Source: Rhizobium sp. BG4
GTDB lineage: Bacteria; Pseudomonadota; Alphaproteobacteria; Rhizobiales; Rhizobiaceae
Length of the DNA: 64,000 nucleotides
NCBI RefSeq assembly: GCF_016864575.1
Contig: NZ_CP044125.1
Location: 124,001-188,000 of the forward strand
Direction of reading: 5' to 3'
Each line of letters opens with the position of its first letter. The first letter of the stretch is position 1. The position numbers and the translations under genes are program-made. Under the pieces are notes generated by a model. The model made no database searches. It was not told where the DNA came from and saw only the letters and a list, made by a program, of their open reading frames with translations. Shown here piece by piece: positions 1 to 64,000 of the stretch.

Positions 1-1
1 A

Positions 2-412
2 GCGCAGCGCACGCTAAAGAGCGAGCTGCGCAACAAGCAGGTGCTCGGCTCCTGGTCTTCGGTGATCCAGTATTGCCATGCGGCGATGGCCCATGAAGCA
101 CGCGAGCAGTTCCGCATTCTCTTTCTCGACAAGCGCAACGCGCTGATCGCCGACGAGGTGCAGGGGCGCGGCACGGTGGATCACACGCCGGTCTATCCGC
201 GCGAGGTGGTGAAGCGTGCCCTGGAGCTCTCCGCCACTGCGCTGATCCTCGTCCACAATCACCCTTCCGGCGATCCGACGCCCTCGCGTGCCGATATCGA
301 CATGACGAAGATGATCATCGATACGGCAAAGCCGCTCGGCATCACCGTTCACGATCACATCATCATCGGCAAGGACGGGCATGCCAGCCTCAAGGGCTTG
401 CGCCTAATCTGA
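2..412 (+). CDS. radC: RadC family protein (JAB/MPN metalloprotease fold), 5'-truncated by window edge
   Basis: Only the C-terminal 136 residues are in the window; the reading frame is open to the left edge. The visible part is the RadC/JAB domain, with the zinc-binding JAMM signature [14 protein letters not shown] near the middle. RadC was named as a DNA repair protein, but its biochemical role is unsettled, and the JAMM motif suggests a metal-dependent hydrolase. The sequence ends in a normal family C-terminus ([14 protein letters not shown]) and a TGA at 410-412. The upstream helix-hairpin-helix part expected for the family would lie before base 1. Confidence 0.93.
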
Positions 413-494
413 TCCCTTTCAGGTGAGTGTCAGTTTCGGCTCGCAGAGAGTGCGTGCTGCATATTCCGCAGCGCGACTCGAGCTAGAGATTTCG

Positions 495-1085
495 ATGGCA
501 TTGGCATTTCCGCGTCTGACCGTTTCTCCGATTACCAAACGCATCCTCAACGTCTTCGGCCTGCTCGCCGTCCTGATCGGCGGCTACTATCTCTATCTGC
601 TGGCGACCGACAATTTCCATGCCGTCGTTGCCGGTGAGGTCTACCGCTCCTCGCAGCCGTCGGCCTCAGCGATCGCTCGTTTCGAAGGCAAGTACGGGAT
701 CAAGACGATCCTCAACCTGCGCGGCGAGAACGAGAAGCACGGCTGGTATGACAGCGAGATCGCCCAGTCGAACGCGCTCGGCATCAAGCATATCGATTTC
801 CGGATGAACTCGTCGACGGAGCTGACGCCCGACCAGGCGATGCAGCTGATCGCCATCATGCGCGATGCGCCGAAGCCGCTGCTGATCCATTGCCAGGCCG
901 GTGCCGACCGGACGGGCCTTGCCTCGGCGCTCTATCTCGCCGCCATTGCCCGCAAGAGCGAGAAGGTTGCGGAGGGTCAGCTGTCGCTGCGCTACGGCCA
1001 CATCCCCTACTCTTTCTCGCATGCTTTTCCGATGGACATAACATTCGAGAAAATGGAACCCCTGCTTGGCTTCGGTGATTCCTGA
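495..1085 (+). CDS. Membrane-anchored dual-specificity/tyrosine phosphatase family protein
   Basis: A protein of about 196 residues with one N-terminal membrane segment (residues about 17-37) and a protein tyrosine phosphatase-like domain. The active-site P-loop HCQAGADRTG (Cys near residue 132) matches the CX5R signature, and an Asp-containing loop is expected upstream. The family dephosphorylates phosphotyrosine or other phosphoesters; the substrate cannot be told from sequence. The frame is also open upstream to a GTG at 423. I prefer the ATG at 495 because the hydrophobic anchor then sits at a normal N-terminal position and the extra residues look non-coding. It lies 82 bases after radC and is probably transcribed separately. 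Confidence 0.85.
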   Translation: MALAFPRLTVSPITKRILNVFGLLAVLIGGYYLYLLATDNFHAVVAGEVYRSSQPSASAIARFEGKYGIKTILNLRGENEKHGWYDSEIAQSNALGIKHIDFRMNSSTELTPDQAMQLIAIMRDAPKPLLIHCQAGADRTGLASALYLAAIARKSEKVAEGQLSLRYGHIPYSFSHAFPMDITFEKMEPLLGFGDS

Positions 1086-1186
1086 TACCTGCCCCTTAAA
1101 GCATCTGTAACATTGACCAGATACCGGTGAATGCGCGACATTTTGCGGCGCAATATCTGATTCCTCTTCCAAGCCGGGGCTGAGCC

Positions 1187-2593
1187 ATGTTCCAGTACGA
1201 TCTCGTTGTTGTGGGCAGCGGTCCCGCAGGCCGCCGCGGCGCCATTCAGGCTGCCAAGCTCGGCAAGAAGGTTCTGGTCATCGAACAGGGCAAACGCGTC
1301 GGCGGCGTCTCGGTTCACACCGGCACCATCCCCTCGAAGACGCTGCGCGAAACGGCGCTCAATCTCTCCGGCTGGCGCGAACGCGGCTTCTACGGCCGCG
1401 CCTACCGCGTCAAGGACGAGATCAGCGCCGAGGACCTGCGCCGCCGCCTGCTGATCACCCTCGACCACGAAGTCGAAGTTCTCGAACACCAGTTCGCCCG
1501 CAACCGCGTGCAGCACATGCGCGGCAAGGCGAGCTTCGTTGACGCCTCGACGCTGCAGGTCGTCAAGGACGACGGCGAGACCATTCAGGTGGCAGCCAAC
1601 AGCGTTCTGCTCGCCGTCGGCACCAAGCCATTCCGCCCTGATTATATGCCCTTTGACGGCAAGACCATCATCGACAGCGACGAGCTGCTCGATATCGAGG
1701 AACTGCCGCGCTCGATGGTCGTTATCGGCGCCGGCGTTATCGGCATCGAATATGCGACGATCTTCAGCGCGCTCGACACCGCCGTCACCCTGCTCGATCC
1801 GAAGTCCACCATGCTCGATTTCATCGACAAGGAGATCGTCGAGGACTTCACCTACCAGCTGCGCGACCGCAACATGAAGCTGCTGCTCGGCCAGAAGGCC
1901 GACAAGGTGGAGAAGCTCGATAACGGTAAGGTGCAGCTGACGCTCGACAACGGCCGCCACCTGACGACCGACATGGTGCTTTTCGCGGCCGGCCGTATGG
2001 GCGCCACCGACACGCTGAACCTGCCGGCGATCGGCCTCGAGGCCGACAATCGCGGCCGCCTGAAGGTCAATCCGGAAACCTTCGAGACCTCCGTTCCCGG
2101 CATCTATGCGGCCGGTGACGTCGTCGGCTTCCCGAGCCTGGCCTCCACCTCGATGGAACAGGGCCGCATCGCGGCGCGCGTTGCTGTCGGCGCCGTCGCC
2201 AAGGAGCCGCCCAAATACTTCCCCTACGGCATCTATGCCGTTCCGGAAATCTCCACCTGCGGCCTGACCGAGGAGGAAATGAAGGAGCGCGGCATTCCCT
2301 ATGAATGCGGTATTGCCCGTTTCCGCGAGACATCGCGCGGCCACATCATGGGTCTCGATACCGGCCTTCTGAAGCTGATCTTCTCGCTGAAGACCCGCCG
2401 CCTGCTCGGCGTTCACATCGTCGGCGAAGGAGCGACCGAACTCGTGCATATCGGCCAGGCCGTCTTGAACCTGAAGGGCACCGTCGAATATTTCGTCGAG
2501 AATACCTTCAACTATCCGACGCTCGCCGAAGCCTACAAGATTGCCGGCCTCGACGCCTGGAATCGCATGGGCGACATCAAGTCGGAACTCTGA
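1187..2593 (+). CDS. sthA: Soluble pyridine nucleotide transhydrogenase (Si-specific NAD(P)+ transhydrogenase)
   Basis: A 468-residue cytosolic flavoprotein that transfers hydride between NADPH and NAD+ to balance redox cofactors. It has the FAD dinucleotide fold at the N-terminus (GSGPAG), a second dinucleotide fold (GAGVIGIEYATIF) and a C-terminal dimerisation domain of the pyridine nucleotide-disulfide oxidoreductase family. The redox-active CxxxxC of lipoamide dehydrogenases is replaced by VHTGTIPSKTL, which separates SthA from Lpd, mercuric reductase and glutathione reductase. Length is normal for the family. The ATG at 1187 has a GGGG-type ribosome site just upstream. Confidence 0.95.
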   Translation: MFQYDLVVVGSGPAGRRGAIQAAKLGKKVLVIEQGKRVGGVSVHTGTIPSKTLRETALNLSGWRERGFYGRAYRVKDEISAEDLRRRLLITLDHEVEVLEHQFARNRVQHMRGKASFVDASTLQVVKDDGETIQVAANSVLLAVGTKPFRPDYMPFDGKTIIDSDELLDIEELPRSMVVIGAGVIGIEYATIFSALDTAVTLLDPKSTMLDFIDKEIVEDFTYQLRDRNMKLLLGQKADKVEKLDNGKVQLTLDNGRHLTTDMVLFAAGRMGATDTLNLPAIGLEADNRGRLKVNPETFETSVPGIYAAGDVVGFPSLASTSMEQGRIAARVAVGAVAKEPPKYFPYGIYAVPEISTCGLTEEEMKERGIPYECGIARFRETSRGHIMGLDTGLLKLIFSLKTRRLLGVHIVGEGATELVHIGQAVLNLKGTVEYFVENTFNYPTLAEAYKIAGLDAWNRMGDIKSEL

Positions 2594-2599
2594 GCCGGC

Positions 2600-3127
2600 T
2601 CAGTTCGCCAGCATATTGTCGGGTTTCATCCAGTCGAGCTCGCCCAGAGCCGCCAAGAGATGCTGTGCGACGGCCTTGTTGCCCTCACGCACCGCGATGT
2701 CATAGGCGGTCAGGCAATATTTCACCAGGGGCCTTGTCAGCATCGGCTCTTCCGACACCGGACAGACGATCCCGGCATAGAGATGCGGAACGCCGCTGCG
2801 GTCGCGGAAGCAGCGACCGAACACCATGACATAGGAATAGGTGCCATCGACCTGGCGTGTCCGGTAGCTCTGCTGCTCGGGCTCGCCGGTGGTGATCGTC
2901 TGGTGGATCGTCGCGGCGACGCCCGGCCGGTCTTCCGGGTGAATGCGCTCGATATAATTCTCGAGCGGCAGCCCGCGCTCGGCGGTGTGATAGTCGAGCC
3001 CGAAGAGATCAGCCACGGCGCCATCCGCATAAAGCAGGTTGGACGCTATATCCCAGGTGAAGAAACCGGATTCCGCAGCCAGACCGTTATCGGCCTCGCC
3101 TTCGATGGCGCTGTTCTGGAAGGCCAC
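2600..3127 (-). CDS. PAS domain protein
   Basis: A small protein (about 175 residues) made of a PAS/PAC sensory domain followed by a short helical C-terminus. PAS features include the FFTWDIASNLLYADGAVADL opening and the IHPEDRPGV turn typical of PAS-3 folds. There is no kinase, cyclase or DNA-binding domain, so it may act by protein-protein contact. I chose the GTG at 3127 because AGAGGGG lies six bases upstream of it; a longer GTG start at 3193 lacks such a site and adds residues unlike a PAS N-terminus. It converges on sthA. The ligand is unknown. Confidence 0.75.
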   Translation of the reverse strand: MAFQNSAIEGEADNGLAAESGFFTWDIASNLLYADGAVADLFGLDYHTAERGLPLENYIERIHPEDRPGVAATIHQTITTGEPEQQSYRTRQVDGTYSYVMVFGRCFRDRSGVPHLYAGIVCPVSEEPMLTRPLVKYCLTAYDIAVREGNKAVAQHLLAALGELDWMKPDNMLAN

Positions 3128-3244
3128 GATTTTCCCCTCTGCATATCGACGCAATCCTGAAGTGTAGAGGATAGGCCTCACACCGCAAGACACTGATTAG
3201 CAAATATGAAACTTCTTCACAGCCTGTAAGTCAGTACGCTTGCC

Positions 3245-3281
3245 GACAAAGAAAAAGGCCCCGCCGCGAGGCGAGGCCTTT
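3245..3281 (-). terminator. Rho-independent terminator of tig
   Basis: AAAGGCC/GGCCTTT stem with internal GCC/GGC pairing, followed on the minus strand by TTTTTCTTTG. It lies just downstream of the trigger factor stop codon. Confidence 0.8.
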
Positions 3282-3305
3282 CGAAATCCTGATCGGATCT
3301 GCCGA

Positions 3306-4781
3306 TTATTCGGCGTCGCCTTCGGAAGCCTTCTTCTTCGGAGCAGCCTTCTTCTTCGGAGCTGCTTCTTCGCCTTCCGAAGCTTCAGCCTTGGCAGCTG
3401 CCTTCTTCTTCGGGGCCTTCTTGGCGTCCTTGTCCGAGCCTTCGCCTTCTTCGTCGGCGAGCAGCTCTTCCTTGGTGACCTTCTTGTCGGTGACGTCGAT
3501 CTCGGTCAGCAGATGGTCGATGACCTTCTCTTCGAAGATCGGAGCGCGGATCGAAGCGGCGGCACCCGGCTGGCTGCGGAAGAAGTCGAGAATCTGCTTC
3601 TCCTGGCCCGGGTACTGGCGCAGCTGCTCATAGATAGCGCGCTGCATTTCGTCTTCGGACACTTCGACACCGGCCTTTTCGCCGATTTCGGAGAGAACGA
3701 GGCCGAGGCGGACGCGGCGCTCAGCGAGCGTCTTGTACTCTTCCTGTGCCTTGTCTTCGGTCGTGCCTTCGTCTTCGAAGGTGCGGCCCGACTGGGCGAG
3801 ATCGTTGTTCACCTGGCTCCAGATGCCGTTGTACTCGGCGTCAACCAGCGACTTCGGGGTCTCGAACTTGTACATCTCGTCGAGCTGGTCGAGGATCTGA
3901 CGCTTCACCTTCTGGCGGGTCAGCGAGCCGTACTGCGATTCGATCTGGCCGCGGACGATTTCGCGCAGGCGGTCAGCCGATTCCAGGCCGAGCTTCTTTG
4001 CGAGTTCGTCGTTGATCTCGGTTTCGCCCGGAGCAGCAACGTCCTTGACGGTGACGTCGAAGGTGGCTTCAGCGCCAGCGAGGTTCTTGGCCGGGTAATC
4101 GGCCGGGAACGTCACGGTGATGGTCTTTTCGTCGCCAGCCTTGACGCCGACCAGCTGGTCTTCGAAGCCCGGGATGAAACGGCCGGAGCCGAGAACGAGT
4201 TCAGCGCCCTGATCGGTGCCGCCGTCGAAGGCAACGCCGTCAACCTTGCCGACGTAATCCATCGTGACGCGGTCGCCGTCGGCAGCCTTGCCCTTCTTGG
4301 TTTCGTAGGAACGGGCGCTTTCAGCGACCTTCAGGACCTGTTCGTTGACTTCGTCGTCGGAGATGTCGACGACTTCGCGGGTGATCTTGATGCCCTTGGT
4401 GGACTTCAGTTCGATCGGAGGCAGAACTTCGTAGGACAGCGTGAATTCGAAGTCCTTCTCAGCGGAGAGGATCTGTTCCGCCTCGTCCTTGTCTTCGGTC
4501 ATGGCGACTTCCGGCTGGGTGGCGGACTTTTCGCCACGGCTGGAGAGGATCTGGGTCGGCTGTTCGCGAACGATCTCGTTGACGAGGTCGGCCATGATGG
4601 ACTTGCCGTAGACCTTCTTCAGGTGAGCCGGCGGTACCTTGCCCGGACGGAAGCCGTTGATGCGGACCTTGTCCTTAACGTCGGCAAGACGCTCGTTCAG
4701 CTTGCTTTCCATGTCCTTGGCCGGGATAACGACCTTGATTTCGCGCTTCAGCCCTTCAGCGAGCGTTTCGATAACCTGCAT
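3306..4781 (-). CDS. tig: Trigger factor, ribosome-associated chaperone and peptidyl-prolyl isomerase
   Basis: A 491-residue trigger factor that binds the ribosome exit tunnel and shields nascent chains. The ribosome-docking signature GFRPGKVP is present near residue 45, followed by an FKBP-type isomerase domain (about 155-245, with [12 protein letters not shown]) and the helical C-terminal chaperone arms. An unusual Lys/Ala/Glu-rich tail of about 45 residues (repeated APKKKA units) extends the C-terminus beyond that of E. coli trigger factor; such tails are common in rhizobia. The ATG at 4781 is followed by the usual family N-terminus ([17 protein letters not shown]). It has its own terminator downstream. 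Confidence 0.97.
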
Positions 4782-4958
4782 GTCTTCCTACCTTCATTTC
4801 GTTGGCGGCCGTGCCCAGACGCCTTCGTTTCGATGAGCACGACGCCGGACAAACTTGGCCGCGCGTGGCTTGTTGTTCAAATTCCAATGCATCCCGCAGT
4901 TAAGGGGGACGGCGCCATCCTGCCGGGTAATCGGGATCTCCCGCCTGCAAGCCAGCTT

Positions 4959-5043
<85 letters not shown>

Positions 5044-5196
5044 GTTCGCAAAACCGCATGCATATGCCTGCGCATGAGGCCTTCCGGAGCGCGGCGTCTC
5101 TATATCACCCGATTTGGTAGAGGCAAAGGAAAAATGAAGACCGGATGACAGGGAGTTTTCACCCGGCGGGCGGCAATCCACAGGGCAATCGGCGCC

Positions 5197-5787
5197 TCAG
5201 TAAACCGGCTCCTCATAGGCGGGCTTTCCATCGACCAGCAGGCTGCGGATCTGTGCCGTTCCATCGGCCGAAACACGCACGGCGATGGAGACGTTTCCAT
5301 CCTGGCGGGCCTCCTCCAGCGGCTTGCCCTCGCCTTCCGGAACATAATAGCGCTCGATGCCATATTCGACGCGGATCATGTCGCCGCTCGACGCGCCGTA
5401 GCTATAGAACGGCTGGCTTTTCACGACGACGCTGCCGGTCTCGGGCATCAGCGCGGTGAAGGACGATTCGGCGATCGCCCAGAAGCCGTCCGGCTGCGAC
5501 CTGAGCCGCACCCACAGCACCTGCTCGCCCGCATCCTTGGGAAGGCCGCCCTTGACGGTGCTGACCGGCACCGAGGAGATGTCGTAATTCAGGATGACAT
5601 AGTCGCCGCGCAGGAAATCGCGCGGATCGACCGGCGCGGTCTTCAGCACGACCTCGGAGCCGCTGCGCAGGATCGCAGCGCGGCTCTCTATTATATAACC
5701 GAGGATCGCCGTCTGCAGCACGGCTGCGATGATGGCGGCGACGAGATAACGGCGGCCCGAACGCGGGCTCGAGAGAACGGCGCTCAT
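5197..5787 (-). CDS. GDYXXLXY-domain membrane-anchored protein
   Basis: A protein of about 196 residues with one N-terminal transmembrane helix (about 13-33) and a periplasmic domain carrying the family-defining motif RGDYVILNY near residue 60. Proteins with this domain are usually encoded beside DUF2157 membrane proteins, as here: the ATG overlaps the DUF2157 stop codon (ATGA, 5784-5787), which indicates translational coupling. Biochemical function is unknown for the family. The same frame stays open further upstream to 6222, but that part is antisense-like shadow of the DUF2157 gene, so I start at 5787. Confidence 0.85.
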   Translation of the reverse strand: MSAVLSSPRSGRRYLVAAIIAAVLQTAILGYIIESRAAILRSGSEVVLKTAPVDPRDFLRGDYVILNYDISSVPVSTVKGGLPKDAGEQVLWVRLRSQPDGFWAIAESSFTALMPETGSVVVKSQPFYSYGASSGDMIRVEYGIERYYVPEGEGKPLEEARQDGNVSIAVRVSADGTAQIRSLLVDGKPAYEEPVY

Positions 5788-6887
5788 CGGACCACCTCCT
5801 GCCGCTTGCCGCCGAAGCGTCTCTCCAGGCGGATCACCAGCCAGGCGACGACAGCGACGAAGAGACCCGACAATAGGAAGAGACCTGAAGTGCCCAAGAT
5901 CGAACCGACGGTCTCGGACGCCAGATAAAGGATCTCTCCGGCAAACATCAGATAGGCGAGATAGCGCACCGCGCCGTTGTCCCTGCCCTGCAGCGCGATC
6001 GCCAGCACGGAGACGCCGAGCGTCGCCAGGCTGAGCAGGACCAGCGCTCCGCCCTGCTCTAATTGTATATTGAGAAGAAGCAGGCCGACGGCGGCGACCA
6101 GGAAGGCGTAGAAGGCGGGAGCAGCGCCGGCGGTCAGGATGAACTCTGTGACGCGCAACGGCGGCAGGCTGACGGCAAGGAAGACGGCCATGCCACAGAC
6201 GACATAGACCATCGCGAGCCACAGATCCTCGTTCAGCGTATAGATCCAGGCAAGCCAGGCGACGGCGAGCAGATAGGCGAGATGACGCACCCTGCCCGCA
6301 TCGGTGTAGCGCACCAGAGCCACCGTCACCGCGCTCATGACGATCGGCAGCCAGGCGCCGATGCCGATCCAGCGGCCGTCATTATTGTTGAGATAGACTG
6401 CAAACGATGCCCAGGAGAGGAAACCGGCAATCGCGACGGCCGGCGCGGAACGAAAGAGCGCGGCGGAAATGACGGCGATTGCAAACCACAGATACATCAC
6501 CACCTGCTCGTCGCCCGAAAGATGGTACATCTGGCCGATCAGCGAGATGGCGCCGCCGAAGCCGAGCACAGCGATGACCAGCAGCGCGTTGCCGGCCGCC
6601 TGCGCCCCGCGGGCGAACAGAGCCGCGGCGCCGAGATAGGCCGCCCAGATTATGATCAGGATGGCGCCGACGCGCACGAGCCTCGGAATGGCCTCCCAGT
6701 TGGAGGCGATCAGCAGCAGGACCGCGGCGCCGAGCAGGACGGCGGCGAGCACCATCAGTACCCGGCCAAGACTGAAGCTTGCGGGACGGGCGTCGTATTC
6801 GCCGAGCATCTGCTCGGCAGCGACCTCCGTGATCAGCCCCTTGTCGACCCAGATAGAAAGGTCGCGCTCCAGCCTGCCTCGATACAT
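5784..6887 (-). CDS. DUF2157 polytopic membrane protein
   Basis: A 367-residue inner-membrane protein. A cytosolic N-terminus of about 35 residues (LSIWVDKGLITEVAAEQML, typical of DUF2157) is followed by about ten to twelve hydrophobic segments. It is the first gene of a two-gene operon with the GDYXXLXY protein, with a four-base stop/start overlap. No enzymatic motif is visible and the function is unknown. A perfect CtrA-type site (6997-7012) lies about 110 bases upstream and could regulate it. Confidence 0.82.
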   Translation of the reverse strand: MYRGRLERDLSIWVDKGLITEVAAEQMLGEYDARPASFSLGRVLMVLAAVLLGAAVLLLIASNWEAIPRLVRVGAILIIIWAAYLGAAALFARGAQAAGNALLVIAVLGFGGAISLIGQMYHLSGDEQVVMYLWFAIAVISAALFRSAPAVAIAGFLSWASFAVYLNNNDGRWIGIGAWLPIVMSAVTVALVRYTDAGRVRHLAYLLAVAWLAWIYTLNEDLWLAMVYVVCGMAVFLAVSLPPLRVTEFILTAGAAPAFYAFLVAAVGLLLLNIQLEQGGALVLLSLATLGVSVLAIALQGRDNGAVRYLAYLMFAGEILYLASETVGSILGTSGLFLLSGLFVAVVAWLVIRLERRFGGKRQEVVR

Positions 6888-7190
6888 TCCAGCCTCCGCC
6901 CCGGTGATGGCATTGCCTAGCGTTATAGGCGGCCAAGCCGTTAGGCAATCCCGGGCTGCAATGCAGGAATCTCACTGTGCGAAGTTGGGGCACTTATTAA
7001 CCGCCAATTAACGAGGCATTGCTAATATGTGGATATTGCAGCAAGGCATGCATGAGCCGCATAGCCACCATGAAAATATTGCACTGCAAAATAATCAAAA
7101 GTCATACTATTTAAATGATCAAGAAGCACGGGTATGGCAGCCCGGCCCGGTTTACCGGACGCCTGCGGACATGATGTTCGTAAAAAGAAT
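6888..7190. other. Gene-free upstream region of DUF2157 and the sRNA
   Basis: No convincing reading frame. It contains the putative promoter of the DUF2157 operon, the CtrA-type site at 6997-7012 and AT-richer DNA leading into the sRNA gene. Confidence 0.6.
6997..7012. promoter_or_regulatory. Putative CtrA binding site (TTAA-N7-TTAAC)
   Basis: The sequence TTAACCGCCAATTAAC is an exact match to the alphaproteobacterial CtrA consensus TTAA-N7-TTAAC. It lies between the divergent DUF2157 operon and the sRNA gene. Binding is inferred from the consensus only. Confidence 0.45.
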
Positions 7191-7308
7191 TCGGAGCAGC
7201 GCACTCCTCCTCCCAGCGCCCTCCGATAGACTGACAACACTCCTCCTCCCAGTTGTCAGTCACCTACATGACGCCCGCCGGATCCTCCCCCGGTGGGCGT
7301 TTTGTTTA
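7190..7308 (+). ncRNA. Alpha-r14-family (NfeR1-like) trans-acting sRNA
   Basis: About 120 bases with three stem-loops. Stem-loop 1 (7192-7222) pairs GGAG..GCGC with GCGC..CTCC; stem-loop 2 (about 7231-7260) pairs CTGACAAC with GTTGTCAG. Both hairpins expose the identical 13-base loop ACTCCTCCTCCCA, which holds the anti-Shine-Dalgarno motif CCTCCTCCC. The third hairpin is a GC-rich terminator (7271-7300) ending TTTTGTTT. This architecture and motif define the alpha-r14 family of Rhizobiales sRNAs, whose Sinorhizobium member NfeR1 affects osmoadaptation and nodulation and acts by blocking ribosome binding sites. The 5' end is estimated, and no clear promoter was assigned. Confidence 0.85.
7271..7308 (+). 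terminator. Terminator of the alpha-r14 sRNA
   Basis: ACGCCC-CCGG / CCGG-GGGCGT stem followed by TTTTGTTT. It forms the third hairpin of the sRNA. Confidence 0.85.
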
Positions 7309-7741
7309 ACGGCAGGTTAAACGATTAAACATCAGCGAATCCGGATAAAGCCGCAAAGCGTCCGCAGGCGCCCGCGCCCATGCAGAATGCATGCCGGAGC
7401 GCCAAGTCGAGCGCCGCGAGCAGACGGCCCTACCCTTCACCTGAATCGCGCCTGGAAAGCCTCTCTCCGCCATCCCTCGACTGGCTTTTCACCTTCTGGC
7501 CGCAAATGGCGACATCTTGGCGGGCAAAGTGACCAAGAGAAAATCATTCTGCCTATTCGTTGACAACAAAGCGGCGAAAACTTGTAATTCACCGCCCGAG
7601 ATCTGCATTTCATGCATGGGTGGCTTGAATTCTTGTCTCTGTTAGTTCTTCGCGGCGCAACATATATTCAGCTCATCAAATAGAGGCCAGCGCGGAAAGG
7701 CTGCAGCTGGCAGATCGCAAGCCCTAGGAAAGGGGACCAAC
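7309..7741. other. Gene-free region upstream of the first DUF1127 gene
   Basis: About 430 bases without a credible reading frame. A second TTAA-N7-TTAA site (7306-7320) overlaps the sRNA terminator tail. The last 150 bases are AT-richer and should hold the promoter of the small DUF1127 gene; no -35/-10 pair could be fixed with confidence. Confidence 0.5.
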
Positions 7742-7888
7742 ATGAACTTCAGCCGCTCTTTCAACAACTGGCGCAAGTACCGTCAGACGGTTTCTGAACT
7801 TGGCCGCATGACCAACCGCGAATTGCACGACCTCGGCATCGACCGTTCGGACATCCATCGCGTCGCTCGCGAGGCAGCTGCCCGCTAA
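7742..7888 (+). CDS. DUF1127 (YjiS-like) small protein, first copy
   Basis: A 48-residue Arg-rich protein beginning MNFSRSFNNWRKYRQTV and containing the DUF1127 signature LGRMTNRELHDLGIDRSDI. The ribosome site AAGGGGACC precedes the ATG. Short DUF1127 proteins of Agrobacterium have been linked to sRNA turnover and to carbon and phosphate metabolism, but the molecular mode is not settled. The gene is monocistronic with a strong terminator directly after it. A related copy lies about 300 bases downstream. Confidence 0.92.
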   Translation: MNFSRSFNNWRKYRQTVSELGRMTNRELHDLGIDRSDIHRVAREAAAR

Positions 7889-7927
7889 TCCAGGCGATCA
7901 GCGTCCTCCCAAGCTGATCTCCTCCCC

Positions 7928-7965
7928 AAAACGCCCGGTGCTCACGCTACGGGCGTTTTCTTTTG
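7928..7965 (+). terminator. Terminator of the first DUF1127 gene
   Basis: AAAACGCCCG / CGGGCGTTTT perfect stem with a 12-base loop, followed by CTTTT. Confidence 0.88.
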
Positions 7966-8183
7966 TCTGAAATTTACACTTTCGTAAGAGTTGCAGGCAA
8001 AAAGAGCTCACTTTTACCGCTCAAAAATTCACACCTGCGTATTTAGCGGGCAAATCATTGCACAAACGCATAGCAGATGCCTTTTCTTTGCACTGCACAA
8101 TATGACAGCGATCCACTATATGAATGTGCAAGCGCAGAGACGGCGATGACGCCGGCCGCGAGACACCTTCAAGGATGATAGAA

Positions 8184-8327
8184 ATGAACCCGATCCGCAT
8201 TGCAAAGAGCTGGATTAGCTACCGCCGCACTCTCAACGAACTCGGCAACCTGTCCAACCAGACCCTCTCCGATATCGGTATCAACCGTTACGAGATCCGC
8301 AACATTGCATCCCGTTCGTTCCGCTAA
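8184..8327 (+). CDS. DUF1127 (YjiS-like) small protein, second copy
   Basis: A 47-residue basic protein starting MNPIRIAKSWISYRRT with the DUF1127 core LNELGNLSNQTLSDIGI and an Arg/Asn-rich tail. I choose the ATG at 8184, which has AAGGA eight bases upstream; an in-frame ATG at 8175 would add three residues (MIE). It has its own terminator. It is divergent in sequence from the copy at 7742, so the pair looks like an old duplication rather than a recent one. Confidence 0.92.
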   Translation: MNPIRIAKSWISYRRTLNELGNLSNQTLSDIGINRYEIRNIASRSFR

Positions 8328-8350
8328 TCAACGGCGAATGCGATACACCC

Positions 8351-8383
8351 AAAACGGCGCCGTTAGGCGCCGTTTTCGTTTTT
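8351..8383 (+). terminator. Terminator of the second DUF1127 gene
   Basis: AAAACGGCGCC / GGCGCCGTTTT perfect stem with a GTTA loop, followed by CGTTTTT. Confidence 0.9.
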
Positions 8384-8536
8384 AGGCATCCGTCAGCGCC
8401 GCCAGGGTGCGTGCCATCGATAGCCGGCACGGCATGATGCCAGGCGATGCCCGTGACTGATTTCCGATTGTCCTGAGAGATGTGGCGTTTGACTGCGCTC
8501 GCCATGCGCCGTTGGCTTTACGCCAGAAAGGCAGAA

Positions 8537-8555
8537 GCCGCGCTCCAAGCGCGGC
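8537..8555 (-). terminator. Possible terminator of the LuxR-type regulator
   Basis: GCCGCGCT / AGCGCGGC stem with a three-base loop just downstream of the regulator stop codon. The minus-strand tail (TTCTGCCTTTC) is only moderately T-rich. Confidence 0.4.
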
Positions 8556-8582
8556 CTGCTGTTTCAGGTGGTCGGGAAACGA

Positions 8583-9353
8583 TCAGTTCCGCCATCTTCC
8601 CGAAGAGTTCGCTTCGCTGCTAAAGAAGCGGGATGCGGCCTCGGTGCGATTGCGGACATTCATCTTCTTGTAGATGTTGCGAACGTGAACCTTCACCGTG
8701 TTCTCCGAGAGATGGAGCTCATCGGCGATGATCTTGTTCTGCGTGCCCTTGCAGATGAGATCGAGGATCTGGACTTCGCGGGTGGTCAGGGCGGACATGT
8801 CCCCCTGGCGCAGACGCAGCGCCCCTGCCCCGGCGGCTGCGACCGAACGTGTCTCGTAGAGCGACCGTTCAGGCTGCACCGCCTGGTTCGTCAGCCGGTT
8901 CAGCAATGCGGACGGGAAGTGTTCGCCGCCCTTCATCAAGAGATCGACCGCCGCCATGAACACGTCGAGCCGCAGATTGAGCGGCAGGACGCCGTCGATC
9001 ACCCGTGCCTCGACCAGACGGTTGACATAGGGTTCCATCATATCGATCGCTTCGACCACGAGCGCAATCGACGTCGCGGGATGGTTTTCCCTGACGGCCG
9101 CCAGCGCCTCGCTGAGCTCGGCTCCGGTTATGTGGTAGAAGAGAACGAGCGTGGCATCGTTCGCATCGTTTTCCAGCATGGCCTTGGAGTAGCCCTTGCT
9201 GATGACCTCACAGGTAGGAAACTTTTTCGCGAGAGCCTCGACGAGGCATTCGGAGAACAAGTCTGCATTGGCAATTACAAGTATCGTGTCCCCGGCCGGA
9301 CCGAACTTTCGGCCCTGCTCGGCATCACCAGTCTTCGACGCAGTCATGAACAT
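8583..9353 (-). CDS. LuxR/NarL-type transcriptional regulator with degenerate receiver domain
   Basis: A 256-residue protein. Residues about 20-150 resemble a response-regulator receiver (TILVIANADLFSECLVEAL opening), but the segment that should hold the phospho-acceptor Asp reads LVLFYHITG, with no Asp, so ordinary phosphorylation is unlikely. The C-terminus (about 185-245) is a GerE/LuxR helix-turn-helix, LTTREVQILDLICKGTQNK followed by LSENTVKVHVRNIY. This arrangement recalls CsgD and VpsT, which control biofilm matrix genes. It lies upstream of and divergent from the type I secretion locus, the obvious candidate target (inference). The ATG at 9353 has GGGGAGG five bases upstream. Confidence 0.85.
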   Translation of the reverse strand: MFMTASKTGDAEQGRKFGPAGDTILVIANADLFSECLVEALAKKFPTCEVISKGYSKAMLENDANDATLVLFYHITGAELSEALAAVRENHPATSIALVVEAIDMMEPYVNRLVEARVIDGVLPLNLRLDVFMAAVDLLMKGGEHFPSALLNRLTNQAVQPERSLYETRSVAAAGAGALRLRQGDMSALTTREVQILDLICKGTQNKIIADELHLSENTVKVHVRNIYKKMNVRNRTEAASRFFSSEANSSGRWRN

Positions 9354-10211
9354 TTACGCCTCCCCATAGCGTTACACGTTACAAATGCTTTGAGTGATAC
9401 TTCGGGCCGCCCGGACGGGCGCCCCTGATAATTCCCGTCTTCATTAGTTAGCCATTTCTTAATTATGGTAATACGAAGTTGCATTGAAGGAAATGGCCCA
9501 AACGGGTTAGTTTTTGTAAATATACAATGACATTTCCTATTGCAGCGGTTGTATTGCACCCTTCCTAGATAACTTATGGGGTATATTGCCGATTATTTTT
9601 TGGGTTCGATGGTATTTTCGCATCAATAATAGACAGGCGGTCTTTTTCACTCTTTCGGCCAGCGCCAATTAACCGGAATGTTACTTGTGCAAGTCTTTTG
9701 ACGTAGACTTGAGCCAAAGCGAAGCAGCGCGATCGCCCGCAAATGGGGGCGACCTCCGGCGCGTTCCGGTTCAACCTTGGGGATGATCGGATGGCGCGCT
9801 TGATCAGTCCGGGCGAAGAGCACAAGGCTCCGAAGCGCTAGCCCGAATTGGTATCTAGGAAGTTCAGTATTTCTCCCCCAAAGTTCTAGGGTCGCTGACT
9901 GGCGGCACCCGAAACGCGGAATATCCCCTCACGACTGCGATATCTCTGCTTTTCTATTGGGGCAACTCAAACAACTGAAAGCATGAAGTCTTCAATCACA
10001 TGATTGCGGAACTAGATCTGTGCGTCCTTGTACTGAGTTACGCGCAATCCAATACGTCAGGTTTGGCCAACAAACCGAGAATTGAACCGCAGATGATCAG
10101 GTAATGCATACATCTGCATACCAGTAACAGTATCGGAGTAAGCGCGAGTAAATCCCATTTGAGATGAGAGGGATTTCGCACACTGCTCCGAATTCCTTTG
10201 GAGGAAGCGAA
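9354..10211. other. Long AT-rich divergent intergenic region between luxR-type gene and secretion locus
   Basis: About 860 bases with no convincing gene on either strand. It contains several inverted repeats: TGCATTGAAGGAAATG (9480-9495) against CATTTCCTATTGCA (9531-9544), enclosing TTGTA-AATA-TACAA (9514-9527); CAAGTC/GACTTG near 9690-9712; and CAATCA-CA-TGATTG (9993-10006). A CtrA-like half-match, TTAG-N7-TTAA, lies at 9448-9462. The size and symmetry suggest a heavily regulated double promoter region. Confidence 0.5.
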
Positions 10212-11255
10212 ATGTCTAACTATCAGCCCGGTGGTGACACCGAAACCAACAACATCGGTGCGCTTGCCGACGGTTTCCTGGGCAATACCGCAATCAATGA
10301 TCCGGACACCTCGAACGGTTCGACCGCCTATATCGGCGGCCTTGCCAATGGCGACAACCGCGACAACACCACGAATACCGACAACAGTGATAACAGCGAC
10401 AATAGCAACAACAGCGATAACAGCGACAACAGCTCGGATATCACTGTCGACGCTACGCTCGATCTGCTGAACGGCAACAATCGCGACAACAGCTACGATT
10501 GGGACTACGACAGCAAGACGACCAACACCAATATCAATGATGCGGACACCAAAACGACCACCATCACCGATACGGATGTGAAGTCGGACTATGACTGGAG
10601 CTACGACAGCAAGTCGTACAGCGACAACGATATCAACACGAAGACCGACACCGACATCAAGACGGTCACCGATACCGACGTCAAGACGACCACGACGAGC
10701 GACAGCTTCAATACGGCTGACAGCTTCAACAAGACCGACAACGACACCACGAATACGGCGGACAGCTTCAACAAGTCGGACGACGACTTCGCGACGGTTC
10801 ATGACGTCAAGGACTTCGACAACCTCGGCATCGCCGGCGGTGACGTGAACTTCAACCTCGGTGACAACTTCTCCTTCACCCTGGATGTCGACAACATCCT
10901 GAACGGCAGCCTCGGTGGCGGCAATGCCTTCAATGCCATCCAGGCGAACCATCTTGCGGACCAGGATTCGGTCTGGAGCATGAAGATGGATGCCGCGAAT
11001 GCGACCAATAACGTCTCCACCGCGGGCAATAGCGCGACCGGTGCGGAAGGTATCGATCTCGGCCACCATGGCGGCTGGACCGGCGGTGCCGGTGACGACG
11101 TCAACGGCTCGAGCGTTGCGGATGCGTCCTCGATCCTTGCGAATTCGGGTATCCATATGGAACTCGTGCAAGGCGCGAACATGCTCAGCAATACGTTCGA
11201 CGCGATCGGCCACGACTCCAATACCGTGGGCCAGGACTCGCACGACGGCGCATAA
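10212..11255 (+). CDS. Acidic Asp/Asn/Thr-rich repeat protein, putative type I secretion substrate
   Basis: A 347-residue, very acidic protein with no signal peptide and no cysteine noticed. Residues about 50-75 are a run of DNS/DNN triplets. Residues about 90-205 alternate TDTDIKT/TDTDVKT and ADSFNKTD/ADSFNKSD units. The C-terminal third is Gly/Asn-rich (NLGIAGGDVNFNLGDNFSF, GGWTGGAGDDVNGSS) and includes VQGANMLSNTFDAIG, which resembles repeats in the next gene. Classical RTX nonapeptides (GGxGxDxUx) are absent. The ATG at 10212 has GGAGGAAG upstream. Position directly before an ABC exporter and HlyD gene suggests it is exported by them (inference). No known family was recognised. Confidence 0.8.
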   Translation: MSNYQPGGDTETNNIGALADGFLGNTAINDPDTSNGSTAYIGGLANGDNRDNTTNTDNSDNSDNSNNSDNSDNSSDITVDATLDLLNGNNRDNSYDWDYDSKTTNTNINDADTKTTTITDTDVKSDYDWSYDSKSYSDNDINTKTDTDIKTVTDTDVKTTTTSDSFNTADSFNKTDNDTTNTADSFNKSDDDFATVHDVKDFDNLGIAGGDVNFNLGDNFSFTLDVDNILNGSLGGGNAFNAIQANHLADQDSVWSMKMDAANATNNVSTAGNSATGAEGIDLGHHGGWTGGAGDDVNGSSVADASSILANSGIHMELVQGANMLSNTFDAIGHDSNTVGQDSHDGA

Positions 11256-11278
11256 CCTCCAGGACTGTCCAAGACATC

Positions 11279-11304
11279 CTGCACCGGCGGTCCCGCCGGT
11301 GCAG
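11279..11304 (+). terminator. Stem-loop between the two putative substrate genes
   Basis: CTGCACCGGC / GCCGGTGCAG perfect ten-pair stem with loop GGTCCC, followed by only three T residues. It could be a weak terminator or a 3'-end stabiliser that lets the upstream substrate gene be expressed above the exporter genes. Confidence 0.55.
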
Positions 11305-11395
11305 TTTGGCGGCTTGATGCAGCACACGAGAGTATCCGTGACGGGCGGGTATGCTGTTGAGAGGCCGGGCACCGTGGCAAACGGGAGGGGCCACC

Positions 11396-13459
11396 ATGCA
11401 TACAGAGAAGCTTTCAGAAATCATTGCGCACTTCATCGGCCTATTCGATACGGCGACCGAAGAAGCGAAAATGCGCAATGCCTATGCCGAGGGTTCTCGG
11501 CCGACCGAAGACAGCGCGCTGCCGCATGACGAAGAAGCGGCCGCGCAGAAATTTGCCTCGGATCTCGAGCTGAAAGACTACGATCCGAGCGCGCCTTACC
11601 GGTCACTCGCCTATGACATCAATTTCGCGCATCCGCGCTTCCTCGGCCATGCCTTCGAGGAAAGTATCGCCAAGCTGAACGAGCTGGCGCATCGCGACCT
11701 GACAGGGCTGCATTTCACCCCGCAGATCACCGTTCCGGGCGAAGATCCGCTGCTGCCGATCTATGCCGGTCCGGGCTCGATGATCGCGCATGTCTCGCAG
11801 ATCAACATCCTCTATGACGACGACTTCCTGAACCTGTCGGATCAGCAGGTCGATCCTCGCGACACCAGTTTCGTGACGATGAAGCTGATCGAGTATGAGG
11901 AGAAGGCCGAGGCGCTGTCGCCGTTCCAGGAGATCCACCGGACCGACAATGCCGAGGCGCTGACCAAAATCGCCGACAGCATGCACGACTATATCCGCTC
12001 GATGCCGGAGGCGTCCGATGAGACACCTGACGGTCAGCCGCAACCGACCTTCGTGACCGACGGCGATGCCGACAGCCCGACCTATCTCTACAAGAGTGCG
12101 GGCGATGATCTCAGCAGTCCGTCCTATATCGTCAACGGCGTTGCCACCACGACGGCACCGGTGCTCGACGACATGATGCCGGACCGCGGCATCGCCAAGC
12201 CGCCGGCCGACCTTGAAGACAGCAAGAGCGACACGCCGCAGGAAGAGCATGGCGGCCCGGGCAATACGCTCGAAATCGCAGCCGGCGCCAATGTGCTCGC
12301 CAATATCGTGCAGATAACCGATACCTCGGTGATCTCGTCCGTGACCGCCGTGATGGGCAACTACCATCAGATCGACGCGATCACCCAGAGCTATATCTAT
12401 AGCGACCACGACGATTTCGGCGGCGTCTTCGACAAGTCGCAAAGTGCTGCGACCGTCGCCAACAATATCGCCAGCTTCCAGCGCAGCGTCTATGACGACG
12501 GTGGCTCGCAGCATTCTGCCTCCACCGACGACGGACACGATCCGACCTTCCCGACCGCCTGGCGCGTCAGCGTCGTCAATGGCGACGTGTCCTTCGTCAA
12601 CTGGATCGAGCAGTATCATTTCGTCAACGACAACGACACGATGACGATCACCGCCACCGGCACGGATGCGACCGTGCTGACGGGCGGCAACTCGGCCGTC
12701 AATTTCGCGTCGATGTTCGGCATCGGCATGCAATACGATCTGGTGATCGTCGGCGGCAACGTTCTCGACATGAACGTCATCTCGCAGATCTCGGTGCTCT
12801 ACGACAATGATTGGGCCCGCGGCCAGGACGGTGCCCCCGGCGCCACGATCCAGGGCGGCAACAACCTGATCTGGAACCTTGCCGAGATCCACAATGTCGG
12901 CGCCAACGACCGCTTCCAGGCGATGCCCGACTACATGGCCGCCACCCAGAAGGCGATCGAGGAACGCGATCCCTCGATGCCGGAAGGACTTGCCCATGAC
13001 GCCAACTTCGCCGGCTATGCGGGGCTCAACGTCCTCTACATCACCGGCAACCTCTATGACGTCAACGTCATCAAGCAGGTGAGCATTCTCGGCGATTCCG
13101 ACGACGTCACCCATGTCATCTCGTCGATCGCCCAGAACAATCAGAACGCCACGATCCATGTCGATACCGGCAGCAATGCCGTCGTCAACATCGCCCAGAT
13201 CATGGATTACGATACGATTGGCCATACGACCTACCTGAATGGCCAGCTCTATTCCGATGCGATTCTGATCCAGAGTGGCCTTGTCGAACACGACACGACG
13301 CAGCCGCAGCAGGCACCGCTTGCCAATGAAGCCATCGCCTTCCTCGGCAACGACAGTGACCAGCACGCCAGCGGCTCCGACGACGTGACGATCAATGGCG
13401 GCCACGACTACGCATGGCACCTGACCCACCCGGATGTGATGCAAGGCGTCACCGCATAG
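11396..13459 (+). CDS. Large acidic repeat protein of type I secretion locus, putative exported protein
   Basis: A 687-residue acidic protein without signal peptide or membrane helix. From about residue 290 to 665 it holds about four imperfect repeats. Each has an arm like TGSNAVVNIAQIMDYDTIG or AAGANVLANIVQITDTSVIS and a second arm like YDVNVIKQVSILGDSDD or LDMNVISQISVLYDNDW. A lone half-unit (MIAHVSQINILYDDDF) occurs near residue 130. The repeats may form a beta-solenoid-like fold, but this is inference. The ATG at 11396 follows GGGAGGGG; an upstream in-frame start at 11351 has no such support. It sits between the first substrate and the exporter genes and may be a second substrate. I do not recognise a named family. 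Confidence 0.8.
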   Translation: MHTEKLSEIIAHFIGLFDTATEEAKMRNAYAEGSRPTEDSALPHDEEAAAQKFASDLELKDYDPSAPYRSLAYDINFAHPRFLGHAFEESIAKLNELAHRDLTGLHFTPQITVPGEDPLLPIYAGPGSMIAHVSQINILYDDDFLNLSDQQVDPRDTSFVTMKLIEYEEKAEALSPFQEIHRTDNAEALTKIADSMHDYIRSMPEASDETPDGQPQPTFVTDGDADSPTYLYKSAGDDLSSPSYIVNGVATTTAPVLDDMMPDRGIAKPPADLEDSKSDTPQEEHGGPGNTLEIAAGANVLANIVQITDTSVISSVTAVMGNYHQIDAITQSYIYSDHDDFGGVFDKSQSAATVANNIASFQRSVYDDGGSQHSASTDDGHDPTFPTAWRVSVVNGDVSFVNWIEQYHFVNDNDTMTITATGTDATVLTGGNSAVNFASMFGIGMQYDLVIVGGNVLDMNVISQISVLYDNDWARGQDGAPGATIQGGNNLIWNLAEIHNVGANDRFQAMPDYMAATQKAIEERDPSMPEGLAHDANFAGYAGLNVLYITGNLYDVNVIKQVSILGDSDDVTHVISSIAQNNQNATIHVDTGSNAVVNIAQIMDYDTIGHTTYLNGQLYSDAILIQSGLVEHDTTQPQQAPLANEAIAFLGNDSDQHASGSDDVTINGGHDYAWHLTHPDVMQGVTA

Positions 13460-13483
13460 TTTTGAGTAGAGGGAAGCGCTCCC

Positions 13484-15997
13484 ATGAATCACATTCCAAA
13501 GAACACCTTCACCGGAAGCCGCACTTTGGGACTCGGCCGGCGCGGCAGCGCGTTCGACGAGGATATGACCGATGCCTGCATGTCGGCGATCGACGACGCT
13601 GTCGCCAATCTTCGCCTGCTGACCGAGAAGCGCGCCGCAGCGCGCGCCGCCGAAGCTGCTGCCTTCCGGGCCGCTGCCGCCGAGGATCTTGCACGGACGG
13701 CTGAGGTGCCGGAAGCCGTCGAGGCTGAGGAAGAGGTTGCTGCGATCGAGATTGCCGCTGTGCCCGAAGCTGCCGCTCCGGCTGAACCGGAGATTCTGGC
13801 CGAAGAGCCGGCACCGGTTGAGCATGAAGACACAGAGGCGCGGGCGGAAGTGGAGGTCGCGGCTCCGACAGTGATCGAAGCGACGGCCGAAATCGAAACC
13901 GTTCAGCAGGCCGAGGTTCTGCAAGAGCCCAAGGCCGTAGAGGTAGAAACGCCTCCCGCACCGGTCGAAATCGCGACAGCGGTGGTCGAGCCTCCGGCCG
14001 TGCAGGCAGAACCCGTGAGCGCTCCGGTAGCGGCCGAAGCCGAAGAGACAGTCGCTCGCCGCACACCGCAGACGCCGGAGATGCCGGAAGCCATTCCGCA
14101 GGAGCCTTCGGAGCTGAAGCAGAGCCCGACGATCCCGTTCGGCAAGACGATCGAGGGCAATACCGGCCCGCTGCAGGAAAACGACCGGCGGCTGAAGACC
14201 GGCGGGGGCGGCAATGGCAAGGATCCGGATTCCGGTGGTGGCGGAGGCGGTGGCGGCGGCAACGGCGCGAACTTCCACAAGCGCAGCGAGCCGGTGAATT
14301 TCGCGGCCAGCCTCGCCAAGGGCATTGCTGCGGTCCGCCGCAACATGGTGATCGTCATGGCCTTCACCATCGCCATCAACATTCTGCTGCTGGCGATCCC
14401 GCTCTATCTCTTCCAGATTTCCGACCGCGTGCTGACCAGCCGCTCGATCGATACGCTGGTGATGCTGACGATCGCCGTGCTCGGCGCCGTGCTGATCCAG
14501 GCCTTCCTCGATTCGATCCGCCGCTTCATCCTGATGCGCACCGCCGTCGAGCTCGAAGTGCAGCTGGGGGCGCCGATCCTCAGCGCCGCCGCCCGCGCCT
14601 CGCTTCATGGCACCGGCAAGGATTACCAGATCCTCCAGGACCTGCAGCAACTGCGCGGCTTCCTGACGTCAGGGACGCTGATCGCCTTCCTCGACGCGCC
14701 GCTGATGCCGCTGTTCATCGTCGTGGTCTATCTCGTGCATCCGCATCTCGGCCTGATCATCATGGCCTGCTGCGCGGTGCTGTTCTTCATCGCCTATCTG
14801 AACCAGAAGTTCACGGCGCGGCAGTTCGCCGACGCAAACACCTATCTCAGCCGCGCCAACTTCCACCTCGATTCCATGGCGCGCAACTCGCAGATCATCA
14901 ATGCGCTCGCCATGATCCCGGAAGCGGTGAAGATGTGGGGCCGGGAGACGGCCGGATCGCTGAAGAGCCATGTGGCCGCCCAGGACCGCAACATCATCTT
15001 CTCCGGCATCTCCAAGGCCTGCCGCATGATCACGCAGGTCGCACTGCTCGGCTGGGGCGCGCATTTGTCACTCTCCGGTGAATTGACCGGTGGCATGGTG
15101 ATCGCCGCCTCCATCGTCTCGGGACGCGCGCTGGCGCCGATCGAGGGCGCGATCGAAGGCTGGCATCAGTTCAACCGCTCGGCTGCCGCCTATGGCCGCA
15201 TCAAGCAGCTGCTGATCAACTCGCCGCTCAACTTCCCGCGGCTGCGCCTGCCCAATCCGGAAGGCCGTCTCGATGTCGAGCGCATCCTGTTCGTGCCGCC
15301 GCCGCAGAAGAAGGTCATCCTCAACGGCATTTCCTTCTCGCTGAGGAAGGGCGAATCCCTTGCCGTCATCGGCAATTCGGGTTCCGGCAAGACGACGCTC
15401 GGCAAGATGCTGGTCGGTTCGATCCTGCCGACATCGGGCAATGTGCGTCTCGACCTGATGGACCTGCGCAACTGGGATCAGCGGCAGTTCGGCGAAAGCA
15501 TCGGCTATCTGCCGCAGGACGTGCAGCTCTTCCCCGGGACGATCAAGGCGAATATCTCCCGCATGCGCGACGATATCGACGATCACCAGATCTACGAGGC
15601 CGCGGTTCTGGCCGACGTGCACGAGCTGATCGCCAGCTTCCCGCAGGGCTACGAGACGATCGTCGCGGCCGATGGCGCGCCGCTTTCCGGCGGCCAGAAG
15701 CAGCGCATCGCGCTTGCCCGCGCCTTCTTCGGCAATCCGAAATTCGTCGTTCTCGACGAACCGAATTCCAACCTCGACACGCAGGGCGAGGCCGCGCTTG
15801 CCCGCGCGCTGATCCATGCCAAGAAGCAGGGCATCACCACGGTGACCATCACCCAGCGCCCTGCCCTTTTGCAATGCGTCGACAAGATCCTGCTTCTGAA
15901 AGACGGCTCGGTCGGCATGTTCGGCGAGCGCATGGAAGTTCTGCAGGCGCTGCAGGGCAACGGCAACAATCGTCCTCAGCCGCGTATCGAAGGGTAA
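13484..15997 (+). CDS. Type I secretion ABC exporter (PrtD/PrsD family) with long N-terminal extension
   Basis: An 837-residue inner-membrane ATP-binding exporter. Residues 1-285 are an Ala/Glu/Pro-rich, probably disordered extension ending in a run of nine glycines near residue 250. Residues about 290-580 form the six-helix transmembrane domain (VIVMAFTIAINILLLAIPLY). Residues about 600-830 are the nucleotide-binding domain, with Walker A GNSGSGKTT (about 630), signature LSGGQKQR (about 733) and Walker B FVVLDEP (about 755). PrtD/PrsD proteins are normally about 570-600 residues, so the extension is unusual. The ribosome site GAGGGAAGCG precedes the ATG. The next gene follows after five bases. 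Confidence 0.92.
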   Translation: MNHIPKNTFTGSRTLGLGRRGSAFDEDMTDACMSAIDDAVANLRLLTEKRAAARAAEAAAFRAAAAEDLARTAEVPEAVEAEEEVAAIEIAAVPEAAAPAEPEILAEEPAPVEHEDTEARAEVEVAAPTVIEATAEIETVQQAEVLQEPKAVEVETPPAPVEIATAVVEPPAVQAEPVSAPVAAEAEETVARRTPQTPEMPEAIPQEPSELKQSPTIPFGKTIEGNTGPLQENDRRLKTGGGGNGKDPDSGGGGGGGGGNGANFHKRSEPVNFAASLAKGIAAVRRNMVIVMAFTIAINILLLAIPLYLFQISDRVLTSRSIDTLVMLTIAVLGAVLIQAFLDSIRRFILMRTAVELEVQLGAPILSAAARASLHGTGKDYQILQDLQQLRGFLTSGTLIAFLDAPLMPLFIVVVYLVHPHLGLIIMACCAVLFFIAYLNQKFTARQFADANTYLSRANFHLDSMARNSQIINALAMIPEAVKMWGRETAGSLKSHVAAQDRNIIFSGISKACRMITQVALLGWGAHLSLSGELTGGMVIAASIVSGRALAPIEGAIEGWHQFNRSAAAYGRIKQLLINSPLNFPRLRLPNPEGRLDVERILFVPPPQKKVILNGISFSLRKGESLAVIGNSGSGKTTLGKMLVGSILPTSGNVRLDLMDLRNWDQRQFGESIGYLPQDVQLFPGTIKANISRMRDDIDDHQIYEAAVLADVHELIASFPQGYETIVAADGAPLSGGQKQRIALARAFFGNPKFVVLDEPNSNLDTQGEAALARALIHAKKQGITTVTITQRPALLQCVDKILLLKDGSVGMFGERMEVLQALQGNGNNRPQPRIEG

Positions 15998-16002
15998 TCG
16001 AA

Positions 16003-17349
16003 ATGGCTCATACCAGTCTGCAGACGGTCAACAATCCGGTCGAATGGTATAGCGAGGTTCCACGCTCGATCCGCTATCACACGATGATCGGGCTTGCCGT
16101 GCTGATCATATCCTTCGGCAGCTTCGGCTTCTGGGCCGGCACTGCGCCGCTTGCCTCGGCGATCATCGCCCAGGGCAGCTTCGTCGCGACCGGCAACAAC
16201 AAGATCGTCCAGCATCTCGAAGGCGGGATCATCAAAGACATGCGCGTCAGCGAAGGCGACGTCGTCAAGGAAGGCGACGTGCTGCTGACGCTCGATCCGA
16301 CTGCAGCGCTCTCCAACGACCGCATGCTGAAACTGCGGCGTCTGCGTCTGGAAGCCGTCGTTGCCCGCCTGCATGCCGAGGCCGCCGGCGACCGGGATTT
16401 CAAGATCCCCGACATCGTCATGGCCGAAGCCAGCGACCCCGATATCGGCTCGATCATCCAGAGCCAGAACATCGTCTTTCACAGCAAGCAGGTGAAGCTT
16501 GAGGAACAGCTGAACCTGATCGAGAAGAACATCGCTTCGCTCGAATACCGCTACAAGGGCTATAGCGGCCAGAAGGACTCCTTCGACCGGCAGCTGGCGC
16601 TTTTGACCGAAGAGCGCGATTCCAAGGCCCGCCTCGTCAAGGTCGGCTATATGCGCAGGACCGACCTCCTGGCGATCGAGCGCGCCATGGCGGATGCGAT
16701 GGGCGATATCTCGCGCCTGCAGGGCGAGCTCAACGAGAGCGAGGCTGAGATCGCCAAGTTCCGCCAGGAAGCGATCATTGCCGTCAACTCCAACAAGCAG
16801 GCGGCGCTCGATGCGCTGGAAACCGCTGAATCGGATCTCGACAGCGTGCGCGAGCAGGTGCGCGAGGCACAGGGCGTGCTTGAGCGCACCGTCATCCGCT
16901 CGCCGGTCAACGGCACTGTCGTGCGCGCTTATTACCACACGGCCGGCGGCGTCATCACCACCGGCAAGCCGATCATGGAAATCCTGCCGGCCCATGTGCC
17001 GCTGATCATCGAAGCGCAGGTGCTGCGCACCTCTATCGACCAGCTGCATGAAGGTCAGACGGCGGCGATCCGGCTCTCGGCACTGAACCGGCGCACGACG
17101 CCGGTACTCAATGGCAAGGTCTTCTATGTCTCGGCGGACTCGATCGAAGAGAATGCCGGGCTGCAGACCAAGGACGTCTATATCGTCCGCGTCGAAATCC
17201 CGGATTCGGAGATCGCCAAAGTGCATAATTTCCACCCGGTCCCCGGCATGCCGGCCGACGTGTTGATCCAGACCTCGGAGCGCACCTTCTTCGAATATAT
17301 CACCAAGCCGATCACCGACAGCATGTCGCGTGCCTTCAAGGAGCGCTGA
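16003..17349 (+). CDS. HlyD-family type I secretion periplasmic adaptor (PrsE-like membrane fusion protein)
   Basis: A 448-residue adaptor protein. One membrane helix (about 27-46) is followed by a split lipoyl/biotinyl-like domain (VQHLEGGIIKDMRVSEGDVV), a long coiled-coil hairpin (about 130-310) and a C-terminal beta-barrel domain. The C-terminal signature (PVPGMPADVLIQTSERTFF) is typical of HlyD/PrtE proteins. It links the ABC exporter to an outer-membrane TolC-type channel, which is not encoded in this locus. The ATG at 16003 lies five bases after the exporter stop codon and follows GAAGGG. The frame is open further upstream only as overlap with the exporter gene. Confidence 0.93.
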   Translation: MAHTSLQTVNNPVEWYSEVPRSIRYHTMIGLAVLIISFGSFGFWAGTAPLASAIIAQGSFVATGNNKIVQHLEGGIIKDMRVSEGDVVKEGDVLLTLDPTAALSNDRMLKLRRLRLEAVVARLHAEAAGDRDFKIPDIVMAEASDPDIGSIIQSQNIVFHSKQVKLEEQLNLIEKNIASLEYRYKGYSGQKDSFDRQLALLTEERDSKARLVKVGYMRRTDLLAIERAMADAMGDISRLQGELNESEAEIAKFRQEAIIAVNSNKQAALDALETAESDLDSVREQVREAQGVLERTVIRSPVNGTVVRAYYHTAGGVITTGKPIMEILPAHVPLIIEAQVLRTSIDQLHEGQTAAIRLSALNRRTTPVLNGKVFYVSADSIEENAGLQTKDVYIVRVEIPDSEIAKVHNFHPVPGMPADVLIQTSERTFFEYITKPITDSMSRAFKER

Positions 17350-17431
17350 GATTTATAATACAAAGAGACTAGGAGCTTCCGCCGCCGATCTGCAGTATTC
17401 TCGCTCGCAGGATCGGTTGGTGGAGGCTTCT

Positions 17432-17923
17432 ATGGCGGCCATGTCTGACGTGCTCTTGCGGGTTGGGCGGCTGAACTATGTCTGGACCAATACCGAGAGC
17501 CTGCTGATCTATGTCATCGCCCATCTTCTCAGGGTGGAGAAGGATGCGGCGATCGTGGTTTTCCTGACGCTGAACACCACACGGGCGCGCATCGACCTTG
17601 TCGAGCGTCTCGCCAAGCTGCACTCGACCCCTGCTTCCGATCGCAAGACTATCCTTCACATGATGATGCGGCTGAAGAAGGAATCGAAGATGCGCAACAA
17701 ATACAATCACTGCATCTATTCCTTCGACGACAAGGGGCAGATCTCCTCCACGCAGCTGATGCGGCTCGTCGAGGACGACAAGGAAATCCGCTACGGCAAG
17801 GTGGAGCAGCTCGACCAGCGGGAGCTCGATGCGCTTGAGCGCTCGATCGGCGAGATCGTGGCGATCAGCAATTCGCTCTGGGAGTTCATCCATGCCAGCG
17901 AGCATGCCTCGGCGCATATCTAA
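17432..17923 (+). CDS. Conserved hypothetical protein with HEPN-like RX4H motif
   Basis: A mostly helical protein of about 163 residues. The segment KMRNKYNHCIYSF contains R-N-K-Y-N-H, which fits the RX4-6H motif of HEPN nucleases and binding proteins and lies before the expected final helices. HEPN membership is therefore possible, but no minimal nucleotidyltransferase partner or toxin-antitoxin pair is adjacent. I chose the ATG at 17432, preceded by GGTGGAGG at five bases; the frame stays open to a GTG at 17330 that would overlap the HlyD gene. It follows the secretion genes on the same strand and overlaps the MFS gene tail to tail by three to four bases. Confidence 0.65.
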   Translation: MAAMSDVLLRVGRLNYVWTNTESLLIYVIAHLLRVEKDAAIVVFLTLNTTRARIDLVERLAKLHSTPASDRKTILHMMMRLKKESKMRNKYNHCIYSFDDKGQISSTQLMRLVEDDKEIRYGKVEQLDQRELDALERSIGEIVAISNSLWEFIHASEHASAHI

Positions 17924-19128
17924 GCCCTCGGCATCGGCCGCGTGATCCACCAGAAAACCAGCGCCATCACACTGAATGAACAGCCGAGCGCACAGACGCC
18001 CGGCCAACCGGCATATGCGTAGATCATCGTCGAGGTGATGGCGCCCAGCGCGCTGCCCGCGGAGTAGAAGACCATGTACCCGCCGACGAGGCGGCTTCGT
18101 GCTTCCGGGCGGGCGGCCAAGATCAGCGTCTGGTTGGTGACATGCACGGCCTGAACGGCGAAATCGAGCGCGACGACGCCAAGCAGGAAGACCGGCAGGG
18201 AAGCCGGCAGACAGAGAATAGCCGCCCAGGAGATTGCCAGCAGTGCCAGCGAAGCGCCGGTGACCGGTTGCGCTAAGCCTCGATCCGCAAGCCGACCGGC
18301 GCCGCTTGCCGCCAGGGCACCGGCAACGCCCGCCAAGCCAAACAGGCCGATAGCCGTATGCGACATGAGATAGGGCGAAGCGCTCAACGGCAGGACCATT
18401 GCCGTCCAGAGCGTGCTGAAGCTTGCGAAGATCAGGAACGCCAGCACTGCCCTTGCGCGTAGCAGAGGATAGCGCAGGAAGAGCAGCGGGACGGATCGGA
18501 GGATCGCGACATAGCCTTCCTTCGAACCGGATGGCTTTTCACGCGGCAAGGTCTTGGCCAGGAGCATGCTCATGATCAGCATCAGCATTCCCGATGCCAG
18601 ATAGACGGTCCGCCATCCTCCGAGATCGGCGAGCAGCCCGGCCCAGAGGCGTGCGGCGAGGATGCCGATAACGACACCACTCGTCACCAGCCCCACGGCC
18701 CGGCCCCGCTCCTCGGGTCCTGTCAGCGACGCGGTCAGTGCGACCACCACCTGAACGACGACGGACAGCAGCCCGAGAGCAATCATCGCGACTAACAGCA
18801 TGAATGTTGATGGCGCCAGGCCGACGGCAGCGGCGGCGGCCGAAAGCAGCATCGTCTGTGTAATCACCAGCCGGCGTCGGTTGGCGATATCGGCGAGCGG
18901 CACGATCAGCAGCAGACCCGCGGCATAGCCAATCTGCGTCAGCGTCACGACGATGCCGATATCGGCGGTATCGAGGCCGAAATCGGCGGCCATCGAGCCG
19001 AGTAGCGGTTGGGCATAGTAGACATTGGCGACGCTTGCGCCGCAGGTCGCAGCGAAGAGAAAAAGCGTCCAGGGACCGAGGTTCGATTTTACCCCGGAAG
19101 ACGATGGGGTTACCTTGAGGAAGTCCAT
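17920..19128 (-). CDS. Major facilitator superfamily transporter (drug efflux type)
   Basis: A 402-residue inner-membrane protein with twelve predicted helices. The loop 2-3 region reads PLADIANRRR and helix 5 has an antiporter-like Gly/Pro pattern. The opening of helix 1 (VANVYYAQPLLGSMAADFG) is characteristic of the YnfM/arabinose-efflux-like MFS group. It is encoded divergently from an HxlR regulator across a 93-base promoter region containing two tandem operator-like repeats, so it is probably induced by the regulator's ligand. The substrate cannot be predicted. Confidence 0.88.
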   Translation of the reverse strand: MDFLKVTPSSSGVKSNLGPWTLFLFAATCGASVANVYYAQPLLGSMAADFGLDTADIGIVVTLTQIGYAAGLLLIVPLADIANRRRLVITQTMLLSAAAAAVGLAPSTFMLLVAMIALGLLSVVVQVVVALTASLTGPEERGRAVGLVTSGVVIGILAARLWAGLLADLGGWRTVYLASGMLMLIMSMLLAKTLPREKPSGSKEGYVAILRSVPLLFLRYPLLRARAVLAFLIFASFSTLWTAMVLPLSASPYLMSHTAIGLFGLAGVAGALAASGAGRLADRGLAQPVTGASLALLAISWAAILCLPASLPVFLLGVVALDFAVQAVHVTNQTLILAARPEARSRLVGGYMVFYSAGSALGAITSTMIYAYAGWPGVCALGCSFSVMALVFWWITRPMPRA

Positions 19129-19148
19129 AAGCGTGATCCCGATTGAAT

Positions 19149-19168
19149 CCAGTTCAATTATGAGACCA
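19149..19168. promoter_or_regulatory. Putative HxlR operator, site 1
   Basis: A 20-base sequence starting CCAGTTCAATTA and ending GAGACCA. It matches site 2 at 16 of 20 positions. It also overlaps the palindrome TTGAA-TCCAG-TTCAA (19143-19157). Located in the MFS/HxlR divergent promoter region. Confidence 0.5.
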
Positions 19169-19185
19169 CTTGAGGTGCATGCATT

Positions 19186-19205
19186 CCAGTTCTATTTTAG
19201 AACCA
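19186..19205. promoter_or_regulatory. Putative HxlR operator, site 2
   Basis: Contains the perfect palindrome GTTCTA-TTT-TAGAAC (19189-19203) within a longer 27-base imperfect inverted repeat. It starts 37 bases after site 1 and ends about 15 bases before the HxlR start codon, a position suited to autorepression. Confidence 0.55.
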
Positions 19206-19221
19206 GAATGGAGGACTGATA

Positions 19222-19665
19222 ATGAAGCGGAAGAGCTTTCGCGAGGCCGAGTGCCCGGTTGCACGTAGCCTCGATGCGATCGGCGACTGGTGGTCGCTGC
19301 TGATCATTCGCGACGCTTTCGACGGCATCACCCGCTTCACCGCCTTCCAGCAGAATCTCGGGATTGCCAAGGGCATGCTGGCAACCCGGCTTCGCGACCT
19401 GGTGGAAGCCGGTGTTCTCGACCTCGTGCCAGCCTCCGATGGCAGCGCCTATCAGGAATATGTGCTGAGCGCAGCAGGGCGCGACCTCTTCCATGTCATC
19501 GTCGCCCTGCGCCAATGGGGCGAGGCGCATCGCTACAGACCGCAGGAGCGCCGCTCGGTTCTCGTCGATACCGAGAGCGGCGCGCCGGTTGCCCGGCTGG
19601 AACTCCGCGCCGCCGATGGCCGGCGGATTGCCTGGCCGGATACCCAGGTGATTGCGCCTAGCTGA
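19222..19665 (+). CDS. HxlR-family (MarR-like winged helix) transcriptional regulator
   Basis: A 147-residue DNA-binding protein. The HxlR hallmarks are all present: an N-terminal Cys (ECPVARSLDAIGDWWSLLII, Cys near residue 11), the recognition-helix region TAFQQNLGIAKGMLATRLRD and the wing. An N-terminal Cys of this type can sense electrophiles or oxidants in some members. The ATG follows GGAGG. It is divergent from the MFS exporter and likely controls it through the two tandem sites in between. Confidence 0.9.
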   Translation: MKRKSFREAECPVARSLDAIGDWWSLLIIRDAFDGITRFTAFQQNLGIAKGMLATRLRDLVEAGVLDLVPASDGSAYQEYVLSAAGRDLFHVIVALRQWGEAHRYRPQERRSVLVDTESGAPVARLELRAADGRRIAWPDTQVIAPS

Positions 19666-19794
19666 GCAGCCATTCCCTAACCCGCAAGGCTAGCCCGATT
19701 TGATGCCGGTTTTTATCCGAACGGCATATTTGATGCCTGCCGTTTCCCCATAGAATGCAGGTTCCCGAACTGTGTAAGGGGTGTTGGGAGGGGG

Positions 19795-21453
19795 ATGATG
19801 CGCATTGACGTGATCGACACGGAGGCCGGTTTCGACGGGCTCCGCGAACAGTGGGAGCGGGTCTATGGCAACGATCCCTACGCCCAGCACTTCCTTTCCT
19901 GGATCTGGCTGAAGCCCTATCTCGCGCGGCGAAACCGCTGGTTCGTGCTGGCGCTGCGCGAAAAGCCGGAAGGTTCGCCTTACGTCGCCTTCTTCCCGTT
20001 ACGGGTGGTCACCCAGCACGACGAGAAGACCGGCCAGTTCATCGACGAGATCATCATGGCCGGCAACTGCTCGGCCGATTATACCGGCTTCCTCGCCGAA
20101 CCTGCCTATGAGCAGAACGCCATCGAAGGCTTCTCTCAATATCTCAAGCAGCAGAACTGGACGCATCTGAAGGTCGAGTTCTTCTACGGGCCGCAAGAGC
20201 GGCGCGACGCCTTTCTGCGGGCATTGGAAGGGCCTGACGTGATGTTTCGCGACAGCTCGCCGAAGAATGCCGAGAATATCGACAATTGCATCTGCCCGGT
20301 CGTTCATCTGCCCGACAGTTTCGACTCCTATCTCGACACCAGCATGAGCAGCCAGACGCGGCAGAAGCTGCGCCGCTTCATGCGCAAGGTCGAGGCCGAC
20401 GAGAACTACCGGATCACCATGGCAACGCCGCAGACGATCGAGCGCGATCTCGACATTCTCTTCAGGTTCTGGCGGATCAAGTGGCTTGCCAAGAAGGGCG
20501 AGGAACGGACCGACCGGCTGATCGCCGGGACGCGGACCCTGCTGATGGACAGCTTTGCGACGGGCAATCTCGATGTTCCCGTCCTCTGGTATGGCGACCG
20601 GCCGCTCGGCGTGCTGGCCAACATGATCGACCGGCAGAAGAAGTCGGTCCTATTCTATATCACGGGCCGAGACGAGGAGTGGAAGACGCCCTCTCCCGGT
20701 CTCATCCTGCATGCCCACTGCATCCGCAAGGCGATCGCCGAGGGTTTCAAGACCTACGACTTCCTGCGCGGCACCGAGCCCTATAAGTACATGTTCGGGC
20801 CACAGGAGCGGCAGCTCTCCTGCACCATCTTCCGCAGCCGCACCGGCCGCAATCTCGGCGAGGTCATCAATCGGCGCAGCGTCGATTTCATCTATGAGCG
20901 GGCGCTCGACATGTACCGGCGCGGCGACAAGGCCTATGCGGAGGCCGCCTTCAAGCAGCTGCTCGCCACCGTGCCCGGCCATATCGGCGCCGAATTCGGG
21001 CTCGCGAGCCTGACCTTCGACCGCGGCATGCTACCGGAGGCCGAAGCCGCTTTCACAGCGCTGATCGGCCGCGTCAAGGATCCCGCCCCCGTCTATCTGA
21101 AGCTCGGCGAGACACAGCTGGCGCTCGGCACCTATGACCAGGCGGCCAAGACCTTCGGCAAGATCATCCAGATCGCGCCCTATGATGCACAGGCCTATTA
21201 CAAGCAGGGCGTGGCGCTGGCCGGCGCCGGGCGGAAGGACGAGGCCACCCGCTCCTTCTCGATGATCGAGCAATTCAACTACGACGACCCAAAGCAGCAG
21301 GCCTATGCCGAGAAGGCGCGCGATGCCCTGCGCCGGATCGTCACCGAGCAGGGGCCGGAGCCGAAGGTACGGGCGAAGAAAGCCAAGCAGGCGAAGCGGG
21401 TGCTGCCGCTACCGTCACGGCCGAAATTCGAGCGGGAGCCGGCCTTCTCCTGA
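19795..21453 (+). CDS. GNAT-type acetyltransferase (CelD/BioF2-like) fused to TPR repeats
   Basis: A 552-residue protein. The first about 370 residues match the CelD/FemAB-like acetyltransferase family annotated as involved in cellulose or polysaccharide biosynthesis, with the conserved LRGTEPYKYMFGPQ block near residue 325. Residues about 375-510 are tetratricopeptide repeats (YLKLGETQLALGTYDQAAKT, YYKQGVALAGAGRKDEATRS). A basic tail follows (KVRAKKAKQAKR). It may acylate a cell-surface glycan, but the substrate is unknown and no polysaccharide operon adjoins it. Two adjacent ATG codons (19795 and 19798) are possible starts behind GGGAGGGG. Confidence 0.78.
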   Translation: MMRIDVIDTEAGFDGLREQWERVYGNDPYAQHFLSWIWLKPYLARRNRWFVLALREKPEGSPYVAFFPLRVVTQHDEKTGQFIDEIIMAGNCSADYTGFLAEPAYEQNAIEGFSQYLKQQNWTHLKVEFFYGPQERRDAFLRALEGPDVMFRDSSPKNAENIDNCICPVVHLPDSFDSYLDTSMSSQTRQKLRRFMRKVEADENYRITMATPQTIERDLDILFRFWRIKWLAKKGEERTDRLIAGTRTLLMDSFATGNLDVPVLWYGDRPLGVLANMIDRQKKSVLFYITGRDEEWKTPSPGLILHAHCIRKAIAEGFKTYDFLRGTEPYKYMFGPQERQLSCTIFRSRTGRNLGEVINRRSVDFIYERALDMYRRGDKAYAEAAFKQLLATVPGHIGAEFGLASLTFDRGMLPEAEAAFTALIGRVKDPAPVYLKLGETQLALGTYDQAAKTFGKIIQIAPYDAQAYYKQGVALAGAGRKDEATRSFSMIEQFNYDDPKQQAYAEKARDALRRIVTEQGPEPKVRAKKAKQAKRVLPLPSRPKFEREPAFS

Positions 21454-21525
21454 TCGTGGTGCGAAGCCCTGCCTTTTTGAACGCGGGAGTTTCCTGCGCT
21501 GACGAGGCGTGATAATCAGCCGCCC

Positions 21526-22959
21526 ATGACCAAGACCTCTTCCCACTCCCCTATCCATGTCATCGGCGGCGGCCTCGCAGGCTCCGAAGCCGCCTGGCAG
21601 ATCGCCAATGCCGGCGTTCCCGTTGTCCTGCACGAGATGCGCGGCGTTCGCGGCACCGATGCGCACAAGACGGATAGCCTTGCCGAGCTCGTCTGCTCCA
21701 ACTCCTTCCGCTCCGACGATGCGACCAGCAATGCCGTTGGCGTCATCCATGCGGAAATGCGCATGGCCGGTTCGCTGATCATGGCCTGCGCCGACAAGCA
21801 TCAGGTTCCCGCAGGAGGCGCGCTTGCCGTCGACCGCGACGGCTTTGCGGAAGCCGTGACCAAGGCGATCGAGGAGCATCCGCTCGTCACCGTTGTTCGC
21901 GAGGAAGTCGCCGGGCTGCCGCCGAAGGAATGGGATCAGGCGATCATCGCCACCGGCCCGCTGACGGCGCCGTCACTTGCTGAAGCCATCCAGGCCGAGA
22001 CCGGCGCCGATGCACTCGCCTTCTTCGATGCCATCGCGCCGATCGTCTATCGCGAGAGCATCGACATGGATATCTGCTGGTATCAGTCGCGCTACGACAA
22101 GGTCGGCCCCGGCGGTACCGGCAAGGACTATATCAACTGCCCGATGACCGAAGAGCAGTACAATGCCTTCGTAGACGCGCTGATCGCCGGCGACACCGTC
22201 GGCTTCAAGGAATGGGAAGGCACGCCCTATTTCGACGGCTGCCTGCCGATCGAGATCATGGCCGAGCGCGGTCGCGAGACCTTGCGTCATGGGCCGATGA
22301 AGCCGATGGGCCTCACCAACGCCCATAACCCGACCGTAAAGGCCTATGCCGTCGTGCAGCTGCGCCAGGACAATGCGCTGGGCACGCTCTACAATATGGT
22401 CGGCTTCCAGACGAAGCTGAAATACGGCGCGCAGGCGGATATCTTCCGGATGATCCCCGGCCTGGAGAATGCCGAGTTCGCCCGCCTCGGCGGCCTGCAC
22501 CGCAACACCTATATCAATTCGCCGACGCTGCTCGACCACTCGCTGACGCTGAAGTCGCGCCCCGGCCTGCGTTTTGCCGGTCAGATCACCGGCTGCGAAG
22601 GCTATGTCGAAAGCGCCAGCGTCGGTCTTCTGGCCGGACGCTTCGCGGCTGCTGAGCGCAAGGGCGAAGCGGTATCGCTGCCGCCCGTCACGACGGCGCT
22701 CGGATCTCTGCTCGGCCATATCACCGGCGGCCATCTGGTGACTGACGAGGAACCGGGCAAGCGGTCCTTCCAGCCGATGAACATCAATTTCGGACTGTTC
22801 CCAGAGCTGCAGCCGGGCTCGATCGTCAAGCCGGAGGGCGTCAAGCGCTTCCGCGGCAAGGACAAGACGATCATGAAGCGTCAGCTGATCGCGAAGCGGG
22901 CGCTTGCCGATTGCGCCGCGTGGCTCGGCCAGAACGTACTGCTCGCCGAAAGCGCCTGA
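21526..22959 (+). CDS. trmFO: Methylenetetrahydrofolate-tRNA-(uracil-5-)-methyltransferase TrmFO
   Basis: A 477-residue FAD and folate-dependent enzyme that forms ribothymidine at position 54 in the tRNA T-loop. The N-terminal FAD-binding motif is [12 protein letters not shown], followed by the family signatures [12 protein letters not shown] and, near the C-terminus, [17 protein letters not shown]. Length is usual for Rhizobiales. It is monocistronic; the gene on the opposite strand ends seven bases downstream. Confidence 0.97.
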
Positions 22960-22966
22960 TCAGAGA

Positions 22967-23437
22967 TCAATGATTGTTGGCTGCCGGCTCTTCGGCCGGC
23001 GGCAGCACCAGATCGGCATCGGCAACATAATTGCCGAGCAGCCAGAGCGAGACTTCGGACGCCTCCTTGGCGGAAACGAATTCGAAGGTGCCGTTCTGAT
23101 GCGGATGGTCGAGGAAATCGATCACCAATCCCTTGCCCGTTTCCGAGCTTGCAACACGGACCCTGCCCGGCTGAAGCACGTGGCAGGAGAAGTGGCGGTG
23201 CATGCTGCGCATGAAACCGGCCTTGTTGTCATGCAGGCGCACGAAGACCACCTGGCCGTCGGCCGTTGCCTGCAGCTGGCGGATCGCCTCGTGCGGGAAG
23301 GCGCGATTGAACTCGAGGATCGCCAGACCCATGTCGCGCAAACCCTCTTCATCGCGGTTCTGCGATGCCATCCGCGTCGCCACGAAGGCAAGGAGGAACA
23401 GGGCTGCGAAAATGACGATCCAGACGATGATGCTCAA
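22967..23437 (-). CDS. Membrane-anchored conserved hypothetical protein
   Basis: A 156-residue protein with one N-terminal helix (IIVWIVIFAALFLLAFVAT) and a soluble domain of mixed alpha/beta character containing several His residues (MRSMHRHFSCHVL, FLDHPHQ). No family with a known function was recognised. The start is a TTG at 23437 with GGAG seven bases upstream. It is tail to tail with trmFO and about 70 bases from the squalene synthase-like gene on the same strand. Confidence 0.68.
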   Translation of the reverse strand: MSIIVWIVIFAALFLLAFVATRMASQNRDEEGLRDMGLAILEFNRAFPHEAIRQLQATADGQVVFVRLHDNKAGFMRSMHRHFSCHVLQPGRVRVASSETGKGLVIDFLDHPHQNGTFEFVSAKEASEVSLWLLGNYVADADLVLPPAEEPAANNH

Positions 23438-23507
23438 CGCCGTTCTCCAAAAGGACTTGCGGTTGCCGCCTTATAATGCCTGAGCCTTGCGCGAGTTTGA
23501 ACTCGGC

Positions 23508-24359
23508 TCAGATTTTCTTGCGCATCATCGCCATGGTCATGGCGAATTGGCGGCGCCATTGGGCGGATTGCAGCGGCTGGTCGAAGAGCCCTGCCCCTGC
23601 CTTCTGCGCCTTCTTCAGCACCGGCTCGGCGATCGTCGCCGGCAGGAAGGCCGGGAAGACGCTTGCCGGAAGCGTTGCCGCCCGTGCCTTAGCCAGATGA
23701 TCGCGGCCAAGACCGGCGAAGGCCTCGATGGCCGCCGAAATCCTTGCCTTGTCCTCGCCCGCAAGGAAGCTGTCGCGGTCGAGGCCGGTGGCGCTCAGGA
23801 TTTCAAGCGGGATATAGACCTGCCCGCGGTGGCGGTGCAGCGGCATCAACAGCAGCATGCCGGCGATCGCCTGCGCGACGCCTGCATGGCCTGCCGCATC
23901 GGCAGACTTCGCGGCATCCTCGGGCGACAGGACGAGGCTTGCTAGCTGGATCAGCGCCGAGGCGGTTTCGCCTGCATAGCCTTCCAGCGCACTGCGGCTT
24001 TCCATCGGATCGTCATAGAGATCGAAGATGCGCGCCTCGATCATGTTGATCAGCGTCTGGCGCGGCAGTCGGTGCGCCTCGATGGCGGTCAGCAGTTCGG
24101 CGGCAACCGGATTGGCTTCGGTCGAGCCATGGGCGCTGCCTTCGAGGAGGTCGCGCCAATATTGCATGCGCACTTCGCCTGGCAGCGGCTCATGGACGAG
24201 ATCGCGCACCTTGGCGAGTTCGGCATTGAAGGCATAGAGGGCAACGAGTGCGGCGCGCTTGTCCTCCGGCGACAGCAGGCTCGCGAGATAGCGGTCGCGA
24301 TCATTGTCGCGCAGCATCGCCAGGCAGATCTCCTGGTTTCCAGGCTTCGTCTCGGACAT
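23508..24359 (-). CDS. Squalene/phytoene synthase-fold protein, NDUFAF6-like
   Basis: A 283-residue all-helical protein of the trans-isoprenyl diphosphate synthase superfamily. The first Asp-rich region is partly kept (DLYDDPMES), but the second reads MLLLMPLHRHRGQVYIP, so the usual DxxxD of active squalene or phytoene synthases is missing. This agrees with the NDUFAF6 subgroup, a mitochondrial complex I assembly factor thought not to make isoprenoids. It starts two bases after the Mth938-like gene stop codon, downstream of secDF. A role in respiratory complex assembly is therefore more likely than carotenoid or hopanoid synthesis (inference). Confidence 0.85.
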   Translation of the reverse strand: MSETKPGNQEICLAMLRDNDRDRYLASLLSPEDKRAALVALYAFNAELAKVRDLVHEPLPGEVRMQYWRDLLEGSAHGSTEANPVAAELLTAIEAHRLPRQTLINMIEARIFDLYDDPMESRSALEGYAGETASALIQLASLVLSPEDAAKSADAAGHAGVAQAIAGMLLLMPLHRHRGQVYIPLEILSATGLDRDSFLAGEDKARISAAIEAFAGLGRDHLAKARAATLPASVFPAFLPATIAEPVLKKAQKAGAGLFDQPLQSAQWRRQFAMTMAMMRKKI

Positions 24360-24361
24360 GG

Positions 24362-24748
24362 TCAGACCGCGATCAATGCCGCTGCGACTGCGCGGGATTC
24401 GGCAAGCATGATGTTGTAGGTGCGAACCGCAGCGCCGGTGCTCATCGGATCCGACGAGATGCCTCGCGCCTTCAGTGCCTGCTTCAGTTCCGGCGGCAGG
24501 CGGCGAAGTTCCGTACCGGTGCCGACCAGCAGCACCTCGATATCGCCGGCTTCATCGAGAACCTTCGTGAAATTCTCGACCGACAGCGGCTTGGTCATAT
24601 CCATATCCCAGCCGTGGATGCCCGAGGGCAGGCACAGGATGGAGCCGCGATGCGACATGTCGGCGAAGCGGAAGCCGCCATTGCCATAGGTGTCGATGGG
24701 CGCGCGGCCCGGGAAATGGGCCTCGCGGATTTCGATGCCTTTTGCCAT
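24362..24748 (-). CDS. Mth938-like domain protein (DUF498), NDUFAF3-like
   Basis: A 128-residue protein of the Mth938/DUF498 fold (IEIREAHFPGRAPIDTYGNG, VENFTKVL, EVLLVGTGTELRRLPPEL). Eukaryotic relatives are NDUFAF3, an early complex I assembly factor. It lies between secDF and the NDUFAF6-like gene, overlapping neither but within five bases of each, so the three are surely co-transcribed. I choose the ATG at 24748; the frame runs upstream into secDF but without family resemblance. Confidence 0.87.
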   Translation of the reverse strand: MAKGIEIREAHFPGRAPIDTYGNGGFRFADMSHRGSILCLPSGIHGWDMDMTKPLSVENFTKVLDEAGDIEVLLVGTGTELRRLPPELKQALKARGISSDPMSTGAAVRTYNIMLAESRAVAAALIAV

Positions 24749-24752
24749 GATT

Positions 24753-27296
24753 TTAGACTGTGGCCTTTCCAGGTGTGCCGCCGGCCGTCTCGTTCTCATC
24801 CTCGTCGTCGTAGGATTTCGGGCGAAGCCTGAAGAGAATCAGGACCGGCGCAGCAATATAGATGGAGGAGAAGGTGCCGACGGCAACGCCAAAGAGCATC
24901 ACCAGCGCGAAGGGCCGGATCACCTCGCCGCCGAACAGCGTCAGCGCCAGGAGCGCGAGCAGCGTCGTTGCGGCCGTCAGGATGGTGCGCGACAGCGTCT
25001 GGTTGATCGAGGCGTCGATCAGGATCGGCAACGGCATGCGCGTATAGCGTTTCAGGTTTTCGCGCATGCGGTCGTATACGACGACGGTATCATTCAGCGA
25101 ATAGCCGACAATGACGAGCAGCGCCGCGATGCTGGTCAGATTGAACTCGATGCCGGTCACCACGAAGAAGCCGAGGGTCAGGATGACGTCGTGCAGTGTG
25201 GCGATGATCGCGCCGATCGCGAACTGCCACTCGAAGCGGATCCAGATATAGATCAGGATTGCCAGCAGCGACGCGAGAACGCCGAGCGTCGCGGTGCGAG
25301 CAAGCTCGCCCGACACGGCCGGGCCGACCACTTCCAAACGGCGGAAATCATACTCGTCCTGCAATTCGCTGCGCACCAGCGAGATCGCCGACTGCTCGGC
25401 ATTGTCGCCACCGCCCTGCGACTGCAGGCGGATCATGGCACTGGCCGGATCGCGCAGCCGCTTGACCTCGACATCGCCGAGATTGAGCTCGCTGAGACGC
25501 GAGCGGATATCGTCAGCATCGGCAGTACCGTCCTTCGAGCGGGCCTCGATCAGCGAGCCGCCGGTGAAGTCGACGCCGAGATGCATGCCTGCGGTCGCGA
25601 CACCCAGCATGCAGACGAGCGAGAGGGCTGCAAGCGCCGTGAAAGTGTAGCGGCGGATGCCGATGAACCGGACTGCGGTACCGTCGAAGACATCCGTATG
25701 GACGCTCTTCGGCAGGTGCCTCAAGCGGCGGCGGCGCACCCATGCCTCGACCAGTGGACGGGTGAAAAGGAATGCGGTGAAAGCCGTGGTGATGATCCCG
25801 GCCGCCAGCGTCACGGCAAAGCCGCGGATGGCGTCGCTGCCGAGATAGAAGAGGATGGCGGCGGCCACCAGCATGGTGATGCTGGCATCGACGACGGTCA
25901 TGAAGGCGCGCGAATAGCCGGCGGAAATGGCCTGATCCAGATGCAGGCCGGCCTTCAGCTCCTCGCGGATACGCTCATAGATCAGCACGCAGGCATCGAC
26001 GGCGATGCCGATCATCAGGACCATGCCCGCAAGGCCGGGCAGCGTCAGCGGCGCCCCGAAAACGGTGAGCACTGCGACGATCATCAAAAGGTTGACCAGC
26101 AGGGCAACGCTGGCGATGACGCCAAGCATGCCGTAGAGACCGATCATCAGCCCGGCCACCAGTACGGCGCCGATAATGCCGGCGATCAGGCCGGCATGGA
26201 TCGCATCACCGCTGAGGCCCGGATCGATCGTCCGCTCCTCGACGATGGTGAGCGCCGCAGGCAGAGGGCCGGAGCGCAGCATGGCGGCGAGGTCTTCGCT
26301 TTCGTCGGGCGAATAGTTCAGCGGAATGCGGCTACTGTCACCGACCGGCAGCTTGCTGAGCTCGGGTGCGGTCAGCACCTGATCGTCAAGCAGGATCGCC
26401 AGCGTGCGCCCGGCATTCTTCTCGACCAGATCGGTAAAGCGGCGCGAGCCGTCGAGATTGAAATTGAAGGTCAGGAAGGACGTATCCGGCGTCGGGCCTG
26501 GTTCGATGGCGAAATCGCCGAGATCGGACGCATGCAGCACTTCGGCCCGCTCAACGAGATAGGCGATCGGCGGGTCATCCTGCGAATAGACGATCTCGGA
26601 TCCGGGCGGCACGCTGCCGGCCATCGCATCCTGTGCGCTGACGCTCGAATCGACGAGGCGGAAGGTCAGCTTGCCCGGCTGGCTCAGCAGGTCCTTGAAA
26701 CGCTGCGGATCGCCGAGGCCCGGGATCTGGACGACCAGCCGGTCGCGGCCCGCCGGCGTGATGATGGGATCGATGCCGCCGGCTTCGATGGCGCGGTGCG
26801 CAACGATCGCGACCGAGCGCTCCAGCGCCGAGGCGAGCGTACGATCGATCGCCTTGTCGCTGATCTGCAGGTTGATCTGGCCGTCATTCGCCTTGGCAAT
26901 TGCGATATCGGGATCGGGAACGCCGCCCGCCGGCACGGCGAGCGGTGCGAGCAGAGACAACGCACGATCGGTCTGGGCGGCGTCGGTAATGCGGACCTGG
27001 ACCGTCTGAGCGTTTCCGGCAAGTCCGGTATAGCGGATATTGGCATCGCGCAGGCGCGTGCGGACGCTGGCAACGGTGCTCTCAAGCCGGCTCTGGACGA
27101 TATCGGCGCGGTCGATCTTGACGACGAGATAGGCGCCGCCCCTGAGATCGAGGCCCGGCGTCAGTGCCTTTTGCGGCAGCCATTGCGGCAGGGAAGCAAG
27201 TGTATTGGGGGAGAAAAGATTTGGCGCGGCGGCCAGTGCCGCCGCGACGATGGCAAACCAGATCAGAAGAGTTTTCCAAAGGGAAAATTGACGCAT
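24753..27296 (-). CDS. secDF: Fused protein-export membrane protein SecDF
   Basis: An 847-residue fusion of SecD (about 1-540) and SecF (about 545-830), the proton-driven accessory part of the Sec translocon. It has twelve predicted membrane helices, a large first periplasmic domain, the SecD signature (GLDLRGGAYLVV) and the SecF opening (GVDFTGGSLIEA). The fused form is normal in rhizobia. The gene follows yajC by 33 bases and precedes the two complex I-factor homologues, suggesting a membrane-insertion and assembly operon. Confidence 0.95.
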   Translation of the reverse strand: MRQFSLWKTLLIWFAIVAAALAAAPNLFSPNTLASLPQWLPQKALTPGLDLRGGAYLVVKIDRADIVQSRLESTVASVRTRLRDANIRYTGLAGNAQTVQVRITDAAQTDRALSLLAPLAVPAGGVPDPDIAIAKANDGQINLQISDKAIDRTLASALERSVAIVAHRAIEAGGIDPIITPAGRDRLVVQIPGLGDPQRFKDLLSQPGKLTFRLVDSSVSAQDAMAGSVPPGSEIVYSQDDPPIAYLVERAEVLHASDLGDFAIEPGPTPDTSFLTFNFNLDGSRRFTDLVEKNAGRTLAILLDDQVLTAPELSKLPVGDSSRIPLNYSPDESEDLAAMLRSGPLPAALTIVEERTIDPGLSGDAIHAGLIAGIIGAVLVAGLMIGLYGMLGVIASVALLVNLLMIVAVLTVFGAPLTLPGLAGMVLMIGIAVDACVLIYERIREELKAGLHLDQAISAGYSRAFMTVVDASITMLVAAAILFYLGSDAIRGFAVTLAAGIITTAFTAFLFTRPLVEAWVRRRRLRHLPKSVHTDVFDGTAVRFIGIRRYTFTALAALSLVCMLGVATAGMHLGVDFTGGSLIEARSKDGTADADDIRSRLSELNLGDVEVKRLRDPASAMIRLQSQGGGDNAEQSAISLVRSELQDEYDFRRLEVVGPAVSGELARTATLGVLASLLAILIYIWIRFEWQFAIGAIIATLHDVILTLGFFVVTGIEFNLTSIAALLVIVGYSLNDTVVVYDRMRENLKRYTRMPLPILIDASINQTLSRTILTAATTLLALLALTLFGGEVIRPFALVMLFGVAVGTFSSIYIAAPVLILFRLRPKSYDDEDENETAGGTPGKATV

Positions 27297-27329
27297 TCTG
27301 CCTTTCCGATCTGGCTGCCGAAAGCAATG

Positions 27330-27677
27330 TTATGCAGCGTCGGCCTTGACCGGCTCGCCCTTGACGCGAACATCGGCGATACCGCTGCGGACGACGCGAA
27401 CGCGTACGCCCTCAGCAATTTCCACTTCAACTTCCTTGTCGTCAACGACCTTCGTGACCTTGCCGACGAGACCACCGGCGGTAACGACCTGGTCGCCGCG
27501 GCGGATTGCGGAAAGCGTGTCGGCGCGCTTCTTGGCCTGGGCGCGCTGCGGACGGATCAGCAGGAAATACCAGACGACCATCAGCGGCACGAACAGGATG
27601 ATCATTTCGAAGCCGGAGCCGAATGGCGACGCGGCAGTATCCGTTGCGGCCTGGGCAAATGCCGGGGTGATGAACAT
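27330..27677 (-). CDS. yajC: Preprotein translocase subunit YajC
   Basis: A 115-residue single-span membrane protein. One hydrophobic helix (MIILFVPLMVVWYFLLI) is followed by RPQRAQAKKR and a small cytosolic domain with the family signature GDQVVTAGGLVGKV. It is a partner of SecDF and YidC. The ATG at 27677 has GAGGAG eight bases upstream; the frame continues upstream, but without homology or ribosome site. Confidence 0.95.
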   Translation of the reverse strand: MFITPAFAQAATDTAASPFGSGFEMIILFVPLMVVWYFLLIRPQRAQAKKRADTLSAIRRGDQVVTAGGLVGKVTKVVDDKEVEVEIAEGVRVRVVRSGIADVRVKGEPVKADAA

Positions 27678-27886
27678 TGATAAACTCCTCAGCTGCGGGC
27701 GGCGAAATTCCGCCTCTCTTTTCAGTGGCCGGACTATAGTTGCGGTAAGAACGAATGCAACAAAAACAGCCGTGAGGCGTACCGAATCCGCTGCCTGATA
27801 ACCTTTCGGCTGTGGAAAGGCCATGCTACCCCGCCACGAAGGACGACAGGCGGTCTCCGGCCGCACGAAATTCAGGAGGACATCGC

Positions 27887-28757
27887 ATGACTGACGAGAT
27901 CAACAGCGTCATTCTGCAGGAGCTCAAGAAGCTGACGGCGGCGTCGAACGGCTGGCCGGTCCGCCACCGGCGGTCAATGACTGGACGGCGGCAGACTGTT
28001 TCGTCTGGTCGCCCGCCCGCCAGCATCTGCAACCCGTCGCGCGGCCGAACCGCGTGGCGCTGAAGCTGATCCGTGGCGTCGATCATGTCCGCGACATCCT
28101 GCACGAGAACACCGTGCGCTTCGCCGACGGTTTCCCCGCCAATAACGTGCTTCTCTGGGCGCGCGGGGCATGGGCAAGTCGTCGCTCGTCAAGGCGGTCC
28201 ATGAAGATGTCCGCCGTGAAAGCGGTGTGTCGCTGAAGCTCGTCGAGGTTCACCGCGAAGATATTGCCAGCCTGCCCGCCCTGCTCGACCTGATGAAGGA
28301 TGTGCCGCACCGGATCATCGTGTTCTGCGACGACCTCTCCTTCGATCATGACGATACCGCCTACAAGTCGCTGAAGGCAGCGCTCGACGGCGGTGTCGAG
28401 GGGCGGCCGGACAATGTGCTGTTCTACGCGACCTCGAACCGCCGCCACCTTCTGCCGCGCCATATGATGGAGAACGAGCAGTCGACGGCGATCAACCCGT
28501 CGGAAGCGGTCGAGGAGAAGGTCTCGCTGTCTGATCGCTTCGGCCTATGGCTCGGCTTCCACAAGTGCAGCCAGGAAGATTACCTGACAATGATCGACGG
28601 CTATGCCGATCACTTCAAGCTGCCGCTCGAGCGCGAGAAGCTGCATGCCGAGGCGCTGGAATGGGCGACGACCCGCGGCGCCCGCTCCGGCCGTGTTGCC
28701 TGGCAATACGTGCAGGACCTCGCCGGGCGCATGCGTATCAACCTCGCCCGCGATTGA
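27887..28757 (+). pseudogene. DUF815 AAA-type ATPase gene with two frameshifts
   Basis: The three frames joined give a normal DUF815 ATPase of about 290 residues. The N-terminus (MTDEINSVILQELKKLTAA) reads in one frame to about 27941. A one-base loss (likely a G in GGCGGCGTCG) shifts the next part (NVLLW and upstream) to a second frame. A second one-base loss near 28157 (TGGGCGCG for TGGGGCGCG) shifts the rest to a third. The second break falls in the Walker A region, which would read GARGMGKSS if repaired; the remainder (IIVFCDDLSFDHDD Walker B, then YATSNRRHL) is intact to the TGA at 28757. The ATG follows AGGAGGA. Either a pseudogene or two sequence errors. Confidence 0.8.
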
Positions 28758-28780
28758 GACGAGACAGTCCCCATAACGCA

Positions 28781-28807
28781 AAAAGCCCGGCTCGAAGCCG
28801 GGCTTTC
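28781..28807. terminator. Bidirectional terminator between DUF815 ATPase and nlpD-type gene
   Basis: AAAGCCCGGCT / AGCCGGGCTTT perfect stem with T-rich flanks on both strands, located between convergent genes. Confidence 0.85.
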
Positions 28808-28828
28808 GCATTTCCCCGTACGCGCTAA

Positions 28829-30436
28829 CTATTCGAGGAACGTGATCGGATTGACCGGCGAAGCATCCTTGCGGACTTCGAAGTGGACCTGCGGCTGCTT
28901 GACGTTGCCGCTCATGCCGGAGACCGCGACGGTCTGGCCGCGCTGGATCTTCTGGCCGCGGGTAACGCTCAGCGTATCGGCATTGCCGTAGACGGTGACG
29001 GTGCCGTCGTCGTGGCGGACGAGAACCGTGTTGCCGAGTTCCTTCAGGCCGTTGCCGGCATAGATGACGACGCCGTTTTCGGCGGCCTTGATCGGCGTGC
29101 CCTGCGGAACCGAGATGTCGATACCGTCGTTGCGGCTACCGTTAACGTTGGCGCCGTAGGCGGCAATGACCGCACCGCGAACCGGCCAGCGATACTTGCC
29201 GATACCCGTTGCTTCAGGAGCAGCGGAGGCGACATCGGACTTCTTCTCGACTTCGTCGACGGTCTGCGTCGCAGCCGGTGCCTTGTAGGCGGCAGGCTGG
29301 TTCGATGCGGTTTCGGTTGCCGCCGGAGCAGCAGCCTTCGGCTCGGCGGCCTTGGCCGGGATCGAAGCCGTCTTCATCTGGTCGGCACCGGCAGAGCCGC
29401 CCGGAATGGTCAGCGTCTGACCGATGCGGATCGAGCTTGCCTGCAGGTTGTTTGCGGACTTGATGGCATCGACGCTGGCGCCGGTCGACTTGGCGATCTT
29501 GGCAAGCGAGTCACCCTGCTTGACCGTGTAGCTGCCGCTGCCGGCCGGAGCCTTGCCACCAGCTGCCGCAACCTTGCCCATGGCACCGTCGGCAGTGACC
29601 TGCGACTTGTCGCGGACCGTGTTGGCGCCCGGCAGAACGGCAACGTTCTGTTCCGGTGCCTTGTAGGGCTCGGGCGCCTTGCCCTGCTTGGAAAGGTCAG
29701 CCGTCTGCGCCGCCGACTTCGCAGCATTGCTGCCGCCGTTGAAGGTCGGGATCAGGATCGTCTGGCCGGGCTGGATAGCCGAGGCAGACTTCATGTTGTT
29801 GACGCGGAGGATTTCCTTCTCCGGAACGCCGTAGCGGCGGGCGAGAACGGCGAGGCTTTCGCCCGGACGAACCGTGACCGACGGAGCGTTGGAGGAAGAC
29901 CAGCCGCTTGCCTTCGGCGTGGAGCCGGTCGTCAGATTGTCCGGAGCCGCGAGCTTCGGTGCAGCCTGCATCTTGCGCGGAGCGGAAACCGAGGGCGATG
30001 CCGGGAACGGCTGAGCAAGCGCTTCCTGACGTTCGCGGGAAGCGGACGGTGCAGCGCCCGTCGGCGCCGAGAGCTCGGAACGCTGAACGGTGACCGGAGC
30101 CGATGCCATGCGGGCATTGGAGCGGATCGCGCCAGTCGAAGCCGGGTAAGGCTGATTGTAGGACTGGTTGTTATAGGCCTGATTGTTGTTGCCGTAGGAA
30201 GGCTGCATTGCGCCGCTGCCCTGCATGTCAGCCTGCGGAACCGGATCGCCCTGCAGACCGCTCATGCTGCGGCGCGGGACCGAACCCGTCGTCATCTGAT
30301 CCTGACCGGAACTGAAAAGACCGCCGCTGAAGCGCGACACATCGGAACTGCAGCCTGTCGCCGCACTCGCCAGCAAGGCGACGGCCAGAAGATTGAAGGC
30401 CGACTTTCCGAACTTTGGCGAAACACAAAAACTCAT
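28829..30436 (-). CDS. NlpD-type lipoprotein: two LysM domains plus degenerate M23 (LytM) domain
   Basis: About 535 residues. The signal peptide ends in a lipobox (ASAATGCSS, Cys near residue 29), so it is an outer-membrane lipoprotein candidate. Two LysM peptidoglycan-binding domains follow (VTVRPGESLAVLARRYGVP and YTVKQGDSLAKIAKSTGAS), then a C-terminal LytM/M23 domain. The metalloprotease ligands look lost: the HxxxD site reads NDGIDIS and the HxH site reads PQVHFEV. As in E. coli NlpD, it more likely activates cell-wall amidases at division than cuts the wall itself. It is the last gene of the nagZ-to-nlpD block. A GTG at 30448 is an alternative start. Confidence 0.88.
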   Translation of the reverse strand: MSFCVSPKFGKSAFNLLAVALLASAATGCSSDVSRFSGGLFSSGQDQMTTGSVPRRSMSGLQGDPVPQADMQGSGAMQPSYGNNNQAYNNQSYNQPYPASTGAIRSNARMASAPVTVQRSELSAPTGAAPSASRERQEALAQPFPASPSVSAPRKMQAAPKLAAPDNLTTGSTPKASGWSSSNAPSVTVRPGESLAVLARRYGVPEKEILRVNNMKSASAIQPGQTILIPTFNGGSNAAKSAAQTADLSKQGKAPEPYKAPEQNVAVLPGANTVRDKSQVTADGAMGKVAAAGGKAPAGSGSYTVKQGDSLAKIAKSTGASVDAIKSANNLQASSIRIGQTLTIPGGSAGADQMKTASIPAKAAEPKAAAPAATETASNQPAAYKAPAATQTVDEVEKKSDVASAAPEATGIGKYRWPVRGAVIAAYGANVNGSRNDGIDISVPQGTPIKAAENGVVIYAGNGLKELGNTVLVRHDDGTVTVYGNADTLSVTRGQKIQRGQTVAVSGMSGNVKQPQVHFEVRKDASPVNPITFLE

Positions 30437-30602
30437 GACACGACCCACTCACAACGCAACCATTTGTGGGAGTATTAAAGCGCGTTAGTATTACCACGCG
30501 GTTAAAGCGCTGGAATTGGAGCGTTTTTTTAGAGGAATTGATAACCATAGTTTTGCGGGTGAGAAATCGCAGCCCGCAGGGACCGGCGCGTAGCGCCTGA
30601 GA

Positions 30603-31256
30603 TCAGAGCTGCGAAGCGAGCCGCGGAACGATGGGCAGGTAGGGAACGGTGAAGAGCTCTTCGCGCTCGAAGCGGCTGCCGGTCTTCGTCAGACGCACCA
30701 TCCGGCACTCGTCATCCGAGATCATCAGCGGCGCGATCATGGAGCCGCCGGAGACCAGCTGGTCGGTGTAGAATCGCGGCATGGAGGCGAAAGCGGCGGT
30801 GACGAGAATACGGTCGAAGGTGCCCTCGCCCTGCAGGCCGTTGCTGCCATCGGCCTGGCGGACGATAATGTTGCGCAGGCTGAGCTGGTCCATGCGCTTC
30901 TGCGCGTTGACGACCAGCGTCTTGTAGCGGTCGATCGTCAGAACGCGCTCGGCCATGCGGCCCATGACGGCGGCCATGAAGCCGCTGCCCGTGCCAACTT
31001 CGAGCACGCGCTGGCCCGGCTTGACCTTCAGGTGATGCAGGATGCGGACGGCTGTATCGACACCTTCAACGAACGAACCGCATTCGATCGGGATCGTCCG
31101 CGTCGAATAGGCGTCTTCAGTAAATTGCGGCGGTACGAAGAGCGAGCGCGGCGTCTGCTCGACTGCGGTCAGCAGATCGATGTCGGAAATGCCTTCGGCG
31201 CGCAGCCGCAATACGAGGGCCGCAAAACCTTCCTTCTCGACCAGCCGTGCTGACAA
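30603..31256 (-). CDS. pcm: Protein-L-isoaspartate O-methyltransferase
   Basis: A 217-residue S-adenosylmethionine-dependent enzyme that repairs isoaspartyl residues in aged proteins. Motif I is VLEVGTGSGFMAAVMG, and the family region IECGSFVEGVDTAVRIL (here in place of the usual TISQPY) precedes it. The start is probably TTG at 31256, eight bases after the surE stop codon, with only a weak ribosome site, which suggests coupling to surE. The surE-pcm-nlpD order is conserved in many proteobacteria. Confidence 0.92.
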   Translation of the reverse strand: MSARLVEKEGFAALVLRLRAEGISDIDLLTAVEQTPRSLFVPPQFTEDAYSTRTIPIECGSFVEGVDTAVRILHHLKVKPGQRVLEVGTGSGFMAAVMGRMAERVLTIDRYKTLVVNAQKRMDQLSLRNIIVRQADGSNGLQGEGTFDRILVTAAFASMPRFYTDQLVSGGSMIAPLMISDDECRMVRLTKTGSRFEREELFTVPYLPIVPRLASQL

Positions 31257-31263
31257 TGCCTGA

Positions 31264-32031
31264 TTACTCCGTACCTGAAAGCGCCCGCTCCACGCGGTCC
31301 TTCACGGAATAATCGGTCAAATCCAGTTTCAAAGGTGTTACCGAAATCTTATTATGCTTCAAAGCGTGGATATCGGTGCCTGCGGCAAAGGCGCCGGCGC
31401 GCTCGCCGAACTTCAGCCAGTAATAGGGAAAGCCGCGGCCATCCGAGCGCGCATCGACCTGCAGGTTGAAGGCGAGCTTGCCCTGAGCGGTGACCTCGAC
31501 GCCATCGACGTCATCCGGACGGCAGTTCGGGAAGTTGAGGTTCAGGAACGTGCCTTCGGGCAGATCGACCTTCATCAGCTTTTCGAGAAGTGCCGGCGCA
31601 TGCGCCTCGCAGACTTCCCAAGGGACGATCCGCGCGCCATCGGCATAGACATAGGCCTGGCTCAACGCGAAGGAGCGCACGCCCTGCATCGTGCCTTCGA
31701 TGGCGCCGGCGATGGTGCCGGAATAAGTCACATCGTCGGCGACATTCGAGCCGGAATTGACGCCTGACAGGATCAGGTCCGGCTTGATGTCCATGACCTG
31801 CTTGACGCCCATGATGACGCAATCGGTCGAGGTGCCGCGCAGGGCGAAATGTTTGTCGGAGACCTTGCGCAGCCTGAGCGGCTCGGAGAGGCTCAGCGAA
31901 TGCGCCAGGCCGCTCTGGTCCGTTTCGGGTGCAACGATCCAGACGTCGTCGGACAGAGTGCGCGCAATCCGCTCAAGTGCTGCGAGGCCTTCGGCATGAA
32001 TGCCATCGTCATTGGTGAGCAGAATGCGCAT
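31264..32031 (-). CDS. surE: 5'/3'-nucleotidase SurE
   Basis: A 255-residue metal-dependent nucleoside monophosphate phosphatase. The N-terminus [16 protein letters not shown] carries the metal-binding DD pair, and [19 protein letters not shown] is the second conserved site. It follows serS by four bases and is co-transcribed with pcm and the nlpD-type gene. Confidence 0.96.
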
Positions 32032-32035
32032 CTCT

Positions 32036-33319
32036 TCAAGCCGCCCGTTCGATCTTCTTCAAACCGCCCATATAGGGCAGCAGCACGTCCGGAATAGTCA
32101 CCGAGCCGTCTTCGTTCAGGTAGTTCTCCAGAACGGCGATCAGGCAACGGCCGACGGCGGTGCCAGAGCCGTTCAGCGTGTGAACGAACTTCGTGCCCTT
32201 TTCGCCCTTGGCGCGGTAGCGGGCATCCATGCGGCGGCCCTGGAAATCGCCGCAGACCGAGCAGGACGAGATTTCGCGGAAGGTGTTCTGGCCGGGAAGC
32301 CAGACTTCCAGATCGTAGGTCTTGCGAGCGCCGAAGCCCATGTCGCCGGTGCAGAGCGTCATGGTGCGGAAATGCAGGCCGAGGCGCTTCAGAACCTCTT
32401 CCGCACAGGCCGTCATCCGCTCATGCTCGGCGACCGCGCTTTCGGCGTCGGTGATCGAGACGAGTTCGCACTTCCAGAACTGGTGCTGGCGCAGCATGCC
32501 GCGGGTATCGCGACCGGCCGAACCGGCTTCCGAGCGGAAAGACGGGGTCAGCGCGGTGAAGCGCAGCGGCAGCTTTTCCTGCTCGAGGATTTCGGCCGAA
32601 ACCAGATTGGTCAGCGTCACCTCGGCGGTCGGGATCAGCCAGCGGCCATCCGTCGTCTTGAAGAGGTCGTCGGCGAATTTCGGCAGCTGGCCGGTGCCGA
32701 ACATCGCCTCATCGCGCACCATCAGCGGCGACGAGACTTCGGTATAGCCGTGCTCGCCGGTGTGCAGGTCGATCATGAACTGGCCGAGCGCCCGCTCGAG
32801 ACGGGCAAGCGGGCCGGTCAGCACGGTAAAGCGCGAACCCGACAGCTTGGTGGCGCGGTCGAAATCCATGTAGCCGAGGGATTCGCCGATTTCGAAATGC
32901 TCTTTCGGCGCATGGTTCCAGCGCGGCTTTTCGCCGATCGTGCGGGTGACGACATTGCCGCTCTCGTCGGCGCCGACAGGAACGTCGTCGAACGGCACGT
33001 TCGGGATACGCGACAGCACATCGTTGAGTTCGGCGCTAAGCTGGCGCTCCTCCTCTTCGGCGGCGGGCAACGTCACCTTGATGTCGGCGACTTCGGCCTT
33101 CAGCTTTTCGGCGAGCTCGCTGTTCTTCTGCGCCATCGCCGCACCGATCTCCTTGGAGGCGGCGTTCCGGCGCGACAGCAGGTCCTGCGCCTTCTGCACG
33201 GCGGAGCGGCGCTTTTCATCGAGGGCGACGAGGGACTGGGCCAAAGCCTCCGCACCACGCTTTGCAAGCGCGGCGTCGAGCGCCTCGGGGTTCTCACGGA
33301 TCCATTTGATATCAAGCAT
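32036..33319 (-). CDS. serS: Seryl-tRNA synthetase
   Basis: A 427-residue class II aminoacyl-tRNA synthetase. The N-terminal coiled-coil arm (about 30-105) contacts tRNA-Ser; motif 2 ([20 protein letters not shown]) and motif 3 ([18 protein letters not shown]) form the active site. I take the ATG at 33319 ([14 protein letters not shown]), the conserved family start; the frame upstream is unrelated. It lies downstream of tatC in the same block. Confidence 0.96.
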
Positions 33320-33416
33320 TGTCGTTCCGGGTCGTTGCAAAACAGGAACCGGCCGAAGCCTGACCTGGCTGCGGCCGGAAGATACGGAAGCGTATGGGAA
33401 GAGATTGCGAAGCCGC

Positions 33417-34244
33417 TCAGACGCTGTCCGTGTTGGCAACGTCCGCGGATCGTTCCGCCTCTTCGACCGCCTGCCGCGCACGCTGGCGCTCGACGAGTCG
33501 AGCCGCGTGGATGGCAATCTCGTAGAGAAGGATCGTCGGCAGTGCAAGACCGATCTGGGACATCGGATCGGGCGGCGTCAGCACGGCTGCGACGATGAAG
33601 GCCATGACGATGGCGAACTTGCGCTTCTCGGCAAGCCATGCGGACGTCAGCAGGCCGACACGGGCAAGCAGCGTGGTGATGACGGGAAGCTGGAAGACGA
33701 GACCGAACGACAGCACCAGCGTCATGATCAGGCTCAGATATTCCGAGACCTTTGGCAGCAGCGAGATGGCGACATCGCCATGACCCGGCGTCTGCTGCAT
33801 GGCCAGGAAGAACCACATGACCATCGGCGTGAAGAAGAAATAGACGAGAGCCGCGCCGAGCAGGAAGAGGATCGGCGATGCGATCAGGAACGGCAGGAAG
33901 GCCGCGCGTTCGTTCTTGTAGAGGCCGGGGGCCACGAACTTGTAAATCTGTGCCGCGATGATCGGGAAAGCGATCACCACGCCGCCGAACATCGCCACCT
34001 TCACCTGCGTGAAGAAGAATTCCTGCGGGGCGGTATAGATCAGCTGTGCCTTGTCGACATCCATGCCCGCCCAGGTGACGGCGAGCTTGTAGGGGTAGAC
34101 GAGGTAGTTGAAGAGATGCTTTGCAAAGAAGAAGCAGACGATGAAGGCGATGAAGAACGCGCCGATCGACCACATCAGCCGCCTGCGCAGCTCCATGAGG
34201 TGCTCGATCAACGGCTGCGGCTTGTCTTCAATATCACCGCTCAT
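33417..34244 (-). CDS. tatC: Sec-independent translocase subunit TatC
   Basis: A 275-residue membrane protein with six helices, the twin-arginine signal receptor. The N-terminal [16 protein letters not shown] and the [10 protein letters not shown] segment are diagnostic. Its ATG overlaps the tatB stop codon (34241-34244), indicating coupled translation. Confidence 0.96.
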
Positions 34245-34897
34245 GCCTCATCCTTTTTCTTTGCTGCTGCCTTCTTCGGGGCAGCTGCGACCTTCTTTGC
34301 AGGCGCAGCCGTCTTTGCTGCTGCCGTCTTAGCCGGTGCAGCCTTAGCTGAAGGCACAGCGGCTACGGCCTTTGCTGCGGGCGCGCGCTTTGCCTTGGCC
34401 GCGGGAGCGGCAGCCACAGGCTCGGCCTTTGCCTCAGCGGCGGCGCGCGGCTTGCGCACGGCCTTCGGCTTTTCAGCAACGACAGGCGCAGCAACCGGTT
34501 CGGCTGCGGGTGCCGGCGCAACGACCGGAGGCGTCTCCGGCAGGCTCATCGAGGGAGCCGGCACGCTGACCGGCACCTCGGTCTTGTTGTCGGCCTTCGT
34601 TGCGTTCTGAAGGTCGGCCTTGATGTCGTTGCCCATCTGGCGCAGCGGGTTCATCGCGTCGCGCAGCGTATTGGCGGGGTTGAGACGCTGGGCGTCGGCG
34701 AGCGTCTGGCGCACCTCGTCGAGATCGGCCTCACGCAGCGCCTCGTCGAATTGCGCACGGAATTCACCGGCAACCTTCTTGGCGCGCTGCGTCATCTTAC
34801 CGAACGCACGCAACATCGGCGGCAGATCCTTCGGACCTACCACCACAATCAACACGACCGCGATGACAAGCAGCTCGGTCCAGCCAATATCGAACAT
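34241..34897 (-). CDS. tatB: Sec-independent translocase subunit TatB
   Basis: A 218-residue protein with one N-terminal helix and the TatB signature FDIGWTELLVIAVVLIVVVG, GPKDLP, followed by an amphipathic helix. The C-terminal half is a long Ala/Pro/Lys-rich, probably disordered tail (repeated APAKKVAAAPKKAAAKKK-type units) that is longer than in E. coli. It overlaps tatC by four bases. Confidence 0.94.
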   Translation of the reverse strand: MFDIGWTELLVIAVVLIVVVGPKDLPPMLRAFGKMTQRAKKVAGEFRAQFDEALREADLDEVRQTLADAQRLNPANTLRDAMNPLRQMGNDIKADLQNATKADNKTEVPVSVPAPSMSLPETPPVVAPAPAAEPVAAPVVAEKPKAVRKPRAAAEAKAEPVAAAPAAKAKRAPAAKAVAAVPSAKAAPAKTAAAKTAAPAKKVAAAPKKAAAKKKDEA

Positions 34898-34946
34898 TCA
34901 AGGCTCCTGGAGGGGAAGCGGGGCAAGCCACCCGTCCCCGGACTGA

Positions 34947-35141
34947 TTACTTCGTTTCGTCGGCCTTGTGATCGACGGTCTTCGACGCCGTTTCCGGCGC
35001 GTCTTCGTCGTTCATGCCCTTCTTGAAGCTCTTGATGCCCTTGGCAACGTCGCCCATCAGCTCCGGAATCTTTCCGCGGCCGAACAACAACAGCACGATG
35101 ACCAGGACGATCAGCCAGTGCCACATGCTAAAAGAACCCAT
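34947..35141 (-). CDS. tatA: Sec-independent translocase subunit TatA
   Basis: A 64-residue pore-forming Tat subunit. The N-terminal helix [19 protein letters not shown] is followed by the TatA amphipathic helix ([18 protein letters not shown]). The ATG at 35141 has AGGGAG eight bases upstream; the open frame further upstream is not part of the family. Confidence 0.95.
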
Positions 35142-35328
35142 TACGCATACTCCCTGTTGCGATGTCTCTTCGATGTAAGAGTTTCCGACATCGTTTCCAA
35201 CATCAAAATTCCCCTTATATTGACGCTTAATGTCACGGCTTTGACCTTTGTGACAAGCCACCGCGCCATCGAATTGTGGTGATGAGTATTGTTTTCGCCC
35301 TCAGTGGCAAAACAAAGACCAGCCGGTG

Positions 35329-36045
35329 CTAATCTTCCGATGCGCCACCCGGCGCAAGAAGCCCCAATTCCTCAAGATCCATCTGGGTGATCGGATCTTC
35401 GTCCTCGGTCAGCTCGTCGTTCATCGACGGCGACGGGATGTTGAAATTGGCCGGGATGCGGCCGGAGAGCAGCCCTGCCCCCTTGAGCTCTTCAATACCA
35501 GGCAGATCGCGCAGTTCCTCAAGGCCGAAATGGTCGAGAAAATCGCGGGTGGTGCCGAGTGTTACGGGGCGGCCGGGCGTGCGGCGGCGGCCGCGGAAAC
35601 GCACCCAACCGGCCTCCATGAGAACGTCGAGCGTGCCGCGCGAGGTCTGCACGCCTCTGATGTCTTCAATCTCTGCACGCGTCACCGGCTGGTGATAGGC
35701 GATGATCGCCAGCACTTCGAGAGCAGCGCGCGAAAGCTTCTTCGTTTCATTCTCATCACGGCGGATCACAAATGAGAGATCGGCGGCCGTGCGGAACGCC
35801 CAGGCGTCATCCACCTGCACCAGATTGACGCCGCGCGGCGCATATTGCTCCTTCAAGCGGAGCATGATGGTGTGGACATTGAAATGCTTGGCGATGCGAT
35901 CGGCAATGAAGGCTTCGGAGACCGGCTGCGCCGAGGCGAAGACCAGTGCCTCGGCGATGCGTTCGGCCTCAAGCTCTGCCTGGAAGTCCTGGCTTTCGGC
36001 GCCCTCGCCTTGCTCCGCGCCGATATCGTCGTCAGGATCGATCAC
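35329..36045 (-). CDS. scpB: Segregation and condensation protein B
   Basis: A 238-residue winged-helix protein that with ScpA forms the kleisin complex of the SMC condensin. Diagnostic blocks are EALVFASAQPVSE, ALEVLAIIAYHQPVTRAEIE and LGTTRDFLDHFGLEEL. The GTG start at 36045 overlaps the scpA stop codon, so the two are co-translated. A 187-base gap separates it from tatA and may hold the tat promoter. Confidence 0.93.
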   Translation of the reverse strand: MIDPDDDIGAEQGEGAESQDFQAELEAERIAEALVFASAQPVSEAFIADRIAKHFNVHTIMLRLKEQYAPRGVNLVQVDDAWAFRTAADLSFVIRRDENETKKLSRAALEVLAIIAYHQPVTRAEIEDIRGVQTSRGTLDVLMEAGWVRFRGRRRTPGRPVTLGTTRDFLDHFGLEELRDLPGIEELKGAGLLSGRIPANFNIPSPSMNDELTEDEDPITQMDLEELGLLAPGGASED

Positions 36046-36898
36046 AGCGGCGTCTCCTGCTCGATAACCTGCAGCGTGGCATGCTTCGGCCCGCGGCGCA
36101 TGTAGAGCGGCTCGAAGGCGCCGTCCTGGCGGATTTCGAGCTTGCCCTCGCGCACCAGCTCAAGCGAGGCGGCAAAGGCGCTAGCGATCGCCGTGACGCG
36201 CTCTTCCGGCGAAGTCATATAGCGCAGCAGATAGTGCTCCAACGCCGTCCAGTCGGAGACATCGCCGATCATCCGGGTCAGCAGCTCGCGCGCCTCGGTG
36301 AGCGACCAGACGGTGCGCCGGGCGATCGTCACCTGGGTCACGGCCTGGCGCTGGCGCAGCGTCGCATAGGCGGTCAGCAGATCGTAGAGGCTGGCTTCAT
36401 AGGCGGACTGGTGGCGATCGGGGATATGTTCCGGTGCGCCGCGCGCGAAGATATCGCGGCGAGGCGGTTGCGGTTGACGAGGCCGCTCGCGGCTTCGCGC
36501 ATCGCTTCCAGGCGCTTCAGGCGGAAGGCGAGCGTTGCCGCCATCTCCTCGCCGGAGGGGCCGTCATCCTTGATCTGCTGCGGGATCAGCAGGCGCGATT
36601 TCAGGTAGGCAAGCCAGGCCGCCATGACGAGGTAGTCGGCGGCGAGCTCGATGCGGATACGGCGGGCGCTCTCGACGAACTGCAGATATTGCTCGGCAAG
36701 CGCCAGGACCGAAATACGCGACAGGTCAACCTTCTGATTGCGGGCGAGATAGAGCAACAGGTCAAGCGGGCCCTCGAAGCCGGCGACATCGATGACCAGC
36801 GCCGGTTCATGCGAACCGCGCTCGGTGCCGCTGTCCTGCCAAAGCTTGTCCATCGGCGTTGCCGACTGCGACCGCTCCGGAGTCTTGACTATGTTCAA
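36042..36898 (-). pseudogene. scpA: Segregation and condensation protein A, frameshifted
   Basis: ScpA kleisin split by an apparent one-base deletion near 36460. The N-terminal part (VDVAGFEGPLDLLLYLARNQ-like opening, then VDLSRISVLALAEQYL and LVMAAWLAYLKSRLL) reads to NRNRLA. The downstream part (RDIFARGAPEHIPD, then VTIARRTVWSLTEARELL) continues in another frame to the stop at 36042. Inserting one G on the minus strand restores LGRDIFARGAPEH. The proposed start is TTG at 36898 with GAGAGG five bases upstream; ATG at 36853 is the alternative. Since scpA is a core chromosome-segregation gene, sequence error is more likely than true loss. Confidence 0.85.
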
Positions 36899-36918
36899 CT
36901 CTGCCTCTCTTCCGTTTC

Positions 36919-37932
36919 TCAGACGGCTGCAAACATGGCGTCGAATTCGCTGCGGATCGCGGCCTCGTCCGACTGATCGGCCTTTGGCATGCCAGCCAGA
37001 ACCGCGTTGGCGCGCTCGAGGGACGCGCCCGCGAGCGCTGGCACATTGGCGACCACCTGCTGCATCTCGTCCATGTGGCCATTGCAATGCAGCACGATAT
37101 CGCATCCGCCTGCAATGATATTCGCGGCGCGCTCGCCGATCGTCCCGGCCAGCGCGTTCATCGATGTATCATCCGAAAGCAACAGGCCGTTGAAGCCGAT
37201 ATGCTGGCGGATGACGCCGTCGATCACCTTGCGCGACGTGGTCGCCGGATTGCTGTCGTCGATCGCCGTGAAGACGACATGGCAGGTCATGGCGGCCAGC
37301 TCGTCCTTCATGGCGATGAAGGGCGGGAAATCATGCGCTTCGAGCTCGGCGCGCGAAACGGTGACGACGGGCAACTCATGATGGGAATCGGCAAAGCCGC
37401 GGCCGTGACCCGGCATGTGCTTCATCACCGGCAAGACGCCACCGGCCTTCAGGCCTTCGCTTGCGGCGCGACCCATTTCGGTCACCGTGCGGGGATCGCC
37501 GCCATAGGCGCGATTGCCGATGACATTGCTGCTGCCTTCGACCGGAACATCGAGAACCGGGAGGCAATCGACATTGATGCCGAATTTCAGGAGGTCGAAC
37601 GCGTGCAGGCGCGACATCAGCCAGGCGGCCCGAAGCCCCTGCTCATGGTCCTGGCGATAGATATCGCCGAGCGCCTGACCGGACGGATAGTGCTGGAGGA
37701 TCGGCGGACGGATGCGCTGGACGCGTCCGCCTTCCTGATCGATCAGGACGGGCGCATGCCAGCCGACGCTCTCGCGCATTTCGGCGACGAGATCGGCGAT
37801 CTGCTGCGGCTCGGAAATGTTGCGTCCGAAAAGAATGAACCCCCAGGGGCGTTCCGCCTTGTAGAAGGCCTTTTCTTCCGGGGTCAGGGACAGGCCGCTA
37901 CAGCCCAGGATCATCGCTTTTGATTCGGTCAT
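36919..37932 (-). CDS. nagZ: Beta-N-acetylhexosaminidase (glycoside hydrolase family 3), peptidoglycan recycling
   Basis: A 337-residue cytosolic enzyme that removes N-acetylglucosamine from anhydromuropeptides. The catalytic His/Asp loop is seen as KHMPGHGRGFADSHHELPVV, and the family start LTPEEKAFYKAERPWGFILF is clear. It lies upstream of scpA in the same block, the usual Rhizobiales order (SPOR-nagZ-scpA-scpB). Confidence 0.94.
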   Translation of the reverse strand: MTESKAMILGCSGLSLTPEEKAFYKAERPWGFILFGRNISEPQQIADLVAEMRESVGWHAPVLIDQEGGRVQRIRPPILQHYPSGQALGDIYRQDHEQGLRAAWLMSRLHAFDLLKFGINVDCLPVLDVPVEGSSNVIGNRAYGGDPRTVTEMGRAASEGLKAGGVLPVMKHMPGHGRGFADSHHELPVVTVSRAELEAHDFPPFIAMKDELAAMTCHVVFTAIDDSNPATTSRKVIDGVIRQHIGFNGLLLSDDTSMNALAGTIGERAANIIAGGCDIVLHCNGHMDEMQQVVANVPALAGASLERANAVLAGMPKADQSDEAAIRSEFDAMFAAV

Positions 37933-38003
37933 ACCCGAATCATAGAGGTGTGCGCCCGAATTGCGATAGGCCGGTCAAGCGGCATTCACAGGAAAGGCAG
38001 TGT

Positions 38004-38037
38004 AAAAACGAAAACGGCGGGCCTGAGCCCGCCGTTT
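38004..38037 (-). terminator. Terminator of the SPOR protein gene
   Basis: AAACGGCGGGC / GCCCGCCGTTT stem with a five-base loop, followed on the minus strand by TCGTTTTT. Confidence 0.85.
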
Positions 38038-38056
38038 CGATGCAGTGTGATGCCGA

Positions 38057-41020
38057 TTACTTCGAGATCAGGCAGCTACCGCCAGCAGCGCGATACTTCT
38101 CGCAGATCGCCGCGGCTTCATCCTTCGAGGAAGCCGGGATGCGGACGCGGTAGAAGGTGCCCTTGCCGGCGATGTCGGCCTTGCGGATCTCGTAGCTGCG
38201 GCCGGAAAGAACGCTGGCAAACTTCTTGGAGAGGCTTGCGTAGGACTTGTTGGCTTCAGCTTCCGATGGCAGCGATGCGATCTGGACGCCATAGGCACCC
38301 GACGGCGCAGCGGCCTGCGGCTGGGTGGCAGCCGGGGCGACGGAGGCGACCTCGGTCGGCTTCGGCTGTTCGGGTGCAGCGGCTGCGGCAGCAGGCTTTG
38401 CGGCCGGGCGGGCAGCCGGGACCGGTGCCGTGTCGGCCGGCTTTGCGGCGGCCTGCGGCTGAACCGGCGTCGACTGGACCTGACGGACCGGAGGCTCGAC
38501 ATTGGCCGGGTTGCTTGCGGCAACCTTGGCAAGGACCGATTCCGAAGCGGCAGGCTGAGCCGGCGTATTCTCGACCGGGGTCGAGCGGATATCGGCAGAG
38601 GCCACTTCCGTGCTTGCCGGGAAGTTGGCAGCAGAGCCGTTCGGCTTGATGGTCGTGGTCTTGACCTGGTTCACGGCAGGCGCGTCAACGGGTGCCTCGT
38701 CTTCACGGGCAACCAGCGTGCCATCAGGCTTGACGATCATCGTGCGGACCTTGCGCGGCGAAACGGCCGGAACGCGGTCTGCATCGTTGTTGGCAGCGGC
38801 TTCCTGCTGCTCCTGGCCTGGCAGCAGGCGCGGATCCTCGGTATCGCTGACCGGCGTGCTGACGGCCTGGTCGGTGATGTCGCCGTCGTTATCCTCAGGT
38901 GCGACCTCAGGCGTCAGCGTGCGCTGAACGACGTCGACAGGCTGTTCGTCGGACGACACCAGTGCAGTCTGCTTCGGCGTCTCGGTGGCGCCGGCAACAC
39001 GGTCATAGACGGCCTTGTCCTGGTTCGGAACGGTCTTGCCACCCGGATTATCCGGAACGACCTTCACCGGCTCCTTGTCGGCAGCGATGATGCGCGGCTC
39101 GCCGGAACCACCGGCAATGCCGGTATCGGCAACGACGGTGTATAGGCCATAAGCGCCACCCGCGAAGACGACGACCATGGCAGCGGCAGCCAGCATCCGC
39201 TTCATCGAGCGGGCGCGATGCATGTCTTCGGCAGCACCGGCAGACTGGATGTGAACCTCGGCAAGCTGCTCGGTCCGCTGGACCGGCTCGCGCATGCTGC
39301 GGCGCAGATCTTCTTCCAGAGCGCGCTCGAGATCATCGAGACCGGCAACGGCGGGTGCTGCAGGATTCTGAGCCGCGGGAGCGGAGGCCTGCGATGCCCA
39401 GGCGGGCGCAGCAGCCGGAACGGCTTCCTTGGACTTGATCGGATCGAACAGGCTGGCGATCTCGGCATCGACGTCGAAATCGAAATCGTTGACCGGAGCG
39501 GCAGGCTTGTGCTGCTCGACCGGCGGCAGCGCCGGAACGTGCATTTCGCCAACTGCTTCCGGATGACCGTCGGCGTCGGTGATCATCGACGGATCGAAGG
39601 GAAGTTCTTCGACGGGTTCGACAACAGCTGCACGGACAGGAGCCGCAGGCTGCGGGGCAGGCGTGAAGACGGCTGCCGGCGAATAGGAAACCGGTGCAGG
39701 CGTATAGGCCGGCTGAACCGGACGCGGTGCTTCTGCAACGACAGGCGCAGGCGCGATCGGGCGCGGAGCGACAACCGGTGCCGGAGCGGCGGCAACAGGT
39801 GCGGGCTGAGCGCGAACAGGAGCCGGAGCCACTGCGACCGGCTCTTCCTTGACGGGCTCAGCGAAATCGAGATCGGCGAGCTCCAGTTCGATGCCTTCGA
39901 GATCGAGCTCGAAGTCATGACCTGCGAAGGGATCTTCCTCTTCGGCCGGAGCGGGCTTGGCGGCCACCACGGGTGCTACCGGCTTTACCGGTTCCGGCTG
40001 ATGGAACTGTACAGGTTCTTCGCGAACCGGCTCCGGAGCGCGCTGCGGCACCGGGTAACGGGAAACGTCAGCCAGAAGGTTGTCGATATCGAAGGCGGTT
40101 GCTTCATCCTGGGGCAGCGCCTCGGTCAGCGCTGCGTCGGAAGCAACGATGCCATCCTTGGCGGCAGCGGCGAGATCGAAGGCCTCGTGCGATACCGGCT
40201 CGGCATAGACAGCTTCGGCAACGGGCGCCTGCTCGACGACTTCGGGCTCTTCGTGGCGATCGATTTCGGCCGGGAAGCCGGAAGCGACGGGAGTGAACTC
40301 CTCGGCAACGTCAAGTGCAGCAAGTTCCTGCAGGGTTTCCGCGGATGCCACTTCAGCAACCGGCTGCGGCGCAGGCGCAACGACAGGCTCGGGCTCGACG
40401 ACAACCGCAGAAACCGGCTCTTCGCGGCGGGCCGTATGGAAGTTGGCGAGCGGCAGCTTGATGCTGGCGGCAGACCACTGCGGCGCCTTGGCAACCGGAG
40501 CAACCGGCTGAACAGCCGATGCGGCACCGATCGACATTTCGAGTTCTTCGATCAGATCGCGGGCGCCGCCGTTGGAGACTGGCTCCGAGGGCTGGACCGC
40601 CCATTCGGCGGCAGCAACCTGACCACCGGTCCAGGCCTGCGTTTCCTCGGGCTCATAGGCCGCTGCGACCGGCTCAGCCTCGTAGGCTTCCGGCTCGGCA
40701 TAGACCGGAGCCTCAACGGGCTCCTGCGGAGCGGCAGCGTGCTCGTGGGCAACGGGCTCGTAGCTTGCGGCTTCTTCAACGGGCTGCTCGGCCGGATGGC
40801 CGAGTGCACCCAGCGGGCGCGGCGCGTCGTAGCGCTCGAATTCCCGCAGCAATTCGTCTTCGAGATCGAAGGCCGGCTCCTGCCGGACTGGCTCTGAGAC
40901 AGTATTGGCCGCTACCCGCGGCTCGAAGCCAACGATGCGCGCGAGTTCCGCGAGCGGATCGTTTTCATCGAACAGCTCCGTCTTCTGTCGCGCGTCATAC
41001 GCAAGTTGTTTGTCTGCCAT
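38057..41020 (-). CDS. Large SPOR-domain membrane protein
   Basis: A 987-residue protein. The long cytosolic region (about 1-600) is Pro/Ala/Glu/Val-rich and probably disordered. A single membrane helix (AAAMVVVFAGGAYGLYTVV) lies near residue 610. A Pro/Ala-rich periplasmic linker follows, and a C-terminal SPOR domain (about 910-987, YGVQIASLPSEAEANKSYAS to RAAGGSCLISK) should bind denuded septal peptidoglycan. It is probably a cell-division or polar-growth factor. The ATG at 41020 (MADKQLAYDARQ) is chosen; ATG 41026 and TTG 41035 are also in frame. It lies between argS and nagZ. Confidence 0.85.
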   Translation of the reverse strand: MADKQLAYDARQKTELFDENDPLAELARIVGFEPRVAANTVSEPVRQEPAFDLEDELLREFERYDAPRPLGALGHPAEQPVEEAASYEPVAHEHAAAPQEPVEAPVYAEPEAYEAEPVAAAYEPEETQAWTGGQVAAAEWAVQPSEPVSNGGARDLIEELEMSIGAASAVQPVAPVAKAPQWSAASIKLPLANFHTARREEPVSAVVVEPEPVVAPAPQPVAEVASAETLQELAALDVAEEFTPVASGFPAEIDRHEEPEVVEQAPVAEAVYAEPVSHEAFDLAAAAKDGIVASDAALTEALPQDEATAFDIDNLLADVSRYPVPQRAPEPVREEPVQFHQPEPVKPVAPVVAAKPAPAEEEDPFAGHDFELDLEGIELELADLDFAEPVKEEPVAVAPAPVRAQPAPVAAAPAPVVAPRPIAPAPVVAEAPRPVQPAYTPAPVSYSPAAVFTPAPQPAAPVRAAVVEPVEELPFDPSMITDADGHPEAVGEMHVPALPPVEQHKPAAPVNDFDFDVDAEIASLFDPIKSKEAVPAAAPAWASQASAPAAQNPAAPAVAGLDDLERALEEDLRRSMREPVQRTEQLAEVHIQSAGAAEDMHRARSMKRMLAAAAMVVVFAGGAYGLYTVVADTGIAGGSGEPRIIAADKEPVKVVPDNPGGKTVPNQDKAVYDRVAGATETPKQTALVSSDEQPVDVVQRTLTPEVAPEDNDGDITDQAVSTPVSDTEDPRLLPGQEQQEAAANNDADRVPAVSPRKVRTMIVKPDGTLVAREDEAPVDAPAVNQVKTTTIKPNGSAANFPASTEVASADIRSTPVENTPAQPAASESVLAKVAASNPANVEPPVRQVQSTPVQPQAAAKPADTAPVPAARPAAKPAAAAAAPEQPKPTEVASVAPAATQPQAAAPSGAYGVQIASLPSEAEANKSYASLSKKFASVLSGRSYEIRKADIAGKGTFYRVRIPASSKDEAAAICEKYRAAGGSCLISK

Positions 41021-41081
41021 ACCCATCCCACTCAAAAGCCAACGCGGTCAATGCCAGCGCAATGTGGGGATTTGGTGACGT

Positions 41082-42839
41082 TTATCGCATTTCATCCGGT
41101 GCGGCGGTACCAGTAATGGCAAGACCCGACTTCAAAACCGAAGCGACAGCGTACACCAGCCCTAGTCTGGCAATACTCGATTCTCGGCTCTTATCGTTAA
41201 CAAATCGTAATTCAGTCTGGTCTTTACCTTTGTTCCAGTGTGCATGGAACGAACTGGCGAGGTCGTAGAGGTAGAAAGCGACCCTGTGAGGCTCCTGCGC
41301 CTGGGCAGCGGATTCGACGACGCGCGGGAACTCGGCAGCCTTCGCAATCAGCTGCAATTCCGCGGGATCCGAGATTCCGGACACCGCTTTTGCGAGGTCT
41401 TCCGGGCTGACATTGAGGTCCGGAAACGCCTCCTTCGCTTGCCGGAAAACCGACATGCAACGGGCATGCGCATATTGCACGTAAAAGACCGGATTATCTT
41501 TCGACTGTTCCGTTACTTTGGCGAAATCGAAGTCCAGCGGCTCGGAGCTTTTCCGGTAAAGCATCATGAAACGCACCGAATCGCGGCCGACTTCCTCGAC
41601 CACGTCGCGCAGCGTCACGAAGTCGCCGGAGCGCTTCGACATCTTCACCGGCTCGCCGTTGCGGAACAGCTTTACCAGCTGGCAGAGCAGCACCGTCAGC
41701 TTCGAGTTGCCCTCGGAAACCGCACGGGCGACCGCTTCCAGGCGCTTGACGTAGCCGCCATGGTCGGCGCCGAGCACGTAGATCATCTCGTTGAAGCCGC
41801 GATCGAACTTGTTCTTGAAGTAAGCAACGTCGGCGGCGAAGTAAGTATAGGACCCGTCGGACTTGATCAGCGGGCGATCGACATCGTCGCCGACTTCGGT
41901 CGAGCGGAACAGCGTCTGCTCGCGGTCTTCCCAGTCCTCCGGCAGCTGGCCCTTCGGCGGCGGCAGCGCACCCTTGTAGACATAGCCCTTGAAGGTCAGG
42001 TCGTTGATGGCGGTGCGGATACCGGCGGCGCCGCCGTCATGCAGCGTGCGCTCGGAGAAGAAGACATCGTGATGGACGTTCAGGACCTCGAGATCTTCGC
42101 GGATCATCGCCATCATCGCGGTGATCGCCTTGTCCTTGACGATCGGCATCCACTGCTCTTCCGGCATGTTGTGCAGCCGCACGCCATATTCACTGGCCAG
42201 TGACTGACCGACCGGAACGAGGTAATCGCCCGGATAAAGGCCGGCGGGGATCTCGCCAATATTCTCGCCGAGGGCTTCGCGGTAGCGCAGGAAGACCGAG
42301 CGCGCCAGCACATCGATCTGCGAGCCGGCATCGTTGATGTAATATTCCTTGGTGACGGCATAGCCGGCAAAGGCCAGGAGGTTCGACAGCGCGTCGCCGA
42401 CAACGGCGCCGCGGCAATGGCCGACATGCATCGGGCCGGTCGGGTTTGCCGAGACATATTCGACATTGACCTTGCGGCCGCCGCCAAGCGTCGAGCGGCC
42501 GTAATCGGTGCCGGCTTCGATCATCGAGCCGAGCAGCCGCTGCCAGTACCCTACCGACAGCTTGATGTTGATGAAGCCTGGACCGGCCACAGAAACCTCG
42601 GCGACATCAGGATCTTCGTTCAGCTTGCCGAGGATGATTTCGGCGAAGGCGCGCGGGTTGGTGCCGAGCGGCTTGGCGAGCACCATCGCGGCGTTGGTCG
42701 CGACGTCGCCATGCGTCACATCGCGCGGCGGCTCGACGGCGATGCGGCCGAAATCGAGCTCGGATCGCTTTTCCTTGACCAGATCGATCTGTTCAAGGGC
42801 GGTTTTAATCCTGGCTTCGAAATCGGTAAAAAGGTTCAT
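41082..42839 (-). CDS. argS: Arginyl-tRNA synthetase
   Basis: A 585-residue class I synthetase. The HIGH-type motif is [13 protein letters not shown] near residue 138, the KMSKS-type motif is KMSKRSG near residue 400, and a C-terminal DALR anticodon-binding domain follows. The start is the ATG at 42839 ([15 protein letters not shown]), 66 bases after the dgt stop codon on the same strand. Confidence 0.96.
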
Positions 42840-42905
42840 CGCACTCTTCCATGCATAGGCTGTGCCACAAGGCATCGACCGGCGCTCTCGCCGGGCGCGT
42901 GCTGA

Positions 42906-44123
42906 CTATCGCAAATCGGGAGTGTGGTCAAACAATCGCCTGTGGGCGCTGATGGCATAGGTGTCCGTCATGCCGGCCAGATAGTCGCCGACATGGCGGG
43001 CTTTCGGGGCATCGGCAAGGCCGGCGATGTGATCCACCCAGTAGTGGCTCTGCATCTCCTTGGGGTTCGCCATATAGGCCCCGAAGAGATCCGTGACGAT
43101 CTGTGCCGCACCGGCGCGGATGCGCATGATCTCCGGGTGGCGGTAGATGCGCTTGAAGAGCATCTGCTTGATCAGCCTGTCGGTTTCGGCCATCGCCGGC
43201 GAGAAGGTGGCAATGACGCGATCGGCGTGGCGGATATCGTCGGCGCTCTTAGGATTGATCTGGGCGAGACGCTCCTGCGCAACCGAGATCACGTCCTCGA
43301 CCATGCGGGTGATCTGCCGGCGCATGATCTCATGAGTGAAGCGGCTGGCTTCCAGGTTCGGATAGCGATCGCGAACTTCCGCCATCAGCCCGGCGAGGAA
43401 CGGAATCTCCTCCAGCATGTCGAAGGTCAGGTAACCGGAGCGCAGGCCATCGTCGATGTCGTGGGTGTTATAGGCGATATCGTCGGCGATCGCCGCCACC
43501 TGTGCCTCGAGGCTGGCATAGGTCGCGAGCTGCAGGTCATGAAGCTCGCAATAATCGAGGATCGGCTGGGGAACCGGCCCGCGCGTGCCCTGCCCGTCCG
43601 GCGTCAGCAGCGGGCCATTGTGCTTGACGAGGCCTTCAAGGCTCTCCCAGGTCAGGTTGATACCGTCGAACTCTGCATAGCGGCGCTCGAGCTTGGTGAC
43701 GATGCGCAGCGACTGGGCATTGTGATCGAAGCCGCCATAGGGCAGCAGCACCTCGTGCAGCGCATCCTCGCCGGTGTGCCCGAACGGGGTGTGGCCGAAA
43801 TCGTGGACCAGCGCCACGCCCTCGGCGAGATCCTCGTCGAGCTTCAGGGCACGCGCCAGAGCGCGGGCGATCTGCGCCACCTCGATCGTATGGGTCAGGC
43901 GCGTACGGTAGTGATCGCCGTCTTGCGCGATGAAGACCTGCGTCTTGTGCTTCAGGCGGCGGAAGGCGGTCGTGTGGACGATGCGGTCGCGGTCGCGCTG
44001 GAAGTCGGATCGCGTCGGGCTGGAGCTCTCCTGATAGAGCCGCCCGCGGGTCGTCCAGGGATCAGCCGCATAGACTGCCCGTTCGCTGTTGCCGAAACCC
44101 AATGCACGCCTGTCAATCGTCAT
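42906..44123 (-). CDS. dgt: Deoxyguanosinetriphosphate triphosphohydrolase-like protein
   Basis: A 405-residue HD-domain phosphohydrolase. The metal-binding pattern is visible as [17 protein letters not shown] and [17 protein letters not shown]. The family removes triphosphate from dNTPs and so limits dNTP pools; this short type is the dGTPase-like subfamily 2. It is divergent from erpA across 223 bases and heads the dgt-argS-SPOR-nagZ string. Confidence 0.92.
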
Positions 44124-44346
44124 TCTTCACCGTCATTCGAACCGCGCGGCCGGATCGCCCCATTGACGCCGCTTCACGCTCTTCATACCTATAGTCAGTA
44201 TATCAGGCAAAGCGGCGCTTTCTTAACCGCTTTCCGCAATAATGCGCTCCGTGAGCGCCCGTGATAAATTCTTTTGATATCAGCCGTTTGAACGCTCAGC
44301 GGCTTTTATCAATTCTCTCCGGATCTTGACCCCGGCAGGAGGAAGC

Positions 44347-44679
44347 ATGACAGAGACTTCAGTAACCCTCTCCGATGCGGCCGCAAAGCGAATCGCCGCG
44401 ATCGTCGGTGCCGAGGCAGGAAAGAGCGCGCTGCGCGTTTCCGTCGAAGGCGGTGGCTGTTCGGGTTTTTCCTACAAGTTCGACCTTGCCGACGGCGTTC
44501 AGGACGATGACGTGATCGTCGAGAAGAACGACGCCAAGGTGCTGATCGACAGCCTCTCGCTGGTCTATATGGCCGGCTCCGAGATCGACTTCGTCGACAA
44601 CCTGCTCGGCCAGTCCTTCCAGATCAAGAATCCGAACGCGGTTGCCAGCTGCGGCTGCGGAACGAGCTTTTCGATCTAA
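44347..44679 (+). CDS. erpA: Iron-sulfur cluster insertion protein ErpA (HesB/IscA family)
   Basis: A 110-residue A-type iron-sulfur carrier. The three conserved Cys are present: VEGGGCSGFSYKF and the C-terminal SCGCGTSF. It delivers clusters to apo-enzymes. The ATG follows AGGAGG. The erpA-xthA order and divergence from dgt are usual in Rhizobiales. Confidence 0.93.
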   Translation: MTETSVTLSDAAAKRIAAIVGAEAGKSALRVSVEGGGCSGFSYKFDLADGVQDDDVIVEKNDAKVLIDSLSLVYMAGSEIDFVDNLLGQSFQIKNPNAVASCGCGTSFSI

Positions 44680-44702
44680 GCTTTCCACCGATCTCAGACC
44701 CG

Positions 44703-44741
44703 ACCGGCCGAAGAAATCTCTTCCGGCCGGTTTATCGTCTT
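44703..44741 (+). terminator. Terminator between erpA and xthA
   Basis: CCGGCCGAAG / CTTCCGGCCGG stem with one bulged base, followed by TTTATCGTCTTGT. Confidence 0.65.
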
Positions 44742-44794
44742 GTCCGGTTGCTACCCATCACGATACAAGATCGGCACGAAGCAAGAGGTGATGG

Positions 44795-45586
44795 ATGAAG
44801 ATCGCGACCTGGAACATCAACGGCGTCAAGGCGCGCATCGACAACCTGACGCAGTGGCTCAAGGATTCCAATCCCGACATCGTCTGCCTGCAGGAAATCA
44901 AGACCGTCGACGAAGGCTTTCCGCGCCTTGAGATCGAGGCGATGGGCTATCATGTCGAAACGCATGGCCAGAAGGGTTTCAACGGCGTCGCGATCCTCTC
45001 CAAGAGCAAGCCGGACGAAGTGAGCCGCGGGCTGCCCGGCGATCCGCTGGACGAGCAGGCGCGCTTCATCGAGGCAGTGTTCTCGCTGCCCGGCAACAAG
45101 GCGCTGCGCGTCTGCTGCCTCTATCTGCCGAACGGCAATCCCGTCGAAACCGAGAAATACACCTATAAGCTCGCCTGGATGGAGCGTCTGCAGCAATTTG
45201 CGGCGCAGCGGCTGAGCTATGAGGAGCCACTCATTCTGGCTGGCGACTATAACGTCATTCCCGAGCCGCATGATTGCTTCGACCCGAAGGTCTGGGCGAA
45301 TGACGCGCTCTTCCTGCCGCAGACCCGTGAAGCCTTCCGCAGGCTCGAAAGCCTCGGCTTCACCGATGCGGTGCGCGCCACGACGGATGCGGTTCAGCTC
45401 TATTCATTCTGGGATTATCAGGCCGGCGCCTGGCCGAAGAACAACGGTATCCGCATTGACCATCTGATGCTGTCGCCTGAAGCGGCAGACCGGATGACCT
45501 CGACGGCCATCGAGAAACACGTCCGCGCCTGGGAAAAACCGTCCGACCACGTTCCCGTCGTCGCCTATTTCGACTTCGCGGCTTAA
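44795..45586 (+). CDS. xthA: Exodeoxyribonuclease III (AP endonuclease)
   Basis: A 263-residue enzyme of the endonuclease/exonuclease/phosphatase fold. Characteristic motifs are ATWNINGVKARI, LQEIKT (metal-binding Glu), GDYNVIPEPHDCFDP and SDHVPVV (catalytic His). It cuts abasic sites in base-excision repair. An adequate ribosome site (AAGAGGTGATGG) precedes the ATG. Confidence 0.95.
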   Translation: MKIATWNINGVKARIDNLTQWLKDSNPDIVCLQEIKTVDEGFPRLEIEAMGYHVETHGQKGFNGVAILSKSKPDEVSRGLPGDPLDEQARFIEAVFSLPGNKALRVCCLYLPNGNPVETEKYTYKLAWMERLQQFAAQRLSYEEPLILAGDYNVIPEPHDCFDPKVWANDALFLPQTREAFRRLESLGFTDAVRATTDAVQLYSFWDYQAGAWPKNNGIRIDHLMLSPEAADRMTSTAIEKHVRAWEKPSDHVPVVAYFDFAA

Positions 45587-45593
45587 ACGGAGA

Positions 45594-46394
45594 TCAGTCG
45601 CCGCTGGTGGCGATATTGTGGGAGAGCGAGACCGCTGCACGGCGGTCTCCTTCGGTCGCGACCGAGAAAGCCTGCTCCTGCAGCGATTCCATCCAGCCAC
45701 AGTCCTTCGGCTTGCAGCGGTCCAGTGCCGCCGTCATCATCGCCAGACCACGGGCCGACTGGCCTTCCTGGAAGAGGATGTTGCCGAAGACGGACATGGC
45801 GCCCGGATGGCCGCTCTTGCGGGCCTGGTTCAGCCACTTCTTCGCCTGCAGCGGATTGGGGCTGCCGCCCTCGCCCGAAAGCATCATCTGCGCCAGCTGG
45901 AACTGCGCTTCCGGCACGCCGAAAGTAGACGCCACCTGGAAATAGAGCTGGCGGGCCTGGTTGAGATCGACCTTCACCGGACTACCGGCAATGCCGTGCT
46001 TGTAATAGCTCGCGAGCGACAGCAATGCATTGATGAAGAAGCCGGTATCTTCGGAACCCGGCTCGACGCCCTGCTGGGCAATCTCGCTATAGATCTTGAA
46101 GGCTTCGAAATCGTCCTGGGTCACGCCGTCGCCGTCGGCATACATGTTGGCCAGCGCCCAGCGCGAGCCGGTATGACCCTTCTCGGCGGCGTATTTGTAG
46201 GCTTCGACAGCTTCTTCCTTCTGGCCGCTCTTGTAAGCCTTGAAGCCGAACTTGAAGAGATCGAAGGGACCGGATTCCTTGGTGACGCCGGCATTGATAT
46301 CAAAAGCGCCGGCTGGGGAGGCAACCGCTGCTGAAAGCGCGATCGACAGCCCCATGAGAGCAAATCTGAAAAGTCTGAACTCGGATGTCAGCAT
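45594..46394 (-). CDS. exoR: ExoR, periplasmic regulator of the ExoS/ChvI system (Sel1-like repeats)
   Basis: A 266-residue exported protein. The signal peptide (RFALMGLSIALSAAVASPAG, then AFDINAG) precedes several Sel1-like repeats (AYKYAAEKGHTGSRWALANM, LNQARKSGHPGAMSVFGNIL). Sequence, length and domain order match rhizobial ExoR, which holds the ExoS sensor kinase inactive from the periplasm and so represses succinoglycan and promotes motility. It lies just after xthA in the opposite orientation. The ATG at 46394 directly follows a stop codon of an open upstream frame. Its regulator partners are not in the window. Confidence 0.93.
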   Translation of the reverse strand: MLTSEFRLFRFALMGLSIALSAAVASPAGAFDINAGVTKESGPFDLFKFGFKAYKSGQKEEAVEAYKYAAEKGHTGSRWALANMYADGDGVTQDDFEAFKIYSEIAQQGVEPGSEDTGFFINALLSLASYYKHGIAGSPVKVDLNQARQLYFQVASTFGVPEAQFQLAQMMLSGEGGSPNPLQAKKWLNQARKSGHPGAMSVFGNILFQEGQSARGLAMMTAALDRCKPKDCGWMESLQEQAFSVATEGDRRAAVSLSHNIATSGD

Positions 46395-47069
46395 TTCAAT
46401 CAGTTTCTTTCGCTTCCATCGCAGACCAGCCCGGCAGCAAAAACTCCGCTGCACGCGTCCCGGCGTATCTCCTCCAGGCGAGCGATCCCGCGGCGAGCTC
46501 TCTGGCTCCTTTGCCCGCGTCGCATCCAGCCTTCCGCCCTTCTTCGAGGGCCTGAATTTCCTGCGCATCGCGATAGACCACCCGGGTTCCGGCCTGGCCC
46601 GCCTGCAATGCCTGCGGCGTCATTTTCGCGGAAGAAACGTCTGTCTTTCCGCCTTCCCAATATCCGTAAACACCAAATGTGACCAAACCGGTATCGGCGT
46701 GATCGCGGTGCTCGTCAGCGCCCGTCATGGACGCGGAAACATCGGAGAATGGACAGATGGAAGACACGACTTGAGAGCGAAATTTTCCGGCGGAATCGCC
46801 TTGCGGGAAAAGCTGAATCGCAAATGGAGCGGAATGAAATCCGGTCTCCGATCGGCTCTCGCCTGTCCCTGAAAAAACTCGACCCATCTTACTTTTCAAA
46901 CGCACCCTACGCCTGCCATTCCCTTGCCCGCAAATACCGCTGCGCCCTGTTTGTGGCGGGAAATGGACAAATTCGCCCTAGAGATAGCTTACGCCAACTG
47001 TCGTAAAAACTGTTGCGGATTCGTCACAAAATGGGATGTCCAAAAGGCATGATTAATATGGCATCAAGC
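46395..47069. other. Region upstream of exoR, without a confident gene
   Basis: About 670 bases. A minus-strand frame (46396-46905) ends one base before the exoR ATG, but its codon usage is only weakly coding and there is no good ribosome site, so I do not annotate it. The exoR promoter should lie here, and the 3' part is AT-richer. Confidence 0.5.
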
Positions 47070-47100
47070 AAAGAAAAGCCCGGCACTGGGCCGGGCTTTG
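47070..47100 (-). terminator. Terminator of the FadL-type porin gene
   Basis: AAAGCCCGG / CCGGGCTTT stem, followed on the minus strand by TCTTTGC. Confidence 0.8.
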
Positions 47101-47116
47101 TGCTCCGATGATGGCG

Positions 47117-48367
47117 TTAGAACTTGACTTTGAAATCAGCCGAAATTGCCGCGACTAGATCGTTTCCAAAGGAGTAGGAGACGTCGTCGCCGTATGTGAC
47201 CCCTTGATAGGTCACCGCGCCAGACTCGCCGCTCGTCAAGATGCCAAGTACACCAGCCAACCGGAGCTCAACATTGTCGTTAGGGGTATATGCGACGCCC
47301 GTACCAACCGTCCACGTATCGGTCTGCGTGCCGTAGCCCTGGCTAGTACCCCGATCCCAAGTCAAACTTACCGCGCCACTCCATTGGTCGTTGAATTTGT
47401 GACCAATGCCGGCGGTAACCGTCCAACCGTCCTTATAAAGCAAATCCAAGTCCGTACATGGCTGCAGCGCAGTAGGCGTAGCCGGGCAGAAATTTAGAAC
47501 CTGCAATTTGCTCCAGTTGGCCCATTTAACAGAGCCAAAGGCCAACCAATCGGGTGCGATACCACTTTGAAGCTTCAACTCAAGCGTATCCGGCAAATCG
47601 GCGGAGCCCGAGACGGCATATCTTGTGCCAACAACCGGCAGGACATGCGTCAGATCAATGTTGCCTGTAATATTATCCAAGCTAACAGAGCTGTTGTAGA
47701 CTAGGCTCGCCCTGAGTGCATATTCAGGGATTTCATAAGCCGCGCCGACGCGCCAACCCCAGCCATCCCCTTCGAGATCCAATCTGCCAATGCCCGAGAA
47801 TCCAGCCGGCAATAGCGAAGGATCCTGAACAAGCCGCTCCTTGAACCCACTAACCTCTTGATAGAATCCGCCACCAATTATTCGGAACTGGCCCGGACCC
47901 ATATCAAACTTGTACGAGCAAGTAGCAGCGTAGTTGTCACTCTCGACTTTGGTTTCAATATTTTGGTTCGCGCCAGCCCAGTTTACGCCGGGATTGGTGT
48001 GAGCACCCCAAGGCTGTGAGTAATCCGCCAAGCAGTCCACGCTGTCACCAATTGCGGCCTTAAAGCCAACTCTTGGAACCCAATAGCCATCGGTATCATG
48101 AACAGAATCGGGCCGGCCGTTAAGATCACCCCCACCATATTCGTTGGTGAAAGGGTTGGTTGGATTTGTGTCGGTATCGACGACGTTCTTCAGTTTCCGC
48201 TGCGGAGCGACGTAAACAGCCGAACTATTGAACGAGAATGGCCCCGTATCGAACAGCTGGTCGATATTGTAGCCGCCGCGTTCCAGGCCGCCGGCAAATG
48301 ACGGCGATGCGAAGGACGAAAGGATAACGAGCGATGCTACGCCCTTGGAAAACATACGAGATGCCAT
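47117..48367 (-). CDS. Outer-membrane protein of the OmpP1/FadL family
   Basis: A 416-residue beta-barrel protein. It has a signal peptide (KGVASLVILSSFASPSFAGG), a mature start GLERGGYNIDQLFD typical of FadL, many alternating beta strands and a C-terminal aromatic residue (SADFKVKF). FadL proteins take up long-chain fatty acids and other hydrophobic compounds. The gene is clearly AT-richer in third codon positions than its neighbours (codons such as TTT, AAT, ATT, CAA, GCT are common), suggesting transfer or recombination. It has its own promoter region and terminator. The substrate is unknown. The ATG at 48367 is chosen because it gives a normal signal peptide. Confidence 0.87.
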   Translation of the reverse strand: MASRMFSKGVASLVILSSFASPSFAGGLERGGYNIDQLFDTGPFSFNSSAVYVAPQRKLKNVVDTDTNPTNPFTNEYGGGDLNGRPDSVHDTDGYWVPRVGFKAAIGDSVDCLADYSQPWGAHTNPGVNWAGANQNIETKVESDNYAATCSYKFDMGPGQFRIIGGGFYQEVSGFKERLVQDPSLLPAGFSGIGRLDLEGDGWGWRVGAAYEIPEYALRASLVYNSSVSLDNITGNIDLTHVLPVVGTRYAVSGSADLPDTLELKLQSGIAPDWLAFGSVKWANWSKLQVLNFCPATPTALQPCTDLDLLYKDGWTVTAGIGHKFNDQWSGAVSLTWDRGTSQGYGTQTDTWTVGTGVAYTPNDNVELRLAGVLGILTSGESGAVTYQGVTYGDDVSYSFGNDLVAAISADFKVKF

Positions 48368-48482
48368 TGTGTCTCCCCCACTCAAGCAATGCAGATGGCT
48401 GCACCTTGCAAAGGAATGGCGCGGATGACAATGCGCGCCTTCATGCCGCCACAATGCATGCAAGAAGTTAAATTGACGTAAG

Positions 48483-48507
48483 AAATTGACGAGCACGTCA
48501 AAAATTT
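48483..48507. promoter_or_regulatory. Putative operator upstream of the FadL-type gene
   Basis: Contains TTGACG-AGCA-CGTCAA (48486-48501), flanked by AAA and AATTT. A further half-site AATTGACG lies just beside it (48471-48478). Located about 120 bases upstream of the porin start codon, a plausible repressor site; the protein that binds is unknown. Confidence 0.4.
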
Positions 48508-48711
48508 GGGTATGGTAAAATTTTATCCTAACAAACTAATCATTTCGGATTATTTTTAAACGATCGTTCCAAGCCACCTAGCCCCTGTATCAATCTGACA
48601 ACAGTCGGTCTTTTCGGCCTCTTCCACTGAAAATTTCGCAGATTCGTCAAACTCCACAGGGTGGAAACGCTAATTAAGGCATGCGTTTTCGACTCATGAT
48701 GCCGGAAATAG

Positions 48712-48745
48712 AAAACGGCGCCCGGAGGGTTCCGGACGCCGTTTT
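48712..48745 (-). terminator. Terminator of valS
   Basis: AAAACGGCGCCCGG / CCGGACGCCGTTTT stem with one mismatch and a six-base loop, just downstream of the valS stop codon. Confidence 0.8.
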
Positions 48746-48770
48746 GGAATAGTTTGCTACCAAGAGTGGA

Positions 48771-51611
48771 TCAGGCCTCGATCACCCTTGCAAGCGCTAC
48801 TTTCAGGCTGGCCATCTGGCTCTCGAATTCCGCGAGACGCTCGCGCTCGGCCTCCACCACTTCAGGATTGGCGTTGGCGACGAACTTCTCGTTGGAGAGC
48901 TTGCCCTTGACGCGGGACATCTCGCCCTCGGTCTTGGCAATCGCCTTTTCGAGGCGGGCCTTTTCCGCGGAGAGATCGATCAGCGAGCCGAGCGGCAGGC
49001 AGGCCGTTGCCTCGCCGATGACGATCTGGGCTGCGCCCTTCGGGGCGGCGTCGGCGAGCGAGACACTTTCGACACGCGCCAGGCGCTTGATCGCCGCGTC
49101 GTGACGCGACAGGCGTTCCTTGGTCTCGGCATTGGCGCTGACGAAGACCAGCGGTGCAGTTGCCGACGGCGGAACGTTCATCTCTGCTCGGACCGAGCGG
49201 ATTCCCGAAACGAGGTCGATCAGCCAGTTGATCTCATCGGCTGCAGCATCATCCGAGAAGGACGGCGCGGGCCAGTCGGCATGGCAGACGAGCGTATCGC
49301 GCTCCGCGCCTTCGCCGGCCGTATGGGCCCAGAGCTCTTCAGTCATGAAGGGCATGAACGGATGCAGCAGCTTGTAAATCTCTTCGAGAATATAGGCGCT
49401 GCAGGCCTGTGCTTCCTTCTTGGCGGCCTCGTCTTCGCCGCTGAATACCGGCTTCAGCAGTTCGAGATACCAGTCGCAGACCTGGTTCCAGACGAAGCGG
49501 TATAGCGCGCCCGCAGCATCATTGAAGCGGTAGGCTTCGATGGCTTCCGTTACGTCACGTTCCGCACGGGCAAGTTCCGTCAGAATCCAGCGGTTGATCG
49601 TCAGCTTGACGCCTTCAGGCGCAAAATTCGGATCGCTCTTGGCGCCGTTCATCTCGGCAAAGCGCGTGGCGTTCCAGAGCTTGGTGCCAAAGTTGCGATA
49701 GCCGGCGATGCGCGCGGGATCGAGCTTCACGTCGCGTCCCTGCGCCGCCATGATGGCGAGCGTGAAGCGCAGCGCGTCGGCGCCGTATTCGTCGATCAGT
49801 TCCAGCGGATCGATGACGTTGCCCTTCGACTTCGACATCTTCTGGCCGTTCTTGTCGCGAACCAGAGCGTGGATATAGACCGTGTGGAACGGCTCGACCG
49901 GATTGCCGTCGGCGTCCTTCATGAAATGCAGACCCATCTGCATCATGCGGACGACCCAGAAGGGAATGATGTCGAAGCCGGTGACCAGAACGTTGGTCGG
50001 GTAGTAGCGGGCGAGCTCCGGGGTCTTCTCGGGCCAGCCGAGCGTCGAGAACGGCCAGAGCGCCGACGAGAACCAGGTGTCGAGCACGTCTTCGTCGCGC
50101 GTCAGGATTTCACCCGGCTGGAAGTTCTCGATCTTGTCCTGCACCCAGGCCTTCCACGGGCCTTCATGGGCGAGGTAATGCTGGATCGCGGCCTCGAGCG
50201 CCTCTTCCTCGGTCTTCTCGACGAAGACCTGACCATCCGGGCCATACCAGGCCGGAATCTGGTGACCCCACCAGAGCTGGCGGGAAATGCACCAGGGCTG
50301 AATGTTTTCCATCCACTGGAAATAGGTGTTTTCCCAGTTCTTCGGGACGAACTTGGTGCGGCCCTCGCGAACCGAGGCGATCGCCGGCTTGGCGAGCGTC
50401 TTGTTGTCGACCCACCACTGTTCCGTCAGGCGCGGCTCGATCGGCACGCCGCCACGGTCGCCATGGGGCACCATGTGCGTATGCGGCTCGATCTTGTCGA
50501 GCAGGCCGGCTTCCTCGAAGATTTCGACGATGATCTTGCGGGCAGTGAAACGGTCCTGGCCTTCGAGACGGTCCCATGCGCCATGAAGTGCCGCCGGATG
50601 ATCAAGGCCTTCGAGGAAATCCTCGTTGTCCTTGATATTAACGGAGGCATCGACGTTCAGGACGTTGATGGCACGCAGGCCGGTGCGCTTGGCGACGTCG
50701 AAGTCGTTGAAGTCATGCGCCGGCGTCAGCTTGACCGCACCGGTGCCCGCCGTCGGATCGGCGTAGCTGTCAGCAACGATCGGGATCTTGCGGCCGACGA
50801 TCGGCAGGATGACATGCTTGCCGACGATCGACTTGTAGCGGTCATCGTCAGGATTGACGGCAACGCCGGTGTCGCCGAGCATGGTTTCCGGGCGGGTCGT
50901 GGCTACGACGAGATAGTCGCGCGTTTCGAATTCGGTCGGCTTGCCCTCTTCATCGAAAGCAACCGGATGCTGGTAGGTGACGCCCTCTTCCAGCGGATAG
51001 CGCAGGTGCCAGAGATTGCCCTTCACTTCGATCTGCTCGACTTCCATGTCGGAAATCGCCGTCAGAAGCTTCGGATCCCAGTTGACCAGACGCTTGTCCT
51101 TGTAGATCAGGCCTTCCTTGTAAAGCGTTACGAAGACTTCAAGAACGGCTGCCGAAAGGCCCTCGTCCATCGTAAAGCGCTCGCGCGACCAGTCGCAGGA
51201 AGCGCCAAGGCGCTTCAGCTGGTTGAAGATCAGGCCGCCCGATTCAGCCTTCCATTCCCAGACCTTGTCGATGAAGGCGTCGCGGCCCATTTCGCGGCGG
51301 CCGGGAAGCTGCTGTTCCATCAGCTTGCGCTCGACAACCATCTGCGTGGCGATACCGGCATGGTCCATGCCTGGCTGCCAGAGCACGTCCTTGCCGCGCA
51401 TGCGCTCGAACCGGATCATGACGTCCTGCAGCGTGTTGTTGAGCGCGTGGCCCATGTGCAGGGATCCCGTCACGTTCGGCGGCGGGATCACGATCGTGAA
51501 CGTTTCGGCACCAGGCTTCTTGTTGGCACCGGCACGGAAGGCATCGGCTTCGTCCCATTTCGCAGCGATTTTCGGTTCGACTGCGGCGGAATCATAGGTC
51601 TTGTCGAGCAT
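48771..51611 (-). CDS. valS: Valyl-tRNA synthetase
   Basis: A 946-residue class I synthetase. The HIGH motif is PPPNVTGSLHMGHALNN, the KMSKS motif is GQKMSKSKGNVIDP (about residue 590), and the editing domain and C-terminal coiled-coil arm (AEKARLEKAIAKTEGEMSRV) are present. The start is the ATG at 51611 (MLDKTYDSAAVEPKIAAKW); an upstream extension of the frame has no homology. It is downstream of popZ on the same strand but separated by a terminator. Confidence 0.96.
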   Translation of the reverse strand: MLDKTYDSAAVEPKIAAKWDEADAFRAGANKKPGAETFTIVIPPPNVTGSLHMGHALNNTLQDVMIRFERMRGKDVLWQPGMDHAGIATQMVVERKLMEQQLPGRREMGRDAFIDKVWEWKAESGGLIFNQLKRLGASCDWSRERFTMDEGLSAAVLEVFVTLYKEGLIYKDKRLVNWDPKLLTAISDMEVEQIEVKGNLWHLRYPLEEGVTYQHPVAFDEEGKPTEFETRDYLVVATTRPETMLGDTGVAVNPDDDRYKSIVGKHVILPIVGRKIPIVADSYADPTAGTGAVKLTPAHDFNDFDVAKRTGLRAINVLNVDASVNIKDNEDFLEGLDHPAALHGAWDRLEGQDRFTARKIIVEIFEEAGLLDKIEPHTHMVPHGDRGGVPIEPRLTEQWWVDNKTLAKPAIASVREGRTKFVPKNWENTYFQWMENIQPWCISRQLWWGHQIPAWYGPDGQVFVEKTEEEALEAAIQHYLAHEGPWKAWVQDKIENFQPGEILTRDEDVLDTWFSSALWPFSTLGWPEKTPELARYYPTNVLVTGFDIIPFWVVRMMQMGLHFMKDADGNPVEPFHTVYIHALVRDKNGQKMSKSKGNVIDPLELIDEYGADALRFTLAIMAAQGRDVKLDPARIAGYRNFGTKLWNATRFAEMNGAKSDPNFAPEGVKLTINRWILTELARAERDVTEAIEAYRFNDAAGALYRFVWNQVCDWYLELLKPVFSGEDEAAKKEAQACSAYILEEIYKLLHPFMPFMTEELWAHTAGEGAERDTLVCHADWPAPSFSDDAAADEINWLIDLVSGIRSVRAEMNVPPSATAPLVFVSANAETKERLSRHDAAIKRLARVESVSLADAAPKGAAQIVIGEATACLPLGSLIDLSAEKARLEKAIAKTEGEMSRVKGKLSNEKFVANANPEVVEAERERLAEFESQMASLKVALARVIEA

Positions 51612-51675
51612 TTTATGACCAAACTTCGGGGTTTTAGGATGCGGGTTTGTAAATAGGATGGCTGCAGGCAAGTCA

Positions 51676-51706
51676 ATAAAAAAGCCGCCCCGGAGACCGG
51701 AGCGGC
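51676..51706 (-). terminator. Terminator of popZ
   Basis: GCCGCCCCGG / CCGGAGCGGC stem with one mismatch and a three-base loop, followed on the minus strand by TTTTTTATT. Confidence 0.82.
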
Positions 51707-51730
51707 GCATTCGGCAAAAGGCGTTTCCGG

Positions 51731-52609
51731 TTAGCGGCGCGGACCGCGCGCCACGCGCTCGATTTCCTCGCGCACGAGGCGCTCGACCAGCGTCGGCAGA
51801 TTGTCGTCGAGCCATTCGCGCAGCATCGGGCGCAGCATGTCCTCGGCGATCTCGTCGAGAGAGCGGCGCTCGGCGCCGTCGATCGCCAACGCCAGCTCTT
51901 CGAAGGAGCGCGCAACCTGGAGGCTGGCATCCTGCGAGATCAGCGCCTGGGCTTCTTCGAGAACCTGCGGCAGGAAGGAGGGAACCGGTGCTTGCGCAAC
52001 GGGTGCCGGAGCAACCGGGGCTTCAGGCGCCATCGACGCCTGCGGCTCGGCAACCGGCTCGATCTCGGATTCCACGGCCTGCGGCAGCGGCTCGGGCTCG
52101 GCAGGCTGAACTTCGGCAACAACCGGAGCAGGCTTCGGCGCCGGCAGCGGCGCAACAACCGGTGCAGCGGCGACCGGCTCGACCGGACGGCGGATTTCCT
52201 CGGCAACAGGTGCGGCAACGGGTTCCGGTTGACGGAAGACCGGCGGCAATTCGCGCGGCGGCTGGGCCGGCAGGCGCTCGGAAGCGGCGCGGACGCGGGC
52301 GGCGACATCGGCGAGCGACATGGCGCGCGCCGGCTGCTCGGCCTCGCGGGTGCCAGCCGAATTGGCGGCAACAAAGCGGGGATCCTGCGTCAGCACCGGC
52401 TCGGGGAATTCGACATTGGCGTAGGTGTCATCGACCGTCAGGTGGATGTTGGAATCGTGACCTTCATCCTCGGCATCGTCACCGTAAACCGGAGGCAGAG
52501 ACGGGGAAATGGCCTTGCCGGCGCCCGGCTCATTGCTCTCGATGATCTGGCGGATCGACGCCAGGATCTCTTCCATGGACGGTTCACGCGCTACGCTTGG
52601 CTGAGCCAT
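51731..52609 (-). CDS. popZ: PopZ, polar organising protein (DUF2497)
   Basis: A 292-residue protein with the three-part PopZ layout. There is a short N-terminal helix that recruits client proteins (REPSMEEILASIRQIIESNE), a long Pro/Ala/Glu-rich disordered middle and a C-terminal oligomerisation region ending LREWLDDNLPTLVERLVREE. PopZ forms a polar network that anchors ParB-parS and polarity factors; in Agrobacterium it marks the growing pole. The ATG at 52609 (MAQPSVAREPSM) is chosen by homology. Confidence 0.9.
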   Translation of the reverse strand: MAQPSVAREPSMEEILASIRQIIESNEPGAGKAISPSLPPVYGDDAEDEGHDSNIHLTVDDTYANVEFPEPVLTQDPRFVAANSAGTREAEQPARAMSLADVAARVRAASERLPAQPPRELPPVFRQPEPVAAPVAEEIRRPVEPVAAAPVVAPLPAPKPAPVVAEVQPAEPEPLPQAVESEIEPVAEPQASMAPEAPVAPAPVAQAPVPSFLPQVLEEAQALISQDASLQVARSFEELALAIDGAERRSLDEIAEDMLRPMLREWLDDNLPTLVERLVREEIERVARGPRR

Positions 52610-52772
52610 ATCTATCCCCGTTAAGCTTAAAGCAACGATCGGATTGCATGGAGTGGGCATCCGAATCACCCAGACAGTAGAATACCCAGACGCGAAAAAA
52701 ATCATCGCGAATCAAATGAATGCGTCCATGCACAGTTTTGTTGGATGAACTGGCGGGCAGCAAATGAAGCCT

Positions 52773-52801
52773 GGAAACAGAAACGGGCGCCCGTGGCGCC
52801 C
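52773..52801 (-). terminator. Terminator of the PCMT-family methyltransferase gene
   Basis: GGGCGCC / GGCGCCC stem with a three-base loop, followed on the minus strand by GTTTCTGTTT. It separates this gene from popZ. Confidence 0.75.
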
Positions 52802-52828
52802 GCATCGAAAAAGCCCTTTAGGAAAGGC

Positions 52829-53473
52829 TCAGAATACGAATTCGCGAAGCTTGGCAAAGCCTGGAAGCGGCTTAACCGAAGCGTTGAAGAAGACGTTTTC
52901 GGAAACCGCGCCGCGCTCCGAAACGAAGACCTTGGCGCGGGCCGCATTGCCGTAGCCTTCGACGGTGACGAGACGGCCGCCTTCGGCGAGCTGGCCGAGA
53001 AGCGAAGCCGGAACTTCCTCGACGGAACCGTTGACGAAGATCAGATCGTAGGGGGCGCCAGCCGTGTGGCCCTTGGCGAGATCGCCTGCAACGACCGACA
53101 CATTCGCATAGCCGGAGAGATTGGCCTTGGCCTGCTCGGCAAGCGATGCGTCGGATTCGAGCGCGACGACGGAGCCTGCGGTCAGCGACAGCAGCGCCGA
53201 GGTATAACCCGTGCCGCAGCCGACTTCGAGAACCGTGTCTTCCTTGGTGATCGCGGCAAGCTGCAGCAGCTTGGCGAGCGGCGAAGCTTCCATCAGGAAG
53301 CGGCCGGGACAGATTTCGACATCGTTATCGATATAGGCCAGAACCTTGGCCTTCTCGGGAACGAACGCCTCGCGCGGAACCGTGAGGAACGCGCTCAACA
53401 CGGAATGGGACGTCACGTCCGTCGTACGGATCTGGTTGTCGACCATCTTTACGCGTGCTGCTTCGAAATCCAT
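52829..53473 (-). CDS. PCMT-family methyltransferase (second protein-L-isoaspartate methyltransferase-like protein)
   Basis: A 214-residue protein related to pcm at 30603 but distinct. Motif I is VLEVGCGTGYTSALLS; the N-terminal MDFEAARVKMVDNQIRTTDV is specific to the alphaproteobacterial subgroup often next to tolC. Whether it repairs isoaspartate is uncertain, because the usual active-site Ser/Gln region reads PGRFLMEAS. In Sinorhizobium, as I recall, tolC follows this gene; here a terminator and popZ follow instead. The ATG at 53473 is chosen by the conserved start. Confidence 0.85.
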   Translation of the reverse strand: MDFEAARVKMVDNQIRTTDVTSHSVLSAFLTVPREAFVPEKAKVLAYIDNDVEICPGRFLMEASPLAKLLQLAAITKEDTVLEVGCGTGYTSALLSLTAGSVVALESDASLAEQAKANLSGYANVSVVAGDLAKGHTAGAPYDLIFVNGSVEEVPASLLGQLAEGGRLVTVEGYGNAARAKVFVSERGAVSENVFFNASVKPLPGFAKLREFVF

Positions 53474-53683
53474 CGTATCCTCTCGCCCGGTTACCGCGGC
53501 CATGTGTTCCGTCTCTTAATCCCGGGTTCGGATGCTTTCAAGGCTCCGTTCGCGCCTGCGGCAAGAATCCTTGCGGCATATCGGCCGCCTTTGCGGTGCA
53601 GGAGCGCTTTCTGAACTCCGAAGTGGAACAAAGCTTTCCCCTGTGGTATTATTGCAACCGGAGGAAATGAGGAGGAGCAGGCT

Positions 53684-53785
53684 ATGTCTGCCTTTTTCGT
53701 ACATTTGACGTTCTTCGACCTTTTCATCGCTGTGGCGCTCGTCGGCGTACTTTGCTGCGGGCTCGTCAACAGCCGGACGAGTTGA
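53684..53785 (+). CDS. Very small membrane protein (33 residues)
   Basis: The frame encodes MSAFFVHLTFFDLFIAVALV and continues to a CCGLVNSRTS end. It is almost one transmembrane helix. An excellent ribosome site (GAGGAGGAGCAGGCT) precedes the ATG, which is the main support. No relatives are recognised. It is probably a membrane micro-protein. Confidence 0.55.
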   Translation: MSAFFVHLTFFDLFIAVALVGVLCCGLVNSRTS

Positions 53786-53838
53786 AGATAAACACAGCGC
53801 AGCAGGCAGGAATCAGACGGCCCGCTCTTTAGGTTTGA

Positions 53839-54063
53839 ATGCGAAGCACGGGTTTTACGATTTTCATTCTGCTGCTGATCGCCGCCGCGAGCGTCATCCT
53901 CGCGGGCGTGCTGTCCTTGCGGCTATCCGTGGCGGGAACGCTCGGAGATTGCTTCGAAGGCGCTTGCGGTTACACGACCGTGTTCGTGGCCTGGCCGGGC
54001 TTTACGCTGATCTTTTTCGCCGCCGGCAGCTATCTCTACCTGAAATCCGGCCCGAAGCGCTGA
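53839..54063 (+). CDS. Small two-helix membrane protein (74 residues)
   Basis: Two hydrophobic segments (FTIFILLLIAAASVILAGVL and FVAWPGFTLIFFAAGSYLYL) flank a short loop with two Cys (DCFEGACGYT) that could form a disulfide outside the cell. It starts 53 bases after the previous micro-protein. Function unknown. Confidence 0.62.
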   Translation: MRSTGFTIFILLLIAAASVILAGVLSLRLSVAGTLGDCFEGACGYTTVFVAWPGFTLIFFAAGSYLYLKSGPKR

Positions 54064-54133
54064 TTGCAGCCTTCAGGAATCCGTCAGCTTTGTACAGCAT
54101 AAGCTAAAAAACAAAGGCAGAGACGGAGCCCGC

Positions 54134-54277
54134 ATGAACAGATCCCTGATGCTTGGCGCCTGCTTCATCGGCGGGCTCATCGTCATCATTCTCTGCATTC
54201 CGCTGATTGCGTCGAGCACGCCCGGTGTGATCACCGGCGGCATTTCGCCCCTTCCCTCGCTCAGAAGCGTGAATTGA
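54134..54277 (+). CDS. Very small membrane protein (47 residues)
   Basis: Starts MNRSLMLGACFIGGLIVIIL and ends in a polar Gly/Ser/Pro tail. One hydrophobic helix fills the N-terminal half. GGAG lies six bases before the ATG. It may be the third member of a small-membrane-protein string. No homology recognised. Confidence 0.5.
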   Translation: MNRSLMLGACFIGGLIVIILCIPLIASSTPGVITGGISPLPSLRSVN

Positions 54278-54310
54278 GAGCCTGCGCTCGCCGACCGGCG
54301 GCGGGCAGAA

Positions 54311-54544
54311 TCAGCGCATCGTCTTCAGAAGCGCCATGAGAGCGGCGGAATCGGCGCGCGCCATGAGGTCCTGAATATGTCCCTCGACCAGTTCGCCGAC
54401 GGCATCAACGGCTTCCTGCTCGCTCCACCCGGCCTCAACCGCGGCCTCGATCAGATCGCGGAACGCATACTGCAGCGCATCCTGACAGCGTATGTGCCGG
54501 TCCGGATCATCCCTGGTGACAAAGGGTTTTGAGATATTCCTCAT
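54311..54544 (-). CDS. Small conserved hypothetical protein (77 residues)
   Basis: A soluble helical acidic protein (FRDLIEAAVEAGWSEQEAVD, VGELVEGHIQDLMARADSAA). The pattern looks like a small rhizobial stress or regulatory protein, but I recognise no named family. No strong ribosome site precedes the ATG at 54544. It faces the micro-protein cluster tail to tail. Confidence 0.6.
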   Translation of the reverse strand: MRNISKPFVTRDDPDRHIRCQDALQYAFRDLIEAAVEAGWSEQEAVDAVGELVEGHIQDLMARADSAALMALLKTMR

Positions 54545-54692
54545 ATAAGGATAATGAGCGGATTCGCCGAATGATCAAGCGCATTGAATGCGACGGCCGG
54601 ATGACCGCCCGATTTTTTTCGGAAAACACCTCTTGCGGTTTCCTTTGGATCATTCTAAATCCGCGCCACCACTGAACAAGTCGTTCACGGAT

Positions 54693-54766
54693 GGCCTCGT
54701 GGCGGAGTGGTGACGCAGAGGACTGCAAATCCTTGTACCCCGGTTCAATTCCGGGCGAGGCCTCCA
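54693..54766 (+). tRNA. tRNA-Cys (anticodon GCA)
   Basis: A 74-base gene including CCA. The acceptor GGCCTCG pairs with CGAGGCC, the anticodon arm is GAGGACTGCAAATCCTT with GCA, and the T-arm is CCCGG TTCAATT CCGGG. Confidence 0.96.
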
Positions 54767-54966
54767 ACTTCAAACAATCCCCGCTTGAATGATTCCGAAT
54801 ATAATCGCGATGATTTCATCGCGCGGGATCGTATTGCCCATTTTTGGGATAATGCTGTTTTAGGCTTATCTTATTTGTGAATAGACCAATCCTCAACTTC
54901 TGATAATATAGACAGATCTAAAATCCCATGTGACGTTGTATCTTGCGTATAGCGGCAGGATAACAC

Positions 54967-55200
54967 ATGGCGAAAACACGATATATTTTCGATCATCGAT
55001 CCGAAAAGGCCGTTCTCTATCAAGCCGGCAAGTTTCTCTTCCCGATCGGCGGCAGCAAGGCCGAGCATTGGGTGGATGGCGACTATGTCTTTTCTCTTGC
55101 GACGCAGAAGATCACCTACTGGATTCTCGGCAGGGATTTGTACGGCCATCTCGGCAATGGCGAATTGACGCGCGATCCGGTTTTTTACTTCGGTGAGTGA
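54967..55200 (+). CDS. Small beta-rich hypothetical protein (77 residues)
   Basis: The frame encodes MAKTRYIFDHRSEKAVLYQA and ends WILGRDLYG...RDPVFYFGE. The alternating aromatic/Gly pattern is reminiscent of the small 4-fold beta-flower proteins, a low-confidence idea. CAGGA lies six bases before the ATG, a good spacing. It stands alone between tRNA-Cys and a downstream small gene. Confidence 0.6.
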   Translation: MAKTRYIFDHRSEKAVLYQAGKFLFPIGGSKAEHWVDGDYVFSLATQKITYWILGRDLYGHLGNGELTRDPVFYFGE

Positions 55201-55256
55201 AGCTCTTGACATTTGCATTCACGAGAACAAAATAGGAACAAACGACGGAGGTTCTT

Positions 55257-55424
55257 ATGACGCATGCCGAGCAGGTTATCGCAAATGCCCTCGCGACCGT
55301 CGCCGCCAGCCGGGCGGAACGGGAGAAGGACGAGGAACGCCGCAGGCGGGTTTTCGGCAAGATCGAGATCGGCCTGCCGCTGCCGCAGATCAAGAACAGG
55401 CAGCTGACGCTCGATCTTCATTGA
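55257..55424 (+). CDS. Small basic/acidic helical protein (55 residues)
   Basis: The frame encodes MTHAEQVIANALATVAASRA, then a charged helix (EREKDEERRRRVFGKIEIG) and a short tail. GGAGG lies six bases before the ATG. Coding bias is good (high GC at third positions). No family recognised. Confidence 0.5.
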   Translation: MTHAEQVIANALATVAASRAEREKDEERRRRVFGKIEIGLPLPQIKNRQLTLDLH

Positions 55425-55530
55425 GAGTGTGACAGCTGTGGCGGCCTGTGTGATCTCAGCCGTAAACGCGTGGAAAAGCCCGAGGCTGCGGCCCTTCCCG
55501 GCCAGCTTTTATTGCAACAGAACCCCATTT

Positions 55531-55548
55531 GTGACAGTTGCGTGACAA
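55531..55548 (-). promoter_or_regulatory. Putative Pho box (PhoB site), minus-strand orientation
   Basis: Read on the minus strand, TTGTCAC-GCAA-CTGTCAC is two 7-base PhoB half-sites spaced by four bases, close to the rhizobial consensus (C/T)TGTCAT repeated. It ends 22 bases before the DUF47 start codon, so PhoB bound here would overlap the promoter or early transcript. In Sinorhizobium, PhoB is known to repress this operon (orfA-pit). Confidence 0.65.
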
Positions 55549-55570
55549 CTCAAGCATCCACGGGGTCACC

Positions 55571-56212
55571 ATGTTAAGCTGGTTTCGCAAACTTCTTCCG
55601 CGCGAAGACCGATTCTTCGATCTCTTCGCTCAGCATTCCCGCACCGTCGTCGGCGCCGCAGAAGCGCTGAACGAACTTCTGGCCGGGAACGATCCCGAGC
55701 GCCATTGCGAGCGCATTGTCGCGCTCGAAAACGAGGCCGACGATATTACCCGCGACGTTCTGCTCGCGGTCCGCCGCAGCTTCATCACGCCCTTCGACCG
55801 CGGCGACATCAAGGATCTGATCCAGTCGCTCGACGATGCGATCGACATGATGCACAAGACGGTCAAGACCATCCGGCTGTTCGAGCAGAAGAGCTTCGAT
55901 CCGGGCATGCAGGAAATGGGCAAGGAAATCGTCAAGGCAGCGCATCTGATTGCCGAGGCCGTTCCGTTGCTCGACCGCATGGGCGCCAACGCGCCGCGGC
56001 TGACGGCGATCGCCGAAGAGGTGACGCGCGTCGAGGGCCGGTCCGACGAGCTCTACGATCTCGGCCTCAAGGATCTCTTTCGCCGCCACGGCGCATCGAA
56101 CCCGATGGCCTATATCATCGGCAGCGAGATCTATGCCGAGCTCGAGAAGGTCGTCGACCGTTTCGAGGACGTCGCCAATGAAATCAGCGGCATCGTGATC
56201 GAGAACGTCTGA
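55571..56212 (+). CDS. DUF47/PhoU-like protein, Pit accessory protein
   Basis: A 213-residue helical protein of the PhoU-like DUF47 family (LSWFRKLLPREDRFFDLFAQ, ALENEADDITRDV, DAIDMMHKTVKTIRLFEQKS). It corresponds to orfA of the Sinorhizobium orfA-pit operon, a regulator or partner of the low-affinity phosphate permease. Its stop codon overlaps the pit start (TGATG). The ATG at 55571 lies right after the Pho box; the frame open to 55538 lacks support. Confidence 0.9.
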   Translation: MLSWFRKLLPREDRFFDLFAQHSRTVVGAAEALNELLAGNDPERHCERIVALENEADDITRDVLLAVRRSFITPFDRGDIKDLIQSLDDAIDMMHKTVKTIRLFEQKSFDPGMQEMGKEIVKAAHLIAEAVPLLDRMGANAPRLTAIAEEVTRVEGRSDELYDLGLKDLFRRHGASNPMAYIIGSEIYAELEKVVDRFEDVANEISGIVIENV

Positions 56213-57216
56213 TGGATGCCACCCTCGCCTTTCCGCTGCTTGCCGGGCTGATCGCCGTCGCGCTGTTCTTCGACTTCCTGAACGGACTGCATGACGCGGC
56301 GAACTCGATCGCCACGATCGTCTCGACACGCGTTCTCAGGCCGCAATATGCGGTGTTGTGGGCGGCGTTCTTCAACTTCATCGCCTTCCTGTTCTTCGGC
56401 CTGCATGTCGCCGAGACCCTCGGCACCGGCATCATCAATCCTGAGATCGTCAGTCCGATGGTGATCTTTGCGGCACTGATGGGCGCGATCATCTGGAATA
56501 TCGTCACCTGGGTCTTCGGTATACCGTCGAGCTCCTCGCATGCGCTGGTCGGCGGCCTCGTCGGCGCGGGGCTTGCCAAGGTCGGTTTCAGCTCGATCGT
56601 CTGGGGCGGCCTGTTGAAGACGGCCGGCGCCATCGTGCTGTCGCCGATGATCGGCTTCCTGCTGGCACTGTTCCTGGTGCTCGCGGTCTCCTGGATCTTC
56701 GTGCGCCAGACGCCCTTTGCCGTCGACAGCACCTTCCGCATCCTGCAATTTGTCTCGGCCTCGCTCTATTCGCTCGGCCACGGCGGCAATGATGCGCAGA
56801 AGACGATGGGGATCATCGCCGTGCTGCTCTATTCGCAGGGCTATCTCGGCGGCAGCTTCCATGTGCCGCTATGGGTGGTGCTGTCCTGTCAGGCGGCGAT
56901 GGCGCTGGGCACGCTCTTCGGCGGCTGGCGAATCGTCCACACGATGGGCTCGAAGATCACCAAGCTCAATCCGATGCAGGGCTTCTGCGCCGAGACCGGC
57001 GGCGCGTTGACGCTGTTCGGCGCCACCTGGCTCGGCATTCCAGTCTCGACGACGCACACGATCACCGGCGCGATCATCGGTGTCGGCGCTGCCAAGCGCG
57101 TCTCGGCCGTCCGCTGGGGGCTTGCCGGCAATATCGTGGTTGCCTGGGTCGTCACCCTGCCCGCGGCAGCGCTGATCTCGGCGCTGTTCTATTGGGCCGC
57201 CAGCCTCTTCGCCTGA
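56212..57216 (+). CDS. pit: Low-affinity inorganic phosphate transporter Pit
   Basis: A 334-residue inner-membrane permease of the PiT family with about ten helices. The duplicated family signature is seen as GLHDAANSIATIVSTRVL and GHGGNDAQKTMGIIAVLL. It cotransports metal-phosphate with protons and serves when phosphate is plentiful. Translation is coupled to DUF47 by a one-base overlap. Confidence 0.95.
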   Translation: MDATLAFPLLAGLIAVALFFDFLNGLHDAANSIATIVSTRVLRPQYAVLWAAFFNFIAFLFFGLHVAETLGTGIINPEIVSPMVIFAALMGAIIWNIVTWVFGIPSSSSHALVGGLVGAGLAKVGFSSIVWGGLLKTAGAIVLSPMIGFLLALFLVLAVSWIFVRQTPFAVDSTFRILQFVSASLYSLGHGGNDAQKTMGIIAVLLYSQGYLGGSFHVPLWVVLSCQAAMALGTLFGGWRIVHTMGSKITKLNPMQGFCAETGGALTLFGATWLGIPVSTTHTITGAIIGVGAAKRVSAVRWGLAGNIVVAWVVTLPAAALISALFYWAASLFA

Positions 57217-57225
57217 TGTGAGGCC

Positions 57226-57525
57226 TCAGTTACCGGCGGGCCTGCCCCGCCGGTGCCACCATAGCGACAGCCTGCGGCGCCAGCGCCGGGCGATCGGCAG
57301 GTCGTGCGACAGCACGATGAAGCCCAGCGGCAGCATCCAGAAGCCGAGGATGGGCAAAAATCCCAGCAAACCGCAGATGATCAGCAACAGGCCGATGGCC
57401 ATGCGTGCGATGCGCGAGCGCGGCAGCGGTATGCGCCATGACCCAAGAATGAGTTCTCCGGTCGCGTGATCGATGCCGAAACGCTTTTCGCGCTTTTTAT
57501 CCGTGTTGTTTTTCCCGTCAGTCAT
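57226..57525 (-). CDS. Small membrane protein with basic C-terminus (PGPGW-like family)
   Basis: About 99 residues. Two close hydrophobic stretches (MAIGLLLIICGLLGFLPILG, FWMLPLGFIVLSHD) are followed by an Arg-rich tail (RRWRRRLSLWWHRRGR). It resembles small putative membrane proteins commonly annotated in rhizobia. It converges on pit. The start at 57525 (MTDGKNNTDKKREKRFG) is the best guess, since the longer frame crosses the tRNA-Asn gene. Confidence 0.65.
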   Translation of the reverse strand: MTDGKNNTDKKREKRFGIDHATGELILGSWRIPLPRSRIARMAIGLLLIICGLLGFLPILGFWMLPLGFIVLSHDLPIARRWRRRLSLWWHRRGRPAGN

Positions 57526-57641
57526 CCACAGGAGATGGGGATAAGTCCAATAATTGCAAGGAGATGTCATTTTTTGAAAAAACCGCTTGGCAAATCGAAC
57601 AAGCATTTGTATTAGCCCACTCACACCGCGGCAAGCGGTGA

Positions 57642-57716
57642 TCCCTGGTAGCTCAGCGGTAGAGCATTCGACTGTTAATCGACAGGTCGCCGGTTCGAAT
57701 CCGGCCCGGGGAGCCA
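57642..57716 (+). tRNA. tRNA-Asn (anticodon GUU)
   Basis: A 75-base gene including CCA. The anticodon arm CGACTGTTAATCG contains GTT, the T-arm is GCCGG TTCGAAT CCGGC, and TCCCTGG pairs with CCGGGGA. Confidence 0.96.
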
Positions 57717-57832
57717 GTTTCATCAGCGATAAGCTGACAGATTGAATGAGCCGGTTCGACCACGAACCGGCTCTTCTTTTTTCCACGACATCGAAACTCG
57801 GAACAATCATCCGCCTCGCCTCTTACCACTTT

Positions 57833-58063
57833 ATGGCAGATGATTTTTCAGAACGTTGCGAGCAGGCGCTCCGGGTCTTCATGCGGGAGTTCGGCATCAC
57901 CGACCGCGACCGGGCGATGCGCCACATCGTCAAGGACTGGCTGATCAGCCACGGCTATTCGAAGCCCGCAGACGAGGCCGACAGCACGCAAGAGCGCGCG
58001 GACGGCCGCGATCCTGAATTCGTGCAATACCCAAGCTATTACAAGGATGGCGGTAGCCTTTGA
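57833..58063 (+). CDS. Small hypothetical protein (76 residues)
   Basis: Starts MADDFSERCEQALRVFMREF and continues with a helical, charged region (DRDRAMRHIVKDWLISHGYS), possibly a ribbon-helix-helix-like or small regulatory fold, but no family is certain. The ATG has no clear ribosome site; the frame is open to 57746. It ends one base before the stop of the opposite-strand gene. Confidence 0.58.
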   Translation: MADDFSERCEQALRVFMREFGITDRDRAMRHIVKDWLISHGYSKPADEADSTQERADGRDPEFVQYPSYYKDGGSL

Positions 58064-58360
58064 TCAGAGCGCCGAGGCGCTGATCAGGTCGCAATCGATT
58101 CTGAGGCCGATATTGCTGACGCAGACGGCTCCGGCATCGGCGGCGACCTGCGCCGGATCATTGGCGGCGAAGCGGAACGGTGCGGGCACCCGTGTCGGCT
58201 CGGACGGCCAGAGGACCGGCCGGGAGAGGTCGAGGCGCGTGGTCTCCGTCGCCTCGGTCTTCAGCATCGCGGTGGCGGCCATCATGCCGCCGATCGTCAC
58301 AGCGACCGACAAGGCTGCCTTGAACGACATATCCGCTGCTTCGAAAAAAGAAATGACCAT
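58064..58360 (-). CDS. Small exported hypothetical protein
   Basis: About 98 residues, or 88 if the ATG at 58330 is used. A hydrophobic N-terminus (MSFKAALSVAVTIGGMMAAT) looks like a signal peptide or anchor, followed by a Pro/Arg-rich domain with two Cys (GAVCVSNIGLRIDCDL) that could pair in the periplasm. Function unknown. Confidence 0.6.
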   Translation of the reverse strand: MVISFFEAADMSFKAALSVAVTIGGMMAATAMLKTEATETTRLDLSRPVLWPSEPTRVPAPFRFAANDPAQVAADAGAVCVSNIGLRIDCDLISASAL

Positions 58361-58571
58361 TGGAGACCCCGGCGCTGCATCATGCGGCTGAGGGCTTCCT
58401 AGCGGCGCCCCGACGCATCTGCCAGCGGCTTTGCCTGTTAAGGTTTACGCGTAACCACGCTGCCCTGCGGCCGCCTGAAACCTCTGCGGGAAAGTTCGGA
58501 ACAATGACGCGGCCCGCGGGTTCCGTTTCTGTCACCCCTAGAGAAAAAGCAGATCAAGGAGGAGTTTCTCC

Positions 58572-58883
58572 ATGCGTAAGACATTTGCCGCAGCCTCGCT
58601 GCTCGCCCTCGGGCTCGCCGCTCCGGCCTTCGCCCAGTCGGCACCGGCTTACGACACCACGGCTCCCGATGCGCCGCTCTATTCTTCCGACGCGAGCAAC
58701 GACAGCAACGGCTCCCATCCTGTCCGCATCGAGCGCGTCGATCCGACAACGACACAGAGCATTGCGGAGCCCCGCGGCGTTCTGGAATGCCCGAACATGC
58801 CGCGTCAGGGCCAGGGTGTGGATAGTCGCGCCGGCCAGGGCGGCGCTTCGATCAGCGAGCGCTGCCGCGAATACGACAACTGA
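58572..58883 (+). CDS. Small secreted hypothetical protein (103 residues)
   Basis: A clear signal peptide (MRKTFAAASLLALGLAAPAF, then AQ) is followed by a polar Ser/Asp-rich region (YSSDASNDSNGSHP) and two conserved-looking Cys residues (LECPNMPRQG, SERCREYDN). AAGGAGGAG precedes the ATG. A strong terminator follows. No family is recognised; it is a candidate periplasmic protein. Confidence 0.8.
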   Translation: MRKTFAAASLLALGLAAPAFAQSAPAYDTTAPDAPLYSSDASNDSNGSHPVRIERVDPTTTQSIAEPRGVLECPNMPRQGQGVDSRAGQGGASISERCREYDN

Positions 58884-58902
58884 TCTTCGAAACAGCCAAG
58901 CG

Positions 58903-58929
58903 AAAAGGCCGGTTCTCACCGGCCTTTTT
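58903..58929 (+). terminator. Terminator of the secreted protein gene
   Basis: AAAGGCCGGT / ACCGGCCTTT stem with a TCTC-type loop, followed by TTTTTC. Confidence 0.88.
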
Positions 58930-59036
58930 CATGTGCGCGGCAAGGCGAATAAAACTGTCTTCCCAACTGAAACTTTTGATCCAAGCCTACCGTAGATACG
59001 TAGCAGACCAAAAGAACGGGACAGGGAACGAAAGCA

Positions 59037-60488
59037 TTGGCGAAGGCAGCGGAAAAACCGGTTATTCTCTGGTTTCGCAAGGATTTGCGTCTCGACGACA
59101 ATCACGCGCTGCACGAAGCCTGCGCCTCTGGCCGCCCGATTATTCCCCTTTATATCCGCGAGCCGGAAACGTCGGGCAACGGGCCGTTGGGTGCTGCCCA
59201 GGCATGGTGGCTGCACCATTCGCTGGAGGCGTTGGAGACCTCGCTGCACAAGCACCACGGCAAGTTGGTGCTGATGACTGGCAATGCGCTGGAGGTGCTG
59301 CAGGCGCTGGTCAAATCCACCGGCGCGGAGACCGTGCTCTGGAACCGGCGCTACGATCCGCCGGGCATTGCCGTCGATATGAGGATCAAGCACGAGCTGG
59401 AGCGTCAGGCGGTCGAGGCGCGCAGCTTTGCCGGGCAGCTGCTGCATGAGCCTTCGAAGCTGAAGACCGGCGGCGGTACGCCCTATCGCGTCTACACGCC
59501 GTTCTGGCGGGCGCTCGAAGGCTCGGGCGAGCCGCCGCATCCGCTCGATGCACCGAAGAAATTCTCCTTCCCTAGCCATTGGCCGCATTCGGAGCCCCTC
59601 GCCTCCTGGAAGCTGCTGCCGGTCAAGCCCGACTGGGCATCGGAATTCAGCGATATCTGGACGCCGGGCGAAGATGCGGCGCTGGAGAAACTGCAGGATT
59701 TCGTGGACGAGCGGCTGAACGGCTACAAGAAGGATCGCGATTTCCCGTCGGTTGCCGCGACCTCGATGCTCTCGCCGCATCTGGCACTCGGCGAAATCTC
59801 GCCGGCACGGATATGGGAGGCGACGCGCGGTCTCTCCAAGCGGGTGCCGTCAGACGATCTCGTGCATTTCCGCAAGGAGCTTGCCTGGCGCGAGTTCTGC
59901 TACCACCTGCTCTTCCATTTCCCGAAGCTTCCCTATGCCAACTGGAACGACCGCTTCGACGGCTTCGAATGGCATAATGACAAGGGACATTTCAAAGCCT
60001 GGAAGCGTGGCCTCACCGGCTACCCGATCGTCGATGCAGGCATGCGCCAGCTCTGGCGCCACGGGATCATGCACAATCGCGTCAGGATGATCACCGGCTC
60101 GTTCCTGATCAAGGACCTGATGATCGACTGGCGGCGCGGCGAGAAATGGTTCCGCGACACGCTCGTCGATGCCGATCCGGCAAGCAACGCCGCCAACTGG
60201 CAATGGGTGGCGGGATCGGGCGCCGATGCCTCGCCGTTCTTCCGAATCTTCAACCCGATCCTCCAGGGAGAGAAGTTCGACCCCGACGGAGATTATGTGC
60301 GGGAGTTCGTCCCGGAGCTCGCAAAGCTCGACAACAAATATATCCACCGCCCCTTCGAGGCGCCGGCGGCCGCGCTTGAAAAGGCCGGCATCGTGCTCGG
60401 CGAGACCTACCCGAAACCGATCGTCGATCACGCCAAGGCCCGCGACCGGGCGCTGAAGGCCTACAACGCCATAAAGGACGCTGCATGA
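59037..60488 (+). CDS. phrB: Deoxyribodipyrimidine photolyase
   Basis: A 483-residue class I CPD photolyase. The antenna domain opens VILWFRKDLRLDDNHALHEA; the C-terminal FAD-binding region contains VDAGMRQLWRHGIMHNRVRM and WFRDTLVDADPASNAANWQW, with the Trp electron-transfer chain of the family. It repairs UV-induced cyclobutane dimers using blue light. The start is a TTG at 59037 with AGGGAACG upstream. It heads a coupled operon; its stop overlaps the next start (ATGA). Confidence 0.95.
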   Translation: MAKAAEKPVILWFRKDLRLDDNHALHEACASGRPIIPLYIREPETSGNGPLGAAQAWWLHHSLEALETSLHKHHGKLVLMTGNALEVLQALVKSTGAETVLWNRRYDPPGIAVDMRIKHELERQAVEARSFAGQLLHEPSKLKTGGGTPYRVYTPFWRALEGSGEPPHPLDAPKKFSFPSHWPHSEPLASWKLLPVKPDWASEFSDIWTPGEDAALEKLQDFVDERLNGYKKDRDFPSVAATSMLSPHLALGEISPARIWEATRGLSKRVPSDDLVHFRKELAWREFCYHLLFHFPKLPYANWNDRFDGFEWHNDKGHFKAWKRGLTGYPIVDAGMRQLWRHGIMHNRVRMITGSFLIKDLMIDWRRGEKWFRDTLVDADPASNAANWQWVAGSGADASPFFRIFNPILQGEKFDPDGDYVREFVPELAKLDNKYIHRPFEAPAAALEKAGIVLGETYPKPIVDHAKARDRALKAYNAIKDAA

Positions 60489-61831
60489 ACGCGCATTTTC
60501 ATCTCGCCCGGCCGCCCGAAAGCCGCTTGAAGATCGCCGTCATCGGCTCGGGAATATCGGGTGCATCGGCTGCCTGGGCGCTGAACCCGGTGCACGACGT
60601 CACGCTGTTCGAAAAGAGCAGCCTGCCCGGCGGGCACACGGCGACGGTCGATATCGACTATGACGGACAGCGTGTCCCGGTCGACACGGGCTTCATTGTC
60701 TACAACGAACATTGCTATCCGAACCTGACGGCGCTGTTTGCCGAACTCGATGTCGCGACCCACGCCAGCGACATGAGCTTCTCACTGTCGCTTGATCAGG
60801 GGCGGCTGGAATGGAGCGGCTGCGGCCTGTCCTCGCTATTTGCCCAGAAGCGCAACCTGCTGCGTCCCTCCTTCCTGCTGATGATCCGCGAGATCCTGCG
60901 CTTCAACCGGACCTGCCTCGAAGACCGGGCCGCAGGTCATCTGGCGTCGCGCTCGATCGGCGACTATCTTGACTGGCGCGGTTTCTCGCCGGGATTCACC
61001 AACAATTATCTGGTGCCGATGGCGGCAGCGATCTGGTCGACGCCGTCGCAGCGGATGCTGCAATTCCCGGCCGAGCATTTCGTCAATTTCTTCGACAATC
61101 ACCGGCTGATCTACAGCAAGCAGCATCAGTGGCGCACGGTGACCGGCGGCAGCCGCAACTATCTCGAAAAGCTGCTGGCGCCGCTCGGCAGCCGCCTGAA
61201 GCTATCCTGCGGCGTGCGCGGGGTGATGCGGCATGCCAATGGCGCGACCGTCATCGACGAGAGCGGCAACGAGCAGCATTTCGACAAGGTGATCTTCGCC
61301 TCGCATAGCGACCAGACGGCGCGGATGCTCGTCGATGCCAGCGACCGGGAAAAGCGGCTGCTCGCCGCGGTTCCCTACCAGCCGAACCGGGTCGTGCTGC
61401 ATCGCGACACGGCATTGATGCCGAAGCGGCAGAAGGTCTGGGCCTCCTGGAACTACCTGCGCTCCAGCCAGGAGGATGGCCGGGCCGGCGTTGCCGTCAG
61501 CTACTGGATGAACCGGCTGCAGGGCATCGACCAAAAGCTGCCGCTGTTCGTGACGCTCAACCCGGATCGCGAGCCCGATCCTTCCAAGGTCTTTGCCGAG
61601 TTCAGCTACGAGCATCCGCAATTTTCCGCCGATGGCATGAAGGCGCAGCAGGAGATCGCGGCAATCCAGGGCAAGAACAATTGCTATTTCGCGGGCGCCT
61701 GGACCGGCTACGGGTTCCATGAGGATGGGCTAGTATCCGGTCTGGCGGCGGCAGAGGCTCTGGGCGGGGTCATTCCCTGGCGAACTACCGGAGCCTCCTC
61801 CCGCGCCCCTCTCCTGGAGGCCGTTGCGTGA
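60485..61831 (+). CDS. FAD/NAD(P)-binding oxidoreductase (COG2907-like, amine oxidase fold)
   Basis: A 448-residue flavoprotein. The N-terminal dinucleotide motif IAVIGSGISGASAAWAL is followed by PGGHTATVD and a C-terminal GAWTGYGFHEDGLVSGLAAA that completes FAD binding. This family is regularly encoded with DUF1365 and cyclopropane-type fatty acid synthase genes and is proposed to modify lipid acyl chains. It overlaps both neighbours by four bases (ATGA and GTGA). Confidence 0.88.
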   Translation: MNAHFHLARPPESRLKIAVIGSGISGASAAWALNPVHDVTLFEKSSLPGGHTATVDIDYDGQRVPVDTGFIVYNEHCYPNLTALFAELDVATHASDMSFSLSLDQGRLEWSGCGLSSLFAQKRNLLRPSFLLMIREILRFNRTCLEDRAAGHLASRSIGDYLDWRGFSPGFTNNYLVPMAAAIWSTPSQRMLQFPAEHFVNFFDNHRLIYSKQHQWRTVTGGSRNYLEKLLAPLGSRLKLSCGVRGVMRHANGATVIDESGNEQHFDKVIFASHSDQTARMLVDASDREKRLLAAVPYQPNRVVLHRDTALMPKRQKVWASWNYLRSSQEDGRAGVAVSYWMNRLQGIDQKLPLFVTLNPDREPDPSKVFAEFSYEHPQFSADGMKAQQEIAAIQGKNNCYFAGAWTGYGFHEDGLVSGLAAAEALGGVIPWRTTGASSRAPLLEAVA

Positions 61832-62682
61832 CGATGCGGCCGCAGAGTTCTGGTGCCAGCATGGAGCGGAACGGTCCGCCACCCGACGCGCCTGCCGTGC
61901 TCTATTGCGGCCATGTCATGCACCAGCGGATGAAGCCGTTCGGCCACCGGTTCCGCTACAGCGTCTACTCGCTGATGGTAGATCTCGATCGTCTCGATGA
62001 GGCTGACGGTCTCTCGCCGCTGTTCTCGGTCAATGGCCGCAACCTGATCTCCTTTCAGGAGGCCGATCACACCGGCGATGCTGCTGTCGCGTTGCGTGCC
62101 TACGCCGACGGGCTTCTCGTGGATGCCGGGCTTGCGAAACGCGCGGCGCGCATCCTGCTCGTCTGCTATCCGCGCATCCTCGGCCACGTCTTCAACCCGC
62201 TCTCCGTCTATTACGCCTATGACGGAGCCGATGATCTGATCGCTCTCATCTACGAAGTGCGCAATACCTTCGGCGAGCGGCACACCTATGTCTGCCTGGT
62301 GGAACCAGGCGAACTGACGGACAGCGGCCTGCGCCAGAGCTGCGGCAAGCTTTTCCATGTCTCGCCCTTCATCGGCATGGACATGGACTATCACTTCCGC
62401 ATGCTGCCGCCCGGCAACGAGATCCGCTGGCGTATTCTGGAGACCGATGCGGAAGGGCCGCTTCTCGCTGCCACCTTCTCGGGAGCGCAGATGCCGCTCA
62501 CCAGCTGGGCGCTGGCGCGGCTGACGGCGCGCATCCCGTTCCTGACCTTCAAGATCGTCGCCGGCATCCACTGGGAGGCGCTGAAACTCTGGATCAAGGG
62601 TGCCAAATACATCTCCCGCCCGGCTCCCCCGCCACCGGTGAGTGTGCGCCGTCCGCGGCATATTGCAGAAGCTGCTGAATGA
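61828..62682 (+). CDS. DUF1365 protein
   Basis: A 284-residue protein of the DUF1365 family (VLYCGHVMHQRMKPFGHRFR, HVFNPLSVYYAY, HVSPFIGMDMDYHFRM). Its biochemical role is undefined, but it is nearly always linked with the COG2907 flavoprotein and a cyclopropane synthase-like methyltransferase, so it likely acts on lipids. The GTG start at 61828 overlaps the preceding stop codon; ATG 61834 is possible. Confidence 0.9.
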   Translation: MTMRPQSSGASMERNGPPPDAPAVLYCGHVMHQRMKPFGHRFRYSVYSLMVDLDRLDEADGLSPLFSVNGRNLISFQEADHTGDAAVALRAYADGLLVDAGLAKRAARILLVCYPRILGHVFNPLSVYYAYDGADDLIALIYEVRNTFGERHTYVCLVEPGELTDSGLRQSCGKLFHVSPFIGMDMDYHFRMLPPGNEIRWRILETDAEGPLLAATFSGAQMPLTSWALARLTARIPFLTFKIVAGIHWEALKLWIKGAKYISRPAPPPPVSVRRPRHIAEAAE

Positions 62683-62764
62683 CATTAGCGTTCTCTACAA
62701 ATGCCGGGGGGCTGGCTCATGCAATCGCTGTCCTTAACCGGCTAAGAGGCTGGAGGAGCCGATC

Positions 62765-64000
62765 ATGACTGCAGAAGACTGGAATTCCTTTGCCCGCGGC
62801 GCGGTGGCGCTGACGGCCGAGAATGTCGGGCGCTTCACGAAGGGGTTGCCGCTCAAGGCGAAGCTGGCGCTCCGCGGTCTTCTGCAGATGCAGCATGGCG
62901 CGCTGGCGATCGAACTTCCCGATGGACGCAAGGCCCTGATCAGGGGCAGCGTCGAGGGACCGCAGGCGGCCGTGAGGCTGAACAACTGGAACCTCGCCAG
63001 CCGGGCGATGAACAGCGGAACGATCGGCGTTGCCGAAACCTATATGGATGGCGACTGGCAGAGCCCCGATATCACGGCTTTCCTCGAGCTTTTCCTGATC
63101 AACAGTGAATCGGCGGACAGGCATTTCAACGGCAAGCAGGGCATCATGCGGGTCGTCGAGCGCGTCCGGCACTGGATGAACGCCAATACCCGCAAGGGCT
63201 CGAAGCGCAATATCTCGGCGCATTACGATCTCGGCAACGACTTCTACAAGCAGTGGCTCGATCCGACGATGACCTATTCGTCGGCACTCTATTCCACCGG
63301 CGCCAACGATCTGCAGTCGGCGCAGAATGCCAAATACCGGGCGCTTGCCGAAGCGACCGGCATCCGGCCGGGCGATCACGTGCTGGAGATCGGCTGCGGC
63401 TGGGGCGGGTTTGCCGAGTTTGCGGCGAGCGAAATGCGCTGCAAGGTGACCGGGCTGACGATCAGCCGCGAGCAGCTGGCCTTCGCGCAGGAGCGCATCC
63501 GAAAGGCCGGTCTTTCCGATCGCGTCGATCTGCGCTTTCAGGATTACCGCGACGAGAAGGGCCTCTACGACCGGATCGTCTCGATCGAGATGTTCGAGGC
63601 GGTCGGCGAGAAATACTGGCCGGCCTATTTCTCCAAGCTGCGTGAATGCCTAAAGCCGGGCGGCAAGGCCGGTCTGCAGATCATCACCATCAAGCCCGAG
63701 GCTTTCGACCAGTATCGCAGCAATCCTGACTTCATCCAGAAATACGTCTTCCCCGGCGGCATGCTGCCGACGCCGGATCATCTCGCCGAACTCGGGCGCA
63801 AGGTCGAACTGTCGATAGTCAAGGACTTCGGCTTCGGCCTGGATTATGCCCGCACACTCGCCGAATGGCGCGAGCGCTTCTGGAACGTCTGGGAGCGCGT
63901 GCGGCCGCTCGGCTTCGACGATCGCTTCAAGCGGCTGTGGGAATTCTATCTCTTCTATTGCGAGGCGGGCTTCCGGGCGAAGAATATCGACGTCCGACAG
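62765..64000 (+). CDS. cfa: Cyclopropane-fatty-acyl-phospholipid synthase-family methyltransferase, 3'-truncated by window edge
   Basis: At least 412 residues, open to base 64000. The SAM-binding motif VLEIGCGWGGFAEFAASEM lies near residue 205, and the Cfa-type blocks ISAHYDLGNDFYKQWLD and MTYSSALY are present. The family adds a methylene or methyl group from S-adenosylmethionine to an unsaturated acyl chain. It may make cyclopropane lipids or be a homologue that methylates acyl chains for other products, such as furan fatty acids. It starts 82 bases after DUF1365 with GGAGGAG before the ATG. Confidence 0.92.
   Translation, partial: MTAEDWNSFARGAVALTAENVGRFTKGLPLKAKLALRGLLQMQHGALAIELPDGRKALIRGSVEGPQAAVRLNNWNLASRAMNSGTIGVAETYMDGDWQSPDITAFLELFLINSESADRHFNGKQGIMRVVERVRHWMNANTRKGSKRNISAHYDLGNDFYKQWLDPTMTYSSALYSTGANDLQSAQNAKYRALAEATGIRPGDHVLEIGCGWGGFAEFAASEMRCKVTGLTISREQLAFAQERIRKAGLSDRVDLRFQDYRDEKGLYDRIVSIEMFEAVGEKYWPAYFSKLRECLKPGGKAGLQIITIKPEAFDQYRSNPDFIQKYVFPGGMLPTPDHLAELGRKVELSIVKDFGFGLDYARTLAEWRERFWNVWERVRPLGFDDRFKRLWEFYLFYCEAGFRAKNIDVRQ

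Follow-up and report, generated by a model that had tools for sequence, protein, structure and literature searches.

The window, a 64,000-nucleotide stretch of the Rhizobium sp. BG4 genome (6.42 Mb, 3 contigs), carries a compact reverse-strand operon composed of yajC, a fused secDF gene, a DUF498/Mth938 gene and a gene for a protein with a squalene/phytoene-synthase fold (Table 1). We refer to the DUF498 protein as AF3-like and to the squalene-synthase-fold protein as AF6-like, labels for presumed counterparts of NDUFAF3 and NDUFAF6 that we assume from general knowledge and PMC8007014 rather than from human sequences. An earlier note on this DNA had named these four genes and had the last two following secDF within five bases and two bases, and both descriptions are accurate: all four genes lie on the reverse strand with families above the Pfam cut-offs, and the intergenic gaps are 33 nt between yajC and secDF, 4 nt between secDF and DUF498, and 2 nt between DUF498 and the AF6-like gene. 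YajC and SecDF also pass their curated models (TIGR00739, 78.6 bits against a cut-off of 44.2; TIGR01129, 415.4 against 244.4; TIGR00966, 370.5 against 160), and the window SecDF narrowly misses the fused-form model NF011315 (1231.6 vs 1249). A second SecDF-like protein is encoded elsewhere in the same genome (C1:1224866-1226308, 948-aa open frame). A promoter scan found neither a sigma-70-like site nor an informative terminator.

Table 1. Positions in the window of the operon genes and neighboring features
Feature	Position	Strand	Evidence or context
yajC, 115 aa, Sec accessory subunit	27330-27677	-	PF02699, 90.5 bits (cut-off 28.2)
secDF, SecD and SecF fused, 847 aa	24753-27296	-	TIGR01129 and TIGR00966 above cut-offs
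DUF498/Mth938 protein (NDUFAF3-like), 128 aa	24362-24748	-	PF04430, 106.2 bits (cut-off 33)
Squalene/phytoene-synthase-fold protein (NDUFAF6-like), 283 aa, without either Asp-rich motif	23508-24359	-	PF00494, 180 bits (cut-off 26)
Candidate last operon gene, 156 aa, TTG start	22967-23437	-	70 nt past the AF6-like gene
DUF815 ATPase gene	27887-28757	+	Divergent, adjoins yajC; two frames meeting at about 28158-28167
pcm, surE, serS, tatC, tatB, scpB	30603-36045	-	Upstream row, a few kb from the operon
996-aa open frame	24690-27680	+	Antisense to secDF

The 156-aa gene is a possible last gene of the operon. Its product has an N-terminal stretch that is hydrophobic by eye and matches no family in Pfam or NCBIfam, and homologs occur in 41 of the 80 named loci, a single one of the 136 class loci (a set that includes the window's own stretch, L137) and none of 40 loci from family f23; all three sets are described below. 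On the other side of the operon, the DUF815 gene was aligned with four relatives, and its split into two frames is a frameshift that reflects either faulty assembly or a gene that is broken; DUF815 matches recur in 96 of the 136 class loci, 35 of the 40 f23 loci and 72 of the 80 named loci. The row from pcm to scpB means that the operon's surroundings include export genes, among them Tat genes, and protein-quality genes. The long frame antisense to secDF looks like an artifact of a kind seen opposite other genes as well in this G+C-rich DNA.

The AF6-like protein carries the profile and the predicted all-helical synthase fold of PF00494 homologs and lacks the two Asp-rich Mg-diphosphate motifs of a working squalene or phytoene synthase. 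In alignment with catalytic squalene-synthase homologs, the first motif D-D-x-x-D is replaced by A-K-V-R-D and the second motif D...D by L...H, and both Asp-rich motifs are thus lost in the window protein. The earlier note had reported loss of the second motif, which is correct but too mild since the first is gone as well. A synthase fold without DxxxD motifs is also the definition of the NDUFAF6 group in the available text of PMC8007014, and the window protein has this combination. An AlphaFold2 model built on an alignment of named relatives reached pLDDT 95.5 and pTM 0.93, and among Foldseek's own matches the closest solved structures are CrtM-like, CrtM and HpnC proteins (Z 23.5-28.2), including the CrtM-like 8isa (Z 28.2, 270 residues, rmsd 2.5, 17% identity). 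A profile search of the PDB returned synthases and two carbazole prenyl transferases, and at 87 bits the window protein stays below the equivalog cut-off of 278.6 for HpnD (TIGR03465, NCBIfam).

Motif loss extends well beyond the window. A tree of 103 rows separates 49 AF6-type rows from 54 other rows by one branch with an SH-aLRT of 100; this is a quick-method tree in which 99 rows are distinct, the window copy appears twice and 41 of 96 inner forks are open. Because all AF6-type rows fall together across a single well-supported branch, catalysis was probably lost once. Residues D20, R64, W68, D113 and P184 are invariant among 57 AF6-like sequences, and RLQWWR at R64-R69 is nearly so. Sequence conservation of this kind suggests that the remodeled protein has been under selection ever since catalysis was lost. 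With both motifs gone, it is probably a pseudo-enzyme and not an isoprenoid enzyme. We accordingly rejected an isoprenoid enzyme in the operon, as both metal-binding motifs are gone, and the earlier note's view that the protein does not act in isoprenoid synthesis is probably right, given that both motifs are lost throughout a well-supported clade that keeps other invariant residues. A role as a non-enzymatic biogenesis factor is well supported.

HpnC- or HpnD-like genes in which the first Asp motif is intact neighbor the AF3-like gene in 18 class loci (L003, L004, L019, L025, L026, L027, L034, L042, L053, L074, L079, L082, L083, L089, L102, L105, L107 and L124), 17 of which also carry the AF6-like gene, L019 alone being without it. 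These neighbors may hint that the AF6-like gene arose by tandem duplication. They also bear on the idea that the AF6-like protein still binds, senses or converts an isoprenoid such as a quinone tail or a hopanoid precursor through a divergent mechanism, as does the full synthase fold, which the model predicts to be kept with high confidence. We consider this idea improbable, since both metal-binding motifs are lost across the AF6-type clade and many AF6-like carriers have separate synthases with intact motifs among the matches listed.

The AF3-like protein belongs to a family with several solved structures. The window protein matches 2fi9 over its full length (E 4.2e-51), and further matches are 2fvt, 2gm2, 2k2e, 3cpk and 2ab1, of which 2ab1 (C11orf67, E 1.4e-5) is the sole solved DUF498 chain without a bacterial label. 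The deposited molecule names read 'Outer membrane protein' for 2fi9 and hypothetical or uncharacterized for the rest. Among 14 control genomes, DUF498 occurs in Caulobacter vibrioides, Thermus composti and Methanosarcina acetivorans (two over the cut-off), and E. coli is without it.

To place the operon in its wider context, we analyzed a class sample of 241 alphaproteobacterial genomes from 191 genera. DUF498 is present in 134 of these genomes, and up to 6 kb per side was fetched around each copy to give 136 loci, two genomes having a second copy; fragment DUF498 matches at G149:C434 and G064:C17 lie outside this set. One locus (L093, from G189), which has a stop in frame on a 3.5 kb contig and in which the script found no AF3-like match, was not counted, leaving 135 loci. 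In 131 of the 135, yajC and/or secD/secF lie upstream on the same strand (yajC in 128; secD or secF in 128), and the four exceptions are the loci of the two f43 genomes and the additional copies in G014 and G053. This linkage of Sec genes and the AF3-like gene is far above chance. In 89 of the 135 loci, an AF6-like gene without the catalytic motif is found on the same strand at most 6 kb downstream, and its domain-to-domain gap is at most 300 nt in only 15 loci and at most 1500 nt in 55, with varied genes in between. By eye, a superoxide dismutase gene in the opposite orientation was seen repeatedly in the interval that separates the AF6-like gene from the AF3-like gene or from yajC (L022, L074, L096, L003 and f23 loci).

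A second set, collected by way of the AF6-like protein, comprised the best 80 of over 580 named loci; all are near the window protein, and their titles are from Hyphomicrobiales except for one labeled only Alphaproteobacteria. The AF3-like gene lies upstream of the AF6-like gene in 79 of these best 80, and in all but 2 of the 79 the domains are no more than 231 nt apart; the closest of the 80 are Neorhizobium and Rhizobium loci with about 69% identity in the AF6-like protein. Taken with the spacing in the class loci, these counts indicate that the link between the AF3-like and Sec genes is class-wide, and that tight coupling of AF3-like and AF6-like genes is a trait of the taxonomic order to which the window belongs.

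The pair also occurs in clusters that lack SecDF. In 8 of the 80 named loci, Neorhizobium tomejilense and further close relatives among them, the stretch from yajC to the AF3-like gene yielded no SecD/SecF, and the same holds for the cluster in 3 class loci of family f33; two such clusters, L272 and L047, were read in detail. In the genomes checked (three of the eight named and the three of f33), one SecDF is encoded elsewhere. The AF3-like and AF6-like pair thus follows yajC even without SecDF, and a strict link to SecDF was rejected on the same 8 named and 3 class loci. The earlier note had tied the pair to membrane insertion of respiratory subunits: an evolutionary link of both proteins and the Sec genes is real, and the link to SecDF is weaker than that note assumed.

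Co-occurrence in the class sample connects the two genes to one another and, more loosely, to complex I. PF00346, the NuoD family, served as the proxy for complex I and is present in 219 of 241 genomes among the matches listed; this family also covers hydrogenase-like relatives, and NuoD counts are therefore upper bounds. An AF6-like gene was called at 128 bits or more, with three in-locus cases added at 118-120 bits (G071, G055 and G058) and four weak in-locus cases left out (G093, G100, G181 and G188). On this basis, and among the matches listed, the AF6-like gene occurs in 115 of 134 genomes with the AF3-like gene vs 16 of 107 genomes without it, and NuoD is present in 133 of 134 AF3-like genomes and 130 of 131 AF6-like genomes. 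The sole exception for both is G189, a genome 93% complete in about 450 contigs. Conversely, up to 70 of the 219 NuoD genomes carry neither one under these thresholds and among the matches listed, an upper bound because the weak cases were left out and diverged copies may be missed. PF00346 is also found in 11 of 14 control genomes, E. coli included, among the matches listed.

Genome size and ancestry confound the association of both genes with NuoD. Size strata cover 239 of 241 genomes, with the NuoD-less G229 and G237 outside, and 19 of 20 NuoD-less genomes with known size are at most 2.0 Mb among the matches listed, so that the small-genome class is the sole class with enough NuoD-less genomes. 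Within it, the AF3-like gene is present in 11 of 66 genomes with NuoD vs 0 of 19 without (p 0.11) and the AF6-like gene in 5 of 66 vs 0 of 19 (p 0.58), neither difference being significant among the matches listed.

Family f23, which we infer to consist of relatives of acetic-acid bacteria, allowed comparison of two types of complex I in 90 genomes sampled one per genus. NuoD and NuoH scores in f23 form two classes among the matches listed, the gap being narrow for NuoH. The lower class is a fused NuoCD, with a NuoC domain in frame in 9 of 9 NuoCD-only genomes and 3 of 3 tested genomes with both types, and the upper, mitochondrial-type class has no NuoC part in 7 of 7 NuoD frames read. Among the matches listed, 74 genomes have mitochondrial-type complex I, 9 the NuoCD type only, 6 none and 1 (G313) paralogs only; G264 was assigned to the mitochondrial type from a NuoH fragment with a NuoI-like frame (by eye) behind it, and G257 and G261 from NuoH. 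The AF6-like gene is present in 70 of the 74 mitochondrial-type genomes, in 0 of the 9 NuoCD-only genomes and in 0 of the 6 without complex I among the matches listed, the 70 comprising 61 at 127 bits or more and 9 recognized by motif, broader profile or position beside yajC. For each of the 15 negative genomes the top synthase-like match was read, and it retains DD-x-x-D; most of the weaker matches lie outside this reading.

Exceptions occur in both directions. G313 has an AF6-like gene and yet only paralogs of NuoD and NuoH among the matches listed, and four genera with mitochondrial-type complex I are without an intact recognizable AF6-like gene (G257 and G265, which are fragmented, G296 and G307). 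In G307, which has mitochondrial-type complex I, a copy near yajC is broken by stops (C1:289821-290127, L241). Six genomes have both complex I types by NuoD or NuoH (G277, G294, G305, G315, G323 and G261), and all six carry the AF6-like gene. DUF498 exceeds its cut-off in only 2 of the 90 f23 genomes although 74 have mitochondrial-type complex I, and complex I in this family therefore manages without DUF498. Taken with the NuoD genomes of the class sample that have neither gene, this argues against an obligate role of the pair in complex I, and neither protein is universally required for complex I among bacteria. The f23 AF6-like gene often lies near yajC, with SecD/SecF absent from the stretch seen, and all 15 sampled AF6-like-negative members retain yajC.

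The f23 contrast reduces to one evolutionary event. In an RpoB tree of 29 f23 genomes, the 15 negatives all fall to the same side of one branch (SH-aLRT 96), with one change of complex I state and two of AF6-like state. Its genomes were chosen and not random: every one of the 15 genomes that lack the mitochondrial type, plus 15 that have it (AF6-like doubtful or positive), of which G275 gave no RpoB. The tree supports a single co-loss, which is suggestive and no test, and counting 0 of 15 vs 70 of 74 as fifteen independent cases was rejected for this reason. The role in complex I proposed in the earlier note is compatible with the data, as the genes are almost confined to NuoD genomes and absent from the 15 negative f23 genomes among the matches listed; what weakens it is that the f23 contrast is one tree event and the small-genome class shows no significant association. 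These same two weaknesses would be expected if the linkage were a frozen ancestral gene order with no functional meaning and the presence pattern tracked genome size and ancestry. We regard frozen order as very unlikely, because the AF3-like gene keeps its yajC/sec neighbors in nearly every class locus across many families, and the AF6-like gene is kept even when it lies elsewhere in the genome, for example in G146, G138 and G137.

The f23 pattern predicts that the AF6-like factor serves the mitochondrial-type and not the NuoCD-type enzyme. A specific form of this prediction, which we put forward tentatively and would not expect to hold in full, is that the AF6-like pseudo-synthase is a dedicated factor for mitochondrial-type complex I in free-living alphaproteobacteria, unused by the E. 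coli-like fused-NuoCD enzyme and lost together with the mitochondrial-type enzyme in one lineage, where the NuoCD type was kept, gained or lacking. DUF498 would then be optional, and neither protein would need SecDF next door.

A broader role could explain much of the same material. The pair may consist of general helpers of Sec/YidC membrane insertion that act in substrate release or quality control for many inner-membrane proteins, with complex I as the main client only in mitochondria. The most constant neighbors are indeed yajC and secDF, in a locus search that left nuo genes outside its scope, many complex I genomes do without the pair among the matches listed, and export and protein-quality genes (pcm, surE, serS, tatC, tatB and scpB) stand a few kb upstream in the window. 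Against this, the pair persists in the eight named relatives and three f33 genomes whose cluster lacks SecD/SecF, E. coli matches YajC and SecD/SecF and not DUF498, and one f23 clade lost the AF6-like gene while all 15 sampled members keep yajC. General helpers seem to us a possible explanation, and a doubtful one.

We favor a model to which we give an even chance of being correct. The cluster is an instance of an old alphaproteobacterial gene order, yajC-secD-secF-DUF498-(pseudo)squalene synthase, whose AF6-like and DUF498 products would assemble mitochondrial-type complex I near the Sec/YidC exit. The AF6-like protein would act at the inner membrane near this exit as a non-catalytic helical scaffold and, with the DUF498 protein where present, would receive newly inserted membrane subunits, for which NuoH/ND1 is the best guess from mitochondrial work. 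The received subunits would then be joined to quinone-module subunits of mitochondrial-type complex I, and relatives of this cluster are the presumed source of mitochondrial NDUFAF3 and NDUFAF6. By analogy with mitochondria, we infer that the two proteins may be specific for complex I. In the available text of PMC8007014, NDUFAF6 and its orthologs lack DxxxD motifs and human NDUFAF6 works through ND1 biogenesis; a table in the accessible part of PMC4992684 sets NDUFS2, NDUFS3, NDUFS7 and ND6 against NDUFAF3; and co-evolution of NDUFAF3, C8orf38 and C2orf56 is described in the portion of PMC3436739 at hand. Literature listings, together with passages of PMC3436739, PMC8007014, PMC10910544, PMC7050145 and PMC4992684, showed no bacterial experiment or mutant on either protein and no report of the bacterial linkage.

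If the pair does build complex I, Paracoccus and Rhodobacter, which combine easy genetics with a mitochondria-like complex I, would offer a test bench for NDUFAF3 and NDUFAF6. For both of these human disease genes, the mechanism at the molecular level is still unsettled.

Comparison with known systems separates what is shared from what is added here. Saada et al. 2009 (AJHG 84:718) reportedly used gene conservation to tie NDUFAF3 to a bacterial SecF/SecD/YajC cluster and to C8ORF38 (NDUFAF6), and its genes, its linkage and its inference to complex I assembly are reportedly the same as ours, so the linkage is not new. Relative to that account of gene conservation, the present analysis counts the order in 135 and 80 loci and tests the AF6-like motifs, and the SecDF-free clusters and the comparison of two complex I types are additions. 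Human NDUFAF6 and Candida albicans NDU1 share with the window protein a squalene/phytoene-synthase fold in which both DxxxD motifs are absent, as given in the available text of PMC8007014, and the motif loss is thus already published. In that same partial text these proteins are mitochondrial and tested in complex I assembly, whereas the bacterial protein sits in a Sec operon and is known from sequence, and the tree presented there holds four bacterial sequences. HpnC, HpnD and CrtM have the fold (Z 23.5-28.2) and PF00494 in common with the window protein and differ in the Asp-rich motifs that it lacks. The solved DUF498/Mth938 proteins (2fi9, 2fvt, 2gm2, 2k2e, 3cpk and 2ab1) have the same domain as the window DUF498 protein, under printed names that give no tested function. 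Measured against these sources, several of them partial texts, three points may be new: the form of the cluster without SecDF, the almost complete lack of the AF3-like gene in f23, and the way the AF6-like gene goes with a single type of complex I.
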